A stretch of DNA of 64,000 bases, from the NCBI RefSeq assembly GCF_030269645.1, contig NZ_BSTR01000045.1, forward strand, positions 1 through 64,000, given 5' to 3'. Positions 1 through 64,000 of this stretch are shown one piece after another (positions within the stretch are counted from its first letter, which is position 1; the number at the start of each line of letters is the position of its first letter). The notes beneath the pieces were generated by a model. That model was not told where the DNA came from. It saw nothing but the letters and a program-made list of their open reading frames with translations, and did no database searches. The position numbers and the translations under genes were made by a program. Source of the DNA: Actinokineospora sp. NBRC 105648. Its GTDB lineage: Bacteria > Actinomycetota > Actinomycetes > Mycobacteriales > Pseudonocardiaceae.

Positions 1-129
1 TGTGGGGCCCCTAGAGCACCGCGGTGGAGAGCAAAGGGCAGGGTAAGGGCATCCCCACCCACGGCAAGTTTAGCGGCACTCTCCCCCCACACGAAGCGAG
101 TCCACTAGATCGAGCATCCGTAGCGGGCG

Positions 130-322
130 TTGCGTTCCAGCGTGGTCGGCCTATCCGCTGCGGTACCAGCGTGGGACGGGAACCTGTTGCTTCCTAGCGG
201 GGCTGGGATCTTGTTGCGTTCCAGCGGGTCGGGATTCTCTTGTGTACCACCAGGGTCGGGCTCACCGTTGCGGTCTGGTGGGGGACGGCAACCTGTTTCG
301 TTCCAGCGCGGTCGGCCTATCG
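130..322. repeat. Degenerate 27-29 bp tandem repeat, about seven units
   Basis: Seven imperfect units follow each other downstream of the helicase gene. Most start TTGCGTTCCAGCG or a variant and continue with a GGTCGGG-like stretch and CCT. The best units begin near 130, 159, 213 and 295. Unit length drifts between about 25 and 29 bp. No reading frame looks coding here. It is not a CRISPR array, because there are no distinct spacers and the repeats are inexact. Its role is unknown. Confidence 0.6.
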
Positions 323-373
323 GCCAGGGGAGACAGATGAACGATGAACGCATCACTTACCTGGTGACCGGAG

Positions 374-3328
374 TCAGCCGGAGGTGTGTTCCGACGGCTC
401 GAACAGCGAGCGCAGGTCCTCGGCGGTCAGCGTCGTGTCGAAGTAGTCGCCGTCGTCCATGACGTTGGCGAACAGTTCGGCCTTCTTCGCCTTGAGTGCC
501 ATCACCTTCTCCTCGATGGTGTCCTTGGCCACCAACCGGTACACCATGACCGTGCGGGTCTGGCCGATGCGGTGTGTCCGGTCGACGGCCTGCGCCTCGG
601 TTGCCGGGTTCCACCACGGGTCGAGCAGGAAGCAGTAGTCCGCCTCCTGCAGGTTGAGGCCGAAACCGCCCGCTTTCAGGCTGATCAGGAATACCGGTGC
701 GGTGCCCTCCTTGAACGTCGCGAGCACCTGCTTGCGGTTCCTGGTCTTGCCGTCGAGGTAGCAGTACGCCAGACCCTCTTCGTTCAGCCGCTCTCGCACC
801 TTGGCCAAGAATCCGGTGAACTGGCTGAAGACCAGCGCCCGGTGTCCGCCCCCGGCCACGTCCGCCAGCTGCTCGACCAGGGCGTCGACCTTGACCGACG
901 GGACGTGGTCGTACTGGTCGTCGACCAGTCCCGCGTGCAGGCTCAGCTGCCGCAGCAGGGTCAGCGAGGTCAGGATGGTGAACCGGTGCTTGTCCACGTT
1001 CCCCAGCAGCCCCAACACCTTCTGCCGTTCGCGCTGCAGGTGGGTCTGGTAGATCTTGCGGTGCCTGGGGTGCAGCTCGACCTCCACCACCTGCTCCTGC
1101 TTCGGCGGCAGGTCGACCGCGACCTGTTCCTTGGTGCGCCGGGTGATCAGCGGGCGGACGCGTCGGCGGAGCCGGGCCAGCAGCTCCGCGTCGCCCGTCT
1201 TCTCGATCGGGCGGGCGTAGTAGTCCTGGAACCGGGTTGGGCTGGGGAACAGCCCGGGCGCGGTGATCGACAGCAGCGACCACAGCTCCATCAGGTTGTT
1301 CTCCATGGGCGTGCCGGTGATCGCGAGCTTGAACGGTGCGCTGAGCTCGCGCGCGCACCGGTGCACCTTGGCCTGGTGGTTCTTGACGAACTGTGCCTCG
1401 TCGAGGACCAGCGCCGACCAGTCGTGCTGGGCGTGGGCGTCGAAGTCGAGCCGGAACAGGGTGTACGAGGTAATGACGACGTCCGCGCCCGCCGCGGCCT
1501 CGTCGAGGGACTGGCCCCGGCGGCGCAGCGTGTCGGTGATGGTGGCGACCGCCAGCCCCGGCGCGAACCGGGCCGCCTCGGCCGCCCAGTTGGCCACCAC
1601 GCTGGTCGGTGCGACGATCAGGAACGGCGCGGCACCGGGGGCGCCCGCGCGGGCGTGGCAGATCAGCGCCAGGGTTTGCAGGGTCTTGCCCAGGCCCATG
1701 TCATCGGCCAGGATCCCGCCGAGTCCGTTGTCCCACAGGAAGGCCAGCCAGCTGAACCCCGACAGCTGGTACGGCCGCAGGCGCGCTCGCAGGCCCGCGG
1801 GCAGCGGCGGCGCGGCCACGGAGTCGAGGGACAACAGGCCCTGGGTCTGGCGTTGCCACTCCTCGGCCTGCTGGTCGACCACACCCAGCGCGCTCAGCTC
1901 GTCCCAGAACCCCGCCTGGAAGCGGCTGATCCGCAGCCCGCCCCGCGGCGAGTCCCGCATCGCCCGCGCCTCTTCGATCAGCTCGCGCAGGGTGTGCAGT
2001 TCTGGCTTGTCCAGGGCGAAGTAGGTGCCGTCGGGGAGCAGCAGGTGCGACTCCTCGCGGCTCAGCGCGGCGAACACGTCGACGAACGGGACCGGGCGGC
2101 CCGCGACGGTGATGGTGATCCCGAGGTCGAACCAGTCGGTCTCACCGGCGATCGCGGCGGTCGAGACCCCGATGCGCACCGCGTCGCTCGCCTCGCGGTA
2201 GTCGGCGGGCTCGCCTCGGACCTCGACGTCGACCTCGGTCTGGTCGGCCAGCAGCGGCAGCACCTCGGTGGTGAAGCGCATCGTGTCCAGGCCGCTGAAC
2301 GCGAGGTGGTCGGTGTCGGTCAGCCCGAACCGGTCGAACGGGAAGGACAGCCCGGTGAGCACGGAGCGCTCCGCGGCCTCGTCCCGGTAGCCGTCGTCGT
2401 CGCCGGGGGCCAGCGGCACCCGCAGCTCGGTGTCGCCGACCTCGTAGGCCCACTCCCAGGTCAGGTCGAGGGCGTGGTCGTCGCCGTAGTCGGCCCGCAG
2501 GACCAGGGAGGGCGCGGACACCTCGGGCAGGTCGACCGACCCGTCCGACGAGTGCACCGCGGCGGCCCTGCGCAGCCGGGGAACGTACTGCTGGCGAAAC
2601 CGCGTCGCCTCGGCGGCTGGGACGGCGAGTTGGCGGTTCTCCTGGGTGAGCTGCTGCAGGCCCGCGGGCACCGGCTTGGTGAGCCGGGCGAGCCGCAGCC
2701 GCCAGTCGTTGTGGTCGTCGTGCGCCAGCAGGTCGGCCCGGTCGAGGTAGACCACCCCGTGCCCGCTCGACCCGATGAACCGGATCGTCGCCACGTCCAC
2801 CGCGGGGTCGGCGACCTGGACCACCGGGCTGACCGCGAGCGCGCCGCGCCTGTCGGCGCGGACGTCCAGCGAGAACTCGGCGGTGTCGTACCGGTCCAGC
2901 GGCCCCAGCCGGGAGTTGCCGTGGACGAGCCGCAACCCGATCTCCTCGGCCTCGTCCAACAGCGGCCACAACCTGCTCGACTCGAACTCGGCCAGATCGA
3001 TCGTCTTCACGACCCCGTACGCGTATCGCGCCGTGTGCGCCTGGTAGAGCGCATAGAACTCCCGCAACAAGTGGATGTGCGCGGTGGGGTGTTCACCCCG
3101 GTAGATCAAGGAGTCCAGATCGCTCCAGAGCAGTCGACCGCCGACCCACCCGGTTTTGCCGGGCCGCACCACGCGGAGCAGTGGCCGGACCTGGTCCGCG
3201 CCCCCGGCCAGCGTCAACTCCACCGCCAACGGCGTCGGCCCCGACCAGTCCGCCTCGTTGGACGACCGCGGCGCCAACACCGCCCCCAGCGACTCCTCCC
3301 AGCTGGACGGCCGCGCGCGCCGACTCAT
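374..3328 (-). CDS. SNF2-family DEAD/DEAH-like helicase
   Basis: A 984-residue SNF2/Swi2 ATPase that probably remodels or translocates on DNA in the cytoplasm. The N-terminal ~500 residues form the bacterial SNF2-associated region. The helicase core then shows Walker A (DDMGLGKT, near residue 540), the DEAQ box (VLDEAQ, near 643) and ITGTPMENN. The C-terminal helicase lobe has SLKAGGFGLNL and the family hallmark DRTHRIGQ (near 921). Length is normal for actinobacterial members. The start at 3328 is chosen because MSRRARP follows a GAGAGGGG-type ribosome site; an in-frame start 31 codons upstream lacks support. The family is clear, but the physiological role is not known. Confidence 0.93.
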   Translation of the reverse strand: MSRRARPSSWEESLGAVLAPRSSNEADWSGPTPLAVELTLAGGADQVRPLLRVVRPGKTGWVGGRLLWSDLDSLIYRGEHPTAHIHLLREFYALYQAHTARYAYGVVKTIDLAEFESSRLWPLLDEAEEIGLRLVHGNSRLGPLDRYDTAEFSLDVRADRRGALAVSPVVQVADPAVDVATIRFIGSSGHGVVYLDRADLLAHDDHNDWRLRLARLTKPVPAGLQQLTQENRQLAVPAAEATRFRQQYVPRLRRAAAVHSSDGSVDLPEVSAPSLVLRADYGDDHALDLTWEWAYEVGDTELRVPLAPGDDDGYRDEAAERSVLTGLSFPFDRFGLTDTDHLAFSGLDTMRFTTEVLPLLADQTEVDVEVRGEPADYREASDAVRIGVSTAAIAGETDWFDLGITITVAGRPVPFVDVFAALSREESHLLLPDGTYFALDKPELHTLRELIEEARAMRDSPRGGLRISRFQAGFWDELSALGVVDQQAEEWQRQTQGLLSLDSVAAPPLPAGLRARLRPYQLSGFSWLAFLWDNGLGGILADDMGLGKTLQTLALICHARAGAPGAAPFLIVAPTSVVANWAAEAARFAPGLAVATITDTLRRRGQSLDEAAAGADVVITSYTLFRLDFDAHAQHDWSALVLDEAQFVKNHQAKVHRCARELSAPFKLAITGTPMENNLMELWSLLSITAPGLFPSPTRFQDYYARPIEKTGDAELLARLRRRVRPLITRRTKEQVAVDLPPKQEQVVEVELHPRHRKIYQTHLQRERQKVLGLLGNVDKHRFTILTSLTLLRQLSLHAGLVDDQYDHVPSVKVDALVEQLADVAGGGHRALVFSQFTGFLAKVRERLNEEGLAYCYLDGKTRNRKQVLATFKEGTAPVFLISLKAGGFGLNLQEADYCFLLDPWWNPATEAQAVDRTHRIGQTRTVMVYRLVAKDTIEEKVMALKAKKAELFANVMDDGDYFDTTLTAEDLRSLFEPSEHTSG

Positions 3329-3529
3329 CTCCCGGCCCCTCTCGTCTCGGCGCCCCTGGTGCCGGTCATGCGCCAGTCGCGTCTGAGCGCCCACTAAACC
3401 AGGCGAGCCCGACAGCACCAATGGCCCGGTCCCCGACCACCAGGTCGGGCACCGGCTCGGTGGCGCATGCTAGGTCACTCGGCCTTTCCGCACCGTTCCG
3501 CGGTCCGGCTCGAAAGGTGGGTCGGCACT

Positions 3530-3860
3530 GGGGATCGGCCGCGCGAATATCCGCGCGTTCGGCGATCCGGCGCCGGGTCGGTGATCTTGTTCGGGGTGGT
3601 GTTGCCGACCACGGTGGCCTGCGACGCCGCCGGAGAGTCGCGGATGTGTGACGTCAGGCACAGCGCGGCGGCACCCGCCGCGTGCGGGCCGGCCATCGAG
3701 GTGCCGTCGCTCGTGGCGGAGTCGGTGTCCGAGCCGTTCCAGGACGACGTGATCTCGAAGCCGGGGTGTAGAGGTCCGTGCAGGTGCCGAAGTCGGAGAT
3801 CGTCGCCGGTGGGTCACCACCGCGGTGGCCACCACCTGCAATGTGCGGTCCAGTTCGCGA
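3530..3860 (-). pseudogene. Subtilisin-like (S8) serine protease C-terminal relic
   Basis: Read on the minus strand, the region encodes the C-terminal end of a secreted proteinase K-like peptidase: VVATAVVT, then PATISDFGTCTDLYTP, then FEITSSWNGSDT and the catalytic-serine motif GTSMAGPHAAGAAAL, then TTPNKITDP and GAGSPN. These pieces lie in different frames, so at least three frameshifts are needed. Only about 110 residues remain. The catalytic Asp and His regions and the signal peptide are absent, so it cannot make an active protease. Confidence 0.8.
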
Positions 3861-4001
3861 ATGGTCTGTCTACTGTGGATTGACGGCCATGACAATCTTG
3901 CGACTGGCGACGTGACAACGCGATGACAGGTGGTAACGACCGGTAGCGGCCAGGCGATCCACTCGGACGGACAGGGATCCGCAGAGAAGGGCTCCGACGG
4001 G

Positions 4002-4616
4002 GTGGACGCAGTGGCGTGGTGGCGTGGGCGCAAGCGCAAGTGGCTTTGGGTTGTGGGGGCGCTCCTGGTGGGGTTGTTCGTGGTCGCGGGGATCGCCGGT
4101 CGTCCGGATCCGGGTGTTCGGCAGGCGATCGCCGCGCCGCCCAGCACGGCGGTGTCCAGCGCACCGACCACCACGGCGGTGTCCAGCGCACCGACCACCA
4201 CGGCGGTGGTCGAGGTGCCTGCTGACCTGGTCGGCAAGAACGCGGAAGAAGCGCGAACCGCCCTGACGGGCCTCGGTTTCACCGTCGACTACCAGTCGGT
4301 CGATGGCCGCAACGTGATCGTCGCGAGCAACTGGACGGTGATCGCCGTCGAACGCGCGGTCGGGACCACGCGAATCGTGCTGCGAGTGGACAAGGCCCCG
4401 GCAGCCACTAAACCCAGTCCCACCACCGCATCGCCCGAACCCCCGCCGGTGGCGGGGCCACCGCGGGCTGAACCTGAGGTGACCAAACCCGCGGCCAACG
4501 TCTACTACAAGAACTGCGACGCGGCCCGAGCCGCCGGTGCCGCGCCACTGCACGTCGGTGAACCGGGTTACCGCCCCGATCTCGACCGCAACCACGACGG
4601 CCTGGCTTGCGAGTAG
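4002..4616 (+). CDS. Membrane-anchored PASTA and excalibur domain protein
   Basis: A 204-residue protein. A basic N-terminus (RGRKRKW) precedes one transmembrane segment (about residues 14-33), which places the rest outside the cell. A Thr/Ser/Pro linker contains the duplicated element SSAPTTTAV. One PASTA domain follows (VPADLVGKNAEEARTAL), then a second proline-rich linker, then a C-terminal excalibur calcium-binding domain (YKNCDAARAAGAAP through DLDRNHDGLACE). Such proteins bind cell-wall material. GTG 4002 is preferred because AGAAGG lies upstream. GTG 3930, 24 codons earlier, has no ribosome site but remains possible. Confidence 0.8.
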   Translation: MDAVAWWRGRKRKWLWVVGALLVGLFVVAGIAGRPDPGVRQAIAAPPSTAVSSAPTTTAVSSAPTTTAVVEVPADLVGKNAEEARTALTGLGFTVDYQSVDGRNVIVASNWTVIAVERAVGTTRIVLRVDKAPAATKPSPTTASPEPPPVAGPPRAEPEVTKPAANVYYKNCDAARAAGAAPLHVGEPGYRPDLDRNHDGLACE

Positions 4617-4899
4617 CCGATCCGGTCCCCGTCAGGCCGGTGGCCATGACGGGGGCCGAACGACTGACCGTGACACCCGGGAGCAGCGCTGGGGTGGATC
4701 GGGCACGGCGCGGGCCCGCAGGTCGGGCACCGCACCGACGTAGGAGTGGATGGTTTGGCCAGGACTATCCGGCGCCCGTTGGAGTTCGTCACCACGGGGT
4801 CTCCCTGACGGGACACCCGTGCCTGACTCGGAGCCGAGGATGGCCTTAGAGTCGCGAAGCACCCGCTGACTGTCCACATCGGCCTGTTTCACCGAGCGG
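4617..4899. other. Intergenic, nothing recognised
   Basis: The 283 bases between the PASTA gene and the converging TetR gene hold only short open frames without recognisable protein features. No hairpin stronger than a few base pairs was noticed. Confidence 0.4.
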
Positions 4900-5517
4900 T
4901 CACGGTGCTGCGGCTCGGATGCCGGAGAACAACTGGTCGAGTCGGTAGTCGATGATCGTGGTCGCCTGGTCGGTGTCGTAGGTGTCGACCAGGATGCCGG
5001 TGAGCAGGCCCGCGGTCATGGTCGCCAGGGTGTCGGCCTCCAGTCGGGCGTCGAGGTGCGCCGGGATCCGTTGCCGGGCTTGGGCTTGGCGGATCTGGTC
5101 GGTGAGCGCGTTGACCAGGTGGGGAAGGAGCGCCTCCTGATCCGGGTCTTGGCCGCCGCGGGTGACGTCCACCGCGAAGTACGCGATCTGGACCGCGCAC
5201 AGCATCCGGCCACGCTCGTCGGTCGGTAGCACGCCGAGTAGGTACGCGCGCAGGACGGCGCGTTCGTCCCCGGTCCGCAGCGCTTCGACGATGCCCGCCC
5301 CCGCGCGCTCACCGCCCAGTTCGGCGATCCGCTGCCAGGCGAACCGCAGCATCTCCTCCTTGGTCGGGAAGTAGTACTGGACCAGGTTCATCGAGATACC
5401 CGCCGCCGCGGCAACCGCACGCAACGTCACCGCCTGCAGGCCTTGCGCGGCGGCGATCCGGAAGAGCGCCTCCGCGATCTCCCGCCTCCGCTCCTGGTGG
5501 TCAACGCGTTTCGGCAC
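4900..5517 (-). CDS. TetR-family transcriptional regulator
   Basis: A 205-residue one-component repressor. The N-terminal helix-turn-helix is typical (REIAEALFRIAAAQGLQ, then AVAAAAGISMNLVQYYFPTK). The all-helical C-terminal ligand-binding domain resembles TetR_C proteins. GTG 5517 (VPKRVDHQERR) gives the normal family N-terminus. The gene is divergent from the alpha/beta hydrolase at 5608 with 90 bp between them. A near-perfect palindrome in that gap is the likely operator, so it probably represses the hydrolase and itself. Confidence 0.9.
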   Translation of the reverse strand: MPKRVDHQERRREIAEALFRIAAAQGLQAVTLRAVAAAAGISMNLVQYYFPTKEEMLRFAWQRIAELGGERAGAGIVEALRTGDERAVLRAYLLGVLPTDERGRMLCAVQIAYFAVDVTRGGQDPDQEALLPHLVNALTDQIRQAQARQRIPAHLDARLEADTLATMTAGLLTGILVDTYDTDQATTIIDYRLDQLFSGIRAAAP

Positions 5518-5567
5518 TCGATCACTGTGCCACACGGGACCGGGCTGTCCGTCGCGACCACGAAGTG

Positions 5568-5589
5568 TTATCGTGCAGTTGCACCATAA
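5568..5589. promoter_or_regulatory. Palindromic operator between TetR gene and hydrolase
   Basis: The 22-bp site has arms TTATSGTGCA and TGCACSATAA, pairing at nine of ten positions around a two-base centre. It ends 18 bp before the hydrolase start and 6 bp before its GGGGAGG ribosome site. A bound repressor would therefore block transcription. It is the only strong palindrome in the divergent gap. Confidence 0.7.
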
Positions 5590-5607
5590 AAACCTGGGGA
5601 GGTTCCG

Positions 5608-6450
5608 ATGCTCGGACATTTCGCCGACGATAAGGCGCGCGAGCGCTACTTCGCCGCCTACGCGGCCATCCTGCGGAAGTGGCCCGTCCCGGCCGTCGAA
5701 CTGGACGTCGACACGCGCTTCGGCCCGACCCGCGTGCGCCGGAGCGGCGCCGGGGCGGGCACGCCGATCGTGCTGCTGCCCGGCCACCTGGGCTCGTCGC
5801 TGTCCTGGTACCCCTACGTCGCAGACCTGGCCGAACACCACCCCGTGTACGCGGTCGACACGATCGGCGAACCGGGGCACTCCACCCAGACCCACCCGCT
5901 GGAGACCGACGACGACATGGCCGACTGGCTGGCCGACGTCCTCACCGGTCTCGGTCACGACAAGGTCCACCTGGTCGGCCTCTCCCGCGGTGGCTTCCTC
6001 GCGCTCACCCTCGCGACCCGGACCTCCGAGCGGCTCGCGAGCGTCATCGCCGTCGAGCCGGGGGGATTCGCGTGGATCGGCACCCGGTTCATCCTGTGGA
6101 GCTTCCTCGAGATCTTCCGCTGGCTACTGCCCTCGGCGGTCCTCCGGCGGATCACCTCGGGCGATCCGGACGTGCGCCACACCTTCCGCCCTTTGCTCTT
6201 CGCCGCGCTGAAGTACAAAGCGCACCTGCCGCCCCAGCACCTCTTCACCGACGACGAACTGCGCGCGATCAACGTCCCCACCCACCTCGTCCTCGCCGAA
6301 CGCAGCAACATCCACCGGTCCCATGAGGTGGTCGCCCGCCTCGCACCGCTCAACCAGCGCGTCCACGCCGAGGTCATCCCCAAGTCCAGCCACACGCTCA
6401 CCCTGGAGAAGCCGGACCTCGTCGTCGCCCGCATCCTCGCCCTGGTCTGA
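5608..6450 (+). CDS. Alpha/beta-fold hydrolase
   Basis: A 280-residue serine hydrolase of the alpha/beta fold, cytosolic with no signal peptide. The nucleophile elbow is GLSRG in VHLVGLSRGGFLAL (near residue 126). The oxyanion region is LLPGHLGSSLSWYP. The late SSHTLTLEKP supplies the catalytic histidine. The acid is probably the Asp/Glu near the beta-6/7 region (LVLAERS). A strong GGGGAGG ribosome site sits 6 bp before the ATG. Divergence from a TetR gene suggests induction by a substrate or xenobiotic. The substrate is unknown. Confidence 0.9.
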   Translation: MLGHFADDKARERYFAAYAAILRKWPVPAVELDVDTRFGPTRVRRSGAGAGTPIVLLPGHLGSSLSWYPYVADLAEHHPVYAVDTIGEPGHSTQTHPLETDDDMADWLADVLTGLGHDKVHLVGLSRGGFLALTLATRTSERLASVIAVEPGGFAWIGTRFILWSFLEIFRWLLPSAVLRRITSGDPDVRHTFRPLLFAALKYKAHLPPQHLFTDDELRAINVPTHLVLAERSNIHRSHEVVARLAPLNQRVHAEVIPKSSHTLTLEKPDLVVARILALV

Positions 6451-6586
6451 AGGGCCCGCGTGCTGCCGGGAGCAATCCGCCGGCGAGGCCCGCGTCGGTG
6501 ATCGTCCGCACTCGGGCAACGACCACGATCGGCTGTCGGTGGCCCTCGATAGTGTGATTTCAGCTCACGCAGAGAGGAATCAGCAC

Positions 6587-8011
6587 ATGTCCGCCACGAC
6601 GTATCTGGAGCTGTCCGAGACGGGGGGCGGCGCGCACAAGTTCTACGAGGTGCGCGTCGTGGACGCCGAGGTCACCATCACCTACGGGCGGATCGGGGAG
6701 CAGGGGCAGGTCAGGACCGCGTCCTTCAGCGACCACGGCAAGGCGCTCAAGGCGGCCGAGAAGAAGATCGGCGAGAAGGTGCGCAAGGGGTACGCGCCCG
6801 CGGTCAAGGGGGAGCGGGGGCGCAGGCCGGTGAGCAGGCGGGAGATCGTCAGCACCCGCTCGACCGCGCGCCAGGCCCCGGTGCTGTGGCGCTTCACCTC
6901 CGGCGCGCCCGCGTTCGGGATCTTCGTCGGCGAGGACCAGGCCTGGGTGGGCAACGAGAACGGCGACGTCTACACCCTGACCCACGACGGCCGCGTCACC
7001 GGCAGGTTCGGCCTCCCGGACGCGGTCAAGTGCATCGTCGCCGACGACTTCTGGATCTACGCCGGGTGCGACGACGGCAACGTCTACGACCTGGGCGGGA
7101 AGGTGCCCCGGGTGGCCTACGAGATCGCCGACAACGTCGACATCTACTGGCTCGACATCCACGACGGCGTGCTGGGCGTCTCCGATCGGCAGGGTGGCGT
7201 GACCGTCGTCGACCACGAGGACGAGTTCCAGTGGTCGCGGCCCAGCTCCGGCGACAGCGCGTGGATGGTGCGCAACGCCGCGGAAGGCGTGTACCACGGG
7301 CATTCCCGCGGCGTGGCCCACTACTCCGCGCGCGGCGAGCAGGTGTGGCACGCCGAGACCACCGGCGGTGTCCTCTTTGGATGGCAGGAGCGCACCGAGG
7401 TGTTCGCCGGTACCAGCCGCGGCTGGGTGCACCGCTTCGCCAAGGCCGACGGCCAGGTCACCGGCAACTACCGCTGCGACGCCGCCGTGTTCTCCTGCGC
7501 CACCTCACCCGACGGCGAGTTCGTCTTCGCGGGCGACAACCAGTCCTCTGTGTACTGCTTCGCCGCCGACGGCACCCGCCTGTGGAAACTCGGCACCGGC
7601 TGCGGTTCCGCCTACTCCATGCAGTACCGCGACGAACGCCTGTACCTGGTCACCACCGACGGCTCCCTGGCCTGCCTGGACGCCAGCCCGGCCGCCGTCC
7701 ACTCCGCAGAACAGGGCCAACTGCCCGAACGCCGCGACATCAAGGCGGGCAGCGTCCAACGGGTCGAGGCCACCGCCGAGGTCGAGGTCGTCACCCACGT
7801 GACCCCCGCCGACGGCGTCATCGTCGAATGCGTCCAGACCGGCGGCCGAGTCCGAGTCCACGTCCTCACCGACGGCTACAACCAGACCTGGGGCGTCCAG
7901 TTCCCGAAGAACATCCGGGTCCCCGGCGCCCGCTACGTCGTCTCCGAAGTCCTGACCTCAGCCAACGGCTCCTTCTACCGAGCCCGCGGCGAGATCAAGC
8001 GCATCAACTGA
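6587..8011 (+). CDS. WGR-domain protein with PQQ-like beta-propeller
   Basis: A 474-residue protein. The first ~80 residues are a WGR domain (YLELSETGGGAHKFYEV, then ITYGRIGEQGQV), a module that senses nucleic acid in PARPs and some bacterial proteins. The remaining ~380 residues form repeated beta-propeller blades (AWVGNENGDVYTL, VFAGTSRGWVHRF, VFAGDNQSSVYCF, LYLVTTDGSLACL). There is no signal peptide or membrane segment. The ATG at 6587 has AGAGGAA 8 bp upstream; a longer in-frame extension lacks support. A strong terminator follows, so it is probably monocistronic. Domain calls are secure but the function is unknown. Confidence 0.88.
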   Translation: MSATTYLELSETGGGAHKFYEVRVVDAEVTITYGRIGEQGQVRTASFSDHGKALKAAEKKIGEKVRKGYAPAVKGERGRRPVSRREIVSTRSTARQAPVLWRFTSGAPAFGIFVGEDQAWVGNENGDVYTLTHDGRVTGRFGLPDAVKCIVADDFWIYAGCDDGNVYDLGGKVPRVAYEIADNVDIYWLDIHDGVLGVSDRQGGVTVVDHEDEFQWSRPSSGDSAWMVRNAAEGVYHGHSRGVAHYSARGEQVWHAETTGGVLFGWQERTEVFAGTSRGWVHRFAKADGQVTGNYRCDAAVFSCATSPDGEFVFAGDNQSSVYCFAADGTRLWKLGTGCGSAYSMQYRDERLYLVTTDGSLACLDASPAAVHSAEQGQLPERRDIKAGSVQRVEATAEVEVVTHVTPADGVIVECVQTGGRVRVHVLTDGYNQTWGVQFPKNIRVPGARYVVSEVLTSANGSFYRARGEIKRIN

Positions 8012-8018
8012 CCTCCGC

Positions 8019-8045
8019 CCGGGCCTGGGCACACCCCAGGCCCGG
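8019..8045 (+). terminator. Rho-independent-type hairpin after the WGR gene
   Basis: An 11-bp perfect stem (CCGGGCCTGGG with its complement) and 5-nt loop lie 8 bp after the stop codon. There is no T-tract, as is common in high-GC actinomycetes. Confidence 0.7.
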
Positions 8046-8120
8046 CGGCGCGGTGCGGCGAGTACGACGGGAGTTCCAAGTGGGCAGGTCCCGATCAGGT
8101 GCCTGTCGTCACACAATATA

Positions 8121-8147
8121 ACTAAGCTAGTTAGTGACTTAGCTAGT
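8121..8147. promoter_or_regulatory. Direct-repeat operator upstream of marR-like gene
   Basis: Two copies, ACTAAGCTAGT (8121-8131) and ACTTAGCTAGT (8137-8147), have a 16-bp centre-to-centre spacing. Each half is partly palindromic around AGCT. The stretch is strikingly AT-rich against its surroundings and overlaps the likely promoter of the gene starting at 8160. It is a good candidate for MarR autoregulation. Confidence 0.55.
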
Positions 8148-8159
8148 AGTCTTCCCGGT

Positions 8160-8693
8160 ATGACTTCTCCCCGTGATGCCCAGCGTGTAGGCACTGACCC
8201 CACCGAGGGGGCGGATGGTGTCGCGGGCAAGTGGCAGGTCGGGTCCCCGGGGGTGGGCAACCCGCTGATGGAGCGCCTGCAAGAGGTGGGCGCGTTGACG
8301 CGGGTGATCGAGAAGCGGCTGAGTGGCGTTCTGGGTGTCAACGGCACGGGTTTGTCGGCGATGGAGCACCTCGCCAGTGAGGGTCCGCTGACCGCGAAGG
8401 ATCTTGCTGACAGGTTGCGGGTCTCGACCGCGGCGAGCACGCACATCGTGGACCGGCTGGAGAAGGCCGGGCACATCGTCCGCCGTCCGCATGCCACCGA
8501 TCGCCGCAAGGTGCTGGTCGAGCCGGTCCCGGAGTCGATGACGCGGCTCTTCGAGCACATCGACCCACTGCTGCACGGCGTGGCGAGCCTGGTCGCGGCG
8601 CTGAGCCCCGGCGACCGGGACGCGGTGGAGAACTTCTTGACCGAGGTCGTGCGGATCTACGCCGACACCGCAGACTCCCTGCCCCGGGACTGA
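8160..8693 (+). CDS. MarR-family transcriptional regulator
   Basis: A 177-residue winged-helix regulator. The central wHTH reads LSAMEHLASEGPLTAKDLADRLRVSTAASTHIVDRLEKAGHIVRRPHATDRRKVLVEPV, which is here split only for description: recognition helix STAASTHIVDRLE and wing DRRKVLV. The first ~35 residues are low-complexity, and no ribosome site precedes the ATG, so translation may be leaderless or start further in. It lies 86 bp upstream of an MFS exporter on the same strand and probably controls the exporter and the monooxygenase beyond. Confidence 0.87.
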   Translation: MTSPRDAQRVGTDPTEGADGVAGKWQVGSPGVGNPLMERLQEVGALTRVIEKRLSGVLGVNGTGLSAMEHLASEGPLTAKDLADRLRVSTAASTHIVDRLEKAGHIVRRPHATDRRKVLVEPVPESMTRLFEHIDPLLHGVASLVAALSPGDRDAVENFLTEVVRIYADTADSLPRD

Positions 8694-8779
8694 CCTCTCG
8701 TCCCACCGGTTCTGCCCGCGCGACCCGGCATCGACGCCGCCCGAGCGGCGCGCTGATCAATCCAGTTCGGAGAGAAGAC

Positions 8780-10243
8780 ATGGCTGTGCCCGAGAAGACG
8801 ATCCGGCCGAGGTCGATGTGGTGGCTGCTGGCCACCGTGCTCGTCGTCGAGCTGATGGACCTGCTGGACTCGACGATCGTCAACGTGGCGGGCCCGGCGC
8901 TGGAGCGGTCCCTGGGGACCAGCCCGGTGGGACTGCAGTGGGTGATCGGCGGCTACGCGCTCACCCTCGGCGCGGGCCTGGTGCTGGGCGGGCGGCTGGG
9001 CGACCGCTACGGGCGCCGCCCGATGTTCCTCGTCGGACTCGTCGGGTTCATCGCCGCGTCGCTGTTGTGCGCGATCGCGCCGAGCGTCGGCCTGCTGATC
9101 ACCTTCCGGCTGGTCCAGGGCGTGGCCGGGGCCATGATGCTGCCCCAGGGCCTGGGCATCCTGCGCGACAACCTCACCCCGCGCGACCTGACCAAGGCCC
9201 TCGCCGTGTTCGGTCCCGTGCTCGGGCTCGGCGGGGTGCTGGGCCCGGTGCTGGGTGGCGCGCTCGTGGACTGGGACCTGTTCGGTCTCGGCTGGCGGCT
9301 GGTGTTCCTGGTCAACGTGCCGGTCGGCCTCGCCGCGCTCCTGCTGTCGTGGCGGCTGGTGCCCCGCGGTGGCCGGACCCGGACGCTGCGGGTGGACATC
9401 GTCGGCGCCGTCCTCGTCGCCGCCGCGTCCGCGCTGCTGGTCCTGCCGCTCAACGAAGGGCAGTCCGCCGGGTGGCCGCTGTGGACCTGGCTGTCCCTCA
9501 CCGCGGCGGCGATCGGCTACGTGGCGTTCGCGCTGTGGCAGCGTCGCGTGGTGCGCCACGACCGTGCCCCGCTGGTCACGCCGAGCCTGTTCGGCAAGTC
9601 CGCGTTCACCGTCGGGCTGGTCGCGGTCGCGTTGTTCTTCGGTGGCCTGATCGGCACCCAGCTGGTGCTGACGTTCTTCCTGCAGATCGGGCAGGGCTTC
9701 ACCGCCGGGGAGGCCGGGCTGGGCAACCTCCCGGTCGCGCTGGGCACGGCCGTCGGCGGCGGCATCAGCGGCGGGCTGCTCGCCGCGAGACTCGGCCGCG
9801 CGGTGCTGCAGGCCGGCGCCGTGGTCCAGTTCGCCGGGATCGCGTGGCTGTGGCTCGCCCTGGCCGACACGACCGACTTCACGATCTGGCGGATCGTGCC
9901 CGGCAGCGTGGTCGCCGGGATCGGTGCGGGGATCGTGATCGCCGCGGTGTTCAACACCGTCCTCGGTGCCGTCGCCGACGACGAGGTCGGCTCCGCCTCC
10001 GGGGTCCTGTCCGCGGTCCAGTCCATCGGCGGCTCGGTCGGCGTCGCGGTGTTCAGCACCGTCTTCTTCGCCGGTGCGCTCACCGGCCAGGCCACCAGCA
10101 GCTTCCGCGACGCCCTCGTGGTCCAGGCGATCATCATCGGGCTGTTCCTGCTCATCTCGCCGCTGTTCCCCCGCCGGGCCCGCCCTGACGACACCGACGC
10201 GTCGGCGACCGCCACGCCTGCGAGCGTCGCCAATTCCCGCTGA
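8780..10243 (+). CDS. MFS drug exporter, DHA2 (14-TM) family
   Basis: A 487-residue polytopic membrane protein of the EmrB/QacA type. It begins with the DHA2 signature in TM1 (LLDSTIVNVAGPALE), and GGRLGDRYGRRP is MFS motif A between TM2 and TM3. Motif C-like GLGGVLGPVLGG lies in TM5. Hydrophobicity supports 14 segments. A GGAGAGAAG ribosome site precedes the ATG. Proton-driven drug efflux is the family role; the substrate is unknown. It lies between a MarR regulator and a flavin monooxygenase, a typical antibiotic-resistance arrangement. Confidence 0.93.
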   Translation: MAVPEKTIRPRSMWWLLATVLVVELMDLLDSTIVNVAGPALERSLGTSPVGLQWVIGGYALTLGAGLVLGGRLGDRYGRRPMFLVGLVGFIAASLLCAIAPSVGLLITFRLVQGVAGAMMLPQGLGILRDNLTPRDLTKALAVFGPVLGLGGVLGPVLGGALVDWDLFGLGWRLVFLVNVPVGLAALLLSWRLVPRGGRTRTLRVDIVGAVLVAAASALLVLPLNEGQSAGWPLWTWLSLTAAAIGYVAFALWQRRVVRHDRAPLVTPSLFGKSAFTVGLVAVALFFGGLIGTQLVLTFFLQIGQGFTAGEAGLGNLPVALGTAVGGGISGGLLAARLGRAVLQAGAVVQFAGIAWLWLALADTTDFTIWRIVPGSVVAGIGAGIVIAAVFNTVLGAVADDEVGSASGVLSAVQSIGGSVGVAVFSTVFFAGALTGQATSSFRDALVVQAIIIGLFLLISPLFPRRARPDDTDASATATPASVANSR

Positions 10244-10279
10244 CCGGCACACCCCCATCTCCTGTGAGGAGGACGTCTC

Positions 10280-11527
10280 GTGCCCCGTAGCGTCTTGATC
10301 TCCGGTGCCGGCATCGCCGGGCCCGCGCTGGCCTTCTGGCTCAACCGGTACGGCATGACCCCGACCGTGGTCGAACGCGCCACCGGGCCGCGTCCGGGTG
10401 GGCAGACGGTCGACCTGCGCGGCGCGGGCCGCACCGTCATCGAGCGCATGGGCCTGGAGCAGGCCGCGCGTGAGCGTGTCACCCACGAAGCGGGCCTGCA
10501 CTTCGTCGACGGCCGCGACCGCGTCCGGGCCGCGTTCGGCAGCGACGCCCTCGGCGGCGACGGGTTCGTCACCGAGCTGGAACTGCTGCGCGGCGAACTC
10601 GCCGACCTGCTCCACCAGCGGACCCGCGACGACACCGAGTACGTCTTCGGTGACCAGATCACCGACCTGACCGAGACCGGCGACGGCGTGGACGTCACCT
10701 TCCGCGCCGGCCCCGACCGCCGGTTCGACCTCGTCGTCCTGGCCGACGGGTTCCGCTCCCGCACCCGCGACCTGGTCTTCGGCGACATCGCCCGCACCCG
10801 GTCCTTCGGTCTCTACACCGCTTACTTCACCATTGCCCGCACCGAGTCCGACGGCAGCTGGGCCCGCTGGTACAACGCCCCCGGCCGCCGCGTCGTCCTC
10901 CTCCGCCCGGACAACCAGGGCACCACCCGCGCGTCGCTGTCGTTCCTCACCATCCAAAAAGGACTGGACCGGCTGCCGGCCCCGGCCCAGAAGCGGTTCT
11001 TGCGGCACCACTACGCCGACGCGGGCTGGGAAACCCCGCGCGTACTGGACGGCATGGAAGCCGCCCCGGACTTCTACTTCGAATCTATCGGGCAGATGCA
11101 CCTCAAGCAGTGGTCACGCGGCCGGATCGCCGTCGTCGGAGACGCGGGCTACTGCGCGTCCCCGCTCAGCGGGATGGGCACCAGCCTCGCCCTCGTCGGC
11201 GCCTACGTCCTCGCGGGCGAACTCGATCGGCACGCCGGCCACCGGGATGCCTTCCGCGCCTACGAAACCACGATGCGGCCCTACGTCACCCAAGCCCAGA
11301 AGGTGTCCTGGTTCGCGCCCCGGCTGGCGTCGCCGAAAACCCGCACCGGTATCCGGATCCTCAACACCCTTGCCGGCCTCGCCGCCAACCCCAGAGCCAC
11401 TCGCCTTGTCACCCGGTTCACCAACCCCCCATCCGACGCCATCGACCTCCCCACCTACCCCACCACCGACCACAGTGGACACTCGGCAGCATCAGCCGCG
11501 AACGACAGGGACGAACCCACTGGTTGA
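10280..11527 (+). CDS. FAD-dependent aromatic monooxygenase
   Basis: A 415-residue group A flavoprotein monooxygenase (p-hydroxybenzoate hydroxylase fold, similar in layout to TetX-like drug-inactivating enzymes). The FAD dinucleotide motif SGAGIAGPALAFWL is at residues 5-18, and GGQTVDLRGAG is the flavin-contact loop. The second FAD motif GDAGYCASPLSGMGTSLAL is near residue 287. GTG 10280 follows GTGAGGAGG by 8 bp. It likely hydroxylates the compound exported by the preceding MFS pump. The last ~20 residues run into sequence resembling the island repeats, so the native C-terminus may be altered. Confidence 0.92.
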   Translation: MPRSVLISGAGIAGPALAFWLNRYGMTPTVVERATGPRPGGQTVDLRGAGRTVIERMGLEQAARERVTHEAGLHFVDGRDRVRAAFGSDALGGDGFVTELELLRGELADLLHQRTRDDTEYVFGDQITDLTETGDGVDVTFRAGPDRRFDLVVLADGFRSRTRDLVFGDIARTRSFGLYTAYFTIARTESDGSWARWYNAPGRRVVLLRPDNQGTTRASLSFLTIQKGLDRLPAPAQKRFLRHHYADAGWETPRVLDGMEAAPDFYFESIGQMHLKQWSRGRIAVVGDAGYCASPLSGMGTSLALVGAYVLAGELDRHAGHRDAFRAYETTMRPYVTQAQKVSWFAPRLASPKTRTGIRILNTLAGLAANPRATRLVTRFTNPPSDAIDLPTYPTTDHSGHSAASAANDRDEPTG

Positions 11528-11640
11528 GAGCCCGACCCGAGGCCCGGCCGAGTGGAGTCGAGTGGTGGTGGATCGGGTCGTTTCTGGTGATCACGCCCGG
11601 TTGGCCAGGTGGGTTCGGGTGGCACACTGCCGGGCTGTGC
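11460..11640. repeat. Degenerate third copy of the tRNA-Lys island-end repeat
   Basis: Pieces of the ~310-bp repeats at 13.8 and 24.3 kb recur here in order and orientation. GACCACAGTGGACACTCGGCA differs at one position from the right-hand copy. GAACCCACTGGTTGAGAGCC differs at two positions from the tRNA-derived stretch. GTCGTTTCTGGTGATCACGC resembles the element side. The terminator and most of the tRNA fragment are deleted. It is probably an older scar of the same kind, but the match is weak. Confidence 0.4.
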
Positions 11641-11667
11641 TGGGCGGGTAGGTCGGTGGCTGAGGGC

Positions 11668-13638
11668 TCAGCGCTGGTTCTCGTGGACCGTGACCACCGA
11701 TCCGGGTTCGCGTTCCACCCGAAGGACGTTGGCGTTGATGCCGAGGGTGCGCACGGCGTTGGGCAGTCGGTCGTCGTGGGTGAGGACGATGACCTGGCGT
11801 TTGGCCGCCAGCCTGTCCAGCACCCCGGCGAACCCGTCGACCGTGGCCGCGTCCATGGCCTGGACCGGGTCGTCGAGGACGAGGAACCGGAACGGGCTCG
11901 TCGGGCGGGTCGCTCTGGGCAGGAACAGGGCCAGGGTCAGCGCGTGCAGTTCGCCCTGGCTCATGACGCCGATGGCCTCGGCCCCGATGCCGTCCAGGGC
12001 GACGCCGAGCCGCACCCGGCGCATGGTGCCCTTCCCGGTGAGCTGCACGTCGCCGAGGTTGATGTGGCCGTCGTGGCGCAGCGCGGCCCACACCGTCTTG
12101 GCGTGACCGCTGATCTCGGCCACGCGCTCGTCGCGGAGCTTGCCCACCTGGGCGGCCAGGAAGGTCGCGGCCTCGTCCGCGTCGACGGTCTCGCGCTCAG
12201 CCTGGTTGGCGCGGTCGGCCAAGTCGCACCAGGCGGCTACCCGGGCCGCGATCGGCGCCCAGGTGTCCTCGGCCCCCGCCAGTGCCTGCCCGGCCTGGTC
12301 GCGCAACTCCGCCACGGCGGCGGTGAGGATCGCGCCCGCACGGTCGAGGTGCTCTGCCAACCGGACCGGGTCTTGCGGCGCTGTCGCCCACACCTCCCAC
12401 GCGGAAGTCGCCGCTGCCGCGGCGGGCAGGGCGAAGCGCGGGGTCGACGGCGGTCGGGGCACTGACGCGATGAGCACCGTCGCCCGGCGCACGGCGTCCT
12501 CGACCCGCCGCCGGGCCGCGCGGTACGCGGTCGCGTCCCTGTCCTCGGCGGCCAGTCCGGCCCGCGCGCGGGCGCTCCACTCCTCGTCGAGCACGCCGTG
12601 CCCGCACACCGGGCATGGGCCGTCGCCGTGCTCGGTGTGCAGGGCCAGCGCCTGCCGCAGCAGCGCGGAGCGCGCCTCGGCTTGGTCGGCCACGGCGACG
12701 GCGTTCCGGGCGAGCACATCGGCGGCGGCGCGCAACTCCCCGACGACCTCGGCCACCGGCGGCACCTCGGCCTCGCTCAGCGCGCGCAGCGCGACCAGGT
12801 CTTCGAGCTGGCCACTGCCCGTGCCGGTGACGAGCGCCCGGATCGCGGCGGTGTCCACGCGGCGGCGGCCCAGCGCGGCGCGCACCCGCTCGGCGCGAGG
12901 ATCGTCCACGGCCTCCAGCAGTTGCTTGAGCTCACGCCGCTCGCCCGTCATCTCGCTTACCGGGGCGCGCAACCGCTTGACCTCGTCAGCCAGTTCTTTC
13001 TGCGCGTCGGTGATCCGATCGATGCCCAGGACGGCGTCGATCTTGTCGAACAGCCTCGTCGGACCGTCGGTGAGCAGGCCACCGACCTCGTCGTAGGAGA
13101 GCAATGGGCGGTAGAGCTCGATCGCCCGCGCCCACCCGAGCGCTCCGGCACCGGCCTCCGGCTCGCCGTCACCACGCCGCACCCAGACCGACCGGTCGGC
13201 CAGCCCCGCACCGTCACCCCAGTCGACCCCGACGACGGTCGACCCTACACCTTCCTCGACGAACTCGGCACGGATCGCCGACTCACCGTGGTGGACGTTG
13301 CGCCAGTTCTCACGCCAGATCTTGGTCCGACGACTCCACCGGTAGGTGTCGCCGGTCAGCGCCAGCTCCAGCGCCTCGGCGAAGCTGGACTTGCCGGAAC
13401 CGTTGCGCCCCAACACGATCGTCAGCCCATTGGCGGGCACCAGCGCCAGCCGCGACGACGGCCCCACCCCGCGGAACCCGGCGACGGTGACCGCGCTGAG
13501 AAACACCCGGGCACTCCGCTCCGGTGCTTGGTCGCCACCCCCAGACCGGTCGGCGAGCGCCTTGGCGACTAACGCCGCCGCACCCCCGCCCAACTGCTGC
13601 CGGGCGAGATCGGTCACCAACTCCGCCGGAGTGTCCAC
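11668..13638 (-). CDS. Rad50/SMC-like AAA ATPase with zinc-hook motif
   Basis: A 656-residue ABC-class ATPase. Walker A GRNGSGKSS lies near residue 78 in a RecF/Rad50-like N-lobe (FLSAVTVAGFRGVG). A helical middle section carries a CPVCGHG zinc-hook-like motif near residue 346. The C-lobe has the signature MSQGELHAL (near 562), Walker B FLVLDDP (near 585) and the H-loop VIVLTHDD. The coiled arms are short compared with Rad50. The start at 13638 is taken because GAGGGGG lies 5 bp before this GTG; 13668 is the longest frame. No partner nuclease is adjacent. A stand-alone DNA-repair or anti-phage role is plausible. Confidence 0.85.
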   Translation of the reverse strand: MDTPAELVTDLARQQLGGGAAALVAKALADRSGGGDQAPERSARVFLSAVTVAGFRGVGPSSRLALVPANGLTIVLGRNGSGKSSFAEALELALTGDTYRWSRRTKIWRENWRNVHHGESAIRAEFVEEGVGSTVVGVDWGDGAGLADRSVWVRRGDGEPEAGAGALGWARAIELYRPLLSYDEVGGLLTDGPTRLFDKIDAVLGIDRITDAQKELADEVKRLRAPVSEMTGERRELKQLLEAVDDPRAERVRAALGRRRVDTAAIRALVTGTGSGQLEDLVALRALSEAEVPPVAEVVGELRAAADVLARNAVAVADQAEARSALLRQALALHTEHGDGPCPVCGHGVLDEEWSARARAGLAAEDRDATAYRAARRRVEDAVRRATVLIASVPRPPSTPRFALPAAAAATSAWEVWATAPQDPVRLAEHLDRAGAILTAAVAELRDQAGQALAGAEDTWAPIAARVAAWCDLADRANQAERETVDADEAATFLAAQVGKLRDERVAEISGHAKTVWAALRHDGHINLGDVQLTGKGTMRRVRLGVALDGIGAEAIGVMSQGELHALTLALFLPRATRPTSPFRFLVLDDPVQAMDAATVDGFAGVLDRLAAKRQVIVLTHDDRLPNAVRTLGINANVLRVEREPGSVVTVHENQR

Positions 13639-13811
13639 CACAGCCCCCTCGTCGCATCGCCCCGCCACGGTAGCGAACGGTGATCACCACGCCGTCGCCC
13701 TGCTCGCGACGCGACTGGGGGAGGCCGCACAGGCGCACAATCACACGCCGCGTCTTCTCGGGCCCGCAGCAGACCACAGTGGACACACAGCAAGATCCCC
13801 GGGAACAGCAA

Positions 13812-13845
13812 ATCCCCAGGTCAACAGAGAAGTTGACCTGGGGAT
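13812..13845. terminator. 14-bp perfect hairpin beyond tRNA-Lys 3' fragment (left)
   Basis: The stem ATCCCCAGGTCAAC pairs perfectly with GTTGACCTGGGGAT around the loop AGAGAA. It lies 3 bp beyond the CCA end of the tRNA fragment, where the original tRNA gene would have terminated. It may also stop transcripts from the adjacent ATPase region. Confidence 0.8.
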
Positions 13846-13848
13846 CTG

Positions 13849-13896
13849 TGGTGCGCCGCCAGGGACTCGAACCCCGAACCCGCTGGTTAAGAGCCA
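13849..13896 (-). pseudogene. tRNA-Lys(CTT) 3' fragment (left att copy)
   Basis: On the minus strand this reads TGGCTCTTAACCAGCGGGTT, then a T-arm with GGTTCGAGTCCC, and ends GGCGCACCA. The anticodon loop CTCTTAA gives anticodon CTT. The acceptor 5' strand, D-arm and 5' half of the anticodon stem are absent, replaced by unrelated DNA. It cannot make a tRNA and is best read as a recombination scar. Confidence 0.85.
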
Positions 13897-14149
13897 ATTT
13901 GACGACCTGTCGGCGGTGTCGAGTGATGCCGCGCCGAGTCGTTTCTGCTGGTCGCGTCCAGCCCCGGCTGTCGGATGATGCCGCCTGCTGGTGCGGTGTG
14001 CCGGTCCCCTCGGGCACGGCTCGGGCGCGTGCGTGTCGGCGCTGGTGTCGGTCCACCAAGTGCGGGGCGTCGAACTCGCTGCCACGGCCGTGGTCGCGGC
14101 AAGCGCACGATCGGCGCAAGTCTGAAGTGTCACATAGCCGTCATTCGGG

Positions 14150-14683
14150 TCAGAACGACAGGAAGCTGATCACGTTGTCTTTACTTGGGTAGGAGTGTGT
14201 ACCTTCGGCTGTTCCGGTATTCCAGAAGTTGTCGGGATTCGGAGTCATGTACTGCTCATCTTTGGTGGTGACACAGGGAACGTCGTAGTCGCTCTCGATG
14301 GCGTCAATCAACTTCACTCCCCATTGCTGGTTTTCGGCGGGGAAAGGTAGTGAATTGTCGCACTTGTCGAGCATCAACTGGCCGCCGTGTGCGACGACGC
14401 ACATGTCGGGGTATTTCTCGTCCTGGCTGACGATGTGACGCGTACTCCGGTCGTAGGACCACTGCTGGTTCGACTGGTTGCCATCGCACGCGGTGCCGAT
14501 GATCTGATACTTCTTTTGCAGCGTTTGCCACGGGCCGATGGTGGCGCACTGCTTGAACGCGACTGATTGCATCAGGAAGGGCGTGTCCGGGAAGTCTTCA
14601 AGCGTTGGTGTGGCCGTGGCCGGAAGCCCCAGCGAGACGAACATCAAGCCGGCGGTGACGGTTGCCCTGGCGAGTATGGACAT
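14150..14683 (-). CDS. Secreted ricin-B-like lectin-domain protein
   Basis: A 177-residue exported protein. Residues 1-26 form a signal peptide (MSILARATVTAGLMFVSLG, cleavage near ATATP). The mature part has two QxW-type motifs (SNQQWSYDR and ENQQWGVKL) with paired cysteines, as in ricin B/RICIN beta-trefoil lectins. ATG 14683 has GAGGA 6 bp upstream; a frame extending 50 codons further has no support. It is the outermost member of a small secreted family found at 15.1-18.2 kb and is transcribed away from them. The ligand is unknown. Confidence 0.75.
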   Translation of the reverse strand: MSILARATVTAGLMFVSLGLPATATPTLEDFPDTPFLMQSVAFKQCATIGPWQTLQKKYQIIGTACDGNQSNQQWSYDRSTRHIVSQDEKYPDMCVVAHGGQLMLDKCDNSLPFPAENQQWGVKLIDAIESDYDVPCVTTKDEQYMTPNPDNFWNTGTAEGTHSYPSKDNVISFLSF

Positions 14684-14960
14684 CAGTATCCTCACGGTCA
14701 GTCGATATCGACCGGATGGTAAACCCGGCCACGGCACTGCCGCCGCGCGTATACACGATCGGCTGACATCCACAGTGGACCACGGGTCAGCCGGGATCTT
14801 CAGCTTCACGCAAGGCGCCAGCCGCGCGACCACGGATACGACTACCTGGGTCGCTGTGCGGGATGTGCTGCGGCTGCGGGCGCGGTGATATCGGCGAGGT
14901 CGCAGTCAGCGCGCAGGCCGCCGGGCCGTGTGGCGCAGTCGACCGATACTGCGAGTAAAC

Positions 14961-15235
14961 ATGGCCGGCTCGCGCGTGGTGGCGAACCGGCGTGTTACTC
15001 GCTGTTTTCATACAGTGGCGCTATGTCACGAATTACTCACCCGGTGGAGGGAACCGTCCACTCTGGCCGGTGACAGAACCTGATTCGTGGTGACGTCTGG
15101 GACATGGTGCCGCGACAGTGGGGCGCGTTGATCCACGAGTTCAGGGAGGGCGCAATGCGCAAGACCACTCCGGCGGGCGCCGCTGTGGTCGCGGCGGCGT
15201 TGTCGATCGCGGTGCGGTGTCACCGGCCTACGCGG
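14961..15235. repeat. Duplicated promoter and signal-peptide segment, copy 1
   Basis: About 200 bp upstream of the gene start at 15155 and its signal-peptide codons match 17521-17800. Shared blocks include GCGGTGGC-like, GTGACGTCT, ACATGG and GCCGCGA stretches in the same order. The similarity ends shortly after the signal-peptide cleavage site. This records a tandem duplication of gene plus promoter. Confidence 0.7.
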
Positions 15236-15378
15236 AGTTCCCAACGAAATCTTCGATTAACCGCACGTTCTGGGCCCCTTACCAGCGTCACGATGGGCCA
15301 TTCGTCAGTTTCGCCCACCTCGCGGACGGGACGACTCCGCACAACGTAGCGCCGTTCGCGTTCGCCGTCCTCGACTGA
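15155..15378 (+). pseudogene. Deleted and frameshifted paralog of the 17716 secreted lectin
   Basis: The start MRKTTPAGAAVVAAALSIA is nearly the signal peptide of the gene at 17716. One base is missing in the run after CGATCG, which moves the rest (AVSPAYAEFP) to another frame. The following FWAPYQRHDGPFVSFAHLADG matches the extreme C-terminus of the 17716 protein (FWRPSRNAYGRYFTAYHVTDG). About 100 residues of the lectin core between them are missing. It cannot encode a working protein. Confidence 0.75.
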
Positions 15379-15486
15379 CACCTCCGCTCCTCGCCCGAGC
15401 GCCGTCCCGGGGCGAGAGGTTGATGACCGCAGGTCATCGTCGAGTCGGTTTCCGAACAGCTTTGATAAAGCAAACCTGGGAGTGTC

Positions 15487-15996
15487 ATGAGTTCGAACAA
15501 GTCTCTACGTGCGCGCGCTGCGGTTCTCGCCGCGTGTGTGGTGGGGTTGTCCTTGATCACCGTTTCGCCCGCCTACGCGGACGTCCCGCCCGCAGGTAAG
15601 CAGTTCCGGATCACGTTGTCCTGGAATGGCGAGAGTGAGCGACTGTGCGTGGGCAGCCTCCCTGTCCCGTCGTCCAAGGTCAGGAAGTTCCCCGCGCTTC
15701 CCTGCGACGGCAGCACCGCGCAGTTGTGGAAGCGTTCCGACAACGGCCGCTGCATCCAGAACGTCGCCCACCCCCGGAGCATCGCCCTGTTCGACATCCT
15801 CCAGCGGTTGTGCCAACGAGGTGTCAAGGGCCCCATGCAGTGGACCCAGGACGCACAGGGCCGGGTCACGCACAAGGGCACGTACCTGGACTACTGGGGC
15901 GTCAGCGAGGAATACGGCCACCGCTACCTGGTCGTCTACCGGGCCAGTGGCTCGACCGCCACCGATGCGGGCCTCTTCACGTTCGAAGAGGTCTGA
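15487..15996 (+). CDS. Secreted ricin-B-like family protein
   Basis: A 169-residue exported protein with a signal peptide of about 32 residues (ARAAVLAACVVGLSLITVSPAYA, cleaved after AYA). The mature part has the lectin-like QLW motif (STAQLWKRSDNGRCIQNV) and four cysteines. The C-terminal YWGVSEEYGHRYLVVYRASG aligns with the C-termini of the proteins at 15155 and 17716. GGGAG precedes the ATG. It is the second full-length member of the island's small secreted family. Carbohydrate binding is inferred from the fold. Confidence 0.75.
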   Translation: MSSNKSLRARAAVLAACVVGLSLITVSPAYADVPPAGKQFRITLSWNGESERLCVGSLPVPSSKVRKFPALPCDGSTAQLWKRSDNGRCIQNVAHPRSIALFDILQRLCQRGVKGPMQWTQDAQGRVTHKGTYLDYWGVSEEYGHRYLVVYRASGSTATDAGLFTFEEV

Positions 15997-16105
15997 GCAC
16001 ACCCCCCGACATCCGCGTGCCCCCGGGCGCGCGCGACACCATCCGCCCCAGGGCCATCGCCGGCGCACCGGCAGGCCCGGCCACTGACACCCGAAGGTGA
16101 TCTCC

Positions 16106-16495
16106 ATGCTCGATGTTCCCTCGTTCGCCCGCGCCGCCGCTCGACTCGGGGTCGCCGTGGCCCTGGTCGCCATCCCGGTGTCCGCTGCCGGTCTCGCTCA
16201 CGCCCAAGAGCCGGTCGAGTACTTGTGCGGTGAGGTCGTCACCGACAACGACCTCCTCACCGCAGCGAGCCAGTGCGTGGGCGGACCCACCGACTACGAC
16301 GGTCCCGCCACCGTCGTCGACTTCCTCGAGGGGGTGGTCTGGTCCTGTGACCGCGTGGTCACCGAGGTCGACCCCAACGTGGACGACCCCGACTTCTCCC
16401 GCATCACCGAAACCGAGAACTGTGTCCTCGCGTCGACCGACGACCCCAACCCGAGCGACCCCGTCTCCGGTGAGTCTGCGGATTCGGGCAGGTAG
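16106..16495 (+). CDS. Small secreted acidic protein, unknown family
   Basis: A 129-residue protein with a clear signal peptide (about residues 1-32, ending AGLAHAQE). The mature part is acidic (repeated DDP, NVDDPD) with four cysteines (CGEVV, QCVGG, SCDRV, NCVLA) that could form two disulfides. GAAGGTGA lies 7 bp before the ATG. No family was recognised. Its place among lectin-like secreted proteins suggests an extracellular role with them. Confidence 0.65.
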   Translation: MLDVPSFARAAARLGVAVALVAIPVSAAGLAHAQEPVEYLCGEVVTDNDLLTAASQCVGGPTDYDGPATVVDFLEGVVWSCDRVVTEVDPNVDDPDFSRITETENCVLASTDDPNPSDPVSGESADSGR

Positions 16496-16680
16496 CACGC
16501 CTGCGGGGAGTCGGGTGCCCGCGCACCGCGCGGGCACCCTCGGGAATCAAGAGCGTCCTGGGACCGCCAGATCAGGAACAGTTCATTCGAGGCTGCCGCC
16601 TTCCACTTCTTTGCTGCACAACGGTTACGTCCACCTCTGCCCGCTCGCCACGTCATGTGTGTTCGATCGACGGAGCTGTC

Positions 16681-17480
16681 GTGATTCTTGAGCGTTCGCT
16701 GTCGGCGGGTGAGGCAGGACTGGCCATGTCGGGGACTCCGGTGGTGGTCGCCTGGACCGTGCGCGGCTCCCTCGACGTGGCCGTGTTGCACCGCGCGGTC
16801 CGTTGCCTCTCGGTCGCGCATCCCGTTCTCACGGCCCGCCTGGCCCAGACAGCCAAAGGCTTGATCCTGCGCGCGGACACCACCGACGTACCCGACCTGA
16901 GTATCGCCGCGCCGGGGTTCGATCTCGCGGACACCCGGTTCTTCGAGATCGGGGAACCGCTGTTCCGCGCCATCATCCACCCGCACGCCGACGGGAGCCA
17001 CACGGTCGTTCTGGTCACCGGGCACACGATCAGCGACGGATCATGCATGCTCGCCCTGCACCACCTCCTGTGGTCCGTCTACACCGCCCTGTCCGAAGGC
17101 CACCGCCCGCCCGCGCCCACCGGCCCGCTTGCTCTCCCGGCGGCGGCCGACGACGGGCTGCGTTCCCGCTACGACCACACCGACATCGAAGCGTTCCTCA
17201 CCGTCCGATCCCAGCGCGGAACCGGGCCGCGCCCGGCGGTCATCGAGCCGTTGGCCGCACGCGACGGCCAACCAGGACCCGAGACCGGGATACACCTGCA
17301 CCGCGTCGTCCTCGACCCGACGCAGAGCACCGCCTTAGCTCAGCGCGCCACCGCCGCGGGCACCACGACACACGGACTGCTCTGCGGCACACTCCTGACC
17401 GCCGCCCGCTCCCTCATCACCCCGACAACGGGACCACTACCGCTCAGCGGTTGGTTGGGCTCCGCAGGGCGTAGGTGGGC
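16681..17480 (+). pseudogene. Truncated condensation/PapA-type acyltransferase
   Basis: The N-terminal two-thirds of a CoA-dependent acyltransferase resembles PapA5 and NRPS condensation domains: ILERSLSAGEAGLAM start, TARLAQTAKG, the HxxxD-type active-site motif GHTISDG (near residue 122) and ALHHLLW. GGAG sits before GTG 16681. Similarity stops near 17455-17480, after about 265 of the usual 420 residues. The frame then runs by chance through duplicated DNA into the secreted-protein gene at 17716. Loss of the C-terminal half should inactivate it. Confidence 0.7.
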
Positions 17481-17520
17481 ATGGTGGCGCCGGTGTGGCT
17501 GGTTGGTCGGATCACGTGGA

Positions 17521-17800
17521 TATCGGTCGGTTTCGCGCGCGGTGGCAAACGGGTGTGCTACCCGCCGTTTCGGCAGGTTGACATTAGGTCACAGAATCCT
17601 CACTCGATGGTGGGGACTTTCCACACTGGTCGGTGACCGAGTCCGTTTCGTGGTGACGTCTCGAACATGGCGCCGCGATAGTGATGGCGTTGATTCGCTA
17701 GTTCATGGAGGTGTCATGCGCAAGATCATCCTGGCGGGTGCGGCTGTGGTCGCGGCGGTGTTGTCGGTCGGGGGTGCGGTGTCACCGGCTTCTGCCGAGA
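17521..17800. repeat. Duplicated promoter and signal-peptide segment, copy 2
   Basis: This is the partner of 14961-15235. Its left edge lies just after the point where the acyltransferase gene loses similarity to its family. Insertion of this duplicated block probably cut that gene. Confidence 0.65.
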
Positions 17801-18228
17801 TCCCGCCGGACGACGCTGTTTTCCAGATCTCGACAACGTTCGAGAACGAAACGCTGTGTGTCACCAGCGGCGAGAACGAGTACCACTTTCTCAGGTTCGA
17901 CCTCCTTCCATGTGACGCCACGAACAAGGCGCAGCAGTGGAAGCATCACAGCAGTGGCAAGACCTTCGCGAACGTCGGGACCTCGACTTGCATTATGATC
18001 AACAAGTTGTTCAGCGAGGGTGTTTGCGCCAAGCTCAAGAACGGTCCGATGACCTTGAAGCAGGATGGCAAGGGACGAGTTTTCCAGGACTTCTCCTCCG
18101 CCAGCCGCTGGTTCTGGAGGCCCTCCCGAAACGCCTATGGGCGGTATTTCACCGCCTACCATGTGACGGACGGGTCGATTCCCGACGTGCCATCGATCGA
18201 GTTCGTCATCGTGACACCTGAAGCCTGA
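17716..18228 (+). CDS. Secreted ricin-B-like family protein
   Basis: A 170-residue exported protein. The signal peptide is MRKIILAGAAVVAAVLSVGG with cleavage after SPASA. The mature part has the QQW lectin-like motif (NKAQQWKHHSSGKTFANV), four cysteines, and the family's C-terminal FWRPSRNAYGRYFTAYHVTDG. ATGGAGGTG precedes the ATG as the ribosome site. It is the intact counterpart of the deleted copy at 15155 and shares its ~200-bp promoter region. An apparent longer frame beginning at 16657 is a chance fusion with the acyltransferase relic. Confidence 0.8.
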   Translation: MRKIILAGAAVVAAVLSVGGAVSPASAEIPPDDAVFQISTTFENETLCVTSGENEYHFLRFDLLPCDATNKAQQWKHHSSGKTFANVGTSTCIMINKLFSEGVCAKLKNGPMTLKQDGKGRVFQDFSSASRWFWRPSRNAYGRYFTAYHVTDGSIPDVPSIEFVIVTPEA

Positions 18229-18230
18229 CG

Positions 18231-18665
18231 TCGTTGCTCGTCCTCGCCCGCGAGCAGAGTGGTAGGGGACGAGAGGTCGACGACCGCGGGGTCATCGGTG
18301 AGCCAGACGGAGAGCACGGTGGAGCCGCAGGTGGGGCGAGTGCGGCGAAGTTCGTGCCCCAGCGTGCTTCCTGGGTTCGTCTCCACTGTGCTTCGTCGGT
18401 CTCGCTCACCTCGGCGCGGGGGATGTAGAGGCGGTGGCGGTAGGTCTCGGTGTCGCTGATCTGGTCGACCCAGTCCACGCACAGCGCGCGGACGTCGCCC
18501 TTGGGACGGTGGAGATCGCGGTCCGGCACTTCTTGGACCTGGCGGTGGTTTCGGTGAAGGTGAGTCGCCGAGGTAGGCGGGACAGCACCGCGGCCCTGGT
18601 CTCCTGGAACACCGGCTTCACCGTCAGTTCTTGGCTTTTGTAGATGTAGCGCGCCGGAGCGGGCT
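18231..18665 (-). pseudogene. Frameshifted gene of unknown family
   Basis: Three consecutive minus-strand pieces look coding but lie in different frames: YIYKSQELTVKPVFQETRAA, then DVRALCVDWVDQISDTETYR and HRLYIPRAEVSETDEAQWRR, then STVLSVWLTDDPAVVDLSSP. Two frameshifts would restore about 140 residues. The family was not recognised. Its tail is close to the convergent secreted-protein gene. Confidence 0.45.
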
Positions 18666-18782
18666 GCTGCTAGTGATCAGCGCCTTCCTTCTTCACCTTT
18701 CCGTGCCAGTGTCACTCCATCTCGTCGCCGCGGGCCCGTCCGGTGCCCATTTGGTGTATTACTTGCAGAATTGGAACATCTT

Positions 18783-20033
18783 ATGATGGCTTTTGTGAGG
18801 CCCACTCGTTCGCGGATCAGCTATTCCGCTGTTGTTCTGCGTCGTGCTGTCCCGGTGGCGGTGGTGGCGGCCTTCGCGCTATTCGCCCCGACGTCCGCGA
18901 TGGCGAGTCCGAGCACCTGCACGGTGAACGGGTCCACGCAGAGCGGGACCACCATCACCGGCACCAACGGCGACGACACCATCGCCTGCGCCAACGGGAT
19001 CAGCGGTGGTACCACCGTCAACGCCTTGGACGGCAACGACACGGTTACTACCACCAACAACGTGGGCGTGGTGAACGGCGGGGCCGGTGACGACACGCTG
19101 AACCTCACCAGCCTCAACTACGGCACCGTCAACGGTGGCCCTGGTGACGACAAGATCTCCACCCCGGAGAACGGCAAGACCCCTTACGTGACCGGGATCA
19201 TCCACGGGGATCTCGGCAACGACATCGTCACCGTTACCGCGAGCTCCGGGATCAACAGCAGCACCATCTACGGCGACGACGGCGCGGACACCATCAAGGT
19301 CCGCACCAACTACATCGGCACCGGTCAGATCCTCGGCGGCCCCGGCGTCGACACCATCACCGTCGACAACAACGAGGGTGTCGTCCACGGCAACGAGGAC
19401 CCCGACGTCATCACGGTCAACCAGACCGCCAACACCAGCACCCCCAAGCCGACCGTGTTCGGTGACGGCGGGAACGACACGATCACCGCGACCCAGAACC
19501 TCAACGGCGACATCCTGCGCGGCGACGACGGCGATGACACGATCACCGTCGCCACCAACGACTCCGGCGCCCAGGTCCTCGGCGGCGCGGGCGTCGACAC
19601 GATCGCCGTGACCACCACCAGTCGCGCCGTGGTCGACGGCGGCGCGGGCAACGACACCATCACCACCCCTGCGGGCGTGGCCAACACCGGCACCCTGCGC
19701 GGTGGTACCGAGAACGACACGATTACCGTCGACAACAACGACCGCGGCGGCAGTCTCGATGGCGGCCCGGGCGCCGACTCCATCAAGGTCTCCCGAGACC
19801 TCGGCACCATCAGCGGCGGGGACGACGGCGACACCATCACGGTCACGAACCTGGTCTGGGTCAACCCGCCCAACCCCGAGGCCGCGGTCTACGGCAACGC
19901 GGGCAACGACACCATCACCGTCACCGAGTTCCAGCGCTACGGCACCGTCGACGGCGGCCCCGACACCGACAACTGCCTGGTCAAACACATCTCCGACCCC
20001 TCCGGCGCGAAGATCCTCAACTGCAACCCCTGA
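18783..20033 (+). CDS. Secreted RTX-like calcium-binding repeat protein
   Basis: A 416-residue exported protein. The signal peptide covers about residues 1-41 (VPVAVVAAFALFAPTSAMA). The mature part is built of about 20 short repeats of the hemolysin/RTX type, such as GGAGDDTLNL, GGPGDDKIST, GDDGDDTITV and GGAGNDTITT, which form calcium-binding parallel beta-rolls. It is rich in Thr, Asn, Asp and Gly, with a final Cys-containing tail (NCLVK, LNCNP). No protease or toxin domain is attached. A strong hairpin follows the gene. It is probably a surface or matrix protein. Confidence 0.85.
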   Translation: MMAFVRPTRSRISYSAVVLRRAVPVAVVAAFALFAPTSAMASPSTCTVNGSTQSGTTITGTNGDDTIACANGISGGTTVNALDGNDTVTTTNNVGVVNGGAGDDTLNLTSLNYGTVNGGPGDDKISTPENGKTPYVTGIIHGDLGNDIVTVTASSGINSSTIYGDDGADTIKVRTNYIGTGQILGGPGVDTITVDNNEGVVHGNEDPDVITVNQTANTSTPKPTVFGDGGNDTITATQNLNGDILRGDDGDDTITVATNDSGAQVLGGAGVDTIAVTTTSRAVVDGGAGNDTITTPAGVANTGTLRGGTENDTITVDNNDRGGSLDGGPGADSIKVSRDLGTISGGDDGDTITVTNLVWVNPPNPEAAVYGNAGNDTITVTEFQRYGTVDGGPDTDNCLVKHISDPSGAKILNCNP

Positions 20034-20100
20034 CTACCCCGCCAGCGGCGTCCTTGAGCGTCCTGGATCGAGCCATACCCGATCTCGCCTTAAGGACCTC

Positions 20101-20137
20101 GGCGAGGCCCAGCCGCCGACAGCGGCTGGGCCTCGCC
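20101..20137 (+). terminator. 15-bp perfect hairpin after the RTX-like gene
   Basis: GGCGAGGCCCAGCCG pairs perfectly with CGGCTGGGCCTCGCC around a 7-nt loop, 67 bp past the stop codon. The rest of the gap up to 20530 holds no recognisable gene. Confidence 0.8.
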
Positions 20138-20530
20138 GCCATCACCACCTCGATGCCGGCGGGATCGGGGGTATCGGCACCGCGATGCCCACCCTGGGTC
20201 GCACACGATCCGGAAGAAGTAGCCAAGCAGGTGCGGAATCGGTCGTGTGGACAACTCTGGGTATCAGAAATTGGCAATGGGCGGTTCGCAAACCCTAACC
20301 GCCGTATCGTTTGGATCAACGACTGAGCCAATGGGATGATGTCGGTAACAAGCGCATGTGCATTCGCGATTGCAGAATGGGGTTCAGACGCGAGTGGCGT
20401 GGTGTGTCACTCGCATCTGAAACCGCTGCTGTTCCTGTGTCGTCCGGATATCCACGGCGCGGGGTGTCGCCAATTCTGACGTTCCCGGGCTGGGTCGCAG
20501 TCCGGGTTTTTCGCGAGGATGAGGATTCCT

Positions 20531-23500
20531 ATGCGGGCTAGAGATCTGCTGTTGCGATTGCCCCAACGGCGGGCGGGGCAAGTGAGCGGTCGGTCCGGGC
20601 AGGACGGTCCGGGCATCGGTTCTGTCCGGTCGGCCGGGAACGACGCGCCGACCCGGGTGTCGGGTGCTCGGCGTGTTGGGTCGTTGCTGTCCTCGGCGTT
20701 GACGGTCCTGGGTGTCGTCGTTGTCGGGTTGGTCGTGCCCGCGTCGAACGCGTTGGCGAACCCGCCGGGCACCACGACCGCGTACGTCAGCAACTCCAGC
20801 CTCGGCGTGGTGTCCAGGGTGGACCTCGCGACCAACACCGTGGTCGGCACGATCCCGGTGGGTACCAACCCGTTCACGGTGCTCGCCACCCCTGACGGCA
20901 CCCAGGTCTACGCCGTCAACTTCAGCTCCAACACCGTGTCGGTGATCAGCACCGCCACGAACACGGTCACCGCGACCATCCCGGTCGGCCAGCTGCCAAT
21001 CGACGCGACGATCAACGCGGCAGGCACCCGCGTCTACACCACCAGCCTCCTCGACATGACCGTGTCGGTGATCGACACCGCCACCAACACCGTCACCGCC
21101 ACCCTCGGGCCCGTCCCGGACCTCGCGAACGGCATCGCCATCAACCCGGCGGGCACGACCCTCTACGTGGCGAACTCGAACAACCTGTCGGTGATCGACA
21201 CCGCCACCGGCGCCGTCACCGCCACCCTCGGCGGCATCATCGGCACCAACGACGTCGACGTCACCCCGGACGGCACCAAGGTCTACGTCACGCAGAGCGG
21301 TCGCAACAGTGTGACCGTGGTCGACACCGCGACCAACACCGTCGCCGCCACCATCCCCACCCCGGCCTCGGCGACGAGCGTGCTGTTCAACGCCGCGGGC
21401 ACCCGCGCGTACGTCACTAGCCAGTCCGGCAACGGCGTGATCGTCATCGACACCGCCACCAACACCGTCTTGACCACGGTGCCCACCGGCACCTTCACCA
21501 GCAGCGCGGCCCTGAGCGCCGACGGCGCGCGCCTGTACGTGACCAACCAGACCTCCGGAACCCTGTCCGTGGTCGACACCGCCACCAACACCCGCACCAC
21601 CGACATCTCGGTCGGTGTCAGCCCGGTCGGCATCGCGCTCTCGAGCACCGCGCCGGTGCCCCAGGACATCAGCGCGACCTCCGGCGGCGGCCAGTCCACC
21701 CCGGCGGGCACCCCGTTCACCGCGCCCTTGGCCGCGACCGTCACCGACACCCTCGGCAAGCCTTCGCCGGGCCTGCCGGTGACCTTCACGATCACCTCCG
21801 GGTCGGCCACCTTCCCCGGCGGGGCGAGCACCGCCACCGCCACCACCGGTCCCGACGGCCGGGCCACCTCACCCGCCCTCACCGCCGGGGCCACCCCCGG
21901 CCCGGTCACCATCACCGCCGCCGCACCGCCGGTCACCGGCACCGCGACGTTCACCGAGACCGTCACCGACGCGGTCCCGGCCAAGATCACCGCACACTCC
22001 GGTGGCGGTCAGTCCGTGCCCGCGGGCACCGGGTTCTACACGCCGTTGGTCGCCAAGGTCACCGACACGACCGGGCAGCCCTCCCCCTACACCGGGGTGA
22101 CGTTCACCGTGACCTCCGGCTCGGCGAGCTTCTACGGCGGTTCCCCCAGTGCCACCGTCGGCACCGACTCCGACGGCTTCGCCAGCTCTCCGCTGCTGAC
22201 CGCGGGCAGTGTTCCTGGTCCGGTGACGGTCACCGCGACCACATCCGGCGTGCCCGGGTCGGCGGTGTTCACCGAGACCGTCACCGCGGCGGTCCCGGTC
22301 ACCGTCGTGGCGACCGCCGGTGACGGCCAGTCCACCCCGGCCGGGAGACCGTTCCCGGCGCCGTTGGTCGTCGCGGTCACCGACTCCACCGGACAGCCCG
22401 CCGCCGCGGGCACCCCGGTGACCTTCTCCGTCGTCGAGGGCTCGGCGAGCTTCCCCGGTGGGGCAGGCAATGTCACGGTGAACACCGGGACCGGCGGGCA
22501 GGCCAGCGCACCCGCCCTGACCGCGGGCGCCACTCCCGGCGGGGTGACCGTCGTGGCCACCGCGGGCGAGGCCGAGTCGGCCGTCTTCACCGAGACCGTC
22601 ACCGCCGCGGTCCCGGCCACGATCACCGCCACTTCCGGCGGCGGCCAGTCCACCCCGGCGGGCACCACCTTCCCGACCCCGCTGGTGGCTACCGTCACCA
22701 ACTCCGCCGGGCAGCCGTCCGTGGGCAGCCCGGTGACCTTCACCGTCACCGCCGGATCCGCCGCGTTCCCCGGCGGGGCCGGCAACGTCACGGTGACCAC
22801 CGGTGCCAACGGCCAGGCCACCGCGCCGACCCTGACCGCGGGCTCCACCTCCGGCCCGGTGACGGTCACCGCCACCACCCCGGGCGTCACCGGCGCCGTC
22901 ACGTTCACCGAGACCGTCTCCCCGGCGGTCGCGGCCACCATCACCGCGGTCTCCGGCAGTGGGCAGTCCGCCCAGACCGGCACCGCGTTCGGCGCCCCGC
23001 TGATCGCCGGCGTCACCGGCACCTCCGGACAGCCCTTCGCCGGTGCCCTGGTCACCTTCACCGTCACCGCGGGCTCGGCCACCTTCCCCGGCGGCTCCAG
23101 CACCGCGACCGCCACCACCGGGGCCAACGGCCAGGCCATCGCACCCACCCTGACCGCGGGTGCGATGGCAGGCCCGGTCACTGTCACCGCCACCACCGCG
23201 GGTGTGACGACCACGGCGACCTTCACCGAGACCGTCACCGCACCACCCGGACCGGCCCTGGCTGACCTCAGCGCCACCCTGACCGTGCAGGGCAGCGCCA
23301 AGGTCGGCACCGCGTTCCCGGTCACCCTCACCGTCCGCAACGCCGGACCCAACCCCGCCTCCACCGTCCTGTCCGGCATCACCGTCCCCAAGGGCCTGCG
23401 CATCACCAACGCGGGCGGCGGCGTCCTCAGCGACTCCAACCGCACCGTCGCCTTCGGCGCCCCCACCATCGCATCAGGCCAGACCATCACCTACCGGATC

Positions 23501-23629
23501 ACGGTCACCGCCGACAACTCCGCAGTGGGCGGCCAGACCATCACCGCGGCCACCGGCTCCCTGTTCACCAGGGACCCCAACTACCACAACAACGCAGCAC
23601 AGACACGCATCACCATCACCCGCAGGTAA
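20531..23629 (+). CDS. Large surface protein: YVTN beta-propeller, five Big-1 repeats, DUF11
   Basis: A 1,032-residue exported protein. A long basic N-terminus leads to a hydrophobic segment (LTVLGVVVVGLVVPASNALA, about residues 60-80). Residues 85-380 are YVTN-type propeller repeats (TNTVVGTIPVGTNPF, SVIDTATNTVTATL). Residues 380-910 are five bacterial Ig-like (Big-1) repeats, each starting near SGGGQSTPAGT and ending TATFTETVT. The C-terminus is a DUF11 domain (ADLSATLTVQGSAKVG). There is no LPxTG motif, so attachment is unclear. ATG 20531 with GAGGA 5 bp upstream is preferred over ATG 20519. An adhesion or scaffold role is likely. Confidence 0.88.
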   Translation: MRARDLLLRLPQRRAGQVSGRSGQDGPGIGSVRSAGNDAPTRVSGARRVGSLLSSALTVLGVVVVGLVVPASNALANPPGTTTAYVSNSSLGVVSRVDLATNTVVGTIPVGTNPFTVLATPDGTQVYAVNFSSNTVSVISTATNTVTATIPVGQLPIDATINAAGTRVYTTSLLDMTVSVIDTATNTVTATLGPVPDLANGIAINPAGTTLYVANSNNLSVIDTATGAVTATLGGIIGTNDVDVTPDGTKVYVTQSGRNSVTVVDTATNTVAATIPTPASATSVLFNAAGTRAYVTSQSGNGVIVIDTATNTVLTTVPTGTFTSSAALSADGARLYVTNQTSGTLSVVDTATNTRTTDISVGVSPVGIALSSTAPVPQDISATSGGGQSTPAGTPFTAPLAATVTDTLGKPSPGLPVTFTITSGSATFPGGASTATATTGPDGRATSPALTAGATPGPVTITAAAPPVTGTATFTETVTDAVPAKITAHSGGGQSVPAGTGFYTPLVAKVTDTTGQPSPYTGVTFTVTSGSASFYGGSPSATVGTDSDGFASSPLLTAGSVPGPVTVTATTSGVPGSAVFTETVTAAVPVTVVATAGDGQSTPAGRPFPAPLVVAVTDSTGQPAAAGTPVTFSVVEGSASFPGGAGNVTVNTGTGGQASAPALTAGATPGGVTVVATAGEAESAVFTETVTAAVPATITATSGGGQSTPAGTTFPTPLVATVTNSAGQPSVGSPVTFTVTAGSAAFPGGAGNVTVTTGANGQATAPTLTAGSTSGPVTVTATTPGVTGAVTFTETVSPAVAATITAVSGSGQSAQTGTAFGAPLIAGVTGTSGQPFAGALVTFTVTAGSATFPGGSSTATATTGANGQAIAPTLTAGAMAGPVTVTATTAGVTTTATFTETVTAPPGPALADLSATLTVQGSAKVGTAFPVTLTVRNAGPNPASTVLSGITVPKGLRITNAGGGVLSDSNRTVAFGAPTIASGQTITYRITVTADNSAVGGQTITAATGSLFTRDPNYHNNAAQTRITITRR
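21664..23250 (+). repeat. Five in-frame ~318-bp Big-1 coding repeats
   Basis: Repeat starts fall near 21664, 21979, 22294, 22615 and 22933, each encoding an Ig-like domain with the same opening (GGCGGCCAGTCCACCCCGGC in most). High DNA similarity makes the array prone to copy-number change by recombination. Confidence 0.8.
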
Positions 23630-23645
23630 CACGACAACACCACCG

Positions 23646-23704
23646 GACAACGGGGTGGTGGCAGATCAGTCCGCAATGGACGGACCTGCCCCCACCCCGT
23701 TGTC
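23646..23704 (+). terminator. Long hairpin after the Big-1 surface protein gene
   Basis: The perfect 13-bp arms GACAACGGGGTGG (23646-23658) and CCACCCCGTTGTC (23692-23704) enclose a partly paired interior. The structure starts 16 bp after the stop codon. Confidence 0.75.
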
Positions 23705-23719
23705 ACTTGCCCACGAAAC

Positions 23720-23950
23720 GCCGAACCGGCATTCCCGACTCACTTCTTCGGCGACGTGGTGGCCGGAGTCGGTGCCGTGGCCGCGGAGGTCGTCCGCCTA
23801 GACCCGCCAGATGGCCACGGGGTCGCCGTGGAGGTCTTCGAGGTCGTCGCGGGTGGACCACAGGACCAGGACCGGGCAGCGCAGACGTGTGCCGGCGGCG
23901 CGGTCGGCCTCTTCGTGTGCACGGTCGATGGTCAGGCTCGTGCAGTAGGG
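23720..23950 (-). pseudogene. Haloacetate dehalogenase-like hydrolase C-terminal relic
   Basis: The minus strand encodes TIDRAHEEADRAAGTRLRCP, VLVLWSTRDDLEDLHGDPVA and IWRV. A TAG stop then replaces the expected tryptophan codon, followed in the same frame by ADDLRGHGTDSGHHVAEEV. This is the C-terminal third of the alpha/beta-hydrolase haloacetate dehalogenase family, including the catalytic histidine region. The N-terminal nucleophile half is missing. It is broken by truncation and a nonsense mutation. Confidence 0.7.
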
Positions 23951-23969
23951 GTGGGAGACCGGCCACGCC

Positions 23970-24205
23970 CGGCCTAAGGCCGACGACTCCGCCGCGACCG
24001 TCGCCCTCGACGCCGGCACCGTCCTGGTCCTGCAACTACACCTCGCCCAGCAGGCCGCCGGGGGTGGAGATGAAGATTGTTCAGACCATGCTGCGACACG
24101 CCTCGATCACCACGACCAGCAACCTGTACACCAACGTGCTCACCCAGGTCGCCCGGGACGCGGCCGAGAAGACCGCGTTGATCATCCCTCGGGCGTCGGC
24201 GCGTC
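23970..24205 (+). pseudogene. Tyrosine recombinase (integrase) C-terminal relic
   Basis: Two pieces in different frames resemble the catalytic domain of a phage-type integrase. The first is KADDSAATVALDAGTVLVLQ. The second is VEMKIVQTMLRHASITTTSN followed by LYTNVLTQVARDAAEKTAL. The second contains the RH..S motif and the nucleophilic tyrosine in NLYTNV. It ends about 14 bp before the right island repeat, the usual position of an integrase next to its att site. It presumably once mobilised the 13.8-24.3 kb island and is now inactive. Confidence 0.75.
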
Positions 24206-24275
24206 TTTCTCGGGCCCTCCTCGGGCCCGCAGCAGACCACAGTGGACACCCGGCAAGATCTCCGTGAAACAGCAA

Positions 24276-24309
24276 ATCCCCAGGTCAACAAGGAAGTTGA
24301 CCTGGGGAT
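24276..24309. terminator. 14-bp perfect hairpin beyond tRNA-Lys 3' fragment (right)
   Basis: It has the same stem as the left copy (ATCCCCAGGTCAAC paired with its complement); the loop here is AAGGAA. Conservation of the stem while the loop changed suggests the hairpin was under selection when the repeat was part of a working tRNA gene. Confidence 0.8.
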
Positions 24310-24312
24310 CTG

Positions 24313-24360
24313 TGGTGCGCCGCCAGGGACTCGAACCCCGAACCCGCTGGTTAAGAGCCA
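24313..24360 (-). pseudogene. tRNA-Lys(CTT) 3' fragment (right att copy)
   Basis: The 48 nt are identical to the left fragment: anticodon loop CTCTTAA, T-arm and CCA end, with no 5' half. An intact tRNA-Lys gene should lie beyond the window or elsewhere if this was an insertion site. Confidence 0.85.
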
Positions 24361-24656
24361 ACTTGACGACCTGCTGGGCGGTGTCGAGTGATGCCGAGTC
24401 GGGCCGTTCCTGCTGGTCGCGTCCAGCGTCGGGTGTCGGATCATGCCGCCTGCTGGTGCGGTGTGCCGGTCCCCTCGGGCACGTCTCGGGCGCGCATGTG
24501 TCGGTTGGTGTCGGTCCACCAAGTGCGGGTCGACCGGAGTACTTCTGGTGCCTGGAGCCTCAGACTTGAGGTGCTGTCGCAGCGGCTTGCAGGCGGGGCC
24601 GGGCAGGATCGGCGGGCTCCAGTGTGCGAGGTCGGTAGCTATGGCGGTGGGATCTG

Positions 24657-25487
24657 ATGACCAACCTCGACCTCAACCGACGTGCGTCTGAACTTGGTCC
24701 GCCTCCGGTCGTGCGAGCGGTGACGGTGATCATGGGCACGGTCGTCGGTCTGACGTTCTTGTTCGGTTTCGGCAACGTCTTCGACTTGGCCCTGCGGTTG
24801 GGGGTGCCGGTGTGGGTGGCCCCGTTGGTGGCTCCCGCGATTGATCTGTCGGTCCTCGGGCTCCTGCTCGCTGTGAGGTACCTGGCTCTTGCCGGGGTAC
24901 CAGCCACCCAGTTGCGGTCTGCTCGTCGGCTCCTGGTCTTTGCCAGCCTGGTCACTCTGGCGTTGAACGTTGCCGGACCGATCGCTGTGGGTGAGTACGG
25001 GAAGGCCGCGTTCGATGCCGTGGGTCCGATGTTGTTGATCGGTTGGGCGGAAGTCAGTCCTGGGCTTCTGCAGGCTATGGCCGCGTCGTACCGACCGAGC
25101 ATGGAGTCCGGCAGCGAAGGTCTTGGTTCAACCGCAGACGAGCACCCGCGTGTCCAGCTCCGGTCGGAGGAGGTGCTGGATTCCGAGCTGGAAATCGCCG
25201 CGGAAGAGCGACGGGACGATCGCGGATCGAGCAGGACGTTCGACGACTTGATCGAGCGGGCGCTTCACGAAGACTCGCGTCACTGGGACCAGCACCGACG
25301 ACCGATCTCGGCCGAGACGCTGAGGAAACGCTTGGGCGTGGGGGCGGCACGTTCGCGGATGCTTGTGACCGCGGTTCGCGCGAACCAGGCTAAGCGCCCG
25401 ACCTTCACCAGTGACACCGCCGCCGCCCAGGCCCTTCGGGCAGCGGCCTCACCGCCGCCCGGAACAGCAACACCACCGGCCTCGTAG
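24657..25487 (+). CDS. DUF2637 membrane protein of an integrative element
   Basis: A 276-residue protein. Residues 15-145 hold four predicted membrane segments (VRAVTVIMGTVVGLTFLFG, LVAPAIDLSVLGLLLAV, LLVFASLVTLALNVAGP, AVGPMLLIGWAEV). This is the DUF2637 layout seen in Spd-type transfer proteins of actinomycete plasmids and integrative conjugative elements. The C-terminal half is soluble and includes a helix-turn-helix-like stretch (PISAETLRKRLGVGAARSRM). The weak ribosome site GGTGGG precedes ATG. Its place 300 bp from the tRNA-Lys scar supports an element origin. Replication and transfer genes are missing. Confidence 0.8.
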   Translation: MTNLDLNRRASELGPPPVVRAVTVIMGTVVGLTFLFGFGNVFDLALRLGVPVWVAPLVAPAIDLSVLGLLLAVRYLALAGVPATQLRSARRLLVFASLVTLALNVAGPIAVGEYGKAAFDAVGPMLLIGWAEVSPGLLQAMAASYRPSMESGSEGLGSTADEHPRVQLRSEEVLDSELEIAAEERRDDRGSSRTFDDLIERALHEDSRHWDQHRRPISAETLRKRLGVGAARSRMLVTAVRANQAKRPTFTSDTAAAQALRAAASPPPGTATPPAS

Positions 25488-25853
25488 ACCAGACGTCCGC
25501 ACAAGCGGGCGACTCACCGTGGCCGTGAAGGCTGCCAGTTCATCGTGTTTCGCCGCCAGACCTGCCCTGATCCGACCGCCCAGTGCGGCGCCATCGCCCA
25601 CGATGCCACCGGCTCCACTGGCACCCGCGCCACCGCCCAAGCCTTCCTCCGTTTCGGCAGCTTCTCCTCGGCCACCCCTCGCCTCCACCGGATCCAGGAT
25701 CGGGGACTTAGCCATCCCGTGCCCGCGAGCACAGGGCTGCTCGGCCCGTGTTTCCGCTGGTCAAAGTGTTGCAGGAGTGCGCCGGGGCGCGCGACACGCG
25801 GACTCGCACACCTGTTTGACAGAGTGACATTCAGAGGAATAGTCTCACGGACC
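25488..25853. other. Intergenic, nothing recognised
   Basis: This stretch separates the DUF2637 gene from the next pair. It includes proline/serine-rich open frames on both strands without recognisable family features, and is probably decayed element DNA plus the promoter of the 25854 gene. Confidence 0.35.
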
Positions 25854-26444
25854 ATGTCACTTCCTAGTGAGCGTGAGCGTGGGCTGCTGGACGAGATCGC
25901 CCACGAGCTGCGCGAGGCCTTCGATGAGCGAGGGCACCGCGTGGGCGTCGCGCTCGACGCCGACCCGGCATTTGGCAGCGGCCATTCCCGTAGCGCGTTG
26001 CGGCGCGATCTTGCCAAGGACGTGATCGCCAACGCCGCGAACCGGCTTGGGCTGCACTGCCGCCCGGTAGGTGGCGGCGGGCTCGAACTCGTCGGCGAGC
26101 ACCACAGGTACCGCCTGCGTCGAGCGCTGCGCGACGCGAGCGAGGCTCTTGTCGTCGAGGTGTCGTCGGAATCCAGTCTTGGCGCCGAGGAGGAGCCGGG
26201 TCTGTTCCCGGCGGAGCACTGGGTGTTCGCGTGGATCTACGATGTCAACGACCTGATCGCCGAAGTGGTCATCGCGAAGATCCTTGGTATCGAACCCGGA
26301 AGCCCCGGGCGTCTGTGCCTTGGCTCGGTCGTGGCGCTTGGCGTCTCGGGCCCGCTCAGCGGGGGGTTCATGCCGACCGACGAGGGATTGGACTTCGGAG
26401 ACGAGGAGGACATGGGCGGGTCTGCGGACGGCATCGGATCCTGA
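25854..26444 (+). CDS. Unknown protein paired with XRE-ImmA/IrrE gene
   Basis: A 196-residue soluble protein of unrecognised family. It has a charged helical N-terminus (SERERGLLDEIAHELREAF), a middle section with LAKDVIANAANRLGLHCRPV, a hydrophobic stretch (AEHWVFAWIYDVNDLIAEVV) and a very acidic C-terminal tail. It lies 52 bp upstream of the XRE-ImmA/IrrE gene on the same strand and is probably co-transcribed. It may be the target or partner of that peptidase-regulator. The ATG choice is supported by frame and length; AGAGGAA lies upstream but distant. Confidence 0.7.
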   Translation: MSLPSERERGLLDEIAHELREAFDERGHRVGVALDADPAFGSGHSRSALRRDLAKDVIANAANRLGLHCRPVGGGGLELVGEHHRYRLRRALRDASEALVVEVSSESSLGAEEEPGLFPAEHWVFAWIYDVNDLIAEVVIAKILGIEPGSPGRLCLGSVVALGVSGPLSGGFMPTDEGLDFGDEEDMGGSADGIGS

Positions 26445-26496
26445 CAGACTGCGCCCTGCCACCGTCAACGCGATCGAAGAAGGACTGGGGTTCACC

Positions 26497-27708
26497 GTGG
26501 TGTCGCAGGCACTCGTGGGTCAGCGCATCCGAAGGCTGCGGCATGTTGCGGGTTTCGGGCAAGCCGAGTTCGCGAAAATGGTCGGCATAGCGTCCGGTTC
26601 GGTGTCCAAACTGGAGAACGGCCGGATGCCGATAACCGACGATCTCCTGTCGACCATCGCCGCGATACTCGGTTGTACGCCACGGTTCCTGACTATGACC
26701 GTCGAGCTGGCGCCGACCACTCGACCATGGCTGCGGGCTTACGCTGACGCTCCCAAGCGGACCGTCGACCAGATCGTCGACGAGTGCACGACCGCGATGG
26801 AAGCCATCGTCGGCTTGGAACTCAAGCTGCTGCCCGACTCGCTTCCCCACTTCACCGGAGACCTCATGGATCCTTCCGCCATCGAGGATCTTGCCGCTGA
26901 CGTCCGCGTCGCTGCCGGGCTCGACGAGGGTGACGTAGTGGGCAATTCGATCCGTGCCGCCGAACGACTGGGTTGTGTGGTTCTCCCGATGTCCGACGAG
27001 GTCGGGCGCCACATCGGCTTGTCGGTCCGCGCGAACCTCACCGGTGTGATCTGCCTTGGCCGATGGACCGCCGAGGGCTCGCCCGTCCCGGGGGACCGCC
27101 AGCGTTGGACCGTGGCCCACGAACTCGGGCACCTGACCTTGCACGCCGGACTCGGAGCACCGGATACGGCGGACGAGGCGAGCCGGATCGAGAAACAGGC
27201 ACACGCGTTCGCCGGGGCGTTCCTCGCGCCGGGTGACGCGATGCTGGACGAGCTCCAGCGCCTAGGCGGTCGGGTAACCCTGCAGACCCTTGCACGGATC
27301 AAGGAGAACTGGGGGGTGTCGATCAAAGCATTGGTGACTCGCTTCCGCACTCTCGGCGTGATTGACGCCGAACACGCCCGCAGTCTCTTCAAGCAGATCT
27401 CCGCGCGGGGATGGAACAAGAGCGAGCCCGTGCCCGTCGGCAACGAGCAAGCGATCTGGTTCCAGCGCGCTCTGGACACAGGCATGCGCGGATCACCCGA
27501 CCCCGTCGCCAAGGCCGCGGACACCATCGGGCTTGACCGTCGATACTTCGACCGTTGGACCGACTGGTCGACCCCTCAGGCCGTGGAAATCGCCGAGGTG
27601 ATCACGCCCGATTTTGGTTCCCGCCCGGCACGCGAGTCGTCGTCTACAGGCGGGATGGCGGTTTCACTCCTCACGCACCGCCGCAATCAGCCCAGACGCA
27701 CCACGTAA
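26497..27708 (+). CDS. XRE-family regulator with ImmA/IrrE metallopeptidase domain
   Basis: A 403-residue two-domain protein. The N-terminal XRE helix-turn-helix reads GQRIRRLRHVAGFGQAEFAK with KMVGIASGSVSKLENGRMP. The central COG2856 (ImmA/IrrE) metallopeptidase domain has the zinc motif HELGH in WTVAHELGHLTLHAG (near residue 209). The downstream EKQAHAFAGAFLAP supplies the further ligand region. Such proteins cleave repressors or act as antitoxin-like regulators in mobile elements. GTG 26497 lies 12 bp after AGAAGGA. A longer upstream frame overlaps the preceding gene and is rejected. Confidence 0.85.
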   Translation: MVSQALVGQRIRRLRHVAGFGQAEFAKMVGIASGSVSKLENGRMPITDDLLSTIAAILGCTPRFLTMTVELAPTTRPWLRAYADAPKRTVDQIVDECTTAMEAIVGLELKLLPDSLPHFTGDLMDPSAIEDLAADVRVAAGLDEGDVVGNSIRAAERLGCVVLPMSDEVGRHIGLSVRANLTGVICLGRWTAEGSPVPGDRQRWTVAHELGHLTLHAGLGAPDTADEASRIEKQAHAFAGAFLAPGDAMLDELQRLGGRVTLQTLARIKENWGVSIKALVTRFRTLGVIDAEHARSLFKQISARGWNKSEPVPVGNEQAIWFQRALDTGMRGSPDPVAKAADTIGLDRRYFDRWTDWSTPQAVEIAEVITPDFGSRPARESSSTGGMAVSLLTHRRNQPRRTT

Positions 27709-27759
27709 ACATGCCTTTCGCGGATTGTTTTGTCGGAAGGAGGTAGCCTGGGCGCGGTG

Positions 27760-28142
27760 GACGGTCGTTGCCGGTGTGGAGTGTCCCCTGGCGGCATTGG
27801 CGGCTAGGGTTCTCGGCCCTGCCTCGGTGGGTATCCACGGACTTGCCGTCGCCGTCGAACTCAGCGACCCGGTCGGCGTCGAACGCGCCTCGTCCTGGTA
27901 CCCCCCCGTCCGAGCTTCCCGCGGAACGACGCTCGCACTACTTCATCGACCTCGCCCGCGCCCAGCTCGACCTCGGCCGCGACGAGGACGCCCACGTCAG
28001 CCTGCAGACCGCCCGCCAGGTCGCACCCCAACATGCCCGCGCGCACCCGCAGGTTCGCCGGACCCTGACCACACTGCTGTCTACCCACAGCGCCCCCAAC
28101 TCCGGTCTATTCGACCTCGCCGAATGGGCGCGCGCCCGCTGA
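27760..28142 (+). pseudogene. XRE-TPR regulator C-terminal relic, frameshifted
   Basis: Two pieces match the C-terminal TPR region of the large actinomycete family of XRE regulators. They are VGIHGLAVAVELSDPVGVER, then in another frame ELPAERRSHYFIDLARAQLD followed by VSLQTARQVAPQHARAHPQV. The frame changes at a run of seven C at about 27901. The DNA-binding N-terminus is absent. A central fragment of the same family lies at 39.7-40.1 kb. Confidence 0.7.
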
Positions 28143-28144
28143 AC

Positions 28145-28305
28145 AGTTCGAGCAGGGAGTCGATCACCTAGTCGGCGTCACGACGCACCAGCGGGTCATC
28201 AGCCCACAGGTAGCCCAAGGGACCGCGCCGGATCAGAACGGTCCGCAAGTCCGCCGCCTTCGCAGCGACGACGTCGTTGTCCCGGCCCAGAGGCAATTGG
28301 TGCAT
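28145..28305 (-). pseudogene. HAD-like hydrolase C-terminal relic with internal stop
   Basis: The minus strand reads LPLGRDNDVVAAKAADLRTV, LIRRGPLGYLWADDPLVRRD, then TAG where tryptophan is expected, then VIDSLLEL. This resembles the last 50 residues of actinobacterial HAD hydrolases (AGLRTVLIRRGPWG type). Everything upstream is missing. Confidence 0.5.
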
Positions 28306-28310
28306 CGCTG

Positions 28311-29222
28311 AATGGTCCAATACGCAAGATCGCCGCCGTAGTCCTACACGGATACGTGAGCTTCACTGATTGTTGTTGTCATGCCGTCCGACCACACCTT
28401 CGGGTCGCCCCTTGTCGTCTGTCGGTGGTGTGACGGCGGGCCACTGTTCCAGGCTCAGTCGCCGACCTTGCCCGGGCCCGCGATAGCGGGTTACCCGACC
28501 CGCTGCTGTGGACACGCAGGGTGTTCAGGTCCTCGCCGACGCCGGATTCAAGGCTTCGATGCCCGGTCCGGGTTGCGATCGTGACACCGACGCACCGCGA
28601 TTCCGACGAACCCCGCCAGCCTGGTACGAGGAACGCCATGCGGTGCAACGCTAAGCTCACTCGTGCAACGGAATCGTGAGGAACACGGCATCGGTCATCT
28701 GAGGAATTGGATCCTTGGCTCGCCATCTCGTCCGCCGCGACACCTTCGACCATATCGTCCGGTGTCGCCGGACTCCTGCCCGACCATCAGCACAGCGAAC
28801 GCGCCCACATCACGTCGCGGTGACCCGACACAGTCGTTCGAGTCACCGCCTGGCCTCCCCATCATGTACAAGGTCGTGAAGCTTCGGCGCCTTTAAGGAA
28901 ATTGATCTCAAAGACGACGTCCGAAGAGTTGCATTGCCGCTCGCCGCAGTGGCTCTGCTGAGCGAGATGGACGCTGGAGTCATGCGGCGACCTGGGACCA
29001 GGGGATCTCTGCGCTTCGCGGCGGGTTTCATCCCGCTCCGACACGCTGTTGTCGATCATTGGTGAGTGGCGTGCCGGCACAGGTGATGCGGAGCGACAGA
29101 TCGTTGTGGTTGATCGATGGGCTGTGCCATTCAATGATGATGAATGATCTGCTCTCCACAGCGCTCACGGCGCCGGCGCGTGGCCGTTCCTGCGGCGTCG
29201 GTGTTCCGGGCAGGGTAGGTGG
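28311..29222. other. Gene-poor stretch, no supported gene
   Basis: About 900 bp with only short, low-quality open frames on both strands. Nearby relics suggest it is decayed mobile-element DNA. No repeat or strong hairpin was noticed. Confidence 0.4.
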
Positions 29223-29522
29223 TCACCGCGTTGGCCACCGTTTGAGGCCTTGTCGTAGCACCGAGGCGATGTTGCGGAAGGTGTCACCGTTGTCGTACTG
29301 GTCGACGAGGATGTCGGTCACTCCGACGACCGCCTCGGTTGCCTGGTGGCTGGTCTTGACCAAGGCCACTGCCAGGTTCGCTGGTAGCTGGGACGACGCG
29401 GCGGTGCCAGTGCTGAGTGCTTGTACGGCTTTCCATGCGGTGTCGACCTGTTCGAGCGCCTGGATCAGGTCACGCCACACCGCTAACTGGTTGGTGCTCT
29501 TCTCCGGCTGGAGTTGGGTCAT
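29223..29522 (-). CDS. Small helical protein of unknown function
   Basis: A 99-residue predicted all-helical protein (NQLAVWRDLIQALEQVDTAW, LAVALVKTSHQATEAVVGVT, FRNIASVLRQGLKRW). No family was recognised. AGAGGA lies upstream of ATG 29522. Regular codon use supports it. It is followed by nothing obvious on the same strand and may be co-regulated with the SPFH genes upstream, 300 bp away. Confidence 0.55.
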   Translation of the reverse strand: MTQLQPEKSTNQLAVWRDLIQALEQVDTAWKAVQALSTGTAASSQLPANLAVALVKTSHQATEAVVGVTDILVDQYDNGDTFRNIASVLRQGLKRWPTR

Positions 29523-29827
29523 GGCTATCGTCCTCTCGTCTGGAGTGGTAAGGCTGGCACCCAGAGGTGACAACCGTCAGTCGGGAGCGGCCGAGCGATC
29601 GGCGCCGGCAGGCACGGGGCCGATTCAGCCCACATCGCGGGTCCGGCCGCCGTCGGCTTCCCATCGTTGCTCCGCGGCGTCGGCCATCCGAGGACGCAGA
29701 ACCGCGATAGCCACCTCTGGGTGGTTGCCGTGCGTCTCGTCGGCGCCGGAGTGGATGTTCCTGGTCTCTTCACCGATAGACCGATCCGGTCGACCGAGTG
29801 ATGCACGATTGGTCTCTCGGTCTGTGG

Positions 29828-30922
29828 TCACGATCGAGTTGGTACAGCGATCGGGTTGTTGTCGTTCTGGTGTTTCCTGTCTCCGTTGGCGCCGGGGCCG
29901 GTAGTGCTGGGTGTGATGTGGGGGCTGTCGGCTTGGGCTGCGTCGGCGAGCGCTTCCGCGGAGGCTTGCGCTGCCTGGGCCGCGTCGTTGGCGGCGTGGG
30001 CGGCCATGCCGTCGGAGGAAGTTTCGCGCGTGGCCGGTGATGGGGGGAGGGCCTCGGTGAAGGCGCGGGACACGCCTTGGAGCGCTGAGGTGACCTCGCT
30101 GGGGATGACCCAGAACGTGTTGCCCGGGCCCTGAGCTAGCTGGGGCAGCATCTGGAGGTACTGGTAGGCGAGCACTTTGGGATCGGGGTCGTTGCGGTGA
30201 ATGGCCTGGAAGACTTCGTCGATGGCGCGGGACTGGCCTTCTGCGTTGAGGATCGCTGCGGTCCGGTTGCCCTCGGCGCGGAGCACGGCGGACTGCTTGT
30301 CGCCTTCGGCGGTGAGGATCTGGGACTGGCGTTGCCCTTCTGCGCCAAGGATCGCGGCGCGCTTGTCGCGTTCGGCGCGCATCTGCTTTTCCATCGCGTC
30401 CTTGATGGACTGCGGCGGGTCGATTGCCTTGATCTCGACTCGGTTGACCCGCAGGCCCCATTTTCCGGTGGCCTCGTCGAGAACGCCGCGCAGCTGGTTG
30501 TTGATGGTGTCGCGGGAGGTGAGGGTGCGTTCCAGGTCCATGGAGCCGACGACGTTGCGCAGGGTGGTGACGGTGAGTTGTTCGACAGCCTGCAGGAAGC
30601 TGGCGATCTCGTAGGCCGCGGCGCGCGGATCGGTGACCTGGAAGTACAGGACGGTGTCGATTTCGACGACCAGGTTGTCCTCGGTAATCACCGGCTGTGG
30701 TTGGAATGAGACGACCTGTTCCCGCAGGTCGATCACTGGGTAGACACGGTCGACGTAGGGGATGACGAAGTTGAGGCCGGGCTTCAGTGTGCGGTGGTAG
30801 CGGCCGAGTCTTTCGACATTGCGAGCGCGTGCCTGGGGCACGATGCGCACCGCCCGCAGCACGGTGAAGATCGCGAACAGGGCGATGAGCAGTCCGGCGA
30901 TGAGGAAGGCGGAGATTTCCAT
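29828..30922 (-). CDS. SPFH/Band-7 (stomatin/prohibitin-like) membrane protein
   Basis: A 364-residue protein. One N-terminal membrane segment (ISAFLIAGLLIALFAIFTVL) precedes a full SPFH domain (IVPQARARNVERLGRYHRTL to LREQVVSFQPQPVITEDNL). A coiled helical stretch follows with repeated AEG units (LGAEGQRQSQILTAEGDKQS). The C-terminal ~70 residues are Ala-rich and then disordered. Such proteins form membrane microdomain scaffolds and work with NfeD, encoded 3 bp upstream. The pair clearly forms an operon. Confidence 0.92.
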   Translation of the reverse strand: MEISAFLIAGLLIALFAIFTVLRAVRIVPQARARNVERLGRYHRTLKPGLNFVIPYVDRVYPVIDLREQVVSFQPQPVITEDNLVVEIDTVLYFQVTDPRAAAYEIASFLQAVEQLTVTTLRNVVGSMDLERTLTSRDTINNQLRGVLDEATGKWGLRVNRVEIKAIDPPQSIKDAMEKQMRAERDKRAAILGAEGQRQSQILTAEGDKQSAVLRAEGNRTAAILNAEGQSRAIDEVFQAIHRNDPDPKVLAYQYLQMLPQLAQGPGNTFWVIPSEVTSALQGVSRAFTEALPPSPATRETSSDGMAAHAANDAAQAAQASAEALADAAQADSPHITPSTTGPGANGDRKHQNDNNPIAVPTRS

Positions 30923-30925
30923 GGG

Positions 30926-31357
30926 TTACTCCTGGGGGTAGACGAGTGCCGTGGTGCCGTTGATCTCCATGACCGCGACGGTGGCACCGGCGGGGATCAC
31001 AAGGGTGTGGTCGTAGGTGCGGGCCGTCCATTCCTCGCCACCGATGCGAACCCGGCCGTCCGACCCGCTCACTTCTGAGACGACGTATGCGGCCGTGCCG
31101 ACCAGTGCGTCCACTCCGAACCGCTGCGCCTGAGGCTGGAGCATGTGCCGCAGCGCGATCGGACGGACAAGCAGGATCCCGACCGTTGCGGCGACGGCGA
31201 ACACCAACAGCTGCACGGGCAGCGGAAGGCCGATGGCGGCGAAACCCACCGTGACCAGAGCGGCGCCGCTGAGCATTCCGAGCGCCGCGGTGAGGGTGAA
31301 GACCTCGGCCACACCCAGCACCACGGCGAAGATCAACCAGATCAGCCACTGGCTCAT
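30926..31357 (-). CDS. NfeD-family membrane protein
   Basis: A 143-residue protein with three to four membrane helices (WLIWLIFAVVLGVAEVFTL, GAALVTVGFAAIGL, LLVFAVAATVGILLV). These are followed by a C-terminal OB-fold (LVGTAAYVVSEVSGSDGRVR to VIPAGATVAVMEINGTTALV), the short-NfeD layout. AGGAGG precedes ATG 31357. It is the first gene of a two-gene unit with the SPFH protein. The known role is assembly or function of SPFH membrane platforms. Confidence 0.92.
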   Translation of the reverse strand: MSQWLIWLIFAVVLGVAEVFTLTAALGMLSGAALVTVGFAAIGLPLPVQLLVFAVAATVGILLVRPIALRHMLQPQAQRFGVDALVGTAAYVVSEVSGSDGRVRIGGEEWTARTYDHTLVIPAGATVAVMEINGTTALVYPQE

Positions 31358-31559
31358 GGGACGGCCTCCTGCCAGGTGCGCGAACGAGAGGACAATTCCA
31401 CTCTGCCTGAGCGTGCTCCGACTACCACTTACGGGTAAGGCACCTGGTCGGCCATGCTTGCCCGGTTCCGCGTTCCGGATCCCGGCAATATCACCGTGGG
31501 ATCGGCGCCGAGTACGTCTGGCGTGTGGGTTACCATCAATTCGACCTCTGCTCGTACGC

Positions 31560-32732
31560 TCAGTCGATCGAGGGCAACGGTTGACGCGGCCAGTCCAGCA
31601 GCCGTGCCCCGAGCACTGCCGCTTCCAGCGCGAACCGCTGCGTCGGCTCGGCCACATCGTGTCCGGTGAGCCGCTTGATCCGGTCGAGGCGGTAGGTGAC
31701 GGCGCGGACGCTGAGGTGCAGCCAGCGGGCGGCGGCGGCGTGGACCCCACCCGAGGCGAAGTATCCCGCGAGGGTGTCCAACAGCGGTTGCGCGCCGTCG
31801 CGCGCCTGTTCCAGCGGCCCCAGCACGGTGGTGACCAGGTCAGTGATGGCGACTCGGTCACGAAGCAGTACCTGGAAAACGAGAAGGTCGGCGGCGAACA
31901 GCACCTGGGCGGTAAGGCAGAGCGAGTCGGCCAGTTCCAGCGTTCTGCGGGCTTCTTCGTAGGAGCGTACGGCGCCACCAGGCCCGGCATGGGTGCGGCC
32001 CACCCCGAGACGCCAGTGGGCATCGGCTCCCATGCCGAACTTCACCTGCCGGGCGAACTCCGCGAGCAGGTCGGCGGACGTGCCGGCAGCGACGCAGATC
32101 AACAACTCGTCTTTGGTGGTAATGAGAAGATCGCGGGTACCGAAGCGTGCCAGCATGGCGGACTCGACGCGGCGGGTTACAGGGTCGCCGTCGACAAAGC
32201 CGTGGTCCGCGCGGGCGACGGCGACGGCCAGGTGACCGGCCAGTTGCAGACCGAAGCGTTCCGCCGTTTCGGCCATCCGGCCGAGATCGCTGCGACCGTT
32301 GAGCAGGTCGTCGATGAACTCTCGGCGCCGCGTCTCCTCCTGACGCATCACCAGTCGCTGGGTTGCCTCGTAGCCTTCGGCGAGAGCGACGACGGCGTCC
32401 GCAGCGGCACGCAGCACACTCTCGGTGATAGCGCGCACCGTGGTGCCGCTCGCACCGGTGACACTGGGAAGCTCGGACCAGACCAGCAAGTTCGCGGTGA
32501 GGTATAGGTCGACCACGGCACGCAGGGGGATGTTCTGCTCGGCGGCGGCGGCCCCAAGGGCACGTCGGGTGTCTAGCTCGTCACGGGCCAGTCGGCGGTT
32601 GGTCGCGCCCACCGAGACCAGCATCTCGATGTACCCGTCGAGTAGCGACGACGCCTCTACGCCGGAGCCGGCGGCCGCGTTGGCGGTGATGGCGGCCACG
32701 TTCACTGCCGTGAACCCACGTTCGGTCGCCAT
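31560..32732 (-). CDS. PucR/CdaR-family transcriptional regulator
   Basis: A 390-residue cytosolic regulator. The N-terminal half is helical (ALGAAAAEQNIPLRAVVDLY). The middle is the CdaR GGDEF-like domain. The C-terminal PucR helix-turn-helix carries the signature LDTLAGYFASGGVHAAAARW, then LSVRAVTYRLDRIKRLTG. ATG 32732 has GAAGGGG 7 bp upstream; a 133-codon upstream extension is rejected. It is divergent from the GH15 gene with 424 bp between. Its target is unknown. Confidence 0.9.
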   Translation of the reverse strand: MATERGFTAVNVAAITANAAAGSGVEASSLLDGYIEMLVSVGATNRRLARDELDTRRALGAAAAEQNIPLRAVVDLYLTANLLVWSELPSVTGASGTTVRAITESVLRAAADAVVALAEGYEATQRLVMRQEETRRREFIDDLLNGRSDLGRMAETAERFGLQLAGHLAVAVARADHGFVDGDPVTRRVESAMLARFGTRDLLITTKDELLICVAAGTSADLLAEFARQVKFGMGADAHWRLGVGRTHAGPGGAVRSYEEARRTLELADSLCLTAQVLFAADLLVFQVLLRDRVAITDLVTTVLGPLEQARDGAQPLLDTLAGYFASGGVHAAAARWLHLSVRAVTYRLDRIKRLTGHDVAEPTQRFALEAAVLGARLLDWPRQPLPSID

Positions 32733-33156
32733 CGGACCGCCCCTTCCGCCCCGTCGTTGCCGTATCCCGGCAACCCGGTCTCTGCAGAGTAGCCAGACCA
32801 GCGCCTTGTTAACCGCGTCGCGCGTGGGGAATTGTCGAGGTGGGCGGCCGCGTGGAGGAATTCCTCGATTCTTGGCCGATTGCTCGCACAGGATTGTCCC
32901 GAACGTGGAGGTTGACCGTGTCCCGAAGATGGGCCCTGCGTCGACAGACCCGTACAGCAATCGTCGAACCGCTACGGGAGCGCAGGCCAGGATTGGTGTC
33001 ACCGCCTCATCCCGCATCGCTGAGCTCGCCTGCACCGCACCCTCCGTGCGGGTCGACTTCGCCAAGGTCGGCATCGTCGCCGCATCCGCGGTCAGTGCCG
33101 CGGTGGGCGTCACCCTGCCGCTCCGCGTCACCCCGACACCCCGAGAAGGCGACGAT
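32733..33156. other. Divergent intergenic region between PucR regulator and GH15 gene
   Basis: This 424-bp gap must contain both promoters. It includes the perfect 12-bp palindrome GAGGAATTCCTC at 32855-32866. No coding feature was recognised. Confidence 0.4.
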
Positions 33157-34998
33157 ATGAACTCAGCCCGGCCACTGCGGCGCGTCGGCGGCTACCTGCC
33201 GCTGGCCGACCACGGCCTGATCGGCGACGGACGAGGAAGTGCCCTCGTCGGCCGCGACGGCTCGATCAGCTGGATGTGCGTTCCCCGCTTCGACAGCGAC
33301 CCGATCTTCTGCGGGCTGCTCGACCACCGCCTCGGGGGCGAGTTCCTCCTCGCCCCCGAGGCGGTGCACTCGAGCCGCCAGTACTACCTGCCCGACACCG
33401 GGGTGCTGGTCACCGAGATGCGCTGCGCGACCGGCCTGGTGGAGGTGACCGACGCGTTCATCCTGCGCCCCGGCGCCGACCTCACCGTCGACACACCCGC
33501 GGCGAGCGGCGAACTGCTGCGCTATGTCCGGGTGCTGCAGGGGCGGGTCGAGCTCCGGATCGCGGTCCGTCCCCGCGGTGGCGCCGACGTCGACCGCCAC
33601 GGCGGCGGTCTGCGGCTGCGCTGCTCGCGGCCCGACCTGGAACTGCACCTGCTGTCCGAGCGGCCACTGGACGGTCTCGACACGACCGTACGGGTCGAGG
33701 CCGGTCAGGACCTCTGGCTGCTGCTGCGGTGGGAATCGGGCGCACGCCGGGCGCACCGCGTCCACCCCCGTCGGCTGCTGGACGAGACGGCGGTGACCTG
33801 GCGCCGCTGGACCGCCGGGATCTCCTACGACGGGCCGCAGACCACACTGGTGCGGCGTTCGGCGATCACACTCAAGCTGCTCGACAACGTCGAGAACGGT
33901 GCCATCGTCGCGGCACCCACCTCCTCGCTGCCCGAATCGATCGGCGGTGCCCGCAACTGGGACTACCGCTACACCTGGATCCGCGACGCGGCCTTCTCCG
34001 TGTACGCGCTGCGCCGAATCGGGCTGACCACCGAAGCTGACAGCTTCCTGGGCTGGGTCCTGGACGCCATCGAGGGCGGCAAACCCCGCGTGCTCTACAA
34101 CCTCGACGGACAGGAACCCCCGCCCGAGCACGTGGACCACGACCTGGCCGGGTACCGGGGGTCTGGGCCCGTCCGTTGGGGCAACGGCGCTGCCGACCAG
34201 GTCCAGCACGACGTATACGGCGAGATCCTCGACTGCGCCTACCAGTGGGCCGCCCGCGGCGGTCACGTCGACGACACGCTCTGGGCCCACCTTGCTGGGC
34301 TCACCGAGGCCGCCGCTACGGTGTGGAGGCAGCCCGGCCAGGGCATCTGGGAGGTGCGCTCCACCGCCCGCCCGTTCACCTACTCCGTGGCCATGTGCCA
34401 GGTCGCCCTTGACCGAGCAGCCCGGCTCGCGACCCGGCTGCACCTGCCCGGTGACGTGACCCGATGGGCCGACACCGCCGACGAGCTGAGCGCGCGCATC
34501 CTGGATGAGGCATGGGACGAGGAACGCGGCAGCCTCACCGAGCACCTGGGACCCGGCGGCGGGCTGGACGCGAGCCTGCTCGCCCTGCCGCTGCGCCGCG
34601 TCCTGCCCGCCGACCACCCGCGGATGCTCGCGACCACCCGCGCGATCACCGACCGGCTCGGCGCCGGGGGCGGCCTGCTGTTCCGGTACCTGCCCGACGA
34701 GTCACCCGACGGGCTGCCCGGGCGCGAAGGCGCCTTCCTGCTGTGCAGCTTCTGGCTGGTCGACAACCTAGTCGGACAAGGTCGCGTCGACGACGCGGCT
34801 GAACTGTACGAAAGCCTGTGTGCCAAGGCCAACCCGCTCGGGCTGCTGCCCGAGCAGATCGACCCAGCGGACGGGTCCTTCCTGGGCAACTACCCCCAGG
34901 CGTTCAGCCACATCGGCGTCATCTCCAGCGGCGTGAGCCTGACCCGAGCGCTACACGGCGCTCCCTCCGAACTGTCCACCCGCACCCGGCCCGCCTGA
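33157..34998 (+). CDS. Glycoside hydrolase family 15 (trehalase/glucoamylase-like)
   Basis: A 613-residue cytosolic enzyme with the two-part GH15 layout. The N-terminal beta-sandwich starts LADHGLIGDGRGSALVGRDG and SISWMCVPRFDSDPIFCGLL. The (alpha/alpha)6 barrel has ARNWDYRYTWIRDAAFSVYA (near residue 270), the general-acid region YGEILDCAYQWA (near 355) and the general-base region GLLPEQIDPADGSFLGNYPQ (near 565). GAGAAGG precedes ATG 33157. Many actinobacterial members hydrolyse trehalose, but glucoamylase activity cannot be excluded. Confidence 0.92.
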   Translation: MNSARPLRRVGGYLPLADHGLIGDGRGSALVGRDGSISWMCVPRFDSDPIFCGLLDHRLGGEFLLAPEAVHSSRQYYLPDTGVLVTEMRCATGLVEVTDAFILRPGADLTVDTPAASGELLRYVRVLQGRVELRIAVRPRGGADVDRHGGGLRLRCSRPDLELHLLSERPLDGLDTTVRVEAGQDLWLLLRWESGARRAHRVHPRRLLDETAVTWRRWTAGISYDGPQTTLVRRSAITLKLLDNVENGAIVAAPTSSLPESIGGARNWDYRYTWIRDAAFSVYALRRIGLTTEADSFLGWVLDAIEGGKPRVLYNLDGQEPPPEHVDHDLAGYRGSGPVRWGNGAADQVQHDVYGEILDCAYQWAARGGHVDDTLWAHLAGLTEAAATVWRQPGQGIWEVRSTARPFTYSVAMCQVALDRAARLATRLHLPGDVTRWADTADELSARILDEAWDEERGSLTEHLGPGGGLDASLLALPLRRVLPADHPRMLATTRAITDRLGAGGGLLFRYLPDESPDGLPGREGAFLLCSFWLVDNLVGQGRVDDAAELYESLCAKANPLGLLPEQIDPADGSFLGNYPQAFSHIGVISSGVSLTRALHGAPSELSTRTRPA

Positions 34999-35695
34999 CC
35001 GTGAGGCCCCGCCAGGGTCGATCAAGCCCGTCCAGCCTCTCCGTTTCCGGACCCGGGCAACTCGACGGTGTCCACCTTTGCCCGATGAACCCCTTTGACC
35101 ACGGCCTGGACACACTTACAGTCTAAGGATAGAAGGGCGGACACTCATCGCGTCGAGTGATACCGCCGCCGCGACTATCCGCCGCAGCCCGGGACTCGCC
35201 TGCAGGCGGCTCTCACCGGCCTCTCGTCACGATCTGCCCGCGCTACTAACCCCGCGACGTCTCCTTCGACCCGCGACCCAGCATGACCGTTAGCCGGGCG
35301 GTCTGCGGGCCGGTCGATCCTTCCGGGTCACCGAGGAAGGGCACAGAAGGTGCGCGTCGTCGTGCTACACGACGCCACGGGCTATTGCCTGCTGACCGGG
35401 ATCGGCCGGGCACCCATCAAGCGTCGCCTCCAGATGAGCGCCAATCCGACCAGCCGGGCCGTGTCGATCCGCAGCATGCTACTCCTGATGATATTAGGGG
35501 GCGGTACGACTCAACCGACCCGCGATGACCGGGCGGACTCGCGCGGGCGAACCGTCCATGCGCTTCGTCGCCTGGCCCGACATCATCGAGCCGCTGCGCG
35601 AACATCGAGCCAGGTCGTCGAGGCTCGAACCACGATGAAGGACAACCGGTGTCGCGAGGAACTGGACCTGTGATCGACAAGATGGGAGAAGCGTC
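34999..35695. other. Gene-poor 700-bp intergenic region
   Basis: Only weak open frames occur here. One of 107 codons at 35350 has a poor composition and no recognisable domain. The downstream end carries the promoter of the DUF3040 gene. Confidence 0.4.
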
Positions 35696-36001
35696 ATGGA
35701 GTTGTCGCGCCGGGAACAGGAAATCCTTGCCCAGATCGAAGGGGAACTCACCGACAAGGCAAAGACACTTGCGGCAACTCTGAACACCGGCCCCGTATGG
35801 CGCCTGCGGTACTCATCCCTCGTGCGGACCGGTTTGGGCCTCGCCGGGCTTCTCGTACTCGGGCTTGTGGTCGTGATCGTGCTCGGCGTGCAACTGCTCG
35901 AACTCGGGCCGCTTGGCTTGTGCATCCTCACGGCCATCGTGGTCGTCCCGTGGTTCGTTCTGGCCTGCGCTCGCGTCAACCACAGCGAGGCCGACGACTA
36001 G
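35696..36001 (+). CDS. DUF3040 small membrane protein
   Basis: A 101-residue protein with the DUF3040 opening LSRREQEILAQIEGEL and two membrane segments (TGLGLAGLLVLGLVVVIVLG and LGLCILTAIVVVPWFVLA). GGGAGAAG precedes the ATG. This family occurs widely in actinobacterial stress loci and has no defined function. A second DUF3040 protein is at 49573-49830. Confidence 0.85.
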   Translation: MELSRREQEILAQIEGELTDKAKTLAATLNTGPVWRLRYSSLVRTGLGLAGLLVLGLVVVIVLGVQLLELGPLGLCILTAIVVVPWFVLACARVNHSEADD

Positions 36002-36014
36002 CCGTGGGTAGCGG

Positions 36015-36272
36015 TCATGTTGTGGTGTTCCTCGTGGTTTGTTGGCGGTGCTCTCGCGACGTGGTGTCGACGTTGTGGACGCTGGACGGACACCAGTCGG
36101 GCGAGAACGTCACGGTGACCGTGAGACCAGCGACCGCAGCGACCGTGGTGCCGACGGTTCGCTGTACCGCACGACCGATGGCCGTGGCTTGGACCTGCCC
36201 AGAGATCACCACGTATACCTCCACCTGCACGGCGTCCGTCCGTGCGAACTCGACCCAAGGGGGGTGGGTCAT
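36015..36272 (-). CDS. Possible Asp23/Gls24-like small protein
   Basis: An 85-residue frame, convergent with the DUF3040 gene. The stretch AVQVEVYVVISGQVQATAIG, then RAVQRTVGTTVAAVAGLTVT, resembles the core of alkaline-shock Asp23/Gls24 proteins (VxVxVVVxxG and IxxAVQxxV). AGGA lies directly before ATG 36272, closer than usual. A frame 35 codons longer is possible. The C-terminal tail is atypical, so this may be a relic. Confidence 0.35.
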   Translation of the reverse strand: MTHPPWVEFARTDAVQVEVYVVISGQVQATAIGRAVQRTVGTTVAAVAGLTVTVTFSPDWCPSSVHNVDTTSREHRQQTTRNTTT

Positions 36273-36375
36273 TCCTGCCGCGCCCCACCAGATCACGGCC
36301 CACCAACCGACCTTGTAGGCGATGGTGTCCAGTGAGAGTCGAAGTGCTGCTTCGAGTGCGAAGGAGACGTTGACC

Positions 36376-37797
36376 ATGAGTGACCGCAGTCGGAACGCGC
36401 TAGCGTCGGATGCGTTCGTGTTCTTCGGTGCGACGGGTGACCTCGCGTATAAGATGATCTTTCCCGCGCTGTATCGGATGGTGAAGCGAGGTAGCCTTTC
36501 GGTCCCGGTGATCGGGGTGGCCTACTCGCAGTGGGATCTGGCACGCCTGTCCGAACGGGTGCGGGACAGCATCGAGCAGTCCGACGGTGGCATCGACGAC
36601 CCGGATGCGCTGGAACGACTGCTGTCGTTGTTGAGTTACGTGGACGGCGACTACGGCGATCCCAACACCTTCAGTGCGCTCGGCCGGGCGCTTGAGGGCG
36701 CCCACCGTCCAGCCCATTACCTCGCGATCCCGCCTGCGCTGTTCGCGACGGTGACCATGGGACTCGGTGCTGCGGGCCTTGCCCGCGACGCGCGGGTCAT
36801 CGTCGAGAAGCCGTTCGGTCGTGATCTCGCCTCTGCCCGTGAGTTGAACCGGACTCTGCGTTCGGTCTTCCCGGAGGACTCGATCTTTCGCATCGACCAC
36901 TTCCTCGGCAAGGAGGAGATCCTGAATCTGCTCTACTTCCGATTCGCCAACTCGTTTTCGGAACCGATCTGGAACCGCAACCACATTGCCAGCGTCCAGA
37001 TCACGCTTGCCGAGCAGTTCGGCGTCCAAGGGCGGGGCGCCTTCTACGAGACCGCGGGCTGCCTGCGTGACGTGATCGAGAACCACGTGTTCCAGATCGT
37101 CGCGCTGCTGGCCATGGAACCGCCATCCTACCAAGGTTTCGGGGCAGTACGCCGCGAAAAGTTCAACATCTTCAAGGCGATGCGCCCACTGGACGCCGAC
37201 GACGTGGTACGCGGGCAGTTCACCGGCTACCGCGACGAAGCGGGCGTGGCGAATGACTCCGACGTGGAAACCTTCTGCGCGGTAAGGCTTTTCATCGACT
37301 CATGGCGCTGGTCCGGTGTTCCCTGGTACCTGAGGTCCGGAAAGTGCCTGGCTGAGACGGCGGCGGAAGTACTGGTCGAGCTGAAGCCACCACCTCAACG
37401 CCTTTTCGACGACTCCACCCCCGAGCACGGTCTCGCCAACTACCTGCGCTTCCGGCTCGCGCCCAACCCGGTGATCGCGCTCGCGGCCCGGGTGAAGCGG
37501 CCCGGCGAGGAGTTTCTCGGTGACCAACGTGAACTCTCGCTGCTCAACGCGCAGCCGAACAAGGAACAACCCTACGAACGACTCCTCGGCGATGCCTTGG
37601 CCGGCCAGGACGCGCTTTTCACGAGTGCGGAAAACGTCGAGGCGGCCTGGGCGGTCGTCGCTCCTGTCCTCGACCACCACGACCGCGCCTATCCTTACGA
37701 ACCCGGCAGTTGGGGACCGGCACGAGCCGACACCCTCATCACCAACGCACACTGGCGCAACCCCACCACGGGTCCGTCACCAGCCTCGTCGCCGTGA
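36376..37797 (+). CDS. zwf: Glucose-6-phosphate 1-dehydrogenase
   Basis: A 473-residue cytosolic enzyme of the oxidative pentose phosphate pathway, oxidising glucose 6-phosphate to 6-phosphogluconolactone. The N-terminal dinucleotide motif is FFGATGDLAYKMIFPALYRM. The substrate motif RIDHFLGKEEILNLLYFRF (near residue 172) has the conserved His and Lys. The family motif CLRDVIENHVFQIVALLAME follows. GCGAAGGAGA precedes ATG 36376. It stands alone, away from the usual tal-zwf-opcA cluster, so it is probably a second, stress-related isozyme. A hairpin (36339-36355) lies in the leader. Confidence 0.95.
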   Translation: MSDRSRNALASDAFVFFGATGDLAYKMIFPALYRMVKRGSLSVPVIGVAYSQWDLARLSERVRDSIEQSDGGIDDPDALERLLSLLSYVDGDYGDPNTFSALGRALEGAHRPAHYLAIPPALFATVTMGLGAAGLARDARVIVEKPFGRDLASARELNRTLRSVFPEDSIFRIDHFLGKEEILNLLYFRFANSFSEPIWNRNHIASVQITLAEQFGVQGRGAFYETAGCLRDVIENHVFQIVALLAMEPPSYQGFGAVRREKFNIFKAMRPLDADDVVRGQFTGYRDEAGVANDSDVETFCAVRLFIDSWRWSGVPWYLRSGKCLAETAAEVLVELKPPPQRLFDDSTPEHGLANYLRFRLAPNPVIALAARVKRPGEEFLGDQRELSLLNAQPNKEQPYERLLGDALAGQDALFTSAENVEAAWAVVAPVLDHHDRAYPYEPGSWGPARADTLITNAHWRNPTTGPSPASSP

Positions 37798-38129
37798 CAA
37801 GGTCCTGGGCCCTGTGGTGTCTGTGCGGATGGTCGCCCGCCGGAACCGACACAGGCGTAGGCCCACAGACCGTCGTCTGTCCCCGGTGGGCGCCAGCCAC
37901 ACCGCCGTCTTCGGCCTTCTCTGCCCTGCCCGTGTGTGTTCACCCCGGTGCGAACCTGGTGTAGGAAACGTGAGGAATGTGAGTGCGATGGGCGACAACG
38001 CCGAACCTCCCAGGTCTGCTGTCACCGCCACCAAGGAACCCCGGACCGATCGCACCGAATTCCGTGTGAGCGCCAATGGCCCGGCGGGCGCTCGCCGCGG
38101 ATCCCTGTACCGCTATCGCCACGCGTCAC

Positions 38130-38427
38130 CTTCTCGCCGGTATCCGGCTCGCGTTGGATGTCATACTTCTATGAGCTTTGCTGGACCAGGTGTTCGGCAA
38201 GCTCTCGACCAAGTCGGCGAAGGCATTGATCAACGGCGGCAACCCGACTCAAGAGTCCTTGGCCCATCGAGGGCTGCGGTGGCCATCGACGACCAATCCG
38301 TTCACGGACGACCATCTCATTCACGGGCTGTCCTGATCGTCCTTGTCCTTCTCGCCGCGGGCAACACCGTCGGGTTCGGCAAGGCCTGGGCCGCCCCCTG
38401 GTGCGGCGGAGCCCCTGGCCCAAGTAG
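38130..38427 (+). pseudogene. DoxX-like membrane protein relic
   Basis: Pieces in different frames reconstruct part of a DoxX-type small membrane protein. They are FGKLSTKSAKALINGGNPTQ, then RGLRWPSTTNPFTDDHLIHG, then VLIVLVLLAAGNTVGFGKAW, then PLVRRSPWPK and stop. At least three frameshifts separate them, and the N-terminal helices are damaged. Intact members form four-helix membrane proteins linked to quinone-dependent oxidation. Confidence 0.65.
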
Positions 38428-38554
38428 CCGCAGTCGGCTGACCACCGGACTCGACGTCAACGACACCAGGTGCACACACAGGACAGCCCTACCCTCGTCA
38501 GGCCATGCCGCCTCGGCGTGACGAGCCACGGCCACCAGCGTTCAGGAGAGTGAC

Positions 38555-39016
38555 ATGCACGATCTCAGCAGCGAGCAGCGCTCGGCATGCATCATCGTCG
38601 GCGTCGACGGCTCGGAATGCTCGAAAACAGCCCTGCGGTGGGCGATATCGCAGGCACGCCTGACCGGGGCGAGTGTCGAAGCCTTTGCCGCCTGGCAGGA
38701 CCCGGTAATGTATGGCTACGCCTACGGGTGGGCGCCAACCTCTTTCGCCGGAAGCGACAGCCTGCAGGCCATCACCGAAAAGACCCTCGCCGAAACAGTC
38801 GCCGGCGTCGCCGGGTCTGGGGGCCAGGCGGTGACAATCCGCACACGCGTCGTCCAGGGTCATCCCACCCAGGTCCTGATGGATGCCGCTACCGGGGCGC
38901 AAATGCTGGTCGTGGGCAGTCGCGGGCACGGCACCTTCGCCGGCATCCTGCTCGGTTCGGTCAGCCAGCACTGCGTGCAGCATGCGCCCTGTCCGGTGAC
39001 CGTCATCCCGCAGTAG
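38555..39016 (+). CDS. Universal stress protein (UspA family)
   Basis: A 153-residue single-domain Usp. The first strand carries IIVGVDGSECSKTALRWAIS. The C-terminal nucleotide motif is VVGSRGHGTFAGILLGSVSQ (G-2x-G-9x-GS), followed by the family end CPVTVIP, so ATP binding is expected. CAGGAGAG precedes the ATG. It is followed after 60 bp by a ribosome hibernation factor on the same strand, a common pairing in dormancy and stress responses. Confidence 0.93.
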   Translation: MHDLSSEQRSACIIVGVDGSECSKTALRWAISQARLTGASVEAFAAWQDPVMYGYAYGWAPTSFAGSDSLQAITEKTLAETVAGVAGSGGQAVTIRTRVVQGHPTQVLMDAATGAQMLVVGSRGHGTFAGILLGSVSQHCVQHAPCPVTVIPQ

Positions 39017-39076
39017 CAGCACCCGGTTCCATGCCGCACGGTACCGGTCAGATATTGGACGTCAAGGAGATGGGTC

Positions 39077-39439
39077 ATGCAGATTCAGGTCAATACGGAC
39101 ACGAACGTCGATTTCCACGATGACCTGGTCCAACGGATCGAGGCAGACGTGGAGTCGGCGCTCGCCCGTTTCGGAGACCAGATCACTCGCGTGGAGATCC
39201 ACTTGAGCGATGAGAACGCCGAGAAGTCCGGTGCCTCGGACAAACGATGCATGCTGGAAGCACGTCCCGCCGGACACCAGCCGGTCGCCGTCTCCCACCA
39301 CGCGGCATCGATGGACGAGGCGTGCAACGGCGCTCTTCGCAAACTCGAGGCACTGCTTGAGAGCAAATACGGACGGTCCGACAACCGCAAGGGTGGACAG
39401 TCCATCCGCCACCTGCCAGTCGGTGGAGAGTTGAGCTGA
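39077..39439 (+). CDS. HPF/RaiA-type ribosome hibernation factor
   Basis: A 120-residue protein with the S30AE fold opening (IQVNTDTNVDFHDDLVQRIE, then FGDQITRVEIHLSDENAEKS) and basic tail (LRKLEALLESKYGRSDNRKG). It is shorter than long-form HPF and lacks the C-terminal dimerisation domain. It would inactivate or protect 70S ribosomes at rest. AAGGAG precedes the ATG. It is probably co-transcribed with the Usp gene. Confidence 0.85.
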   Translation: MQIQVNTDTNVDFHDDLVQRIEADVESALARFGDQITRVEIHLSDENAEKSGASDKRCMLEARPAGHQPVAVSHHAASMDEACNGALRKLEALLESKYGRSDNRKGGQSIRHLPVGGELS

Positions 39440-39639
39440 ATCTACGCTGCACCCGACCCCGGGTTTCCGCAGTCGACTGACAGTCTGGACACCGACCCTT
39501 GCGCCTGACCAGCGGACACGGAGAGGTGGGCGCTCAACGCCGCACCGCGGCATGATCATGTCCGCCTGCGGCTCAGTGTCCGGTCGCGATCCACGACCTA
39601 TGCACCGCATCGTGCCAGATCAGCGACAGGTGGAGCATC

Positions 39640-40175
39640 TCTCGTCAGAGATTGATTGAGGGCCCGTCACGGTCACACCCGACCTGATACGAACGGATCG
39701 GTCACACCGACCAAGGGCGATGGCTTGCCCACCTCGACACCGAGCCGTCTCGGCAGCGCCGATATCGCGCGGATCGGGACCACGACCCGGACCTACGGGC
39801 GGTTGACCATCAGTACGGCGGCGGTACCTGTCACGAAGCCCTGGTGACGGTGCTGTCGGCGGTTGCTCGGCGTCGAGGCCCCGACGGGGTGACCGGCCGG
39901 CTCCACTGCGCGCTGGCCGACCTGCACAATCTGGCAGCCTGGACCGCGTTCGACACCGGGCAGCTCGACCCGGCCCGCACCCATCTCGCCCCGGCCCGCA
40001 CCCATGTCGACCGGGCCATCACCTTGGCGCGAACCGGCCGCAACGATGACCTGGTCGCCACATCAGCCCCCGCCGGGGCCGTACCCACCTCCACACGTGG
40101 CAGTGCGAGGCCAGTGGTGAGTGCCGCGTGCTGGCCGAGTTCGAAGTCCGCGAACGCCGTGTCGGGCGCACCGTC
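39640..40175 (+). pseudogene. XRE-TPR regulator central relic with apparent internal inversion
   Basis: Plus-strand pieces match the central region of XRE-TPR regulators: PSRLGSADIARIGTTTRT, then LRAVDHQYGGGTCHEALVTV, then LHCALADLHNLAAWTAFDTG and ITLARTGRNDDLVA. There is at least one frameshift. The next expected element of the family is instead on the minus strand at about 40080-40170 (GAPDTAFADFELGQHAALTT), as if a ~100-bp piece had inverted. The N-terminal HTH and C-terminal end are absent. Confidence 0.65.
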
Positions 40176-40219
40176 GCGGTCATCTGGTGGTCGTCGGTAG
40201 CGCGACGTGGGCCCTCCGG

Positions 40220-41083
40220 TCAGAGTTGGCTGCGGAACGAAAGCAGTTCCTGATGGCGTTCGTCGGTCGTCTCGGGGTAGGCCATCTTGAGGTCGGACAG
40301 CGTCTCGAGGAGGATCTGGGAGACGATCAGTCGGGCGTTGTGTTTGTCGTCGGCGGGGACGACATACCACGGGGCGTGTTCGGAGCTTGTGGCACTCAGA
40401 CAGTCGCCGTAGACGGTCATGTATGTGTCCCAGTAGGACCGTTCGTGGATGTCGGCGATGCTGAACTTCCAGTTCTTGTCCGGATCGTCGATGCGGGCTC
40501 GGAACCGTGTGGCCTGCTCGTCCTTGGACAGGTGCAGGAAGATCTTGACGATCTGGGTACCGTTGCGGTGCAGGTGCTTCTCGAGGTCGCCGATGGATTG
40601 GTAACGCTGTTCCCAGATCATCGCGTCGTCGATCAACTCCTCAGGCAGTCCATGACCGTGCAGGATTTCGGGGTGGACACGGGCGATCACGACGTCCTCG
40701 TAGTAGGAGCGGTTGAAGACACCGATCCGGCCACGTTCGGGCAGGCAGCGGCTGGTACGCCAGAGAAAGTCGTGGTCGAGTTCCTGGTCGGTGGGTTGTT
40801 TGAAGCTGAAGACCTGGCAGCCTTGCGGGTTGATTCCGGACATGACGTGGCGGATCGCGCCGTCCTTGCCGGCGGCGTCCATGCCTTGAAAGATCACGAG
40901 CAACGACCAGTGGTCGGAGGCATAATGCAGACGTTGTAGTGACTTTAGTTTCTTACCGGTCTTCTTCAGCTTCTTCTTGTAGTTCTTGTGCGACTTATAG
41001 AAAGGCTTTACGGTAGTTGGCCGTTCGGTCAGATCCACCTGTTCTCCGGCCTCGACACGGAACACTGTCGGATCAATTTTCAC
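40220..41083 (-). CDS. ppk2: PPK2-family polyphosphate kinase
   Basis: A 287-residue cytosolic enzyme that transfers phosphate between polyphosphate and nucleotides. Walker A is [20 protein letters not shown] (near residue 69) and Walker B is [20 protein letters not shown] (near 122). The lid region [20 protein letters not shown] is typical of single-domain PPK2 (class I or III). GAAGGGAC precedes GTG 41083. Start and length fit the family. Polyphosphate use fits the surrounding stress and hibernation genes. Confidence 0.93.
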
Positions 41084-41293
41084 GGGTTGTCCCTTCGTGG
41101 CAATTCTTGGTACGCGACATGTTTGTGGCACGCGCCGCCGACCAGGCCGCCGGTGGACGATTGCGGGTCACAACTACCTCCCTGGCGCGTGGGCGCAGCC
41201 ACCGCCAGGGACCGGGGCGGATCTGTAAACCGCGTATCCGCTGTCCAGGACCAAGTGAGCCCAGAAGCGTTGATCAACGGCCCAAGTCCTCAG

Positions 41294-41315
41294 GCTAGAC
41301 CTATACAGGTCTAGC
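41294..41315. promoter_or_regulatory. Perfect 9-bp-arm palindrome upstream of ppk2
   Basis: GCTAGACCT and AGGTCTAGC pair perfectly around ATAC, 210 bp upstream of the ppk2 start. No gene lies between this site and the STAS gene at 41599. It could be an operator or a hairpin. Confidence 0.45.
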
Positions 41316-41598
41316 GGCAGGGTGCGCGGCCACCTGTCGTCATCTGCCACCACCCTGGCGGAGCCAACGATGTGATGTCTGGCAGCCCATGGTTCAGCTT
41401 GCGGAGAATCTGGTACTTGCCACAACATCGGATTCAGCCAGAGGCCGCCGACCCACCACGCACTTTCCGTGCGCGTCCAGGCGGCCTTGCAGGCGATGCC
41501 TACGCGGCGCATACTGACGCCCTCCCCCCGATTTGGTTGGGTGCTGCCCCGGCCCCGGCAGTCGATGCTGTTCGACTCGACGACCGGAGTGGTAGCCC

Positions 41599-42147
41599 GT
41601 GCCTGAGCATCAGTTCGCCGCTGGCGACATTCCCGACGCCCGTGTCCCGGGCGCCGGCACAGGACTCACCGGGGATCTCCTGGCGGTCCTCACCGCTGCC
41701 CCCCGAACCGGGTGGCTCGTGCAAAGCCAGGTACATGATCCGCCTGTCCCGACGTCCGATCCGGCGCACACCCATCACGCCCAACCGAGCCAGATAGCAA
41801 CCGGCTCCCCGGTGGAGCGGTCGGGCCTGTCGGCGAGCTGGAGGCACGTGGGGGCCGCGGTGGTGGTGCGCGCCAGCGGCGAGGTTGATCTGGGCACCGC
41901 GCCGACGTTGGCTGCGGCGCTGCGGGCAGGCTGCCTGGCCGCACGCCCGCCGGGTCCGCTGGTGGTCGACCTGACCGGGATCCGATTCTTCTCCGCCGCA
42001 GGGCTGACCGCGCTGATCATCATCGACCTGCGCTGCCAACGCAGGCATCTCACCCTGAAGGTGGTGGCCACCCACCGCAGTGTGCTGATGCCGCTGCACA
42101 TCACTGGCCTGGACACTCAGCTCACCATCGTTCCCGATGCCGCATGA
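41599..42147 (+). CDS. STAS-domain protein (anti-sigma factor antagonist type)
   Basis: A 182-residue protein. The first ~75 residues are low-complexity and may not be translated. The STAS domain follows (AAVVVRASGEVDLGTAPTLA, then LVVDLTGIRFFSAAGLTALI), with the conserved serine of FSAAGL that anti-sigma kinases phosphorylate. GGAG lies 11 bp before GTG 41599; an internal start is possible. A second STAS gene follows 95 bp later. No kinase or phosphatase partner is present nearby. Confidence 0.75.
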   Translation: MPEHQFAAGDIPDARVPGAGTGLTGDLLAVLTAAPRTGWLVQSQVHDPPVPTSDPAHTHHAQPSQIATGSPVERSGLSASWRHVGAAVVVRASGEVDLGTAPTLAAALRAGCLAARPPGPLVVDLTGIRFFSAAGLTALIIIDLRCQRRHLTLKVVATHRSVLMPLHITGLDTQLTIVPDAA

Positions 42148-42242
42148 CACGCCCCGACCCCGTCCGCCAACCCCTTCCCGCCCGATCGGCGGGAACCCGC
42201 TGTGCGGGAACCTTCTTCGCGGGGCGCCGAGGAGGAGTCTCG

Positions 42243-42584
42243 ATGGAGCTGCGACACACAACCCAGGATCGCGTGGAGTCCCTCGGCAGATCGGCGCCTC
42301 ACCAGCTCAGGTTCGCCGGAGCGCTTGATGCGGAGAGCGCCCCGAACCTGGTCGAGCGCGTCAGGCGAGTTCCGGTCGGGACAGATGTGGAACTGGACCT
42401 GTCGGGAATGCGCGATCTGGGTGCTGCCGCATTGGCGGTCCTGGTCCGGTTGCACCGCCAGCGGGCTCGCGGCGGCGCAACCCTCTCCGTGACCGGGGTG
42501 CACCCGGCCGATCGCCGGGTGCTGGCCCTGGTAGGCCTCTCGGAGGTACCACCCGCTGCTCAGGCGGGGCAGTTCGCACCATGA
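42243..42584 (+). CDS. STAS-domain protein, second copy
   Basis: A 113-residue single STAS domain: HQLRFAGALDAESAPNLVER, then VELDLSGMRDLGAAALAVLV. The position of the phosphorylatable serine in typical antagonists is aspartate/leucine here (RDLGAA), so control by phosphorylation may be lost. The ribosome site GAGGAGGAG is strong. Its stop overlaps the start of the next frame by ATGA, indicating translational coupling. Confidence 0.75.
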   Translation: MELRHTTQDRVESLGRSAPHQLRFAGALDAESAPNLVERVRRVPVGTDVELDLSGMRDLGAAALAVLVRLHRQRARGGATLSVTGVHPADRRVLALVGLSEVPPAAQAGQFAP

Positions 42585-42850
42585 CCACGGCCGTGCCTTC
42601 AGCGCCGACACAACCCGGCATCCGCTCGGGTGCTGCCCGGCTGAGGATCTCGGTTCGGGTCGATGACGGTGTGGTGCTGCTCGTGATCGCTGGACCGATC
42701 GTTGCGGCGACCGCCGCGGGGGTCGCGTACGGAACTGCCCGAGTTGTGCGTGGCGTCCCGGTATCCTCGTCGTCAGCCTGCCCAACCTCCACGGCTCTGA
42801 GCGATATGGGCCTGCAGATCCCGGGGGAGTCCCACGAGCGGTGCTCCTAG
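42581..42850 (+). CDS. Small coupled frame, STAS-like N-terminus, possibly truncated
   Basis: An 89-residue frame starting on the ATGA overlap with the preceding STAS gene. RISVRVDDGVVLLVIAGPIV resembles a STAS first strand, and TALSDMGLQI resembles the STAS motif around the phosphoserine. The middle (VSSSSACPTS) and the tail do not fit. A frameshift in an originally longer third STAS protein is likely. Confidence 0.45.
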   Translation: MTTAVPSAPTQPGIRSGAARLRISVRVDDGVVLLVIAGPIVAATAAGVAYGTARVVRGVPVSSSSACPTSTALSDMGLQIPGESHERCS

Positions 42851-43190
42851 CGTGGCCGGTGCCGGTTGCGGGTCGGTCCAGCATCCTGACCTTGTCAGCC
42901 TCCACGGTCACCACCCGCTCGGACGAGAACGGGGACCGCTGTCGGCACGCATCCATCGGGCCCCGAACGCACCCATGAACCTGGGTGGCCCCGGATCCGC
43001 GCAAGGCCAAGGACCAGATGCTCACACCGCACGAGTTCGCCGTTCTGGTTGCCGGGCCCGGCTAGTGGCGAGCGGACGCTGATGTAGGGCTGGCGCGTTC
43101 GATAGCGTGAGCAAACTGTGGCGACCGGCGGAGCCCAAGCGGTGCCCTCGTTGAGTCCTGCAGCGGGTTATTGAGGTCGTTGGATCAGGG

Positions 43191-43420
43191 TCATCCGACC
43201 TGTCCGTCGGTAACTGGTGTTCCACCCATGTTGTTCAGCATGTCGCGCCCGCCGGTGCGGAGGAATCGGATCACGAACGCGGCGGCGAGGGTGAGGAAGG
43301 CGATGTCGAGCCTCGTTGTGTGGTTCCAGGAGATGCCTACTTCGAAACCGTTGGCGGATCCCGCGGCCGGGATGAGGCCCATGGCCCCGGCAAAGTCGTA
43401 TGGTCGCGGGCCGCCGCCTC
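43191..43420 (-). pseudogene. Permease (DUF318-like) C-terminal relic
   Basis: The minus strand ends with GLIPAAGSANGFEVGISWNH, TTRLDIAFLTLAAAFVIRFL and RTGGRDMLNNMGG, a good match in pattern to the last membrane segment of DUF318-type permeases. No continuing membrane protein is found upstream; the frame becomes Arg/Pro-rich. Only about 65 residues remain. Confidence 0.45.
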
Positions 43421-43513
43421 CGCCACGTACCGCAGGCCCGCCCTGATGAGTGCCGTCGCCGCGTCGGTGCTGGCTGTCGCGGCCTGGGGTTCCCGCACCG
43501 GGCTGTTGGACTG

Positions 43514-44560
43514 ATGTCGTCGGCTCGGTGGCGTGAGTTCCCGCCGCATGTGTTGCGTGAAGTGCGCATTGCTGGCCGATGGTGAGGGCGGCGCGCTGTG
43601 CGGTCCGCACGGCGAGGTGGGGTGGCTGTGCTCCCGGATGGGATGACGACGCCGTGTTCTCCACCCTTGTCCGGCGGATCTGGCATGTTCTGTGTGAGCC
43701 CGGTCGGCAGGCAGGTCTGGGACGGCTACTACGAGCCAGGAACCCTGATCTGGCACAGTCGCTGGGTGACGACGGACGAGGTGCTGGAATGTCGCGATGT
43801 GCTGGGGTTCCCCAGCGACCAGCACGGGCTTGCGCTCCTGGGCCGGGTCGAGGCGTGCGAACGGGACGTGCGAGTCCGGGTGCGGTTTGACGCTTGAGGG
43901 GGGCGGACACCACCCGATGCGCTATCTCCACCGCCAGGGCGGGCCTTGGGTCGCGGACACCGGTCGACGCCGGCTGCGGCTCAGCGGTGCGGCGAACGCC
44001 CGACGTGACCAGCACGGTCGCTTGGTGTTGGAACTGTCCATGCCCGCGGGCGGCACCACGATCTGGTCCTCGAGATCAGCGACCGCCCTCTCCCCACCTC
44101 GATCGGTCCCGTCGCGGCGTGGTCGGGCACCGAGCGCGCTTGGCACGCCGCGGTTCCGGACCTCACCTCCAGCGCCGCACCCCGCGACGCGAGCCACGCC
44201 TACGCGGTGCTGCGAGGGCTGACCACTCGCGAGGGGATGGTCGCAACCGTCACCCTGGGGCTTACTCGAACGCGCGAACGCGGGCCGCAACTACGACCAC
44301 CGCCCCGTCGGGATCGTAACCGACGCGATCGCCGCACGGTCGGGCCAGGCCGACGCGGGAATCTGGGAACTGCGTGACCAGTGGTGGACCCACTCGTGGC
44401 TGTCCTGCGTGGCGGGCTTACGGAACGTATCGACGTCCACTTGCCGCGCGGGGCCGCCTGCGGCCCACCCCGGACTGCTCACCGAGGAGTTCGACATCCG
44501 CCAACGCCGGTTTGGGGGCGAGATGCCGCAGGCGTTCGTCCACGCCAGGTGGTTGTAAAC
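43514..44560 (+). pseudogene. Second GH15 glycosidase, heavily decayed
   Basis: Ordered pieces in several frames trace a GH15 enzyme different from the one at 33157. They are LLADGEGGALCGPHGEVGWL, VWDGYYEPGTLIWHSRWVTT, LECRDVLGFPSDQHGLALLG, DLVLEISDRPLPTSIGPVAA, RDASHAYAVLRGLTTREGMV, ERANAGRNYDHRP, ADAGIWELRDQWWTHSWLSC and GLLTEEFDIRQRRFGGEMPQ. At least four frameshifts and a large deletion after the NYDHR motif leave about half the normal length. The start is near ATG 43514. Confidence 0.75.
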
Positions 44561-44626
44561 CGTCCAGCGACTTCAGGAGGATCCCATCCTCGGTGAGGCG
44601 ATCGCGGCACGGGCCGCACGTGCGGG

Positions 44627-45985
44627 TCACTCCGACGTCCACTGCCCGCGCAACGCCAGCCCGACCTGATCGCCGAGGTAGCGTAGGTGCTCGCGTTCGG
44701 TGCCGTCGAAATCCTGCGAATCGGCGGTGGCGCGCAGACGGGCCAACTGCTGCCCGATCACCCGCCGGTGATCGGGCAGGTCCACCGTCCACGCCAATTC
44801 ACGCAGCAGCATCAGCAGCCTGCCCAGCAACGCCGGGTCCGCAGCGCCATAGCGCCGCGGCTGCGACACCGCCATGTCCAACAGGTCCCCGAGGTCCGGT
44901 CGGTGCAGCACCACCCGGATGAGGTCCTGGCCGTCGCGCAGGGCGCGGTGTCCCAGGTCGTGTCCGGCGAGGCGAGCCAGCAGTGCGGCGGAGTGGCCCA
45001 GCGCGTGGATGGCGGTGGTCGGGTCGTTGATTCCGGGCGAGAGCGCCTTGACTGCGACATCGGTGAGCTGCCGCAGCCCGAACCCGACGTCCTGGGCCGA
45101 GGTCCGCTCGGTCTGCGTCGATACAGCGGACGGTGCACGGGACAGCAGGCGCGCCGAGATCTCCTGTGTGAAGGCGTCGCCGTTGCGGGGCCAGCACACC
45201 CCGATCGGTGTGCCCGTGACGACGGAGTCACCGGGACGACGATCGATGACGATGATGGCGTCGGCGTCGACCGCCGCGGCCAGCAGCGCGCTCTCATCGA
45301 CCCGGCCGAGGAACCCAGATGACGCGGCGAGCACCGGCACCCCGCTCGGCGGCGGCATCGGGAACACGGGCCGAGGCGAATCCCGGCCCCTTTCGACGAG
45401 GAGGCGGCTCACCGTGGCGTCGGCGTCGACGTGCACGTCGCGCACCATCGTCTCGACTCGGATCTTGCGTGCCAGGTGGGCCAGGAACAGTACCAGAAAG
45501 ACCACACTGGCCAGAGCGAGTAGGAAGGCCAACGTCACCGACGCCTGCGGGACGAACGCCGGCTGGACGCCGTCGGCGGTGCGCACCGTGCGCAGCACAG
45601 TGAGGGCGTAGGCGAACGTGGCGAGGAACAAGGCCAGGGTGACGTGGACGAATCGGTCGCGGGTGAACGTGCGCAGGAGCCGGGGAGAGAACTGGCCGCT
45701 GGCCAGCTGCAGCGTCACCACGGTCAGCGAGAACGTCAACGAGGTGACCGTTATCAGGGAACCGGCGATCGCGGCCAACACCGAGCGGGCCGCGTCGGCG
45801 CCCCCGCCGAACAGGTACGCCGTCCATGCCGAGGGCAGATCCCCGTCGATCCGGGCGTCCACCTCCGGCAGAGTCACTCCCAGTGCCACCGCGAGGACGA
45901 CCCCCGCTGTCGGCACCGGCCACAGCTGCGTGCGCAGGGCGTCTCGCAACGCGCTCACCGCACCACGAAACCTCGACATGGCCAT
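44627..45985 (-). CDS. DUF2254 membrane protein
   Basis: A 452-residue protein. Four membrane segments lie in the first ~170 residues (WPVPTAGVVLAVALGVTLPE, SVLAAIAGSLITVTSLTFSL, ALFLATFAYALTVLRTV, VTLAFLLALASVVFLVLFLA). The cytosolic region typical of DUF2254 follows (FLGRVDESALLAAAVDADAI, then VKALSPGINDPTTAIHALGH). Length is normal for the family. The function is not established, though family members are proposed to be channel-like. It is divergent from nothing close and downstream of the GH15 relic. Confidence 0.9.
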   Translation of the reverse strand: MAMSRFRGAVSALRDALRTQLWPVPTAGVVLAVALGVTLPEVDARIDGDLPSAWTAYLFGGGADAARSVLAAIAGSLITVTSLTFSLTVVTLQLASGQFSPRLLRTFTRDRFVHVTLALFLATFAYALTVLRTVRTADGVQPAFVPQASVTLAFLLALASVVFLVLFLAHLARKIRVETMVRDVHVDADATVSRLLVERGRDSPRPVFPMPPPSGVPVLAASSGFLGRVDESALLAAAVDADAIIVIDRRPGDSVVTGTPIGVCWPRNGDAFTQEISARLLSRAPSAVSTQTERTSAQDVGFGLRQLTDVAVKALSPGINDPTTAIHALGHSAALLARLAGHDLGHRALRDGQDLIRVVLHRPDLGDLLDMAVSQPRRYGAADPALLGRLLMLLRELAWTVDLPDHRRVIGQQLARLRATADSQDFDGTEREHLRYLGDQVGLALRGQWTSE

Positions 45986-46048
45986 GAGTTGCCTCGATTC
46001 GGCGAGTTCGGACCGCCACGGGATCAGGCCCGGTGGATGTCGGCCGCC

Positions 46049-46429
46049 TCATCGGGTGGTGGGTGCGGTCCGGGCCTTGGTGACCGTGAACGGCGTCCCC
46101 TGTTGGCATGTCGTGGCCTGGCCAGGTTGGGCGGTTCCCTCTACGACGACCTCGGCGCCCGCACGGATGACGTCCTCGTCACCTCCCAAGAGCAGGAATT
46201 GGCCCTGGTCGGTGGCCAACACCAGGCACCCGGCCTCCACTCCCTCTTGCACCAGTCCGCGCAGAACTGTTTGCGGCCGCGACGGTGGCGTGCCCGATGG
46301 GGTGGCGCTGGTGGTGGTCGGTGGCGAGGACGCGGTCGTACTGGTTTCTTGCTCGGGGTGCGACGTCCCACAGCCCGCTGAGGCGAGCAGAATGACCGCC
46401 AGGATCACGGGTGCCCGGTGACAGTCCAT
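46049..46429 (-). CDS. Small lipoprotein with OB-like domain
   Basis: A 126-residue lipoprotein. The signal peptide VILAVILLASAGC has the lipobox ASAGC at residues 17-21, so the cysteine is lipidated. A Thr/Ser-rich linker (ETSTTASSPPTTTSATPSGT) leads to a compact domain (LRGLVQEGVEAGCLVLATDQ to IRAGAEVVVEGTAQPGQATT) that resembles small OB-fold or DUF5818-type domains. ATG 46429 fits the signal peptide; a longer frame upstream is rejected. The role is unknown. Confidence 0.7.
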   Translation of the reverse strand: MDCHRAPVILAVILLASAGCGTSHPEQETSTTASSPPTTTSATPSGTPPSRPQTVLRGLVQEGVEAGCLVLATDQGQFLLLGGDEDVIRAGAEVVVEGTAQPGQATTCQQGTPFTVTKARTAPTTR

Positions 46430-46659
46430 GCCGATGGTTACCCGCCAGCTCGGTTGCTGAACATCGATGCTGCTTGTCAGGCGTTCGCGAGGTCTTCGGA
46501 AGTCATGTTCCGGTGCGGTGCTTCTCGAACGGAGTCCCACGGGGTTGAAGTCCGCCACCAGTTTGCTTGAGTGTTTCAGCACGCACAACAGGGTCGTTCG
46601 TCTACCGTGACGAGCGACGGCGACCCGAGTCCTCCTGACACCCGTGGCATGGCGGACCG

Positions 46660-47653
46660 GCTCTGCTGGTGCCGGTGGTCTTGGGCTATGTGGCGGTCCG
46701 CCTGCTGGCGCTTCTCAGTGTGGTGGTGACCCCGTGGTGGTGGTGACCCCGTGGTGGTGGTGACCCCGTGGTGGTGGCCGTGCTGCTCGCGGCGCTGCTG
46801 CACCCGTTGGTCGGCTGGCTTCACCGGGCGGGCCTGCCGTCGCCGTGGTGTTGCTCGGCGCGCTCGCGCTGCTGAGTGGGTTGCTGGCTCTCGCGGTGAG
46901 CGCCCTGCTTCGCGAGCTGCCCGAGCTGCAGGGCACGATCGAGAACAGCGTGTCCGGTGTTCGCAACTGGCTGGTCGACGGGCCACTCAACCTCAGCCCC
47001 CGGCAGATCGACGAGGGCGTGGGCAGCCTCACCGACTGGTTGCGCGGACATGCCGAATCCCTGGCCGCGGGCGCCGGAGCGACCGCCTCGGCCGTTGTCC
47101 GGTTGCTCGTCGGCGGCGTCCTGGCCCTGTTCGCTCTGGTGTTCCTGCTGCACGACGGCGCCCGGATCTGGCGGGGTCTGACCCGCAGAGTGCCGCGCGA
47201 CCTCGCCGGCCGGGTCGACGAACGAGGACGCCGTGCCTTCGCCCAGCTGTCCGCATACATGAGGGCCACCATCGCGGTGGCCTTCCTCGACGCGGCGGGT
47301 ATCAGCATCGGCCTGCTCGTGGTCGGTGTGCCCTTTGTGCTCCCGCTGACCGCCCTGGTGTTCCTGGGCGGATTCGTGCCGTTCGTGGGCGCGTTCGTGT
47401 CCGGCATCGCGCGGTCCTGGTCGCCCTGCTCGTCAACGGGCCGCTTGCCGCGCTGATTATCGCCGTGGTGGTCGCCGTGCAACAACTGGAGGGCAACGTC
47501 CTGCAGCCGCTCCTGCTCGGTAAGGCCGTGAGCCTGCATCCACTCACCGTCGTTCTCGCCGTAGCCGTCGGGGGCGTGGTGGCGGGTATCACCGGCGCGC
47601 TGTTCGCGGTGCCGCTGCTGCTGGCGGTCCGATCTTTCCTCTCCGAACTGTGA
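46660..47653 (+). pseudogene. AI-2E family transporter, broken by repeat and frameshifts
   Basis: Pieces of an AI-2E/TqsA-type permease lie in at least three frames. [17 protein letters not shown] is followed by a 17-bp repeat that introduces a stop. Then come [40 protein letters not shown], and the long frame to [13 protein letters not shown]. After a frameshift near 47405 it ends with [20 protein letters not shown] and [20 protein letters not shown]. All parts of the family are present, so inactivation looks recent. Confidence 0.8.
46726..46776 (+). repeat. 17-bp tandem repeat, three perfect copies
   Basis: GTGACCCCGTGGTGGTG occurs three times without a break (46726, 46743, 46760). It lies in the first membrane segment of the AI-2E relic. 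The unit is not a multiple of three, and it puts TGA in the reading frame at 46744. The single-unit equivalent in intact family members would encode part of VVVTPVVVAV. Confidence 0.85.
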
Positions 47654-47875
47654 CGACCGAGCCGGCGCGGCGCGCGTAGTCGCTTGCCCCTTGGGCAGGT
47701 TGTTCCGCGTGGTGATAGCCGGTCTGTGCACCTGCGTGTCGCTGGTGGTGCTGCGGCCATGGCCCCACGCGACCGGTCGTCAACGCGAACGCCCGTCTGG
47801 GAAGTGACGGTGGTGCTGGTTCCATTCTGGCCACCGTTCTGCGCGCGGCCGATGTCGGATTGGCTGTAGGCCGGT

Positions 47876-49333
47876 TCAGCGCACGCCGCCCATCAGGCGC
47901 CGTACGGCGGGGCTGGCGAGCAGGATCAGGAAACCGAAAACGATCGCGCCACCGCCGATAGTGGTGAAGTAGGCGGCCTCCGCCTCCGCGTTGTAGAACT
48001 TTGCGAGGGCTCCGGCCGTCGCCGTGCCGAGAGCGATGGACAGGAAGTTCAGGGCGACCATCTGGGTGCGGAATGCCTTCGGAGCGAGTTTTGTGGACAG
48101 TGACAGGCCGACCGGTGAGAGCAGGAGTTCGGCGATGGTAAACAGCAGCAGGATAAGAACCAGCGCAAGCAGGGGTGTGCTGTTGGCCCCTCCGCCACTC
48201 ACGGTAAGGAACCCGAGAAATGCCAAGCCCATGACGATCGTGCCGAGCGCGAACTTCACTGGGCTCGAGGGTTGGCGCGGCCCGAGCCTGGTCCACAGCG
48301 CGGCGAACACGCCCGCGAACACGATCACGAAAACCGGGTTGATCGAGTTGACCCACGACACCGGCATCTCCCAGCCGAACAGCGAACGATCCAAGCGCTT
48401 GTCGGCGTAGACCGAGACAACGGTGAACTGCTGTTGGAACAGTGAGAAGAACACGAAGCTGGTCAGGAACATCGGGATGAAGGCGACCACCCTGCGGCGT
48501 TCGATCGGGGTGATGCGCCTGCTCGACAGGATGAGGGTGAAGTAGCCGACCGATACTACGATGATGACGATCACCGTGACGGTGGCCAGGTTGGCCGCCT
48601 TGATGACCCCGAGTAGTACGAGCGCGACGACCGAGCCCAGTACGAAGACCGACGCGGCCGCGATCCGCCACAGGTTTTCCCGAGGCAGGGGGTCGGGGAT
48701 GGCGTTCGCGGTCACGGGCAACCGCTTGCGGCCGAACGCGTACTGGATGAGACCGGCGGCCATGCCGATCGCGGCCAGTCCGAAGCCGTAGTGGAACCCG
48801 AGCTTGGTCTGGGCCAGCCCGGTCAGCAGCGGTCCGGCGAACGCGCCGAGATTGACCCCAAGGTAGAACAGCGAGAACCCGGCGTCCCGGCGGTCGTCGC
48901 CTGGTTCGTACAGTGATCCGACGATCGAGGTCGCATTGGCCTTGAGACCGCCGCTGCCCAGCGCGATGGCACCCAGACCGACACCGACACCGAGGAAGCC
49001 GGGCAGCAGGGCTAGTGAGACATGGCCGAACATGATCAACAAAGCGCTGGCGAACAGCACCCGCTCCGAACCAGCCACCCGGTCGGCGATCCACGCGCCC
49101 ACCACTGTGGACAGATACACCAAGCCGCCGTAGGCGCCGACAATGCTCGTCGCTGTGGCCTGCGGCAGGCCCAGTCCGCCGGCCGATGCGGAGTAGTACA
49201 GGTAAATGGTGAGGATGCCTTGCATGCCGTAGAAGGAGAACCGCTCCCACATCTCGACGCCGAAGAGGTTGGCCAATGGACGTGGATGACCGAGGAACGT
49301 GCGCTCCGCCCGCTGTTCCGTCGCAGTGTTCAC
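47876..49333 (-). CDS. POT-family proton-dependent oligopeptide transporter
   Basis: A 485-residue membrane protein of the PTR2/POT family, importing di- and tripeptides with protons. The family N-terminal signature is HPRPLANLFGVEMWERFSFY (with the ExxER-type EMWERF). PTR2 motif 1 is GAYGGLVYLSTVVGAWIADR and motif 2 is GFSLFYLGVNLGAFAGPLLT. About 14 membrane segments are predicted. GTG 49333 has AGAAGG 8 bp upstream. It appears monocistronic. Confidence 0.93.
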   Translation of the reverse strand: MNTATEQRAERTFLGHPRPLANLFGVEMWERFSFYGMQGILTIYLYYSASAGGLGLPQATATSIVGAYGGLVYLSTVVGAWIADRVAGSERVLFASALLIMFGHVSLALLPGFLGVGVGLGAIALGSGGLKANATSIVGSLYEPGDDRRDAGFSLFYLGVNLGAFAGPLLTGLAQTKLGFHYGFGLAAIGMAAGLIQYAFGRKRLPVTANAIPDPLPRENLWRIAAASVFVLGSVVALVLLGVIKAANLATVTVIVIIVVSVGYFTLILSSRRITPIERRRVVAFIPMFLTSFVFFSLFQQQFTVVSVYADKRLDRSLFGWEMPVSWVNSINPVFVIVFAGVFAALWTRLGPRQPSSPVKFALGTIVMGLAFLGFLTVSGGGANSTPLLALVLILLLFTIAELLLSPVGLSLSTKLAPKAFRTQMVALNFLSIALGTATAGALAKFYNAEAEAAYFTTIGGGAIVFGFLILLASPAVRRLMGGVR

Positions 49334-49572
49334 ACTCGACCACCTTCTCTTATGTCGGATAGCGGTTCTACCCCCGGTAGCACTGGAACATCACGCGGCA
49401 GTCGTCCATCTTGACCAAACCCCGACTCAGCCGGACTCGTCCGTGTTCGAGACGCACGTGGGCGAACAGGTCACGCGAGCCTTGGCTGGTGCTCCGGATG
49501 CCAGCGTCGCCAGCAGAACCACGACCAGTACCGCGATCGTGACGGCTGCTGGGGTCGTGAGTCCGACGGCCT

Positions 49573-49830
49573 TCACCGCGGGCCGCCGACGAATCGTCCG
49601 ACGACGATGCTCGCCGGTACGGTGACGGCGCCGAGCAGAATGAATGCCAGGCTGCCCATCAGCGTGCCGAACACGACCAACGCGGCAGCGCAGAGAGCCA
49701 GAGCCACGACCCGGATCGGATGTGCCGAGTGTTCGGAGCCGCCATCGAACTGGTCGGCGATTCGGTCGAACTCTTGGCGCTCGTGAGCGCTGAGGACAAC
49801 GGGTCGCTCGTCATGGGGATGACTGGACAT
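49573..49830 (-). CDS. DUF3040-like small membrane protein
   Basis: An 85-residue protein opening with VVLSAHERQEFDRIADQF, the DUF3040 pattern. Two membrane segments follow (VVALALCAAALVVFGTLMGS and FILLGAVTVPASIVVGRFV). GGAGGT precedes ATG 49830. An 18-bp motif shared with the two response-regulator promoters lies 82 bp upstream in the same orientation, suggesting common control. Confidence 0.8.
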   Translation of the reverse strand: MSSHPHDERPVVLSAHERQEFDRIADQFDGGSEHSAHPIRVVALALCAAALVVFGTLMGSLAFILLGAVTVPASIVVGRFVGGPR

Positions 49831-49911
49831 CGGGACCTCCCGTGCTGCGGATGTCGGGGTGATGCCTCACGGGCCGGGCGGTGAAACCAGGACGGGCCGG
49901 GCCTGCCGCAA

Positions 49912-49930
49912 CCGTCATCTGATCGCAAGG
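49912..49930 (-). promoter_or_regulatory. 18-bp shared motif, copy upstream of DUF3040 gene
   Basis: On the minus strand this reads CCTTGCGATCAGATGACGG and fits the consensus CYTTGCGATCWSRTGACG. It points toward the DUF3040 gene and ends 82 bp before its ATG. The three other good copies are at 51304, 51367 and 54044. Confidence 0.6.
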
Positions 49931-50147
49931 TACGCGGTCCGCGACGGGATCGGTGAACGGAGGACGATCTGTGCTCATCGGCCAAGCGGTGAGGCCGGCA
50001 ACGGACGCGGCGAGAGGCGGGTACCGGCGGGTGCTGTCATCACATCGTCAACGGATCGGAAGTGCGGTCGCAACCCAGGGCGCGAACACTGGATGGTGGT
50101 CCGTCGTCGATCGAGGGGAACCTGGCGTGATTAGACAGTCTGCCGCT

Positions 50148-50357
50148 ATGCGGGACACCCGCGCTCCCGCCGTCACCCGGATGGAACTGCACGACTGTGT
50201 GGGCGACGCGTTCCTGGTGGTCGATGTGGGTAAGGCCGACCTGCTCAACGCCGCGTTGCGGTGCGATGCCCGGCCTGCTGTCTTCGCCGCCATCAATCGG
50301 TTGCCGGAGCGGCTGTTCACCTCTACCGACGACGTGTGGGCTTGTCTCGTCGGGTGA
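50148..50357 (+). CDS. DUF2795-like small protein
   Basis: A 69-residue protein. The C-terminal pattern LLNAALRCDARPAVFAAINR, then LPERLFTSTDDVWACL, resembles DUF2795 small proteins (leucine-rich helix, then LPxRxYxSxxDVxxxL). No clear ribosome site precedes the ATG. An in-frame GTG or ATG further upstream would lengthen it by up to 65 codons of poorer quality. Confidence 0.5.
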   Translation: MRDTRAPAVTRMELHDCVGDAFLVVDVGKADLLNAALRCDARPAVFAAINRLPERLFTSTDDVWACLVG

Positions 50358-50508
50358 GTTGACTGCGGAGGACTCGCCACACCGCGTGGTCGGGCCGGTC
50401 CTCGTCGACTTCGAGCGAAGTCGTGCCGGGGGTGCCATCATCACTTGAGTTCAAAGGCCGCTCGGGTCCTTCGCCGCGGGTGGCGGGCGCGGTCTGAGGA
50501 GTGGCGTC

Positions 50509-50883
50509 GTGGGTGGTCCCGGGAGCGGTCGGAGCAGAGCCGAACGTGAGCGAGAACCGTTTTCGCAACGCGACCGTCGCGCTGTCGGTGGATCGTTGGG
50601 TGCCGCTTTGGACCATTACCTGGCTTTGGGCTATGAGGTCACCGCTACGGCCGATGGGTGGGCTTTGGTGCGGCGCGGGGTCTGCGAGGTGTTGCTCGTG
50701 GCCGAAGCGCCGCTGACGGGTTCCGGCGAGGTGGAATCGACGGCGAAGGCCCGGACCGCAACCGAGCCGGGGACGTCCACCGGTTCGGGTCCGGAATGGC
50801 CGATCACCGGGCGGGTACCCGAGGACGGGCGATGGCGAGTAGCCGACACGACGCGGCGGTGGGCGTCGTCGCCAGCACGGTAG
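50509..50883 (+). CDS. Hypothetical protein
   Basis: A 124-residue frame. The middle (AALDHYLALGYEVTATADGW, then ALVRRGVCEVLLVAEAPL) looks like a folded alpha/beta segment; both ends are low-complexity. Its last 80 bp overlap the convergent gene at 50804. The family is not recognised, and GTG 50509 is only one of several possible starts. Confidence 0.4.
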   Translation: MGGPGSGRSRAEREREPFSQRDRRAVGGSLGAALDHYLALGYEVTATADGWALVRRGVCEVLLVAEAPLTGSGEVESTAKARTATEPGTSTGSGPEWPITGRVPEDGRWRVADTTRRWASSPAR

Positions 50884-51301
50884 GGCGACGTTCGCCCTGT
50901 GGATCACGGATCGCGATCCACAGGGCCGGTGCTCGGGTGAGCACCCCGAGGTGCGATCGAGTACTCGCGGCGGGCAGCACGATTGCGAGGCCCGTCCGCA
51001 TCGGCGCCGATGCGGGGAGCACGGCCGCGAGAACCGGGCCGTGATCGGAGAGCACGACCCATTCCGCGCCTGCGGACAACGCGGCCGAGCGGCAGGTCAG
51101 CAGGCGCCTGCCGCCGGGCACGCGAAGCACGTCGCGCCGGTCGAGCACCAGTTCGATCGCCAGGTCGCCCGACCACGTCGTCACCGCGGTTATCGCGCGG
51201 GCCAGCAGCACCGTTGGCTCTCCGGTGCTGCCACTCGAACTCGCGGGCCAGCCGAACACGGACCGATTGTCGAGGCGGGGTGTTGAGGTGGGTCGACCCA
51301 T
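50804..51301 (-). CDS. Unknown protein, paralog of the 55001 gene
   Basis: A 165-residue soluble alpha/beta protein (LLARAITAVTTWSGDLAIEL, LTCRSAALSAGAEWVVLSDH, MRTGLAIVLPAASTRSHLGV). The last stretch aligns with LRIVLPAGPLRSELPLLAAG of the protein at 55001, and overall size and order agree, so they are probably paralogs. It is divergent from the OmpR/histidine-kinase genes. A shared 18-bp motif lies 3 bp before ATG 51301, so the true start may be further in, for example GTG 51259. Confidence 0.6.
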   Translation of the reverse strand: MGRPTSTPRLDNRSVFGWPASSSGSTGEPTVLLARAITAVTTWSGDLAIELVLDRRDVLRVPGGRRLLTCRSAALSAGAEWVVLSDHGPVLAAVLPASAPMRTGLAIVLPAASTRSHLGVLTRAPALWIAIRDPQGERRPTVLATTPTAASCRLLAIARPRVPAR

Positions 51302-51303
51302 CG

Positions 51304-51322
51304 CTTTGCGATCTCATGACGA
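51304..51322 (+). promoter_or_regulatory. 18-bp shared motif, distal copy upstream of response regulator
   Basis: CTTTGCGATCTCATGACGA fits the consensus CYTTGCGATCWSRTGACG. It lies 112 bp before the response-regulator start and 63 bp from a second copy. Confidence 0.65.
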
Positions 51323-51366
51323 ACACGGTGGGATACGACTTCTCGGCTCGCGGTATCAGCGGTCGC

Positions 51367-51385
51367 CCTTGCGATCTCGTGACGC
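51367..51385 (+). promoter_or_regulatory. 18-bp shared motif, proximal copy upstream of response regulator
   Basis: CCTTGCGATCTCGTGACGC lies in the same orientation as the distal copy, 49 bp before GTG 51434. Two direct copies at six helical turns are compatible with cooperative binding of an OmpR-type regulator. Confidence 0.65.
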
Positions 51386-51433
51386 GTGGTCCGCCAGTGC
51401 GCGGCGCCTGCCTCGCTTTGACAGCATGGTGGG

Positions 51434-52141
51434 GTGAGCCTGAACGTACTGATCGTGGAGGACGACGACCGGATCCGGGCGTCGCTGCGGCTGGCCTTGG
51501 AGGACGAGGGTTACGGCGTCGAGGAGGCGGCCAGTGCCGAGGCGGCACTGGCCCGGATCGGGAGCCACGGCACACCCGACATGATGATCGTCGATCTCAT
51601 GCTCGGTGGGATGGACGGGTTCAGCTGCATCCGCGGCGTCCGGCAGAGCAGTGACGTGCCGATCGTCGTGGTCAGCGCGCGGGCGGACACCCACGATGTG
51701 GTCGCCGCCCTTGAGGCGGGCGCCGACGACTACGTGACCAAGCCGTTCGAGATCAAGGAGATCACCGCCCGGCTGCGCGCGCTGCGCAGACGCGCCGCGG
51801 TGACCAGCCAGGCGTCGGCGCCGGCCGAGCTTGTCCTGGAGTCCGATGGGGAGGATCCCCTCGTGCTCTCGGTCGACGCGGGCACGGTGCGGCGCGGTGA
51901 CCATCCGGTGCACCTGACGCTCACCGAGTTCCGACTGCTGTGCGAGCTCGCGGGAGAGCCCGGACGGGTCTTGAGCCGCACCGCGCTGCTGGCGAGGGTG
52001 TGGGACCGGGGCTTCTTCGGCGACGAGCGCATCGTCGATGTGCACGTGCGCAGGCTGCGCACCAAGATCGAGCGGGACCCGGCGGCGCCCTCGGTCGTGG
52101 TGACCGTGCGGGGCCTCGGGTACCGCCTCGATGTCCACTGA
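51434..52141 (+). CDS. OmpR-family response regulator
   Basis: A 235-residue two-domain regulator. The receiver has the acidic pocket VEDDDR, phospho-acceptor Asp in MMIVDLMLGGMDGF (near residue 54), the SAR switch and KPFE lysine (near 103). The C-terminal winged helix shows LTLTEFRLLCELAGEPGRVL, IVDVHVRRLRTKIE and the typical end VRGLGYRLD. Its last 11 bp overlap the histidine-kinase start, so the pair is translationally coupled. Two copies of an 18-bp motif lie in its promoter region, suggesting autoregulation. Confidence 0.95.
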   Translation: MSLNVLIVEDDDRIRASLRLALEDEGYGVEEAASAEAALARIGSHGTPDMMIVDLMLGGMDGFSCIRGVRQSSDVPIVVVSARADTHDVVAALEAGADDYVTKPFEIKEITARLRALRRRAAVTSQASAPAELVLESDGEDPLVLSVDAGTVRRGDHPVHLTLTEFRLLCELAGEPGRVLSRTALLARVWDRGFFGDERIVDVHVRRLRTKIERDPAAPSVVVTVRGLGYRLDVH

Positions 52142-53504
52142 CGAGGTGCGCCCGCGCAGGCTGGGCTTGCGCGGGCGGGTGATGCTGACCTTCGCCGTCG
52201 GCGCGGCCCTGGTCTCGCTGCTGTTGGCCGTCTCGGTGTTCACGATCAGTCGCGGATACCTGACCGACCAGCGCGAGCGGTCTGCCCAGCGGTTGGCGGC
52301 GGGTGACGCCGACTTCGTCACCCGCAGGCTCACCGCACCCGGTGGCACGCCGAAGGCCGCGGTGGCCGCGCTCGACCCGCCGGCCGGAACGAAGATCCTG
52401 TTGCAGTGGTCGGGGGAGTGGGTCTCCGCCGACGACACAGCACCCCCCGACCTGCCACCCGACGTCCTCCGCGCCGAGGTGACCGGTGGATCGACCGGGA
52501 TCGTGCCCTTCACCGTCCGGGACTCGCCCTACCTGGTCACGGGGATCCCGCTGCCGGATGGCGGCGCGTTCTACGAGTACGCCCCGGTCGTCGAGCTGCG
52601 GTCGACCATCCGCATCCTCGGGGTGATCCTGGCGGCCTGCGCCGCGGCGGCGACCATCAGCGCCGCGCTGCTGGGCCTGTGGGCGAGCAGGCGGGTGCTG
52701 CGCCCGCTCGACACCCTGGCCCGCACGGCGGCGAGCATCGCGGGCGGCAACCTGGGGTCCCGGCTTCCCCAGGAGGGGGACCGCGACCTGAGCACGATTG
52801 TGTCGTCGTTCAACACGATGGTCGATTTCCTCCAACAGCGCATCGACCGGGAACAGCGCTTCGTCGGCGATGTCACCCACGAGTTGCGCACCCCGCTGAC
52901 CACTCTGGTCACCAGTGTGGAGGTCATGCGCAAACACGGCGCCGAGCTGCCCGACCGCCCGCGTCGCGCACTGGAGCTGGTGCACACCGAACTCGACCAC
53001 CTGCGCCGCATGCTCGACGACCTGCTGGCCCTGGCCAGGACCGAGGCGGGTCTGCACCACGACGAGGTGGAACCGCTGTCCCTGGTCGAGTTGCTCGGCC
53101 ACGTGCTCGCGAGCAAGGGCTACGCCTCGGCCGTGTTGGACGCGACAGGCGACGGGGTCGTGCCGGGTCGCAAGTTGGCGCTCGTACGGGCCTTCACCAA
53201 CCTGGTCGACAACGCGGAACGACATGCGGGCGGCGTGGTCCGGGTGGTGGTGAGAACGACTGAGGAGCGCGTCCTGGTCCACGTCGATGATGACGGGCCC
53301 GGGGTGCCAGAAGGAGAGCGCGACCGCGTCTTCGAACGGTTCGCCACCGGCCGCGGCGGTCGTGGCTCGACAGCGGGTACCGGGCTGGGCCTGGCCCTGG
53401 TCGCCGAGACCGTGGCGGTGCACGGCGGAACAGTGGTCTGCACGGACGCGCCCGACGGCGCCGCTCGATTCACCGTGGCCCTTCCCCGAGCGCCGCATGA
53501 CTGA
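52131..53504 (+). CDS. HAMP-containing sensor histidine kinase
   Basis: A 457-residue membrane kinase. TM1 is about residues 17-40 (VMLTFAVGAALVSLLLAVSV). An extracytoplasmic sensor of ~115 residues contains PPDLPPDVL and VPFTVRDSPYLVTGIPLP. TM2 is about 160-183, followed by HAMP (RRVLRPLDTLARTAASIAGG). The HisKA H-box is FVGDVTHELRTPLTTL (His near 249). The N-box is NLVDNAERH. The G-boxes are DDDGPGVPEG and TGLGLALV. It phosphorylates the regulator encoded just upstream. The signal is unknown. Confidence 0.95.
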   Translation: MSTDEVRPRRLGLRGRVMLTFAVGAALVSLLLAVSVFTISRGYLTDQRERSAQRLAAGDADFVTRRLTAPGGTPKAAVAALDPPAGTKILLQWSGEWVSADDTAPPDLPPDVLRAEVTGGSTGIVPFTVRDSPYLVTGIPLPDGGAFYEYAPVVELRSTIRILGVILAACAAAATISAALLGLWASRRVLRPLDTLARTAASIAGGNLGSRLPQEGDRDLSTIVSSFNTMVDFLQQRIDREQRFVGDVTHELRTPLTTLVTSVEVMRKHGAELPDRPRRALELVHTELDHLRRMLDDLLALARTEAGLHHDEVEPLSLVELLGHVLASKGYASAVLDATGDGVVPGRKLALVRAFTNLVDNAERHAGGVVRVVVRTTEERVLVHVDDDGPGVPEGERDRVFERFATGRGGRGSTAGTGLGLALVAETVAVHGGTVVCTDAPDGAARFTVALPRAPHD

Positions 53505-53521
53505 CCGACGACACGACGGTC

Positions 53522-53977
53522 CTATCCGATGCGGAACTCGGCCTGCGAGAGCGTGAGCGACGCACTCACCGCGGCGGCGACCATGACAAACGCGCTGACG
53601 ATCACGTCGGTCGCGGTGTCCGCCGGGTCCGAGGTCACCGCGGCGTCCTCGAGCACGAGCGGACCGACAGCGAGCCACGCGCCGAGCAGCACATTCACAC
53701 CACTGACGACCACGAACCGGCGAGGGGCCAAGACCCGTGCCGACGCCAAGACCACCAGGGCCGCCCCGACGAGCACCTCTTCGCGCCGCGCCGCTGTCGG
53801 GGCCGCGGGGACGTCCTGGCCGCCTGCCGCCAGCAGCCACCACCCCGCACCGAACACCACCGCGCTGGCCAACCGGATGCCAACGCTCGACCGGACCCGT
53901 CCGGGGCGACCACGCCCGGAGACGAGCAGTTCGGCCGCCAGCGAGCCCCGCTCCATGTCTGAGCGCTGTGTCCGCAT
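53522..53977 (-). CDS. SPW-like small membrane protein
   Basis: A 151-residue protein with four predicted membrane segments (IRLASAVVFGAGWWLLAAGG, VLVGAALVVLASARVLAPR, VVVSGVNVLLGAWLAVGPLV, TDVIVSAFVMVAAAVSASLT). The GAWLAVGPLVL segment recalls the SPW repeat, a small two-helix membrane motif of unknown role. It is divergent from the CheY-like regulator with an 18-bp motif between them, and convergent with the kinase gene. Confidence 0.7.
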   Translation of the reverse strand: MRTQRSDMERGSLAAELLVSGRGRPGRVRSSVGIRLASAVVFGAGWWLLAAGGQDVPAAPTAARREEVLVGAALVVLASARVLAPRRFVVVSGVNVLLGAWLAVGPLVLEDAAVTSDPADTATDVIVSAFVMVAAAVSASLTLSQAEFRIG

Positions 53978-54043
53978 GCGTCCTCCACGTCCTGTCTATC
54001 CCCGTGTCGGGGGAACTCCACCAGCCGACACCGGCCCGCGCCG

Positions 54044-54062
54044 CTTTGCGATCACGTGACGA
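54044..54062 (+). promoter_or_regulatory. 18-bp shared motif between SPW-like and CheY-like genes
   Basis: CTTTGCGATCACGTGACGA differs from the copy at 51304 at only two positions. It lies 71 bp before the CheY-like gene and 67 bp before the divergent SPW-like gene, so it could serve both. Confidence 0.65.
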
Positions 54063-54132
54063 CGGCGTGAATCAGGCGCGGCGGTGGCTAGGCTCGGACG
54101 CCCTGATCGACTTCGGGATGTGAGCCGAGCCC

Positions 54133-54603
54133 ATGCATGACGTCCGGCAGTTGAAAGTCATCGACATCCTGCTCGTCGAGGATGACGAGGGCGACCTGGT
54201 GATCGTCCAAGAGGCGTTCACGCACTACAAGATCCGCAACGCCCTGCACGTCACCCGGGACGGCCGGCAGGCGTTGCGGTTCCTGCGCCGCGAACCGCCC
54301 TACGCTGCGGCAGCACGCCCCGACCTGGTCCTGCTCGACGTGAACCTGCCCGGTGTCGACGGCAGGCAGGTCCTCGCCGAGATCAGGGCCGACCCCGAAC
54401 TCCGCACGATTCCGGTGGTCGTGCTGACCGGTTCGGAGTCCGAGGCGGACATCGCGCGCGGCCACGGGACCGCCGACGCTTATGTCACCAAGCCGGTCGA
54501 CTTCGAACGACTCCTCGACATCGTCCGCGCGATCGACGGCTTCTTCGTGGCCGTGACAAGTTCCCCGCCGCGACAGCCGGTCAGTAGTGTTCACAGTGGC
54601 TAG
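54133..54603 (+). CDS. CheY-like single-domain response regulator
   Basis: A 156-residue receiver of the Rcp1 type. It has the acidic pocket LLVEDDEGDLVIVQEAFTHY, the phospho-acceptor in LVLLDVNLPGVDGRQVL (Asp near residue 70), and VVVLTGSESEADIARGHGTA with the switch threonine and the lysine of YVTKPVDF. The insertion and no-output layout match regulators that partner with phytochrome-like or hybrid kinases, though no such kinase is nearby. It probably works with the kinase at 52131 or an unlinked one. It shares an 18-bp motif with that operon. Confidence 0.92.
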   Translation: MHDVRQLKVIDILLVEDDEGDLVIVQEAFTHYKIRNALHVTRDGRQALRFLRREPPYAAAARPDLVLLDVNLPGVDGRQVLAEIRADPELRTIPVVVLTGSESEADIARGHGTADAYVTKPVDFERLLDIVRAIDGFFVAVTSSPPRQPVSSVHSG

Positions 54604-55004
54604 TCCTCGACCATCGGGTCGGTAGCGTGCAGGTGGCCCAACAGGCTCAACCCGGCGATGAGCACGCCCGCGAGCACATCGGCCCCGGTGGCCAGGGTGG
54701 AGTCCGCGCCGAAGCCGTAGTCGATCATCAGCGGTGCCGAGAGCGACCAGCACCCGATCGCCGCCCCACACACCGTCGCGGTGCGCAGGGTCATCCGGCG
54801 AAGTGCCCTGAACAGGCCCAGCGCGCAGGCCGCCAGTCCCACGAGGCGATCGTTCCACGGGGCGTCGAACCCGGTGAGGGCTCCGTAGTCGGCGCGGAGG
54901 GACTGCACGAGCAGCCAGCAGCCCACCGCGAGCACCACGCCGCTGACCAGGCCGGGCAGTTGCGGTCCGGGCACCCGGCTCCCGACAGTCACCGGGGCCG
55001 TCAT
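54600..55004 (-). CDS. SPW-like small membrane protein, second copy
   Basis: A 134-residue protein with four predicted membrane segments ([74 protein letters not shown]). The AAIGCWSLSAPLM segment is like the SPW motif of the 53522 protein. Its ATG overlaps the stop of the upstream gene by ATGA, so the two are translationally coupled. Confidence 0.7.
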   Translation of the reverse strand: MTAPVTVGSRVPGPQLPGLVSGVVLAVGCWLLVQSLRADYGALTGFDAPWNDRLVGLAACALGLFRALRRMTLRTATVCGAAIGCWSLSAPLMIDYGFGADSTLATGADVLAGVLIAGLSLLGHLHATDPMVED

Positions 55005-55474
55005 GACGCCCGTTCCAGGGCCAGCGCGGCGACCTCGGCGGCGGGCCGGCTCCGGACCAGCACCATCGAGCGCAGAGCGAGTTGGGCGTCCACGCCGTTG
55101 CCCAGCTCACGGGCGCGATTGACAGTGGTGAGCCCGACCGTCGGCCCCGCGGCGAGCAGCGGCAACTCAGATCGCAGGGGACCGGCAGGCAACACGATTC
55201 GCAGCGCCACGGGGACCGGGGCGGCCGCCTCGACGCGAAGTCCGAGCAGTGGGTCGTCGATGGTGATCACCGACCAGTGGCACACACCGTCGAGGAGGGT
55301 GACGGTGGAGTGCGCCTGCTTCAGGCAGGAAGCGACGGCGTTGCCTGCGATGTCGTCGTCGTCGACGGCGACCACGAAGACCGGCCACAGGTCTGCGTCG
55401 CCGCCGTGCCTGTTCTCCCGGGGCCACAGGAGCAGGGCCTCTCTGGCCAGGGCAGTGACTGTCGTGGCTAGCAT
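55001..55474 (-). CDS. Unknown protein, paralog of the 50804 gene
   Basis: A 157-residue soluble protein (LATTVTALAREALLLWPREN, ASCLKQAHSTVTLLDGVCHW, VALRIVLPAGPLRSELPLLA). No family was recognised. It resembles the 50804 protein in its IVLPA region and in size. It is the first gene of an operon with the SPW-like gene, divergent from the CPA1 antiporter 300 bp away. Confidence 0.6.
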   Translation of the reverse strand: MLATTVTALAREALLLWPRENRHGGDADLWPVFVVAVDDDDIAGNAVASCLKQAHSTVTLLDGVCHWSVITIDDPLLGLRVEAAAPVPVALRIVLPAGPLRSELPLLAAGPTVGLTTVNRARELGNGVDAQLALRSMVLVRSRPAAEVAALALERAS

Positions 55475-55518
55475 GGCGTCGATCGTCGTCGCGCGGTGTT
55501 GAGATGGACGGCACCACC

Positions 55519-55537
55519 ACTTGTCGGTTGTGTGACG
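55519..55537 (+). promoter_or_regulatory. Weak candidate copy of the 18-bp motif
   Basis: CTTGTCGGTTGTGTGACGA matches the 54044 copy at 13 of 19 positions. It lies in the divergent gap between the 55001 operon and the antiporter gene, where a fifth site would be expected. The match is too weak to rely on alone. Confidence 0.25.
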
Positions 55538-55772
55538 ACCACTGCGACCTCAACGGTGTGCACCCCCCACCCGGTTGCGCTGCCAACGGGCACCGCACCT
55601 GCTCGACCGTTCCTTGTCGCATGGTCGGCCCCGACACGCCAGGGAAGGTCGACACGCGGTCGTTTGCCTCAGCGGCATCGATGCGGAATGTTTACGGTCG
55701 GAGTGCCGGGAAGTCTGGTCGGCGGCCCGAACCCGCCCGGGTTCGGGTCCGGTGTCGACGGCAGGGTCACCC

Positions 55773-56993
55773 ATGATGCTCGTTCTGGCGTTCGGGGTCG
55801 TGATGCTGATCAGTGTCTCGCTCTCCGGGGTCGCCGCCCGCACGGTCCTCTCGACGGCGTTGCTGTTCCTGCTCGCCGGTGCCCTCCTCGGTCGGGGCGG
55901 GCTCGGTGTGATCGACATCCAGCCGGATACCCCGATGGTCACCGTCCTGGCCGATATCGCGCTGTTCACCGTGCTGTTCACCGACGGGCAGCGGGCCAAC
56001 CTGCCCGCGCTGCGGGAAGGCTGGCGGCTCTCGGGCCGCGCGCTGGGCCTGGGGATGCCGTTGACGATGATCGGTGTCGCGGTCCCGGCGTATTTCCTGG
56101 TCGGGCTCGACTGGCCGACCGCGCTGCTGTTGGGCGCCATCCTGGCCCCGACCGACCCGGTGTTCGCCGCGGCGATCGTCGGCCGTGACGACGTGCCGCT
56201 GCGGTTGCGCAGGCTGCTCAACGTGGAGTCCGGGCTCAACGACGGGTTGGCGCTGCCGTTCGTGCTGATCTTCCTGGCCACCGCCGCGGACACCGAGTCG
56301 CACCTGGGCACGGTCGCGGTCGAACTGCTGCTCGGCCTGGTCCTGGGTGTCGCGGTGCCCGCGCTGGTGGCGCTGGCCTGGCGTCTGCGGGTGCTCACCG
56401 CCGAACCGCGCCTGCAGGCGCTGGGTCCGCTGGCGATCGGGGTGATGCTCTACGCGGCCTGCCACCTCACCCACGCCAACCCGTACCTGGCCGCGTTCGC
56501 CGCCGGGTCGACGCTGGCCACCCTGGACCGGGTCGCGGCCGAGCACTTCGAGCCCTTGGGCGACCTGCTCTCCGAGACCACGAAGTTCGCCGCGCTGCTC
56601 GTCTTCGGCGCGCTGATCACCCCGGAGCGGCTCTCCCACCTGTCGTTGGGCGGGTGGGCCGTCGCGGTGCTGGCCATCGTGGTCGTGCGCCCGGCGTCCA
56701 TGCTGCTCTCGCTCGTGCGCACCCGACTACCCCGACGGGAGCGGTACACCGCGGCCTGGTTCGGGCCCAAGGGATTCGCCTCGGTGGTCTACGGCTTGCT
56801 CGCGCTGCAGTCCGGCATCCCCGACAGCGAGGTCGTCTTCGACCTGGTCGCGGTGACGATCGCGCTGTCGATCGTGCTGCACTCCTCCACCGATGTCCCG
56901 GTCGCCCGCGCGCTGCGCGTGGAACCCCCCGACAACCTCCCGACCGGCAAGCACCACCGCGAGCCCGACGAGCAGCCCAGGAGTTCCGGATGA
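55773..56993 (+). CDS. CPA1-type cation/proton antiporter
   Basis: A 406-residue membrane protein with about 12 segments. Family hallmarks are GAILAPTDPVFAAAIVGRDD (the TDP motif of the unwound helix) and LLNVESGLNDGLALPFVLIF (the ion-binding Asp of GLNDG, near residue 160), plus WFGPKGFASVVYGLLAL. It exchanges Na+ or K+ for H+. ATG 55773 or 55776 begins at the first membrane helix; the ribosome site is weak. A CBS protein and an NhaD-type permease follow on the same strand, forming a cation-homeostasis unit. Confidence 0.92.
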   Translation: MMLVLAFGVVMLISVSLSGVAARTVLSTALLFLLAGALLGRGGLGVIDIQPDTPMVTVLADIALFTVLFTDGQRANLPALREGWRLSGRALGLGMPLTMIGVAVPAYFLVGLDWPTALLLGAILAPTDPVFAAAIVGRDDVPLRLRRLLNVESGLNDGLALPFVLIFLATAADTESHLGTVAVELLLGLVLGVAVPALVALAWRLRVLTAEPRLQALGPLAIGVMLYAACHLTHANPYLAAFAAGSTLATLDRVAAEHFEPLGDLLSETTKFAALLVFGALITPERLSHLSLGGWAVAVLAIVVVRPASMLLSLVRTRLPRRERYTAAWFGPKGFASVVYGLLALQSGIPDSEVVFDLVAVTIALSIVLHSSTDVPVARALRVEPPDNLPTGKHHREPDEQPRSSG

Positions 56994-57032
56994 ACGCGTG
57001 CCCACCTGGGCCCGAGGTCGTAGGCTGCCGGT

Positions 57033-57479
57033 GTGCAGGCAGCCCAGATGGCCGAGGAGTACCCGGTCGTGGACCTCGACTCCGACGCCCTCGACGCCGC
57101 CCGACTGCTCGCCGAGCGCAGGCTGCCCGGCCTCGTGGTGGTCGACCCGAGCGGCTGCCCGCACTCGGTGCTGCCCGCCTCGCAGGTGGTCCGGTTCCTG
57201 GTTCCCAGCTACGTCCAGGACGACCCCTCACTGGCCGGGGTGCTCACCGAGTCCCTGGCCGACCGGGCGGCCGGGAAACTGGCCGGGACAAAGGTGCGCA
57301 GGCTGATCGGCGACGAGACCCCGGAACTGCCCGCGGTCCGGGCGGACGACACCCTCATCGAGGTCGCCGCCCTGATGGCGCGGCTGCACTGCCCGCTCGT
57401 CGCGGTGATGGACGGCAAGACCCTCATCGGTGTGATCACCGCCTCCCGGCTGCTCGAACTGGCCCTGGCGACCGGCTGA
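57033..57479 (+). CDS. CBS-domain pair protein
   Basis: A 148-residue cytosolic protein with two CBS motifs ([20 protein letters not shown], then [20 protein letters not shown]). It ends in [13 protein letters not shown], typical of CBS modules that bind adenine nucleotides. It lies 39 bp after the CPA1 antiporter and 22 bp before an NhaD/ArsB permease, so it probably regulates one or both transporters. The GTG start fits the domain edge. Confidence 0.88.
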
Positions 57480-57501
57480 CCACGCCCCCGGGACGGACGG
57501 T

Positions 57502-58791
57502 ATGACCGCGGTCGCGGTGGTCGTGTTCGTGGTGGGCTACGTGCTCATCGCCACCGAGCGCGTCCCGAAGATGGTCGTCGCCCTGGCCGGGGCGGGGGTG
57601 CTGCTCGCGATCGGGGTCACCGATTCGCACGAGGCGTTCTACTCCAACGAGACCGGCGTCGACTGGGACGTCGTCTTCCTGCTGCTCGGCATGATGATCA
57701 TCGTCGGCGTCCTGCGCCGGACCGGCGTGTTCGAGTACATCGCCATCTGGTCGGCCAAGCGCGCCGGGGGTTCGCCGGTCCGGGTGATGGTTCTGCTGGT
57801 CCTGATCACCGCGGTGGCCTCGGCGTTCCTGGACAACGTCACCACCGTGCTGCTCATCGCCCCGGTGACCCTGCTGGTGTGTGAACGCCTCGACATCTCC
57901 CCGGTGCCGTTCCTCATCGCCGAGGTCTTCGCCTCGAACATCGGCGGCGCCGCCACTCTCATCGGCGACCCGCCCAACATCATCATCGGCAGCCGGGCGG
58001 GCCTGACGTTCAACGACTTCCTGGTGCACATGGCGCCGATCGCACTGATCGAACTCGTCGTGTTCACCCTGCTGCTCCCTCTGCTCTTCCGCGGTTCGTT
58101 CGCTGTCGACGCGGACCGGGTGGCCGAGGTCATGGCCCTCGACGAACGCGAGGCGATCCGCGACCGGACACTGCTGGTCAAGAGCGGCCTCGTGCTCGCG
58201 GGCGTGCTCATCGCCTTCGTCGCCCACCCGATCATCCACATCGAGCCCTCGATCGTGGCCCTGCTCGGTGCCGGGGTGCTGGTCCTGGTCTCCGGAACAC
58301 AGCCCAAGCACTACCTCGCGGGCGTGGAGTGGGAAACCCTGCTGTTCTTCGCCGGTCTGTTCGTCATGGTCGGCGCCCTGGTCAAGACCGGTGTCATCGG
58401 AACCCTCGCCGGCTGGGCCGCCGACGCCACCGGCGGCAACGCCCTGCTCGCGGTCATGCTCATCCTCGGGGTCTCGGCCCTGCTGTCCGGGATCATCGAC
58501 AACATCCCCTACGTGGCCACTATGAGCCCCATCGTCGCCCAACTCACCGAGCAGATCGCCGACCCGGTCCACTCCCAAGCCCTCTGGTGGTCCCTCGCCC
58601 TCGGCGCCGACTTCGGCGGCAACCTCACCGCGGTCGGAGCCAGCGCCAACGTCGTCGTCCTCGGAATCGCCAAACGCGCCGGACATCCGATCTCGTTCTG
58701 GGAGTTCACCCGCAAGGGCGCCGTGGTCACCCTGATCACCATTGTCGTCGCCGCGCCCTACCTGTGGCTGCGCTACTTCGTCCTCGCCTGA
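57502..58791 (+). CDS. NhaD/ArsB-type ion permease (SLC13-like superfamily)
   Basis: A 429-residue membrane protein with 11-12 segments in two inverted halves. Each half has the diagnostic loop: [20 protein letters not shown] with [20 protein letters not shown], then [20 protein letters not shown] with [20 protein letters not shown]. Members export arsenite or exchange Na+ and H+. Absence of ars genes and the link to a CPA1 antiporter favour Na+/H+ exchange. It is the third gene of the cation unit. Confidence 0.9.
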
Positions 58792-58850
58792 ACTGGTCGA
58801 CCAGGCGTAGCCTTACCGGACAGCGTCCCGACCCGATCACTGGAGCGGCC

Positions 58851-58943
58851 ATGCCGAACGCGGCTTACCCGGTTCTGCTCATCGTCGGTTTCGTCGCGCT
58901 CGCTCTCGCCCTGCGCTTGGCCAACCGCCACCACCGCCGCTGA
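58851..58943 (+). CDS. 30-residue single-helix membrane peptide
   Basis: The frame MPNAAYPVLLIVGFVALALA continues LRLANRHHRR. It has one hydrophobic helix and a basic, His-rich cytosolic end, as in KdpF-like small transporter subunits. GGAG lies 6 bp before the ATG. It follows the NhaD-type gene by 59 bp on the same strand. Size, topology and position suggest a small subunit of the cation unit, but this is inference. Confidence 0.55.
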   Translation: MPNAAYPVLLIVGFVALALALRLANRHHRR

Positions 58944-59266
58944 CCGTCGCTTCCACGATGATCGCGGCGACGCAGAGCTGAGCGACGCCAGACCGATCCG
59001 ACCGGCGGCCAGGATTGTGTGCCTCGACGCACGCTGACGGTGGATCCCACCACGGCAGACCGCCTGGTCGCGACTTCGGTGACTACATGGCCACCGTGCG
59101 AAAGGGCGGACTCCCGCACGATCGCAGCAAGCCACGCTCGGAAGAGGTGGCCGAAGGTCCGCTAGGTGCCCGTAGTGGGGGACGCGCCCTAGGCCCTGGT
59201 CGCGAACCTGCGGGATGAATCCGTTGTGTGGCGGCGTTGGTGCGCGGGCTGGTCAGGAGTGTCCAC

Positions 59267-59494
59267 ATGGCGACCCGCCGAGTCCGGCTGACTACTGACG
59301 GCGAGCGAGCCGCCGCACGTCGTCAATTAAATGAAGAAATTGTGGCTGGAGTGTTGACACTGTCGTCGGCGTCTCCTGATACTCATCCGGTCGGACGCCG
59401 CGGCCCACGACCACTTCGGACAGTGGGTGACGCGCCTGGTTCCGCTCGTGAAATGCGCTCAGCGCAAGGCTTCCGGTCTTGCGCGGGTGGCTGA
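59267..59494 (+). CDS. Possible small basic protein or leader frame
   Basis: A 75-residue frame with AGGAG 7 bp before ATG. MATRRVRLTTDGERAAARRQ with LNEEIVAGVL could be a helical DNA-binding fragment, but the second half is of poor quality and overlaps the apparent ABC-operon promoter. Family unknown; it may not be expressed. Confidence 0.25.
   Translation: MATRRVRLTTDGERAAARRQLNEEIVAGVLTLSSASPDTHPVGRRGPRPLRTVGDAPGSAREMRSAQGFRSCAGG
59354..59383 (+). promoter_or_regulatory. Sigma-70-like promoter for the ABC importer operon
   Basis: A perfect -35 box TTGACA (59354-59359), an 18-bp spacer and a -10-like GATACT (59378-59383) lie 131 bp upstream of the ATP-binding protein start. The site stands out from the high-GC surroundings. 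Confidence 0.5.
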
Positions 59495-59514
59495 CGTCCA
59501 AAGGAGACAGTGTG

Positions 59515-61047
59515 GTGACGCAGGAGCACCCGGTCGGCGACCCACCCGCCCTGCGGGTCGAGGCGGTGCGCAAGAGCTACGGCCCCAACGCCGTGCTCAA
59601 GGGCATCGACTTCGAACTGCGCAGTGGTGAGATCGCCGCGGTACTGGGCGAGAACGGCGCGGGGAAGTCCACGCTGGCCCGCGTCCTCGCGGGGTCGATC
59701 CAGCCGGATTCCGGCTCGCTGAGCCTCGGTGGGCGTCCGGTCCAGTTCGCCTCGCCGCGCGACGCGCTGCGGGCCGGGGTCGCGTTCATCCCGCAGGAAC
59801 TGATCTACATCCCCGATCTGTCCGTGGCGGAGAACATCTGCCTGGGGAACCTGCGAGGCAGCCGCTACTTCTCCACCCCGGGGCGAATCCTGCGCCAGGC
59901 GGCCGAGACGGCGCGCCGATTCGACATCGAACTGCCGCTGCGGATGCCGATCGCGCGGGCGCCGCTCGCGGTGCGGCAGAAGGTGGAGATCCTCAAGGCC
60001 CTGGGGCGGGATTCGCGGGTGCTGATCCTCGACGAACCCACCGCCGCGCTCACCAACGACGAGTCGGACGCGTTGCTGGAACTCACCGCCTCGCTCGCGC
60101 GGCGGGGATTGGCGGTGCTCTACATCAGCCACCGGCTCGACGAGGTCAAGAAGCTCTGCCGCACCGCGCACGTGCTCCGCGACGGTTTGCTGGTCGCCAC
60201 GCACGCGGTGGCGGACACCCCGGTGCGCACACTGGTCGCGGAGATGCTGGGGCGGGAACCGACACCGCCCGACCGGTCCACCGCCGCCCCGGCGGACGAC
60301 GGCGCGCCCGGACTCGCGCTGCGCGGCGTGAGCTGTCCATCCACTGTGGACTCAGTCGAGGCGGTGGCGCTGACGGTCGGCCCGCACGAGGTGGTCACCG
60401 TCTACGGTCGCCGGGGATCGGGGGCCGACACGCTCGCCGAATGCCTGGGTGGTCTGCACCGGGAAGCGACCGGGACGTTCGAACTCTTCGGCAGGCGGCA
60501 CCGGATCTTCCGCACCCCCCGCGCGGCCCGGGTCGCGCGCGTCGCCTACGTCCCGGCCGAGCGCAAGACGCAGGGGCTGTTGCTCAAGACCGACATCGCC
60601 ACCAACCTCACCCAGTTCATCTGGACCAAGCTGGGCGTGCTGGGCGTGCTGACCGGACGCGCCGAACGGCGGCGTTCGCGGGCGCTGATCCAGCGGTTCG
60701 GGGTTCGCTGTCGCGCCCCCGGGCAGGCCGTGGGTGACCTGAGCGGCGGCAACCAGCAGAAAGTCATGATCGCGAGCAGGTTGGCGGGCGACCCGGTCGC
60801 CGCCGTGCTGCACGAACCGACGCGCGGGGTCGACATCGGGGCCCGGGGTGAGATCCACGGGCTGCTGCACCGGGTCGCCGAGCGCGGGGTGCCCATCCTC
60901 ATCGTCACCTCCGACATCGAGGAGGCCACGACCATCGGCGACCGGCTGCTGATCATGCGCGGCGGCCGGATCGTGGACCGGATCGACCGGCCTTCGTTGG
61001 CAGACCAGGCATACGCCCTCCAGACGGCAGGTGGAGACAGTGAGTGA
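59515..61047 (+). CDS. Ribose-type ABC importer ATP-binding protein (RbsA-like)
   Basis: A 510-residue protein with two fused ATPase domains. Domain 1 has Walker A LGENGAGKSTLARVLAG (near residue 45) and Walker B VLILDEPTAAL. Domain 2 has a degenerate Walker A (YGRRGSGADTLAECLGG, with Lys replaced) but an intact signature LSGGNQQKV, as is usual for RbsA/MglA-type proteins. AAGGAG precedes the start by 8 bp; GTG 59512 is an equal alternative. It energises the permease at 61040, whose start overlaps its stop. Confidence 0.92.
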   Translation: MTQEHPVGDPPALRVEAVRKSYGPNAVLKGIDFELRSGEIAAVLGENGAGKSTLARVLAGSIQPDSGSLSLGGRPVQFASPRDALRAGVAFIPQELIYIPDLSVAENICLGNLRGSRYFSTPGRILRQAAETARRFDIELPLRMPIARAPLAVRQKVEILKALGRDSRVLILDEPTAALTNDESDALLELTASLARRGLAVLYISHRLDEVKKLCRTAHVLRDGLLVATHAVADTPVRTLVAEMLGREPTPPDRSTAAPADDGAPGLALRGVSCPSTVDSVEAVALTVGPHEVVTVYGRRGSGADTLAECLGGLHREATGTFELFGRRHRIFRTPRAARVARVAYVPAERKTQGLLLKTDIATNLTQFIWTKLGVLGVLTGRAERRRSRALIQRFGVRCRAPGQAVGDLSGGNQQKVMIASRLAGDPVAAVLHEPTRGVDIGARGEIHGLLHRVAERGVPILIVTSDIEEATTIGDRLLIMRGGRIVDRIDRPSLADQAYALQTAGGDSE

Positions 61048-62062
61048 CGCGCCCAGGACCGACGAGCTGCCGGACGTAGAGACCGTCCCGGACCGCGCCC
61101 CGCGCCGGGGTCCGCGGCTGGGGCAGCAGGCCGACGTGGCGATCCAGGGCGTGTTCCTCAGCGCGTTCCTGGTCGCGATCATCGTCTACTTCGCCAACCG
61201 CGCGGACAACTTCCTGACCGCGGACAACGGGATCACCATCCTGGCCACCGCGGCGGTGATCGGGATCGTCTCGATCGGACAGGTCACCACGATCATCAGC
61301 GGCGGGTTCGACCTGTCGGTCAGCGGCGTCGTGCCGATCGGGTCGGTGCTCTACGCCCTGCTGCTCAACGACGGCGTCAGCATCCCGGCCGCGCTCGGGC
61401 TCGTGCTGCTCACCGGGTGCGCCGTCGGGCTGGTCAACGGGTTCGTGATCACCGTGATGGGTGTCAACCCGCTCATCGCCACGCTGGGCACGATGTCCAT
61501 CGCGGGCGGGGTCGCGCTCACCCTCGCCAAGGGCGTCAGCATCCCGTTCGACGACGTCGACGCCGACGCGCTCACCCGGGAATCGCTGTGGGGCGTGCCG
61601 AACCACGTGTGGATCCTGCTCGGGCTCGGCGTGCTGGTGTTCGGCCTGCTGCGCTTCACCGTCTACGGCCGCCAGCTCTACGCCGTCGGCGGGAGCCCGG
61701 AGGCCAGCAGGCTGGCCGGGATGCGCACCCGGGTGGTCACCTCGGGGGCCTACGTCCTGTCCGGGACGCTGGCGGCGCTGGCCGGGGCGATCATCTCCAG
61801 CCAGCTGCTGACCGGGGTGGCGGGCGCCGGGTCGGACTCCGCGCTGCAGTCCATCGCCGCGGTGGTCCTCGGCGGCGCCGCGCTCACCGGCGGTGTCGGC
61901 GGGATCACGGGCACCTTCGTCGGGGTGATCATCCTGGCCACGCTGTCCAACGGGATGGCCATCCTGCAGGTCCCCTCCTTCTACCAGCAGATCGCGACCG
62001 GCGCGGTGCTGCTCGTCGCGGTCGCCCTCAGCAGGCTCACCCAGACCCTGCGCAACCGCTGA
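61040..62062 (+). CDS. Ribose-type ABC importer permease (RbsC-like)
   Basis: A 340-residue membrane protein with 8-10 segments. It carries the BPD_transp_2 signature region (QVTTIISGGFDLSVSGVVPI, then NGFVITVMGVNPLIATLGTM) and the late GGAALTGGVGGITGTFVGVI motif. It overlaps the ATP-binding gene by 8 bp, so translation is coupled. GTG 61040 is preferred, while GTG 61031 is also in frame. It forms the membrane channel of the importer. Confidence 0.92.
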   Translation: MSDAPRTDELPDVETVPDRAPRRGPRLGQQADVAIQGVFLSAFLVAIIVYFANRADNFLTADNGITILATAAVIGIVSIGQVTTIISGGFDLSVSGVVPIGSVLYALLLNDGVSIPAALGLVLLTGCAVGLVNGFVITVMGVNPLIATLGTMSIAGGVALTLAKGVSIPFDDVDADALTRESLWGVPNHVWILLGLGVLVFGLLRFTVYGRQLYAVGGSPEASRLAGMRTRVVTSGAYVLSGTLAALAGAIISSQLLTGVAGAGSDSALQSIAAVVLGGAALTGGVGGITGTFVGVIILATLSNGMAILQVPSFYQQIATGAVLLVAVALSRLTQTLRNR

Positions 62063-62100
62063 CCTCCTTGTCCTGCTCCGTCCCCTGGAAGGAATCCCCC

Positions 62101-63237
62101 ATGTTCCCTGGTTCCCGCAGATCCCCGCTGCTCGGCGCGCTCGGCGCCGCGGTCCTGCTGCTCAGCGCGTGCGGCGGGGCGAGCGACGCCGGAACACCCG
62201 CCACGGGCAAGGGTACGCCGCTGAAGGTGGCCTTCGCCAACTACACCGAGGCGGGGCCGGTGTTCCACGCGACCACCGTCCGGCTGGACCAGCAGGTGGC
62301 CGAGACCGGCGCCGCGGTCGAGATCAAGTGGTTCGACAACGCGGGCGACCCGGCGAAGATGCTGTCGAACGCCAACCTGATGGTGCAGGCCAAGCCCGAC
62401 GTGCTGATCGAGTACCCCGTCGCGGAGAACTCCGCCGGCGTGAAGAAGGTCTTCGAGAAGAGCGGCATCCCGTGCATCGCGCTGAACCTGCCGCTGCAGG
62501 GCTGCGCCTTCATCAACATCGACAACCCGAAGATGGGCAAGTCGGCCGCCGCGATCGCCGCCGCGGAAGCGAAGAAGCGCGGCTGGACGGCTGCGGACAC
62601 CACCGTCCTCATCGGACAGAACGCGACCGCGGGTCCGTCGGTCAACGGCAACGTGACGGCGTTCTACTCCGCGTTCGCCGACGCCTTCGGGCTCCCGCCG
62701 GTCGCCGAGGACGCGATCACCCCGACCACGACCACGATCGGTGCCAACGGCATCCAGTTCGACGGCAAGTCCGACCAGAACGTCAGCTTCAACGCCGTGC
62801 GCGGTCTGCTCGCGGGCCTGGACAAGGGCCGCAAGCTCGTCCTGTACACCTGCAACGACGACGAGACCCAGGGCGCTTACCGGGCGGTGCAGGACGCGGG
62901 CCGCTCGGCGGACGTGATCGTGGTCGGCCACGGCGGCGGTCGCGAGGACACGCTCAAGGCGCTGCGCGACGACCCGAACTGGATCGCCCAGGACGTGTTC
63001 TTCGAGGAGTACTGGGGCGAGTACGTCATCGCGATGGCGCAGGCGATGAAGGGCGGGGCCACGCCCCCGGAGTTGACCATCCTGCCCAGCACCACCATCG
63101 GCAAGGCCGACCTGGGCAAGTTCTACGACCCGGCGACGCTCAAGCTCAAGCTGCTGCCGCCGTTGGACGAGACGAACAGCTACTTGGCCAAGGGCGGTTT
63201 CCTGCAGCTCGTGGGCAACATCGAAGGCCTCAAGTAG
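62101..63237 (+). CDS. ABC importer substrate-binding lipoprotein
   Basis: A 378-residue lipoprotein. The signal peptide has the lipobox LLSAC (Cys near residue 23). The mature part is a periplasmic-binding-protein-1 fold of the RbsB class (LKVAFANYTEAGPVFHATTV, KPDVLIEYPVAENSAGVKKV, LVLYTCNDDETQGAYRAVQD). GGAAGGAA precedes the ATG. It is longer than ribose-binding protein by about 70 residues, and the sugar-binding residues are not obvious. The downstream M20 amidohydrolase suggests an amide-containing ligand. Confidence 0.9.
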   Translation: MFPGSRRSPLLGALGAAVLLLSACGGASDAGTPATGKGTPLKVAFANYTEAGPVFHATTVRLDQQVAETGAAVEIKWFDNAGDPAKMLSNANLMVQAKPDVLIEYPVAENSAGVKKVFEKSGIPCIALNLPLQGCAFINIDNPKMGKSAAAIAAAEAKKRGWTAADTTVLIGQNATAGPSVNGNVTAFYSAFADAFGLPPVAEDAITPTTTTIGANGIQFDGKSDQNVSFNAVRGLLAGLDKGRKLVLYTCNDDETQGAYRAVQDAGRSADVIVVGHGGGREDTLKALRDDPNWIAQDVFFEEYWGEYVIAMAQAMKGGATPPELTILPSTTIGKADLGKFYDPATLKLKLLPPLDETNSYLAKGGFLQLVGNIEGLK

Positions 63238-63246
63238 CCGAGAGCC

Positions 63247-63333
63247 CGGGGGCGGGGCCGCCGCGGCTGTGGGCGCACGCCGCGGCGCCCCCGCCCCCGA
63301 CCCCGGCCGGCGCCCGAGCACCGCTCGGGTGCC
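63247..63333 (+). terminator. Two strong hairpins between binding protein and M20 genes
   Basis: The first (63247-63267 with 63279-63299) is an almost fully paired GC stem of about 20 bp. The second (63309-63319 with 63323-63333) has an 11-bp stem GGCGCCCGAGC with one wobble. They could end most transcripts after the binding-protein gene, or stabilise its mRNA so that it is made in excess. Confidence 0.6.
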
Positions 63334-63381
63334 GGGCGGGCCAGCGGACGACCACGCATCGAACACAGTGAAGGGGAGACC

Positions 63382-64000
63382 ATGACGCCGTCGCCGAGTC
63401 CGCCCGCGTTGCCGATCAAGGACCGGATCAGGGCCGCCGTCGCCGACGAGTGGGACGCCCTGCGCGGCATCAGCGACTTCCTGCACGGCCACCCCGAGGT
63501 CGCGTTCGCCGAGCACCAGGCGGCCCGGGTGCTCGGCGAGTACCTGGGCGGACGCGGTTTCGCGGTCACCGCCGGGGCGTACGGCCTGCCGACCGCGTTC
63601 GAGGCGGTCCACGGCGACGGCGAGTTCACGGTCGTGATCTGCGCCGAGTACGACGCGCTCCCCGGACTGGGCCACGCCTGCGGGCACAACCTCATCGCCG
63701 CGGCGGCCGTCGGGGCCGGTGCGGCGCTGGCCCCGCTCGCGGCCGAACTCTCGCTCCGCGTCAAGGTCCTCGGCACCCCCGCGGAGGAGAGCGGCGGCGG
63801 CAAGGTGGCGATGCTGGCGCGCGGCGCGTGGGACGACGCGGCGTTCTCGATCATGGTGCACCCCACGACCGGGACCGACATCGACGCCGCGCGGGTCCAG
63901 TCGCACGCGCTTGAGCGGATCGAGACGCGCTACGCGGGCCGGGCCGCGCACGCCGCCAGCGCCCCGCACCGCGGTGTCAACGCCGGCGACGCCGCGACGG
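63382..64000 (+). CDS. M20-family amidohydrolase/peptidase, cut by window end
   Basis: The first 206 codons of a zinc-dependent M20 enzyme; the frame is open at the window end. Seen so far are FLHGHPEVAFAEHQAARVLG, CAEYDALPGLGHACGHN (metal-binding HxCGH) and LGTPAEESGGGKVAM (catalytic and metal Glu pair), with HPTTGTD of the fourth ligand region. This is the aminoacylase / aminobenzoyl-glutamate hydrolase subgroup. AGGGGAGA precedes the ATG. It probably processes the compound brought in by the preceding importer. Confidence 0.88.
   Translation, partial: MTPSPSPPALPIKDRIRAAVADEWDALRGISDFLHGHPEVAFAEHQAARVLGEYLGGRGFAVTAGAYGLPTAFEAVHGDGEFTVVICAEYDALPGLGHACGHNLIAAAAVGAGAALAPLAAELSLRVKVLGTPAEESGGGKVAMLARGAWDDAAFSIMVHPTTGTDIDAARVQSHALERIETRYAGRAAHAASAPHRGVNAGDAAT

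Follow-up and report, generated by a model that had tools for sequence, protein, structure and literature searches.

A direct-repeat motif around a two-component system of Actinokineospora sp. NBRC 105648 is the probable operator of its OmpR-family regulator

As far as we know, few two-component systems outside the model actinobacteria have an established operator or regulon. A short stretch of contig NZ_BSTR01000045.1 of Actinokineospora sp. NBRC 105648 carries four copies of one motif around a regulator-kinase operon (as given by the ORF list), which raises the question of whether the motif is the binding site of that regulator and unites its neighbours into a local signalling unit, as the initial annotation proposed. 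Our analysis of the window (the whole stretch of 64,000 nucleotides, positions 1 to 64,000 of the contig) and of related genomes supports this reading at the level of sequence comparison. The features of the locus are given below, with each predicted operator copy listed by its core and, in brackets, as an 18-mer.

49573-49830, minus strand: small membrane protein, DUF3040-like (Pfam E 0.058, 14.1 bits against a cut-off of 24.7)
49913-49928, minus strand: predicted operator copy 1 (49913-49930), exact, 82 bp before the DUF3040-like gene
50035-50061, minus strand: weak candidate with three half-sites, between the DUF3040-like and DUF2795-like genes
50127-50357, plus strand: small DUF2795-like protein (Pfam DUF2795 E 1.8e-4, below cut-off; start at 50127 or 50148)
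50804-51301, minus strand: 165-aa protein of a kinase-linked new family, divergent from the regulator
51306-51321, plus strand: predicted operator copy 2 (51304-51321), exact; copy 3 follows 63 bp further on (6.0 turns of 10.5 bp)
51369-51384, plus strand: predicted operator copy 3 (51367-51384), exact, 49 bp ahead of the regulator gene, a placement that relatives share
51422-51427, plus strand: -10-like element CAGCAT, separated by 37 nt from copy 3 and by 6 nt from the GTG at 51434
51434-52141, plus strand: OmpR/PhoB-family response regulator, the putative binder (Response_reg and Trans_reg_C)
52131-53504, plus strand: sensor histidine kinase (outer domain, HAMP, HisKA, HATPase)
53522-53977, minus strand: SPW-like membrane protein (Pfam SPW E 2.8e-7, 31.3 bits against a cut-off of 31.5), divergent from the CheY-like gene
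54046-54061, plus strand: predicted operator copy 4 (54044-54061), exact, 71 bp before the CheY-like gene
54089-54094, plus strand: -10-like element TAGGCT, 27 nt after copy 4
54133-54603, plus strand: receiver-only CheY-like response regulator (Response_reg only, without a DNA-binding domain)
54600-55004, minus strand: SPW protein, over the Pfam SPW cut-off with 36.4 bits; its gene overlaps that at 55001-55474 in operon-like fashion
55001-55474, minus strand: 157-aa protein, the other new-family member, for which a model was built
55522-55537, plus strand: additional degenerate operator candidate TGTCGGTTGTGTGACG, with 47 bp between it and the start of the gene at 55001-55474

The labels given at the outset to the OmpR-type regulator, the HisKA/HATPase kinase, and the receiver-only CheY-like protein hold; SPW for 53522-53977 falls just under the cut-off and DUF3040 is a weak match. 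Our home-made gene caller shortened the DUF3040-like gene and missed 50804-51301, and the ORF list was used for both.

All four copies match CYTTGCGATCWSRTGACG without mismatch. The 14 invariant columns out of 18 and the gene distances of 82, 112, 49, and 71 bp agree with the sequence and the ORF starts, and the spans first given for the copies were each one base too long. At its core, TTGCG-N6-TGACG, the motif repeats directly every 11 bp, and in full it reads TTGCGATC-NNR-TGACG, which corrects the 18-bp motif of the initial annotation. OmpR/PhoB-type operators have this direct-repeat architecture and an 11-bp period. The half-sites are arranged head to tail, and among spacers of 2 to 12 bp only 6 is enriched; the regulator combines a receiver with a winged-helix Trans_reg_C domain, as a binder of such operators needs. 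Column information in the flanks is below 1 bit on both sides, except for a T directly 5' of the motif.

Genome-wide, the motif is not scattered. Across all 8,428,408 bases (149 contigs) of the genome, TTGCGATCNNNTGACG is matched perfectly four times, always inside these 4.1 kb, and its backwards control never; four sites within one 4.15-kb stretch have a probability of about 1e-10 by simple placement. Allowing one mismatch adds two sites (one on contig C2, one at 50046-50061), which by count are no more than chance because the control also gives two. A matrix trained without the window ranked the four copies first (26.4, 31.0, 24.7, and 29.3 bits for copies 1 to 4) and added a fifth site at 55522-55537, which scored 19.8 bits, whereas none of 20 simulated windows exceeded 15.4. 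Its half-site TGTCG also occurs ahead of the regulators in loci L128 and L131, and we regard it as a good candidate for a further, degenerate operator. The candidate at 50035-50061 comprises the half-sites TTCCG, TGACG, and TGACA in 11-bp steps; its scores of 15.2 and 11.3 bits are not above noise by themselves because the simulated windows reach 15.4, and the site at 50046-50061 was set aside as within noise both by matrix score and by the one-mismatch genome count.

The initial annotation had made its reading depend on conservation upstream of orthologues, which is found, mostly within one family. Loci were fetched by kinase similarity alone, and the best 80 of 147 were kept; eight had no regulator call passing the filter and were left out (L180, L182, L192, L239, L246, L247, L248, and L250). 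In this selection-free set the 6-bp-spaced repeat lies ahead of the regulator gene in 49 of 72 loci, compared with 0 to 6 for other spacings and 1 on the other strand. A second set gave 32 of 61, versus 0 to 1 for other spacers; it is not selection-free because ten loci (L124-L133) were picked for an exact site on the same contig or genome, and several genomes are common to both sets. Geodermatophilaceae contribute 37 of the 49 positives (37 of their own 42 loci), followed by Actinokineospora (3/4), Kineosporiales-type (3/5), Kibdelosporangium-type (2/2), and Kribbella (2/3) loci. The relatives are not independent, with 37 of 49 positives from one family. In Nocardia and Rhodococcus the site is missing from 10 of 11 loci (one positive), with the regulator and its recognition helix kept; the recognition-helix segment is near-constant. 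In most close orthologues the site lies 31-104 bp before the gene start, in gene sense.

The motif also tracks the kinase. It is present in all 21 genomes with a close kinase versus 4 of 35 others (Fisher 9e-12), and in a second genome set in 8 of 8 versus 2 of 8 (Fisher 0.0035), values that are too small because the genomes are related. Two of eight Actinokineospora genomes without the kinase still have one copy, which in G007 adjoins DUF2795-like genes. In A. pegani, the regulator beside the kinase has a site only inverted, at 170 bp, and another site stands 62 bp from the second regulator copy; the G040 regulator has no site upstream. Second-tier systems bear related sites ahead of their own regulators. 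Two loci, L036 and L043, have Pfam-confirmed BCCT carriers ahead of their sites. The L040 site, however, follows the 3' end of the BCCT gene, and no BCCT carrier was found by Pfam among the window proteins adjoining a site, so an osmotic regulon is no more than a hint.

Chance or a dispersed element might be considered, as 2 of 100 window shuffles reached at least four matches with up to three mismatches allowed (mean 0.97). The real copies, however, are all exact within one 4.1-kb stretch of 8.43 Mb, are placed alike in orthologues, and stand in flanks of little information; the whole-genome count and the orthologous placement rule this reading out, and we hold its probability to be negligible. 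The gene-sense placement 31-104 bp ahead of starts would also suit a core promoter element recognized by a sigma factor. Against this stands the distance from site to -10-like element, which in 54 promoters is 27 nt in 7, 36-39 nt in 37, and 46-48 nt in 4, in steps of one helical turn (~10 nt), and the motif is itself a repeat with one turn between its halves. DNA-bound activators tolerate such stepping relative to the -10, and we know of no sigma factor that does. The stepping rules out a sigma-factor element, which is scarcely credible here.

Another OmpR-type regulator, such as MtrA or a paralogue, could instead control the system from outside: the genome holds many OmpR-type paralogues, second-tier systems have their related sites, and the MtrA and AfsQ1 boxes have a similar direct-repeat architecture. 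Presence of the motif nevertheless follows this kinase, relatives conserve the site in front of this regulator, and the true MtrA gene lies elsewhere, on a contig without a perfect motif, which makes control from outside improbable. OmpR-type regulators both activate and repress, and the regulator might bind the operator as a repressor. Copy 2 leaves only 4 bp to the start codon (ATG) of the divergent gene at 50804-51301 and is well placed to repress that gene, and C. glutamicum MtrA is a repressor at sites near the -10 and an activator at sites upstream of the -35 (PMC3353115). In the promoter of the regulator gene itself, ~37 nt separate the end of the site from the -10-like element downstream of it. 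This is where an activator would bind, and 37 of 54 promoters share the arrangement; we consider predominant repression unlikely.

The protein encoded at 50804-51301, called an unknown protein in the initial annotation, is a paralogue of that at 55001-55474. Their family has 18 matches in 13 of 390 Pseudonocardiaceae genomes, and within the Pseudonocardiaceae genomes searched it was found nearly always beside kinases of this type: 17 matches have a close or second-tier kinase no more than 2 kb away, and one (G016 C107) lies beside a second regulator copy. This tight linkage makes the family a likely dedicated partner, possibly a feedback modulator of the kinase or the receivers. The 157-aa member has no Pfam family and the best PDB fold match of its model has an E value of 0.14; Pfam searches of nine members gave one weak match to EccE (E 0.0044) and one to Asparaginase (0.097). 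With no STAS match in Pfam and no PDB fold match, a STAS-like nature was rejected. The examples tested from Modestobacter, Kribbella, and Kineococcus have an anti-sigma-antagonist-type STAS protein at the same divergent place. This looks like partner exchange at one divergent promoter, by which a conserved sensor is re-wired to different outputs.

Taken as a whole, the motif is very probably the operator of the 51434-52141 regulator, which would mostly activate its own gene and its neighbours. The kinase (52131-53504), presumably sensing a stress or envelope state, would phosphorylate the regulator, and two DNA-binding domains would sit head to tail on TTGCG and TGACG, 11 bp apart. The phosphorylated regulator would most likely activate its own promoter, predicted to be leaderless at the GTG 51434, and through the other copies the two new-family members, the SPW membrane proteins, the receiver-only CheY-like protein, and probably the small DUF3040/DUF2795-like proteins, so that the genes of the locus probably form a small jointly controlled group. 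For the DUF3040-like and SPW genes this control is least certain, because the copies at 49913 and 51306 have no -10-like element at phased distances. The predicted binding draws indirect support from the direct repeat with its 11-bp period, from the motif occurring together with the system, and from the near-constant recognition-helix segment; counted against the operator reading are the Nocardia/Rhodococcus loci (10 of 11), A. pegani, G040, the kinase-less Actinokineospora copies, and copies 1 and 2. Operator, probable regulator, and a short target list can be read from the sequence and are borne out in several families, and one footprint and one deletion would assign all three together.

Among the first 20 of 378 papers containing TTGCGATC, no title concerned actinobacterial regulation, and TGCGATC combined with response regulator and actinobacteria found none; by these searches, the operator is undescribed. 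The regulator scores below the NCBIfam cut-offs for both MtrA (NF040689, 215.6 bits versus 300) and CseB (NF041733, its best model, 229.4 versus 350), and neither identity was retained. The MtrA model has 74 matches in the genome, receiver-only ones included, and the true MtrA is on contig C8 (389.7 bits), where no perfect motif was found. MtrAB, with MtrA boxes in Corynebacterium, Streptomyces, and Mycobacterium, resembles the present system in its OmpR-family regulator and its direct repeat with an 11-bp period, which in C. glutamicum consists of 8-bp repeats joined by a 3-bp linker; it also has activator sites upstream of the -35, and S. venezuelae MtrA binds its own promoter (PMC3353115, PMC13189361). 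The MtrA halves, (A/G)TAACAAT and GTnAC-type, differ from TTGCG/TGACG. The Streptomyces coelicolor AfsQ1 box, GTnAC-n6-GTnAC (PMC6988585), was compared by box alone: it likewise has two 5-bp halves and a 6-bp spacer. Of the halves in the present motif, the second (RTGACG) includes GTGAC if R is G, whereas the first is TTGCG rather than GTnAC. CseBC, which controls sigE in Streptomyces, is close in that the CseB model fits the regulator best; in S. coelicolor the sigE promoter seems to be the sole CseB target (PMC6767563), whereas a Pfam scan of ten proteins from the present locus found no sigma factor. We give about even chances to the broader proposal that this is an undescribed, self-amplifying, OmpR-family stress-signalling unit of actinobacteria alongside MtrAB and AfsQ, which has an operator of its own, TTGCGRTY-NNR-TGACG, and lineage-specific partners at a shared divergent promoter, which in Pseudonocardiaceae are the new family.

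The initial annotation had proposed an 18-bp motif as the binding site of a nearby OmpR-type regulator and as the mark of a local regulon, and this reading was right in substance. Judged from sequence, the motif is very probably the operator of the regulator encoded at 51434-52141, and in this genome the predicted regulon seems to be small and local. The four copies described near the two-component system were all recovered in a search of the window, each with zero mismatches:

49913-49930, minus strand, copy 1
51304-51321, copy 2
51367-51384, copy 3
54044-54061, copy 4

Genome-wide, perfect matches to the core TTGCGATCNNNTGACG are confined to these four copies (8.43 Mb searched), versus none for the core read backwards; allowing one mismatch added two matches, versus two for this control. 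The exact core is present in 69 of 390 family genomes, with 90 occurrences versus 14 for the backwards control among the matches listed.

By NCBIfam scores, the regulator is not MtrA (215.6 bits versus a cut-off of 300) or CseB (229.4 bits versus 350); the genome encodes its own MtrA (389.7 bits) on contig C8. Its segment GDERIVDVHVRRLRTK, which presumably contains the recognition helix expected for the family, is nearly invariant across close relatives, including those in Nocardia, and is similar to GDTRLLDVHVRRLRRK of a more distant second tier of systems, which has related sites. The outer part of the kinase is similar to a WalK model and shows weak similarity to Cache sensors. Eleven close relatives of this kinase (at least 59% identity, itself counted) were found among the 390 family genomes, the second tier lying at about 40%; outside the family, relatives occur at 44-50% in family group f16, whose members are named Geodermatophilaceae, and one at 55% in group f8.

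Our cleanest test set comprised named-genome loci retrieved by the sensor-HAMP region of the kinase alone (best 80 of 147 loci), and 72 of these 80 had a regulator gene that could be located. Scanning the sense strand over a region beginning 300 bp before the called regulator start and ending 60 bp past it, we found the 6-bp-spaced repeat ahead of the regulator in 49 of 72 loci, compared with 0-6 for other spacers and 1 on the opposite strand, and the motif thus recurs upstream of orthologous regulators in loci chosen by kinase similarity alone.

Loci of the sensor-HAMP set with the repeat ahead of the regulator
Actinokineospora: 3 of 4
Kibdelosporangium type: 2 of 2
Geodermatophilaceae: 37 of 42
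Kribbella: 2 of 3
Kineosporiales type and Motilibacter: 3 of 5
Metagenome bins: 1 of 5
Nocardia and Rhodococcus: 1 of 11

Some site-negative loci are near-misses differing by one base (e.g., L202 and L234), and the Nocardia/Rhodococcus loci L183, L185-L189, L224, and L253-L255 retain both the regulator and the recognition-helix segment with no site ahead of the regulator. For a partly selected set, the count was 32 of 61 with the 6-bp spacer versus 0-1 with others. Two record titles look wrong: L184 (Rhodococcus rhodnii) groups in genus g22 with a Kibdelosporangium genome, and L244 (Bacillus sp., unverified) has a Geodermatophilaceae-type system.

Motif and two-component system go together. 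Among 56 Geodermatophilaceae genomes taken from a larger group, TTGCGRTYNNRTGACG occurs in all 21 that encode a close kinase (E ≤ 1e-95) versus 4 of 35 others (Fisher value 9e-12), and one of these four, G483, encodes a second-tier kinase on the motif's contig. The corresponding counts in Actinokineospora are 8 of 8 versus 2 of 8 (0.0035).

A matrix trained on 55 sites ahead of relatives' regulators, with the window excluded, ranked copies 2, 4, 1, and 3 at the top of the window (31.0, 29.3, 26.4, and 24.7 bits, respectively), followed by 55522-55537 and, at 15.2 bits, 50046-50061. As the best scores in 20 simulated windows ranged from 9.6 to 15.4 bits, the former stands above noise and the latter does not:

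55522-55537, plus strand, operator-like site (19.8 bits) ahead of the 55001-55474/SPW operon, absent from the initial list of copies

This site lies 47 bp ahead of the 55001-55474 gene and has the orientation relative to it that the regulator's operator has to the homologous divergent gene in relatives' loci L106-L109, with gaps of 38-47 bp there.

The proteins encoded at 50804-51301 and 55001-55474 share 28% identity and are paralogues in a ~160-aa family without a Pfam entry, one of nine members weakly matching EccE. The structure model of the 157-aa 55001-55474 protein is confident (pLDDT 87.8), with no fold match in the PDB (best E 0.14). The family profile has 18 matches in 13 of the 390 family genomes, namely every one of the 11 close-kinase genomes as well as G039 and G044; 17 of the matches have a close or second-tier kinase less than 2 kb away (second-tier in G039, G040, and G044), and the eighteenth, in A. 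pegani, adjoins a second copy of the regulator. Where the Pseudonocardiaceae locus has a new-family gene divergent from the regulator, the three loci tested in Modestobacter (L158), Kribbella (L197), and Kineococcus (L209) instead have a STAS protein.

Across 54 distinct regulator promoters, in which the best TGGCAGCAT-like word was sought freely over some 60 nt, the distance from motif to -10-like hexamer was 27 nt in 7, 36-39 in 37, 46-48 in 4, and 55 in 1, with 5 promoters left out of these classes; such geometry suggests an activator. Two such hexamers lie in the window:

51422-51427, CAGCAT, 37 nt past copy 3 and 6 nt before the regulator GTG
54089-54094, TAGGCT, 27 nt past copy 4

Given the position of CAGCAT, the regulator message is probably leaderless. 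No -10-like element was seen at corresponding distances from copies 1 and 2 in the window; copies 2 and 3 are spaced by 63 bp, or 6.0 turns. GGGTAG or GGGTAT, with its TA 36-38 nt downstream, accompanies 7 of 25 examined sites of relatives, all in genus g7 (L021-L023, L025-L027, and L030), and we take it to resemble a stress-sigma -10.

Elsewhere, sites precede BCCT carriers (L036 and L043), a universal stress protein (L038), an F420-type quinone reductase (L052), and a PCuAC protein (L056), and the common theme of site-linked genes and kinase is, from their predicted functions, stress or envelope state. Several genomes of the Modestobacter-type genus of L158 and L160 have two sites each; in these two loci the second, perfect site (11340-11355 and 2451-2466, respectively) lies 61 bp before a 97-aa CPEC-motif protein. 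By eye, the surroundings at about 33-59 kb of the window look rich in stress genes, with coordinates from gene calls:

38555-39016, universal-stress-like protein
41848-42147, STAS-like protein
55773-56993, antiporter-like protein
57502-58791, transporter-like protein

The motif is a direct repeat in which TTGCG and TGACG start 11 bp apart, about one helical turn. In the noncoding portions of 12 close loci, some of which had been retrieved via the motif itself, T[TG][GA]CG-N6-T[TG][GA]CG had 32 matches versus 1-8 for other spacers, and the 6-bp spacer alone was enriched over the range of 2-12 bp. By analogy, the head-to-tail repeat of the window is of the type bound by OmpR-type regulators: the relevant passages give 8-bp repeats with a 3-bp linker for Corynebacterium glutamicum MtrA (PMC3353115) and GTnAC-n6-GTnAC for the AfsQ1 site (PMC6988585).
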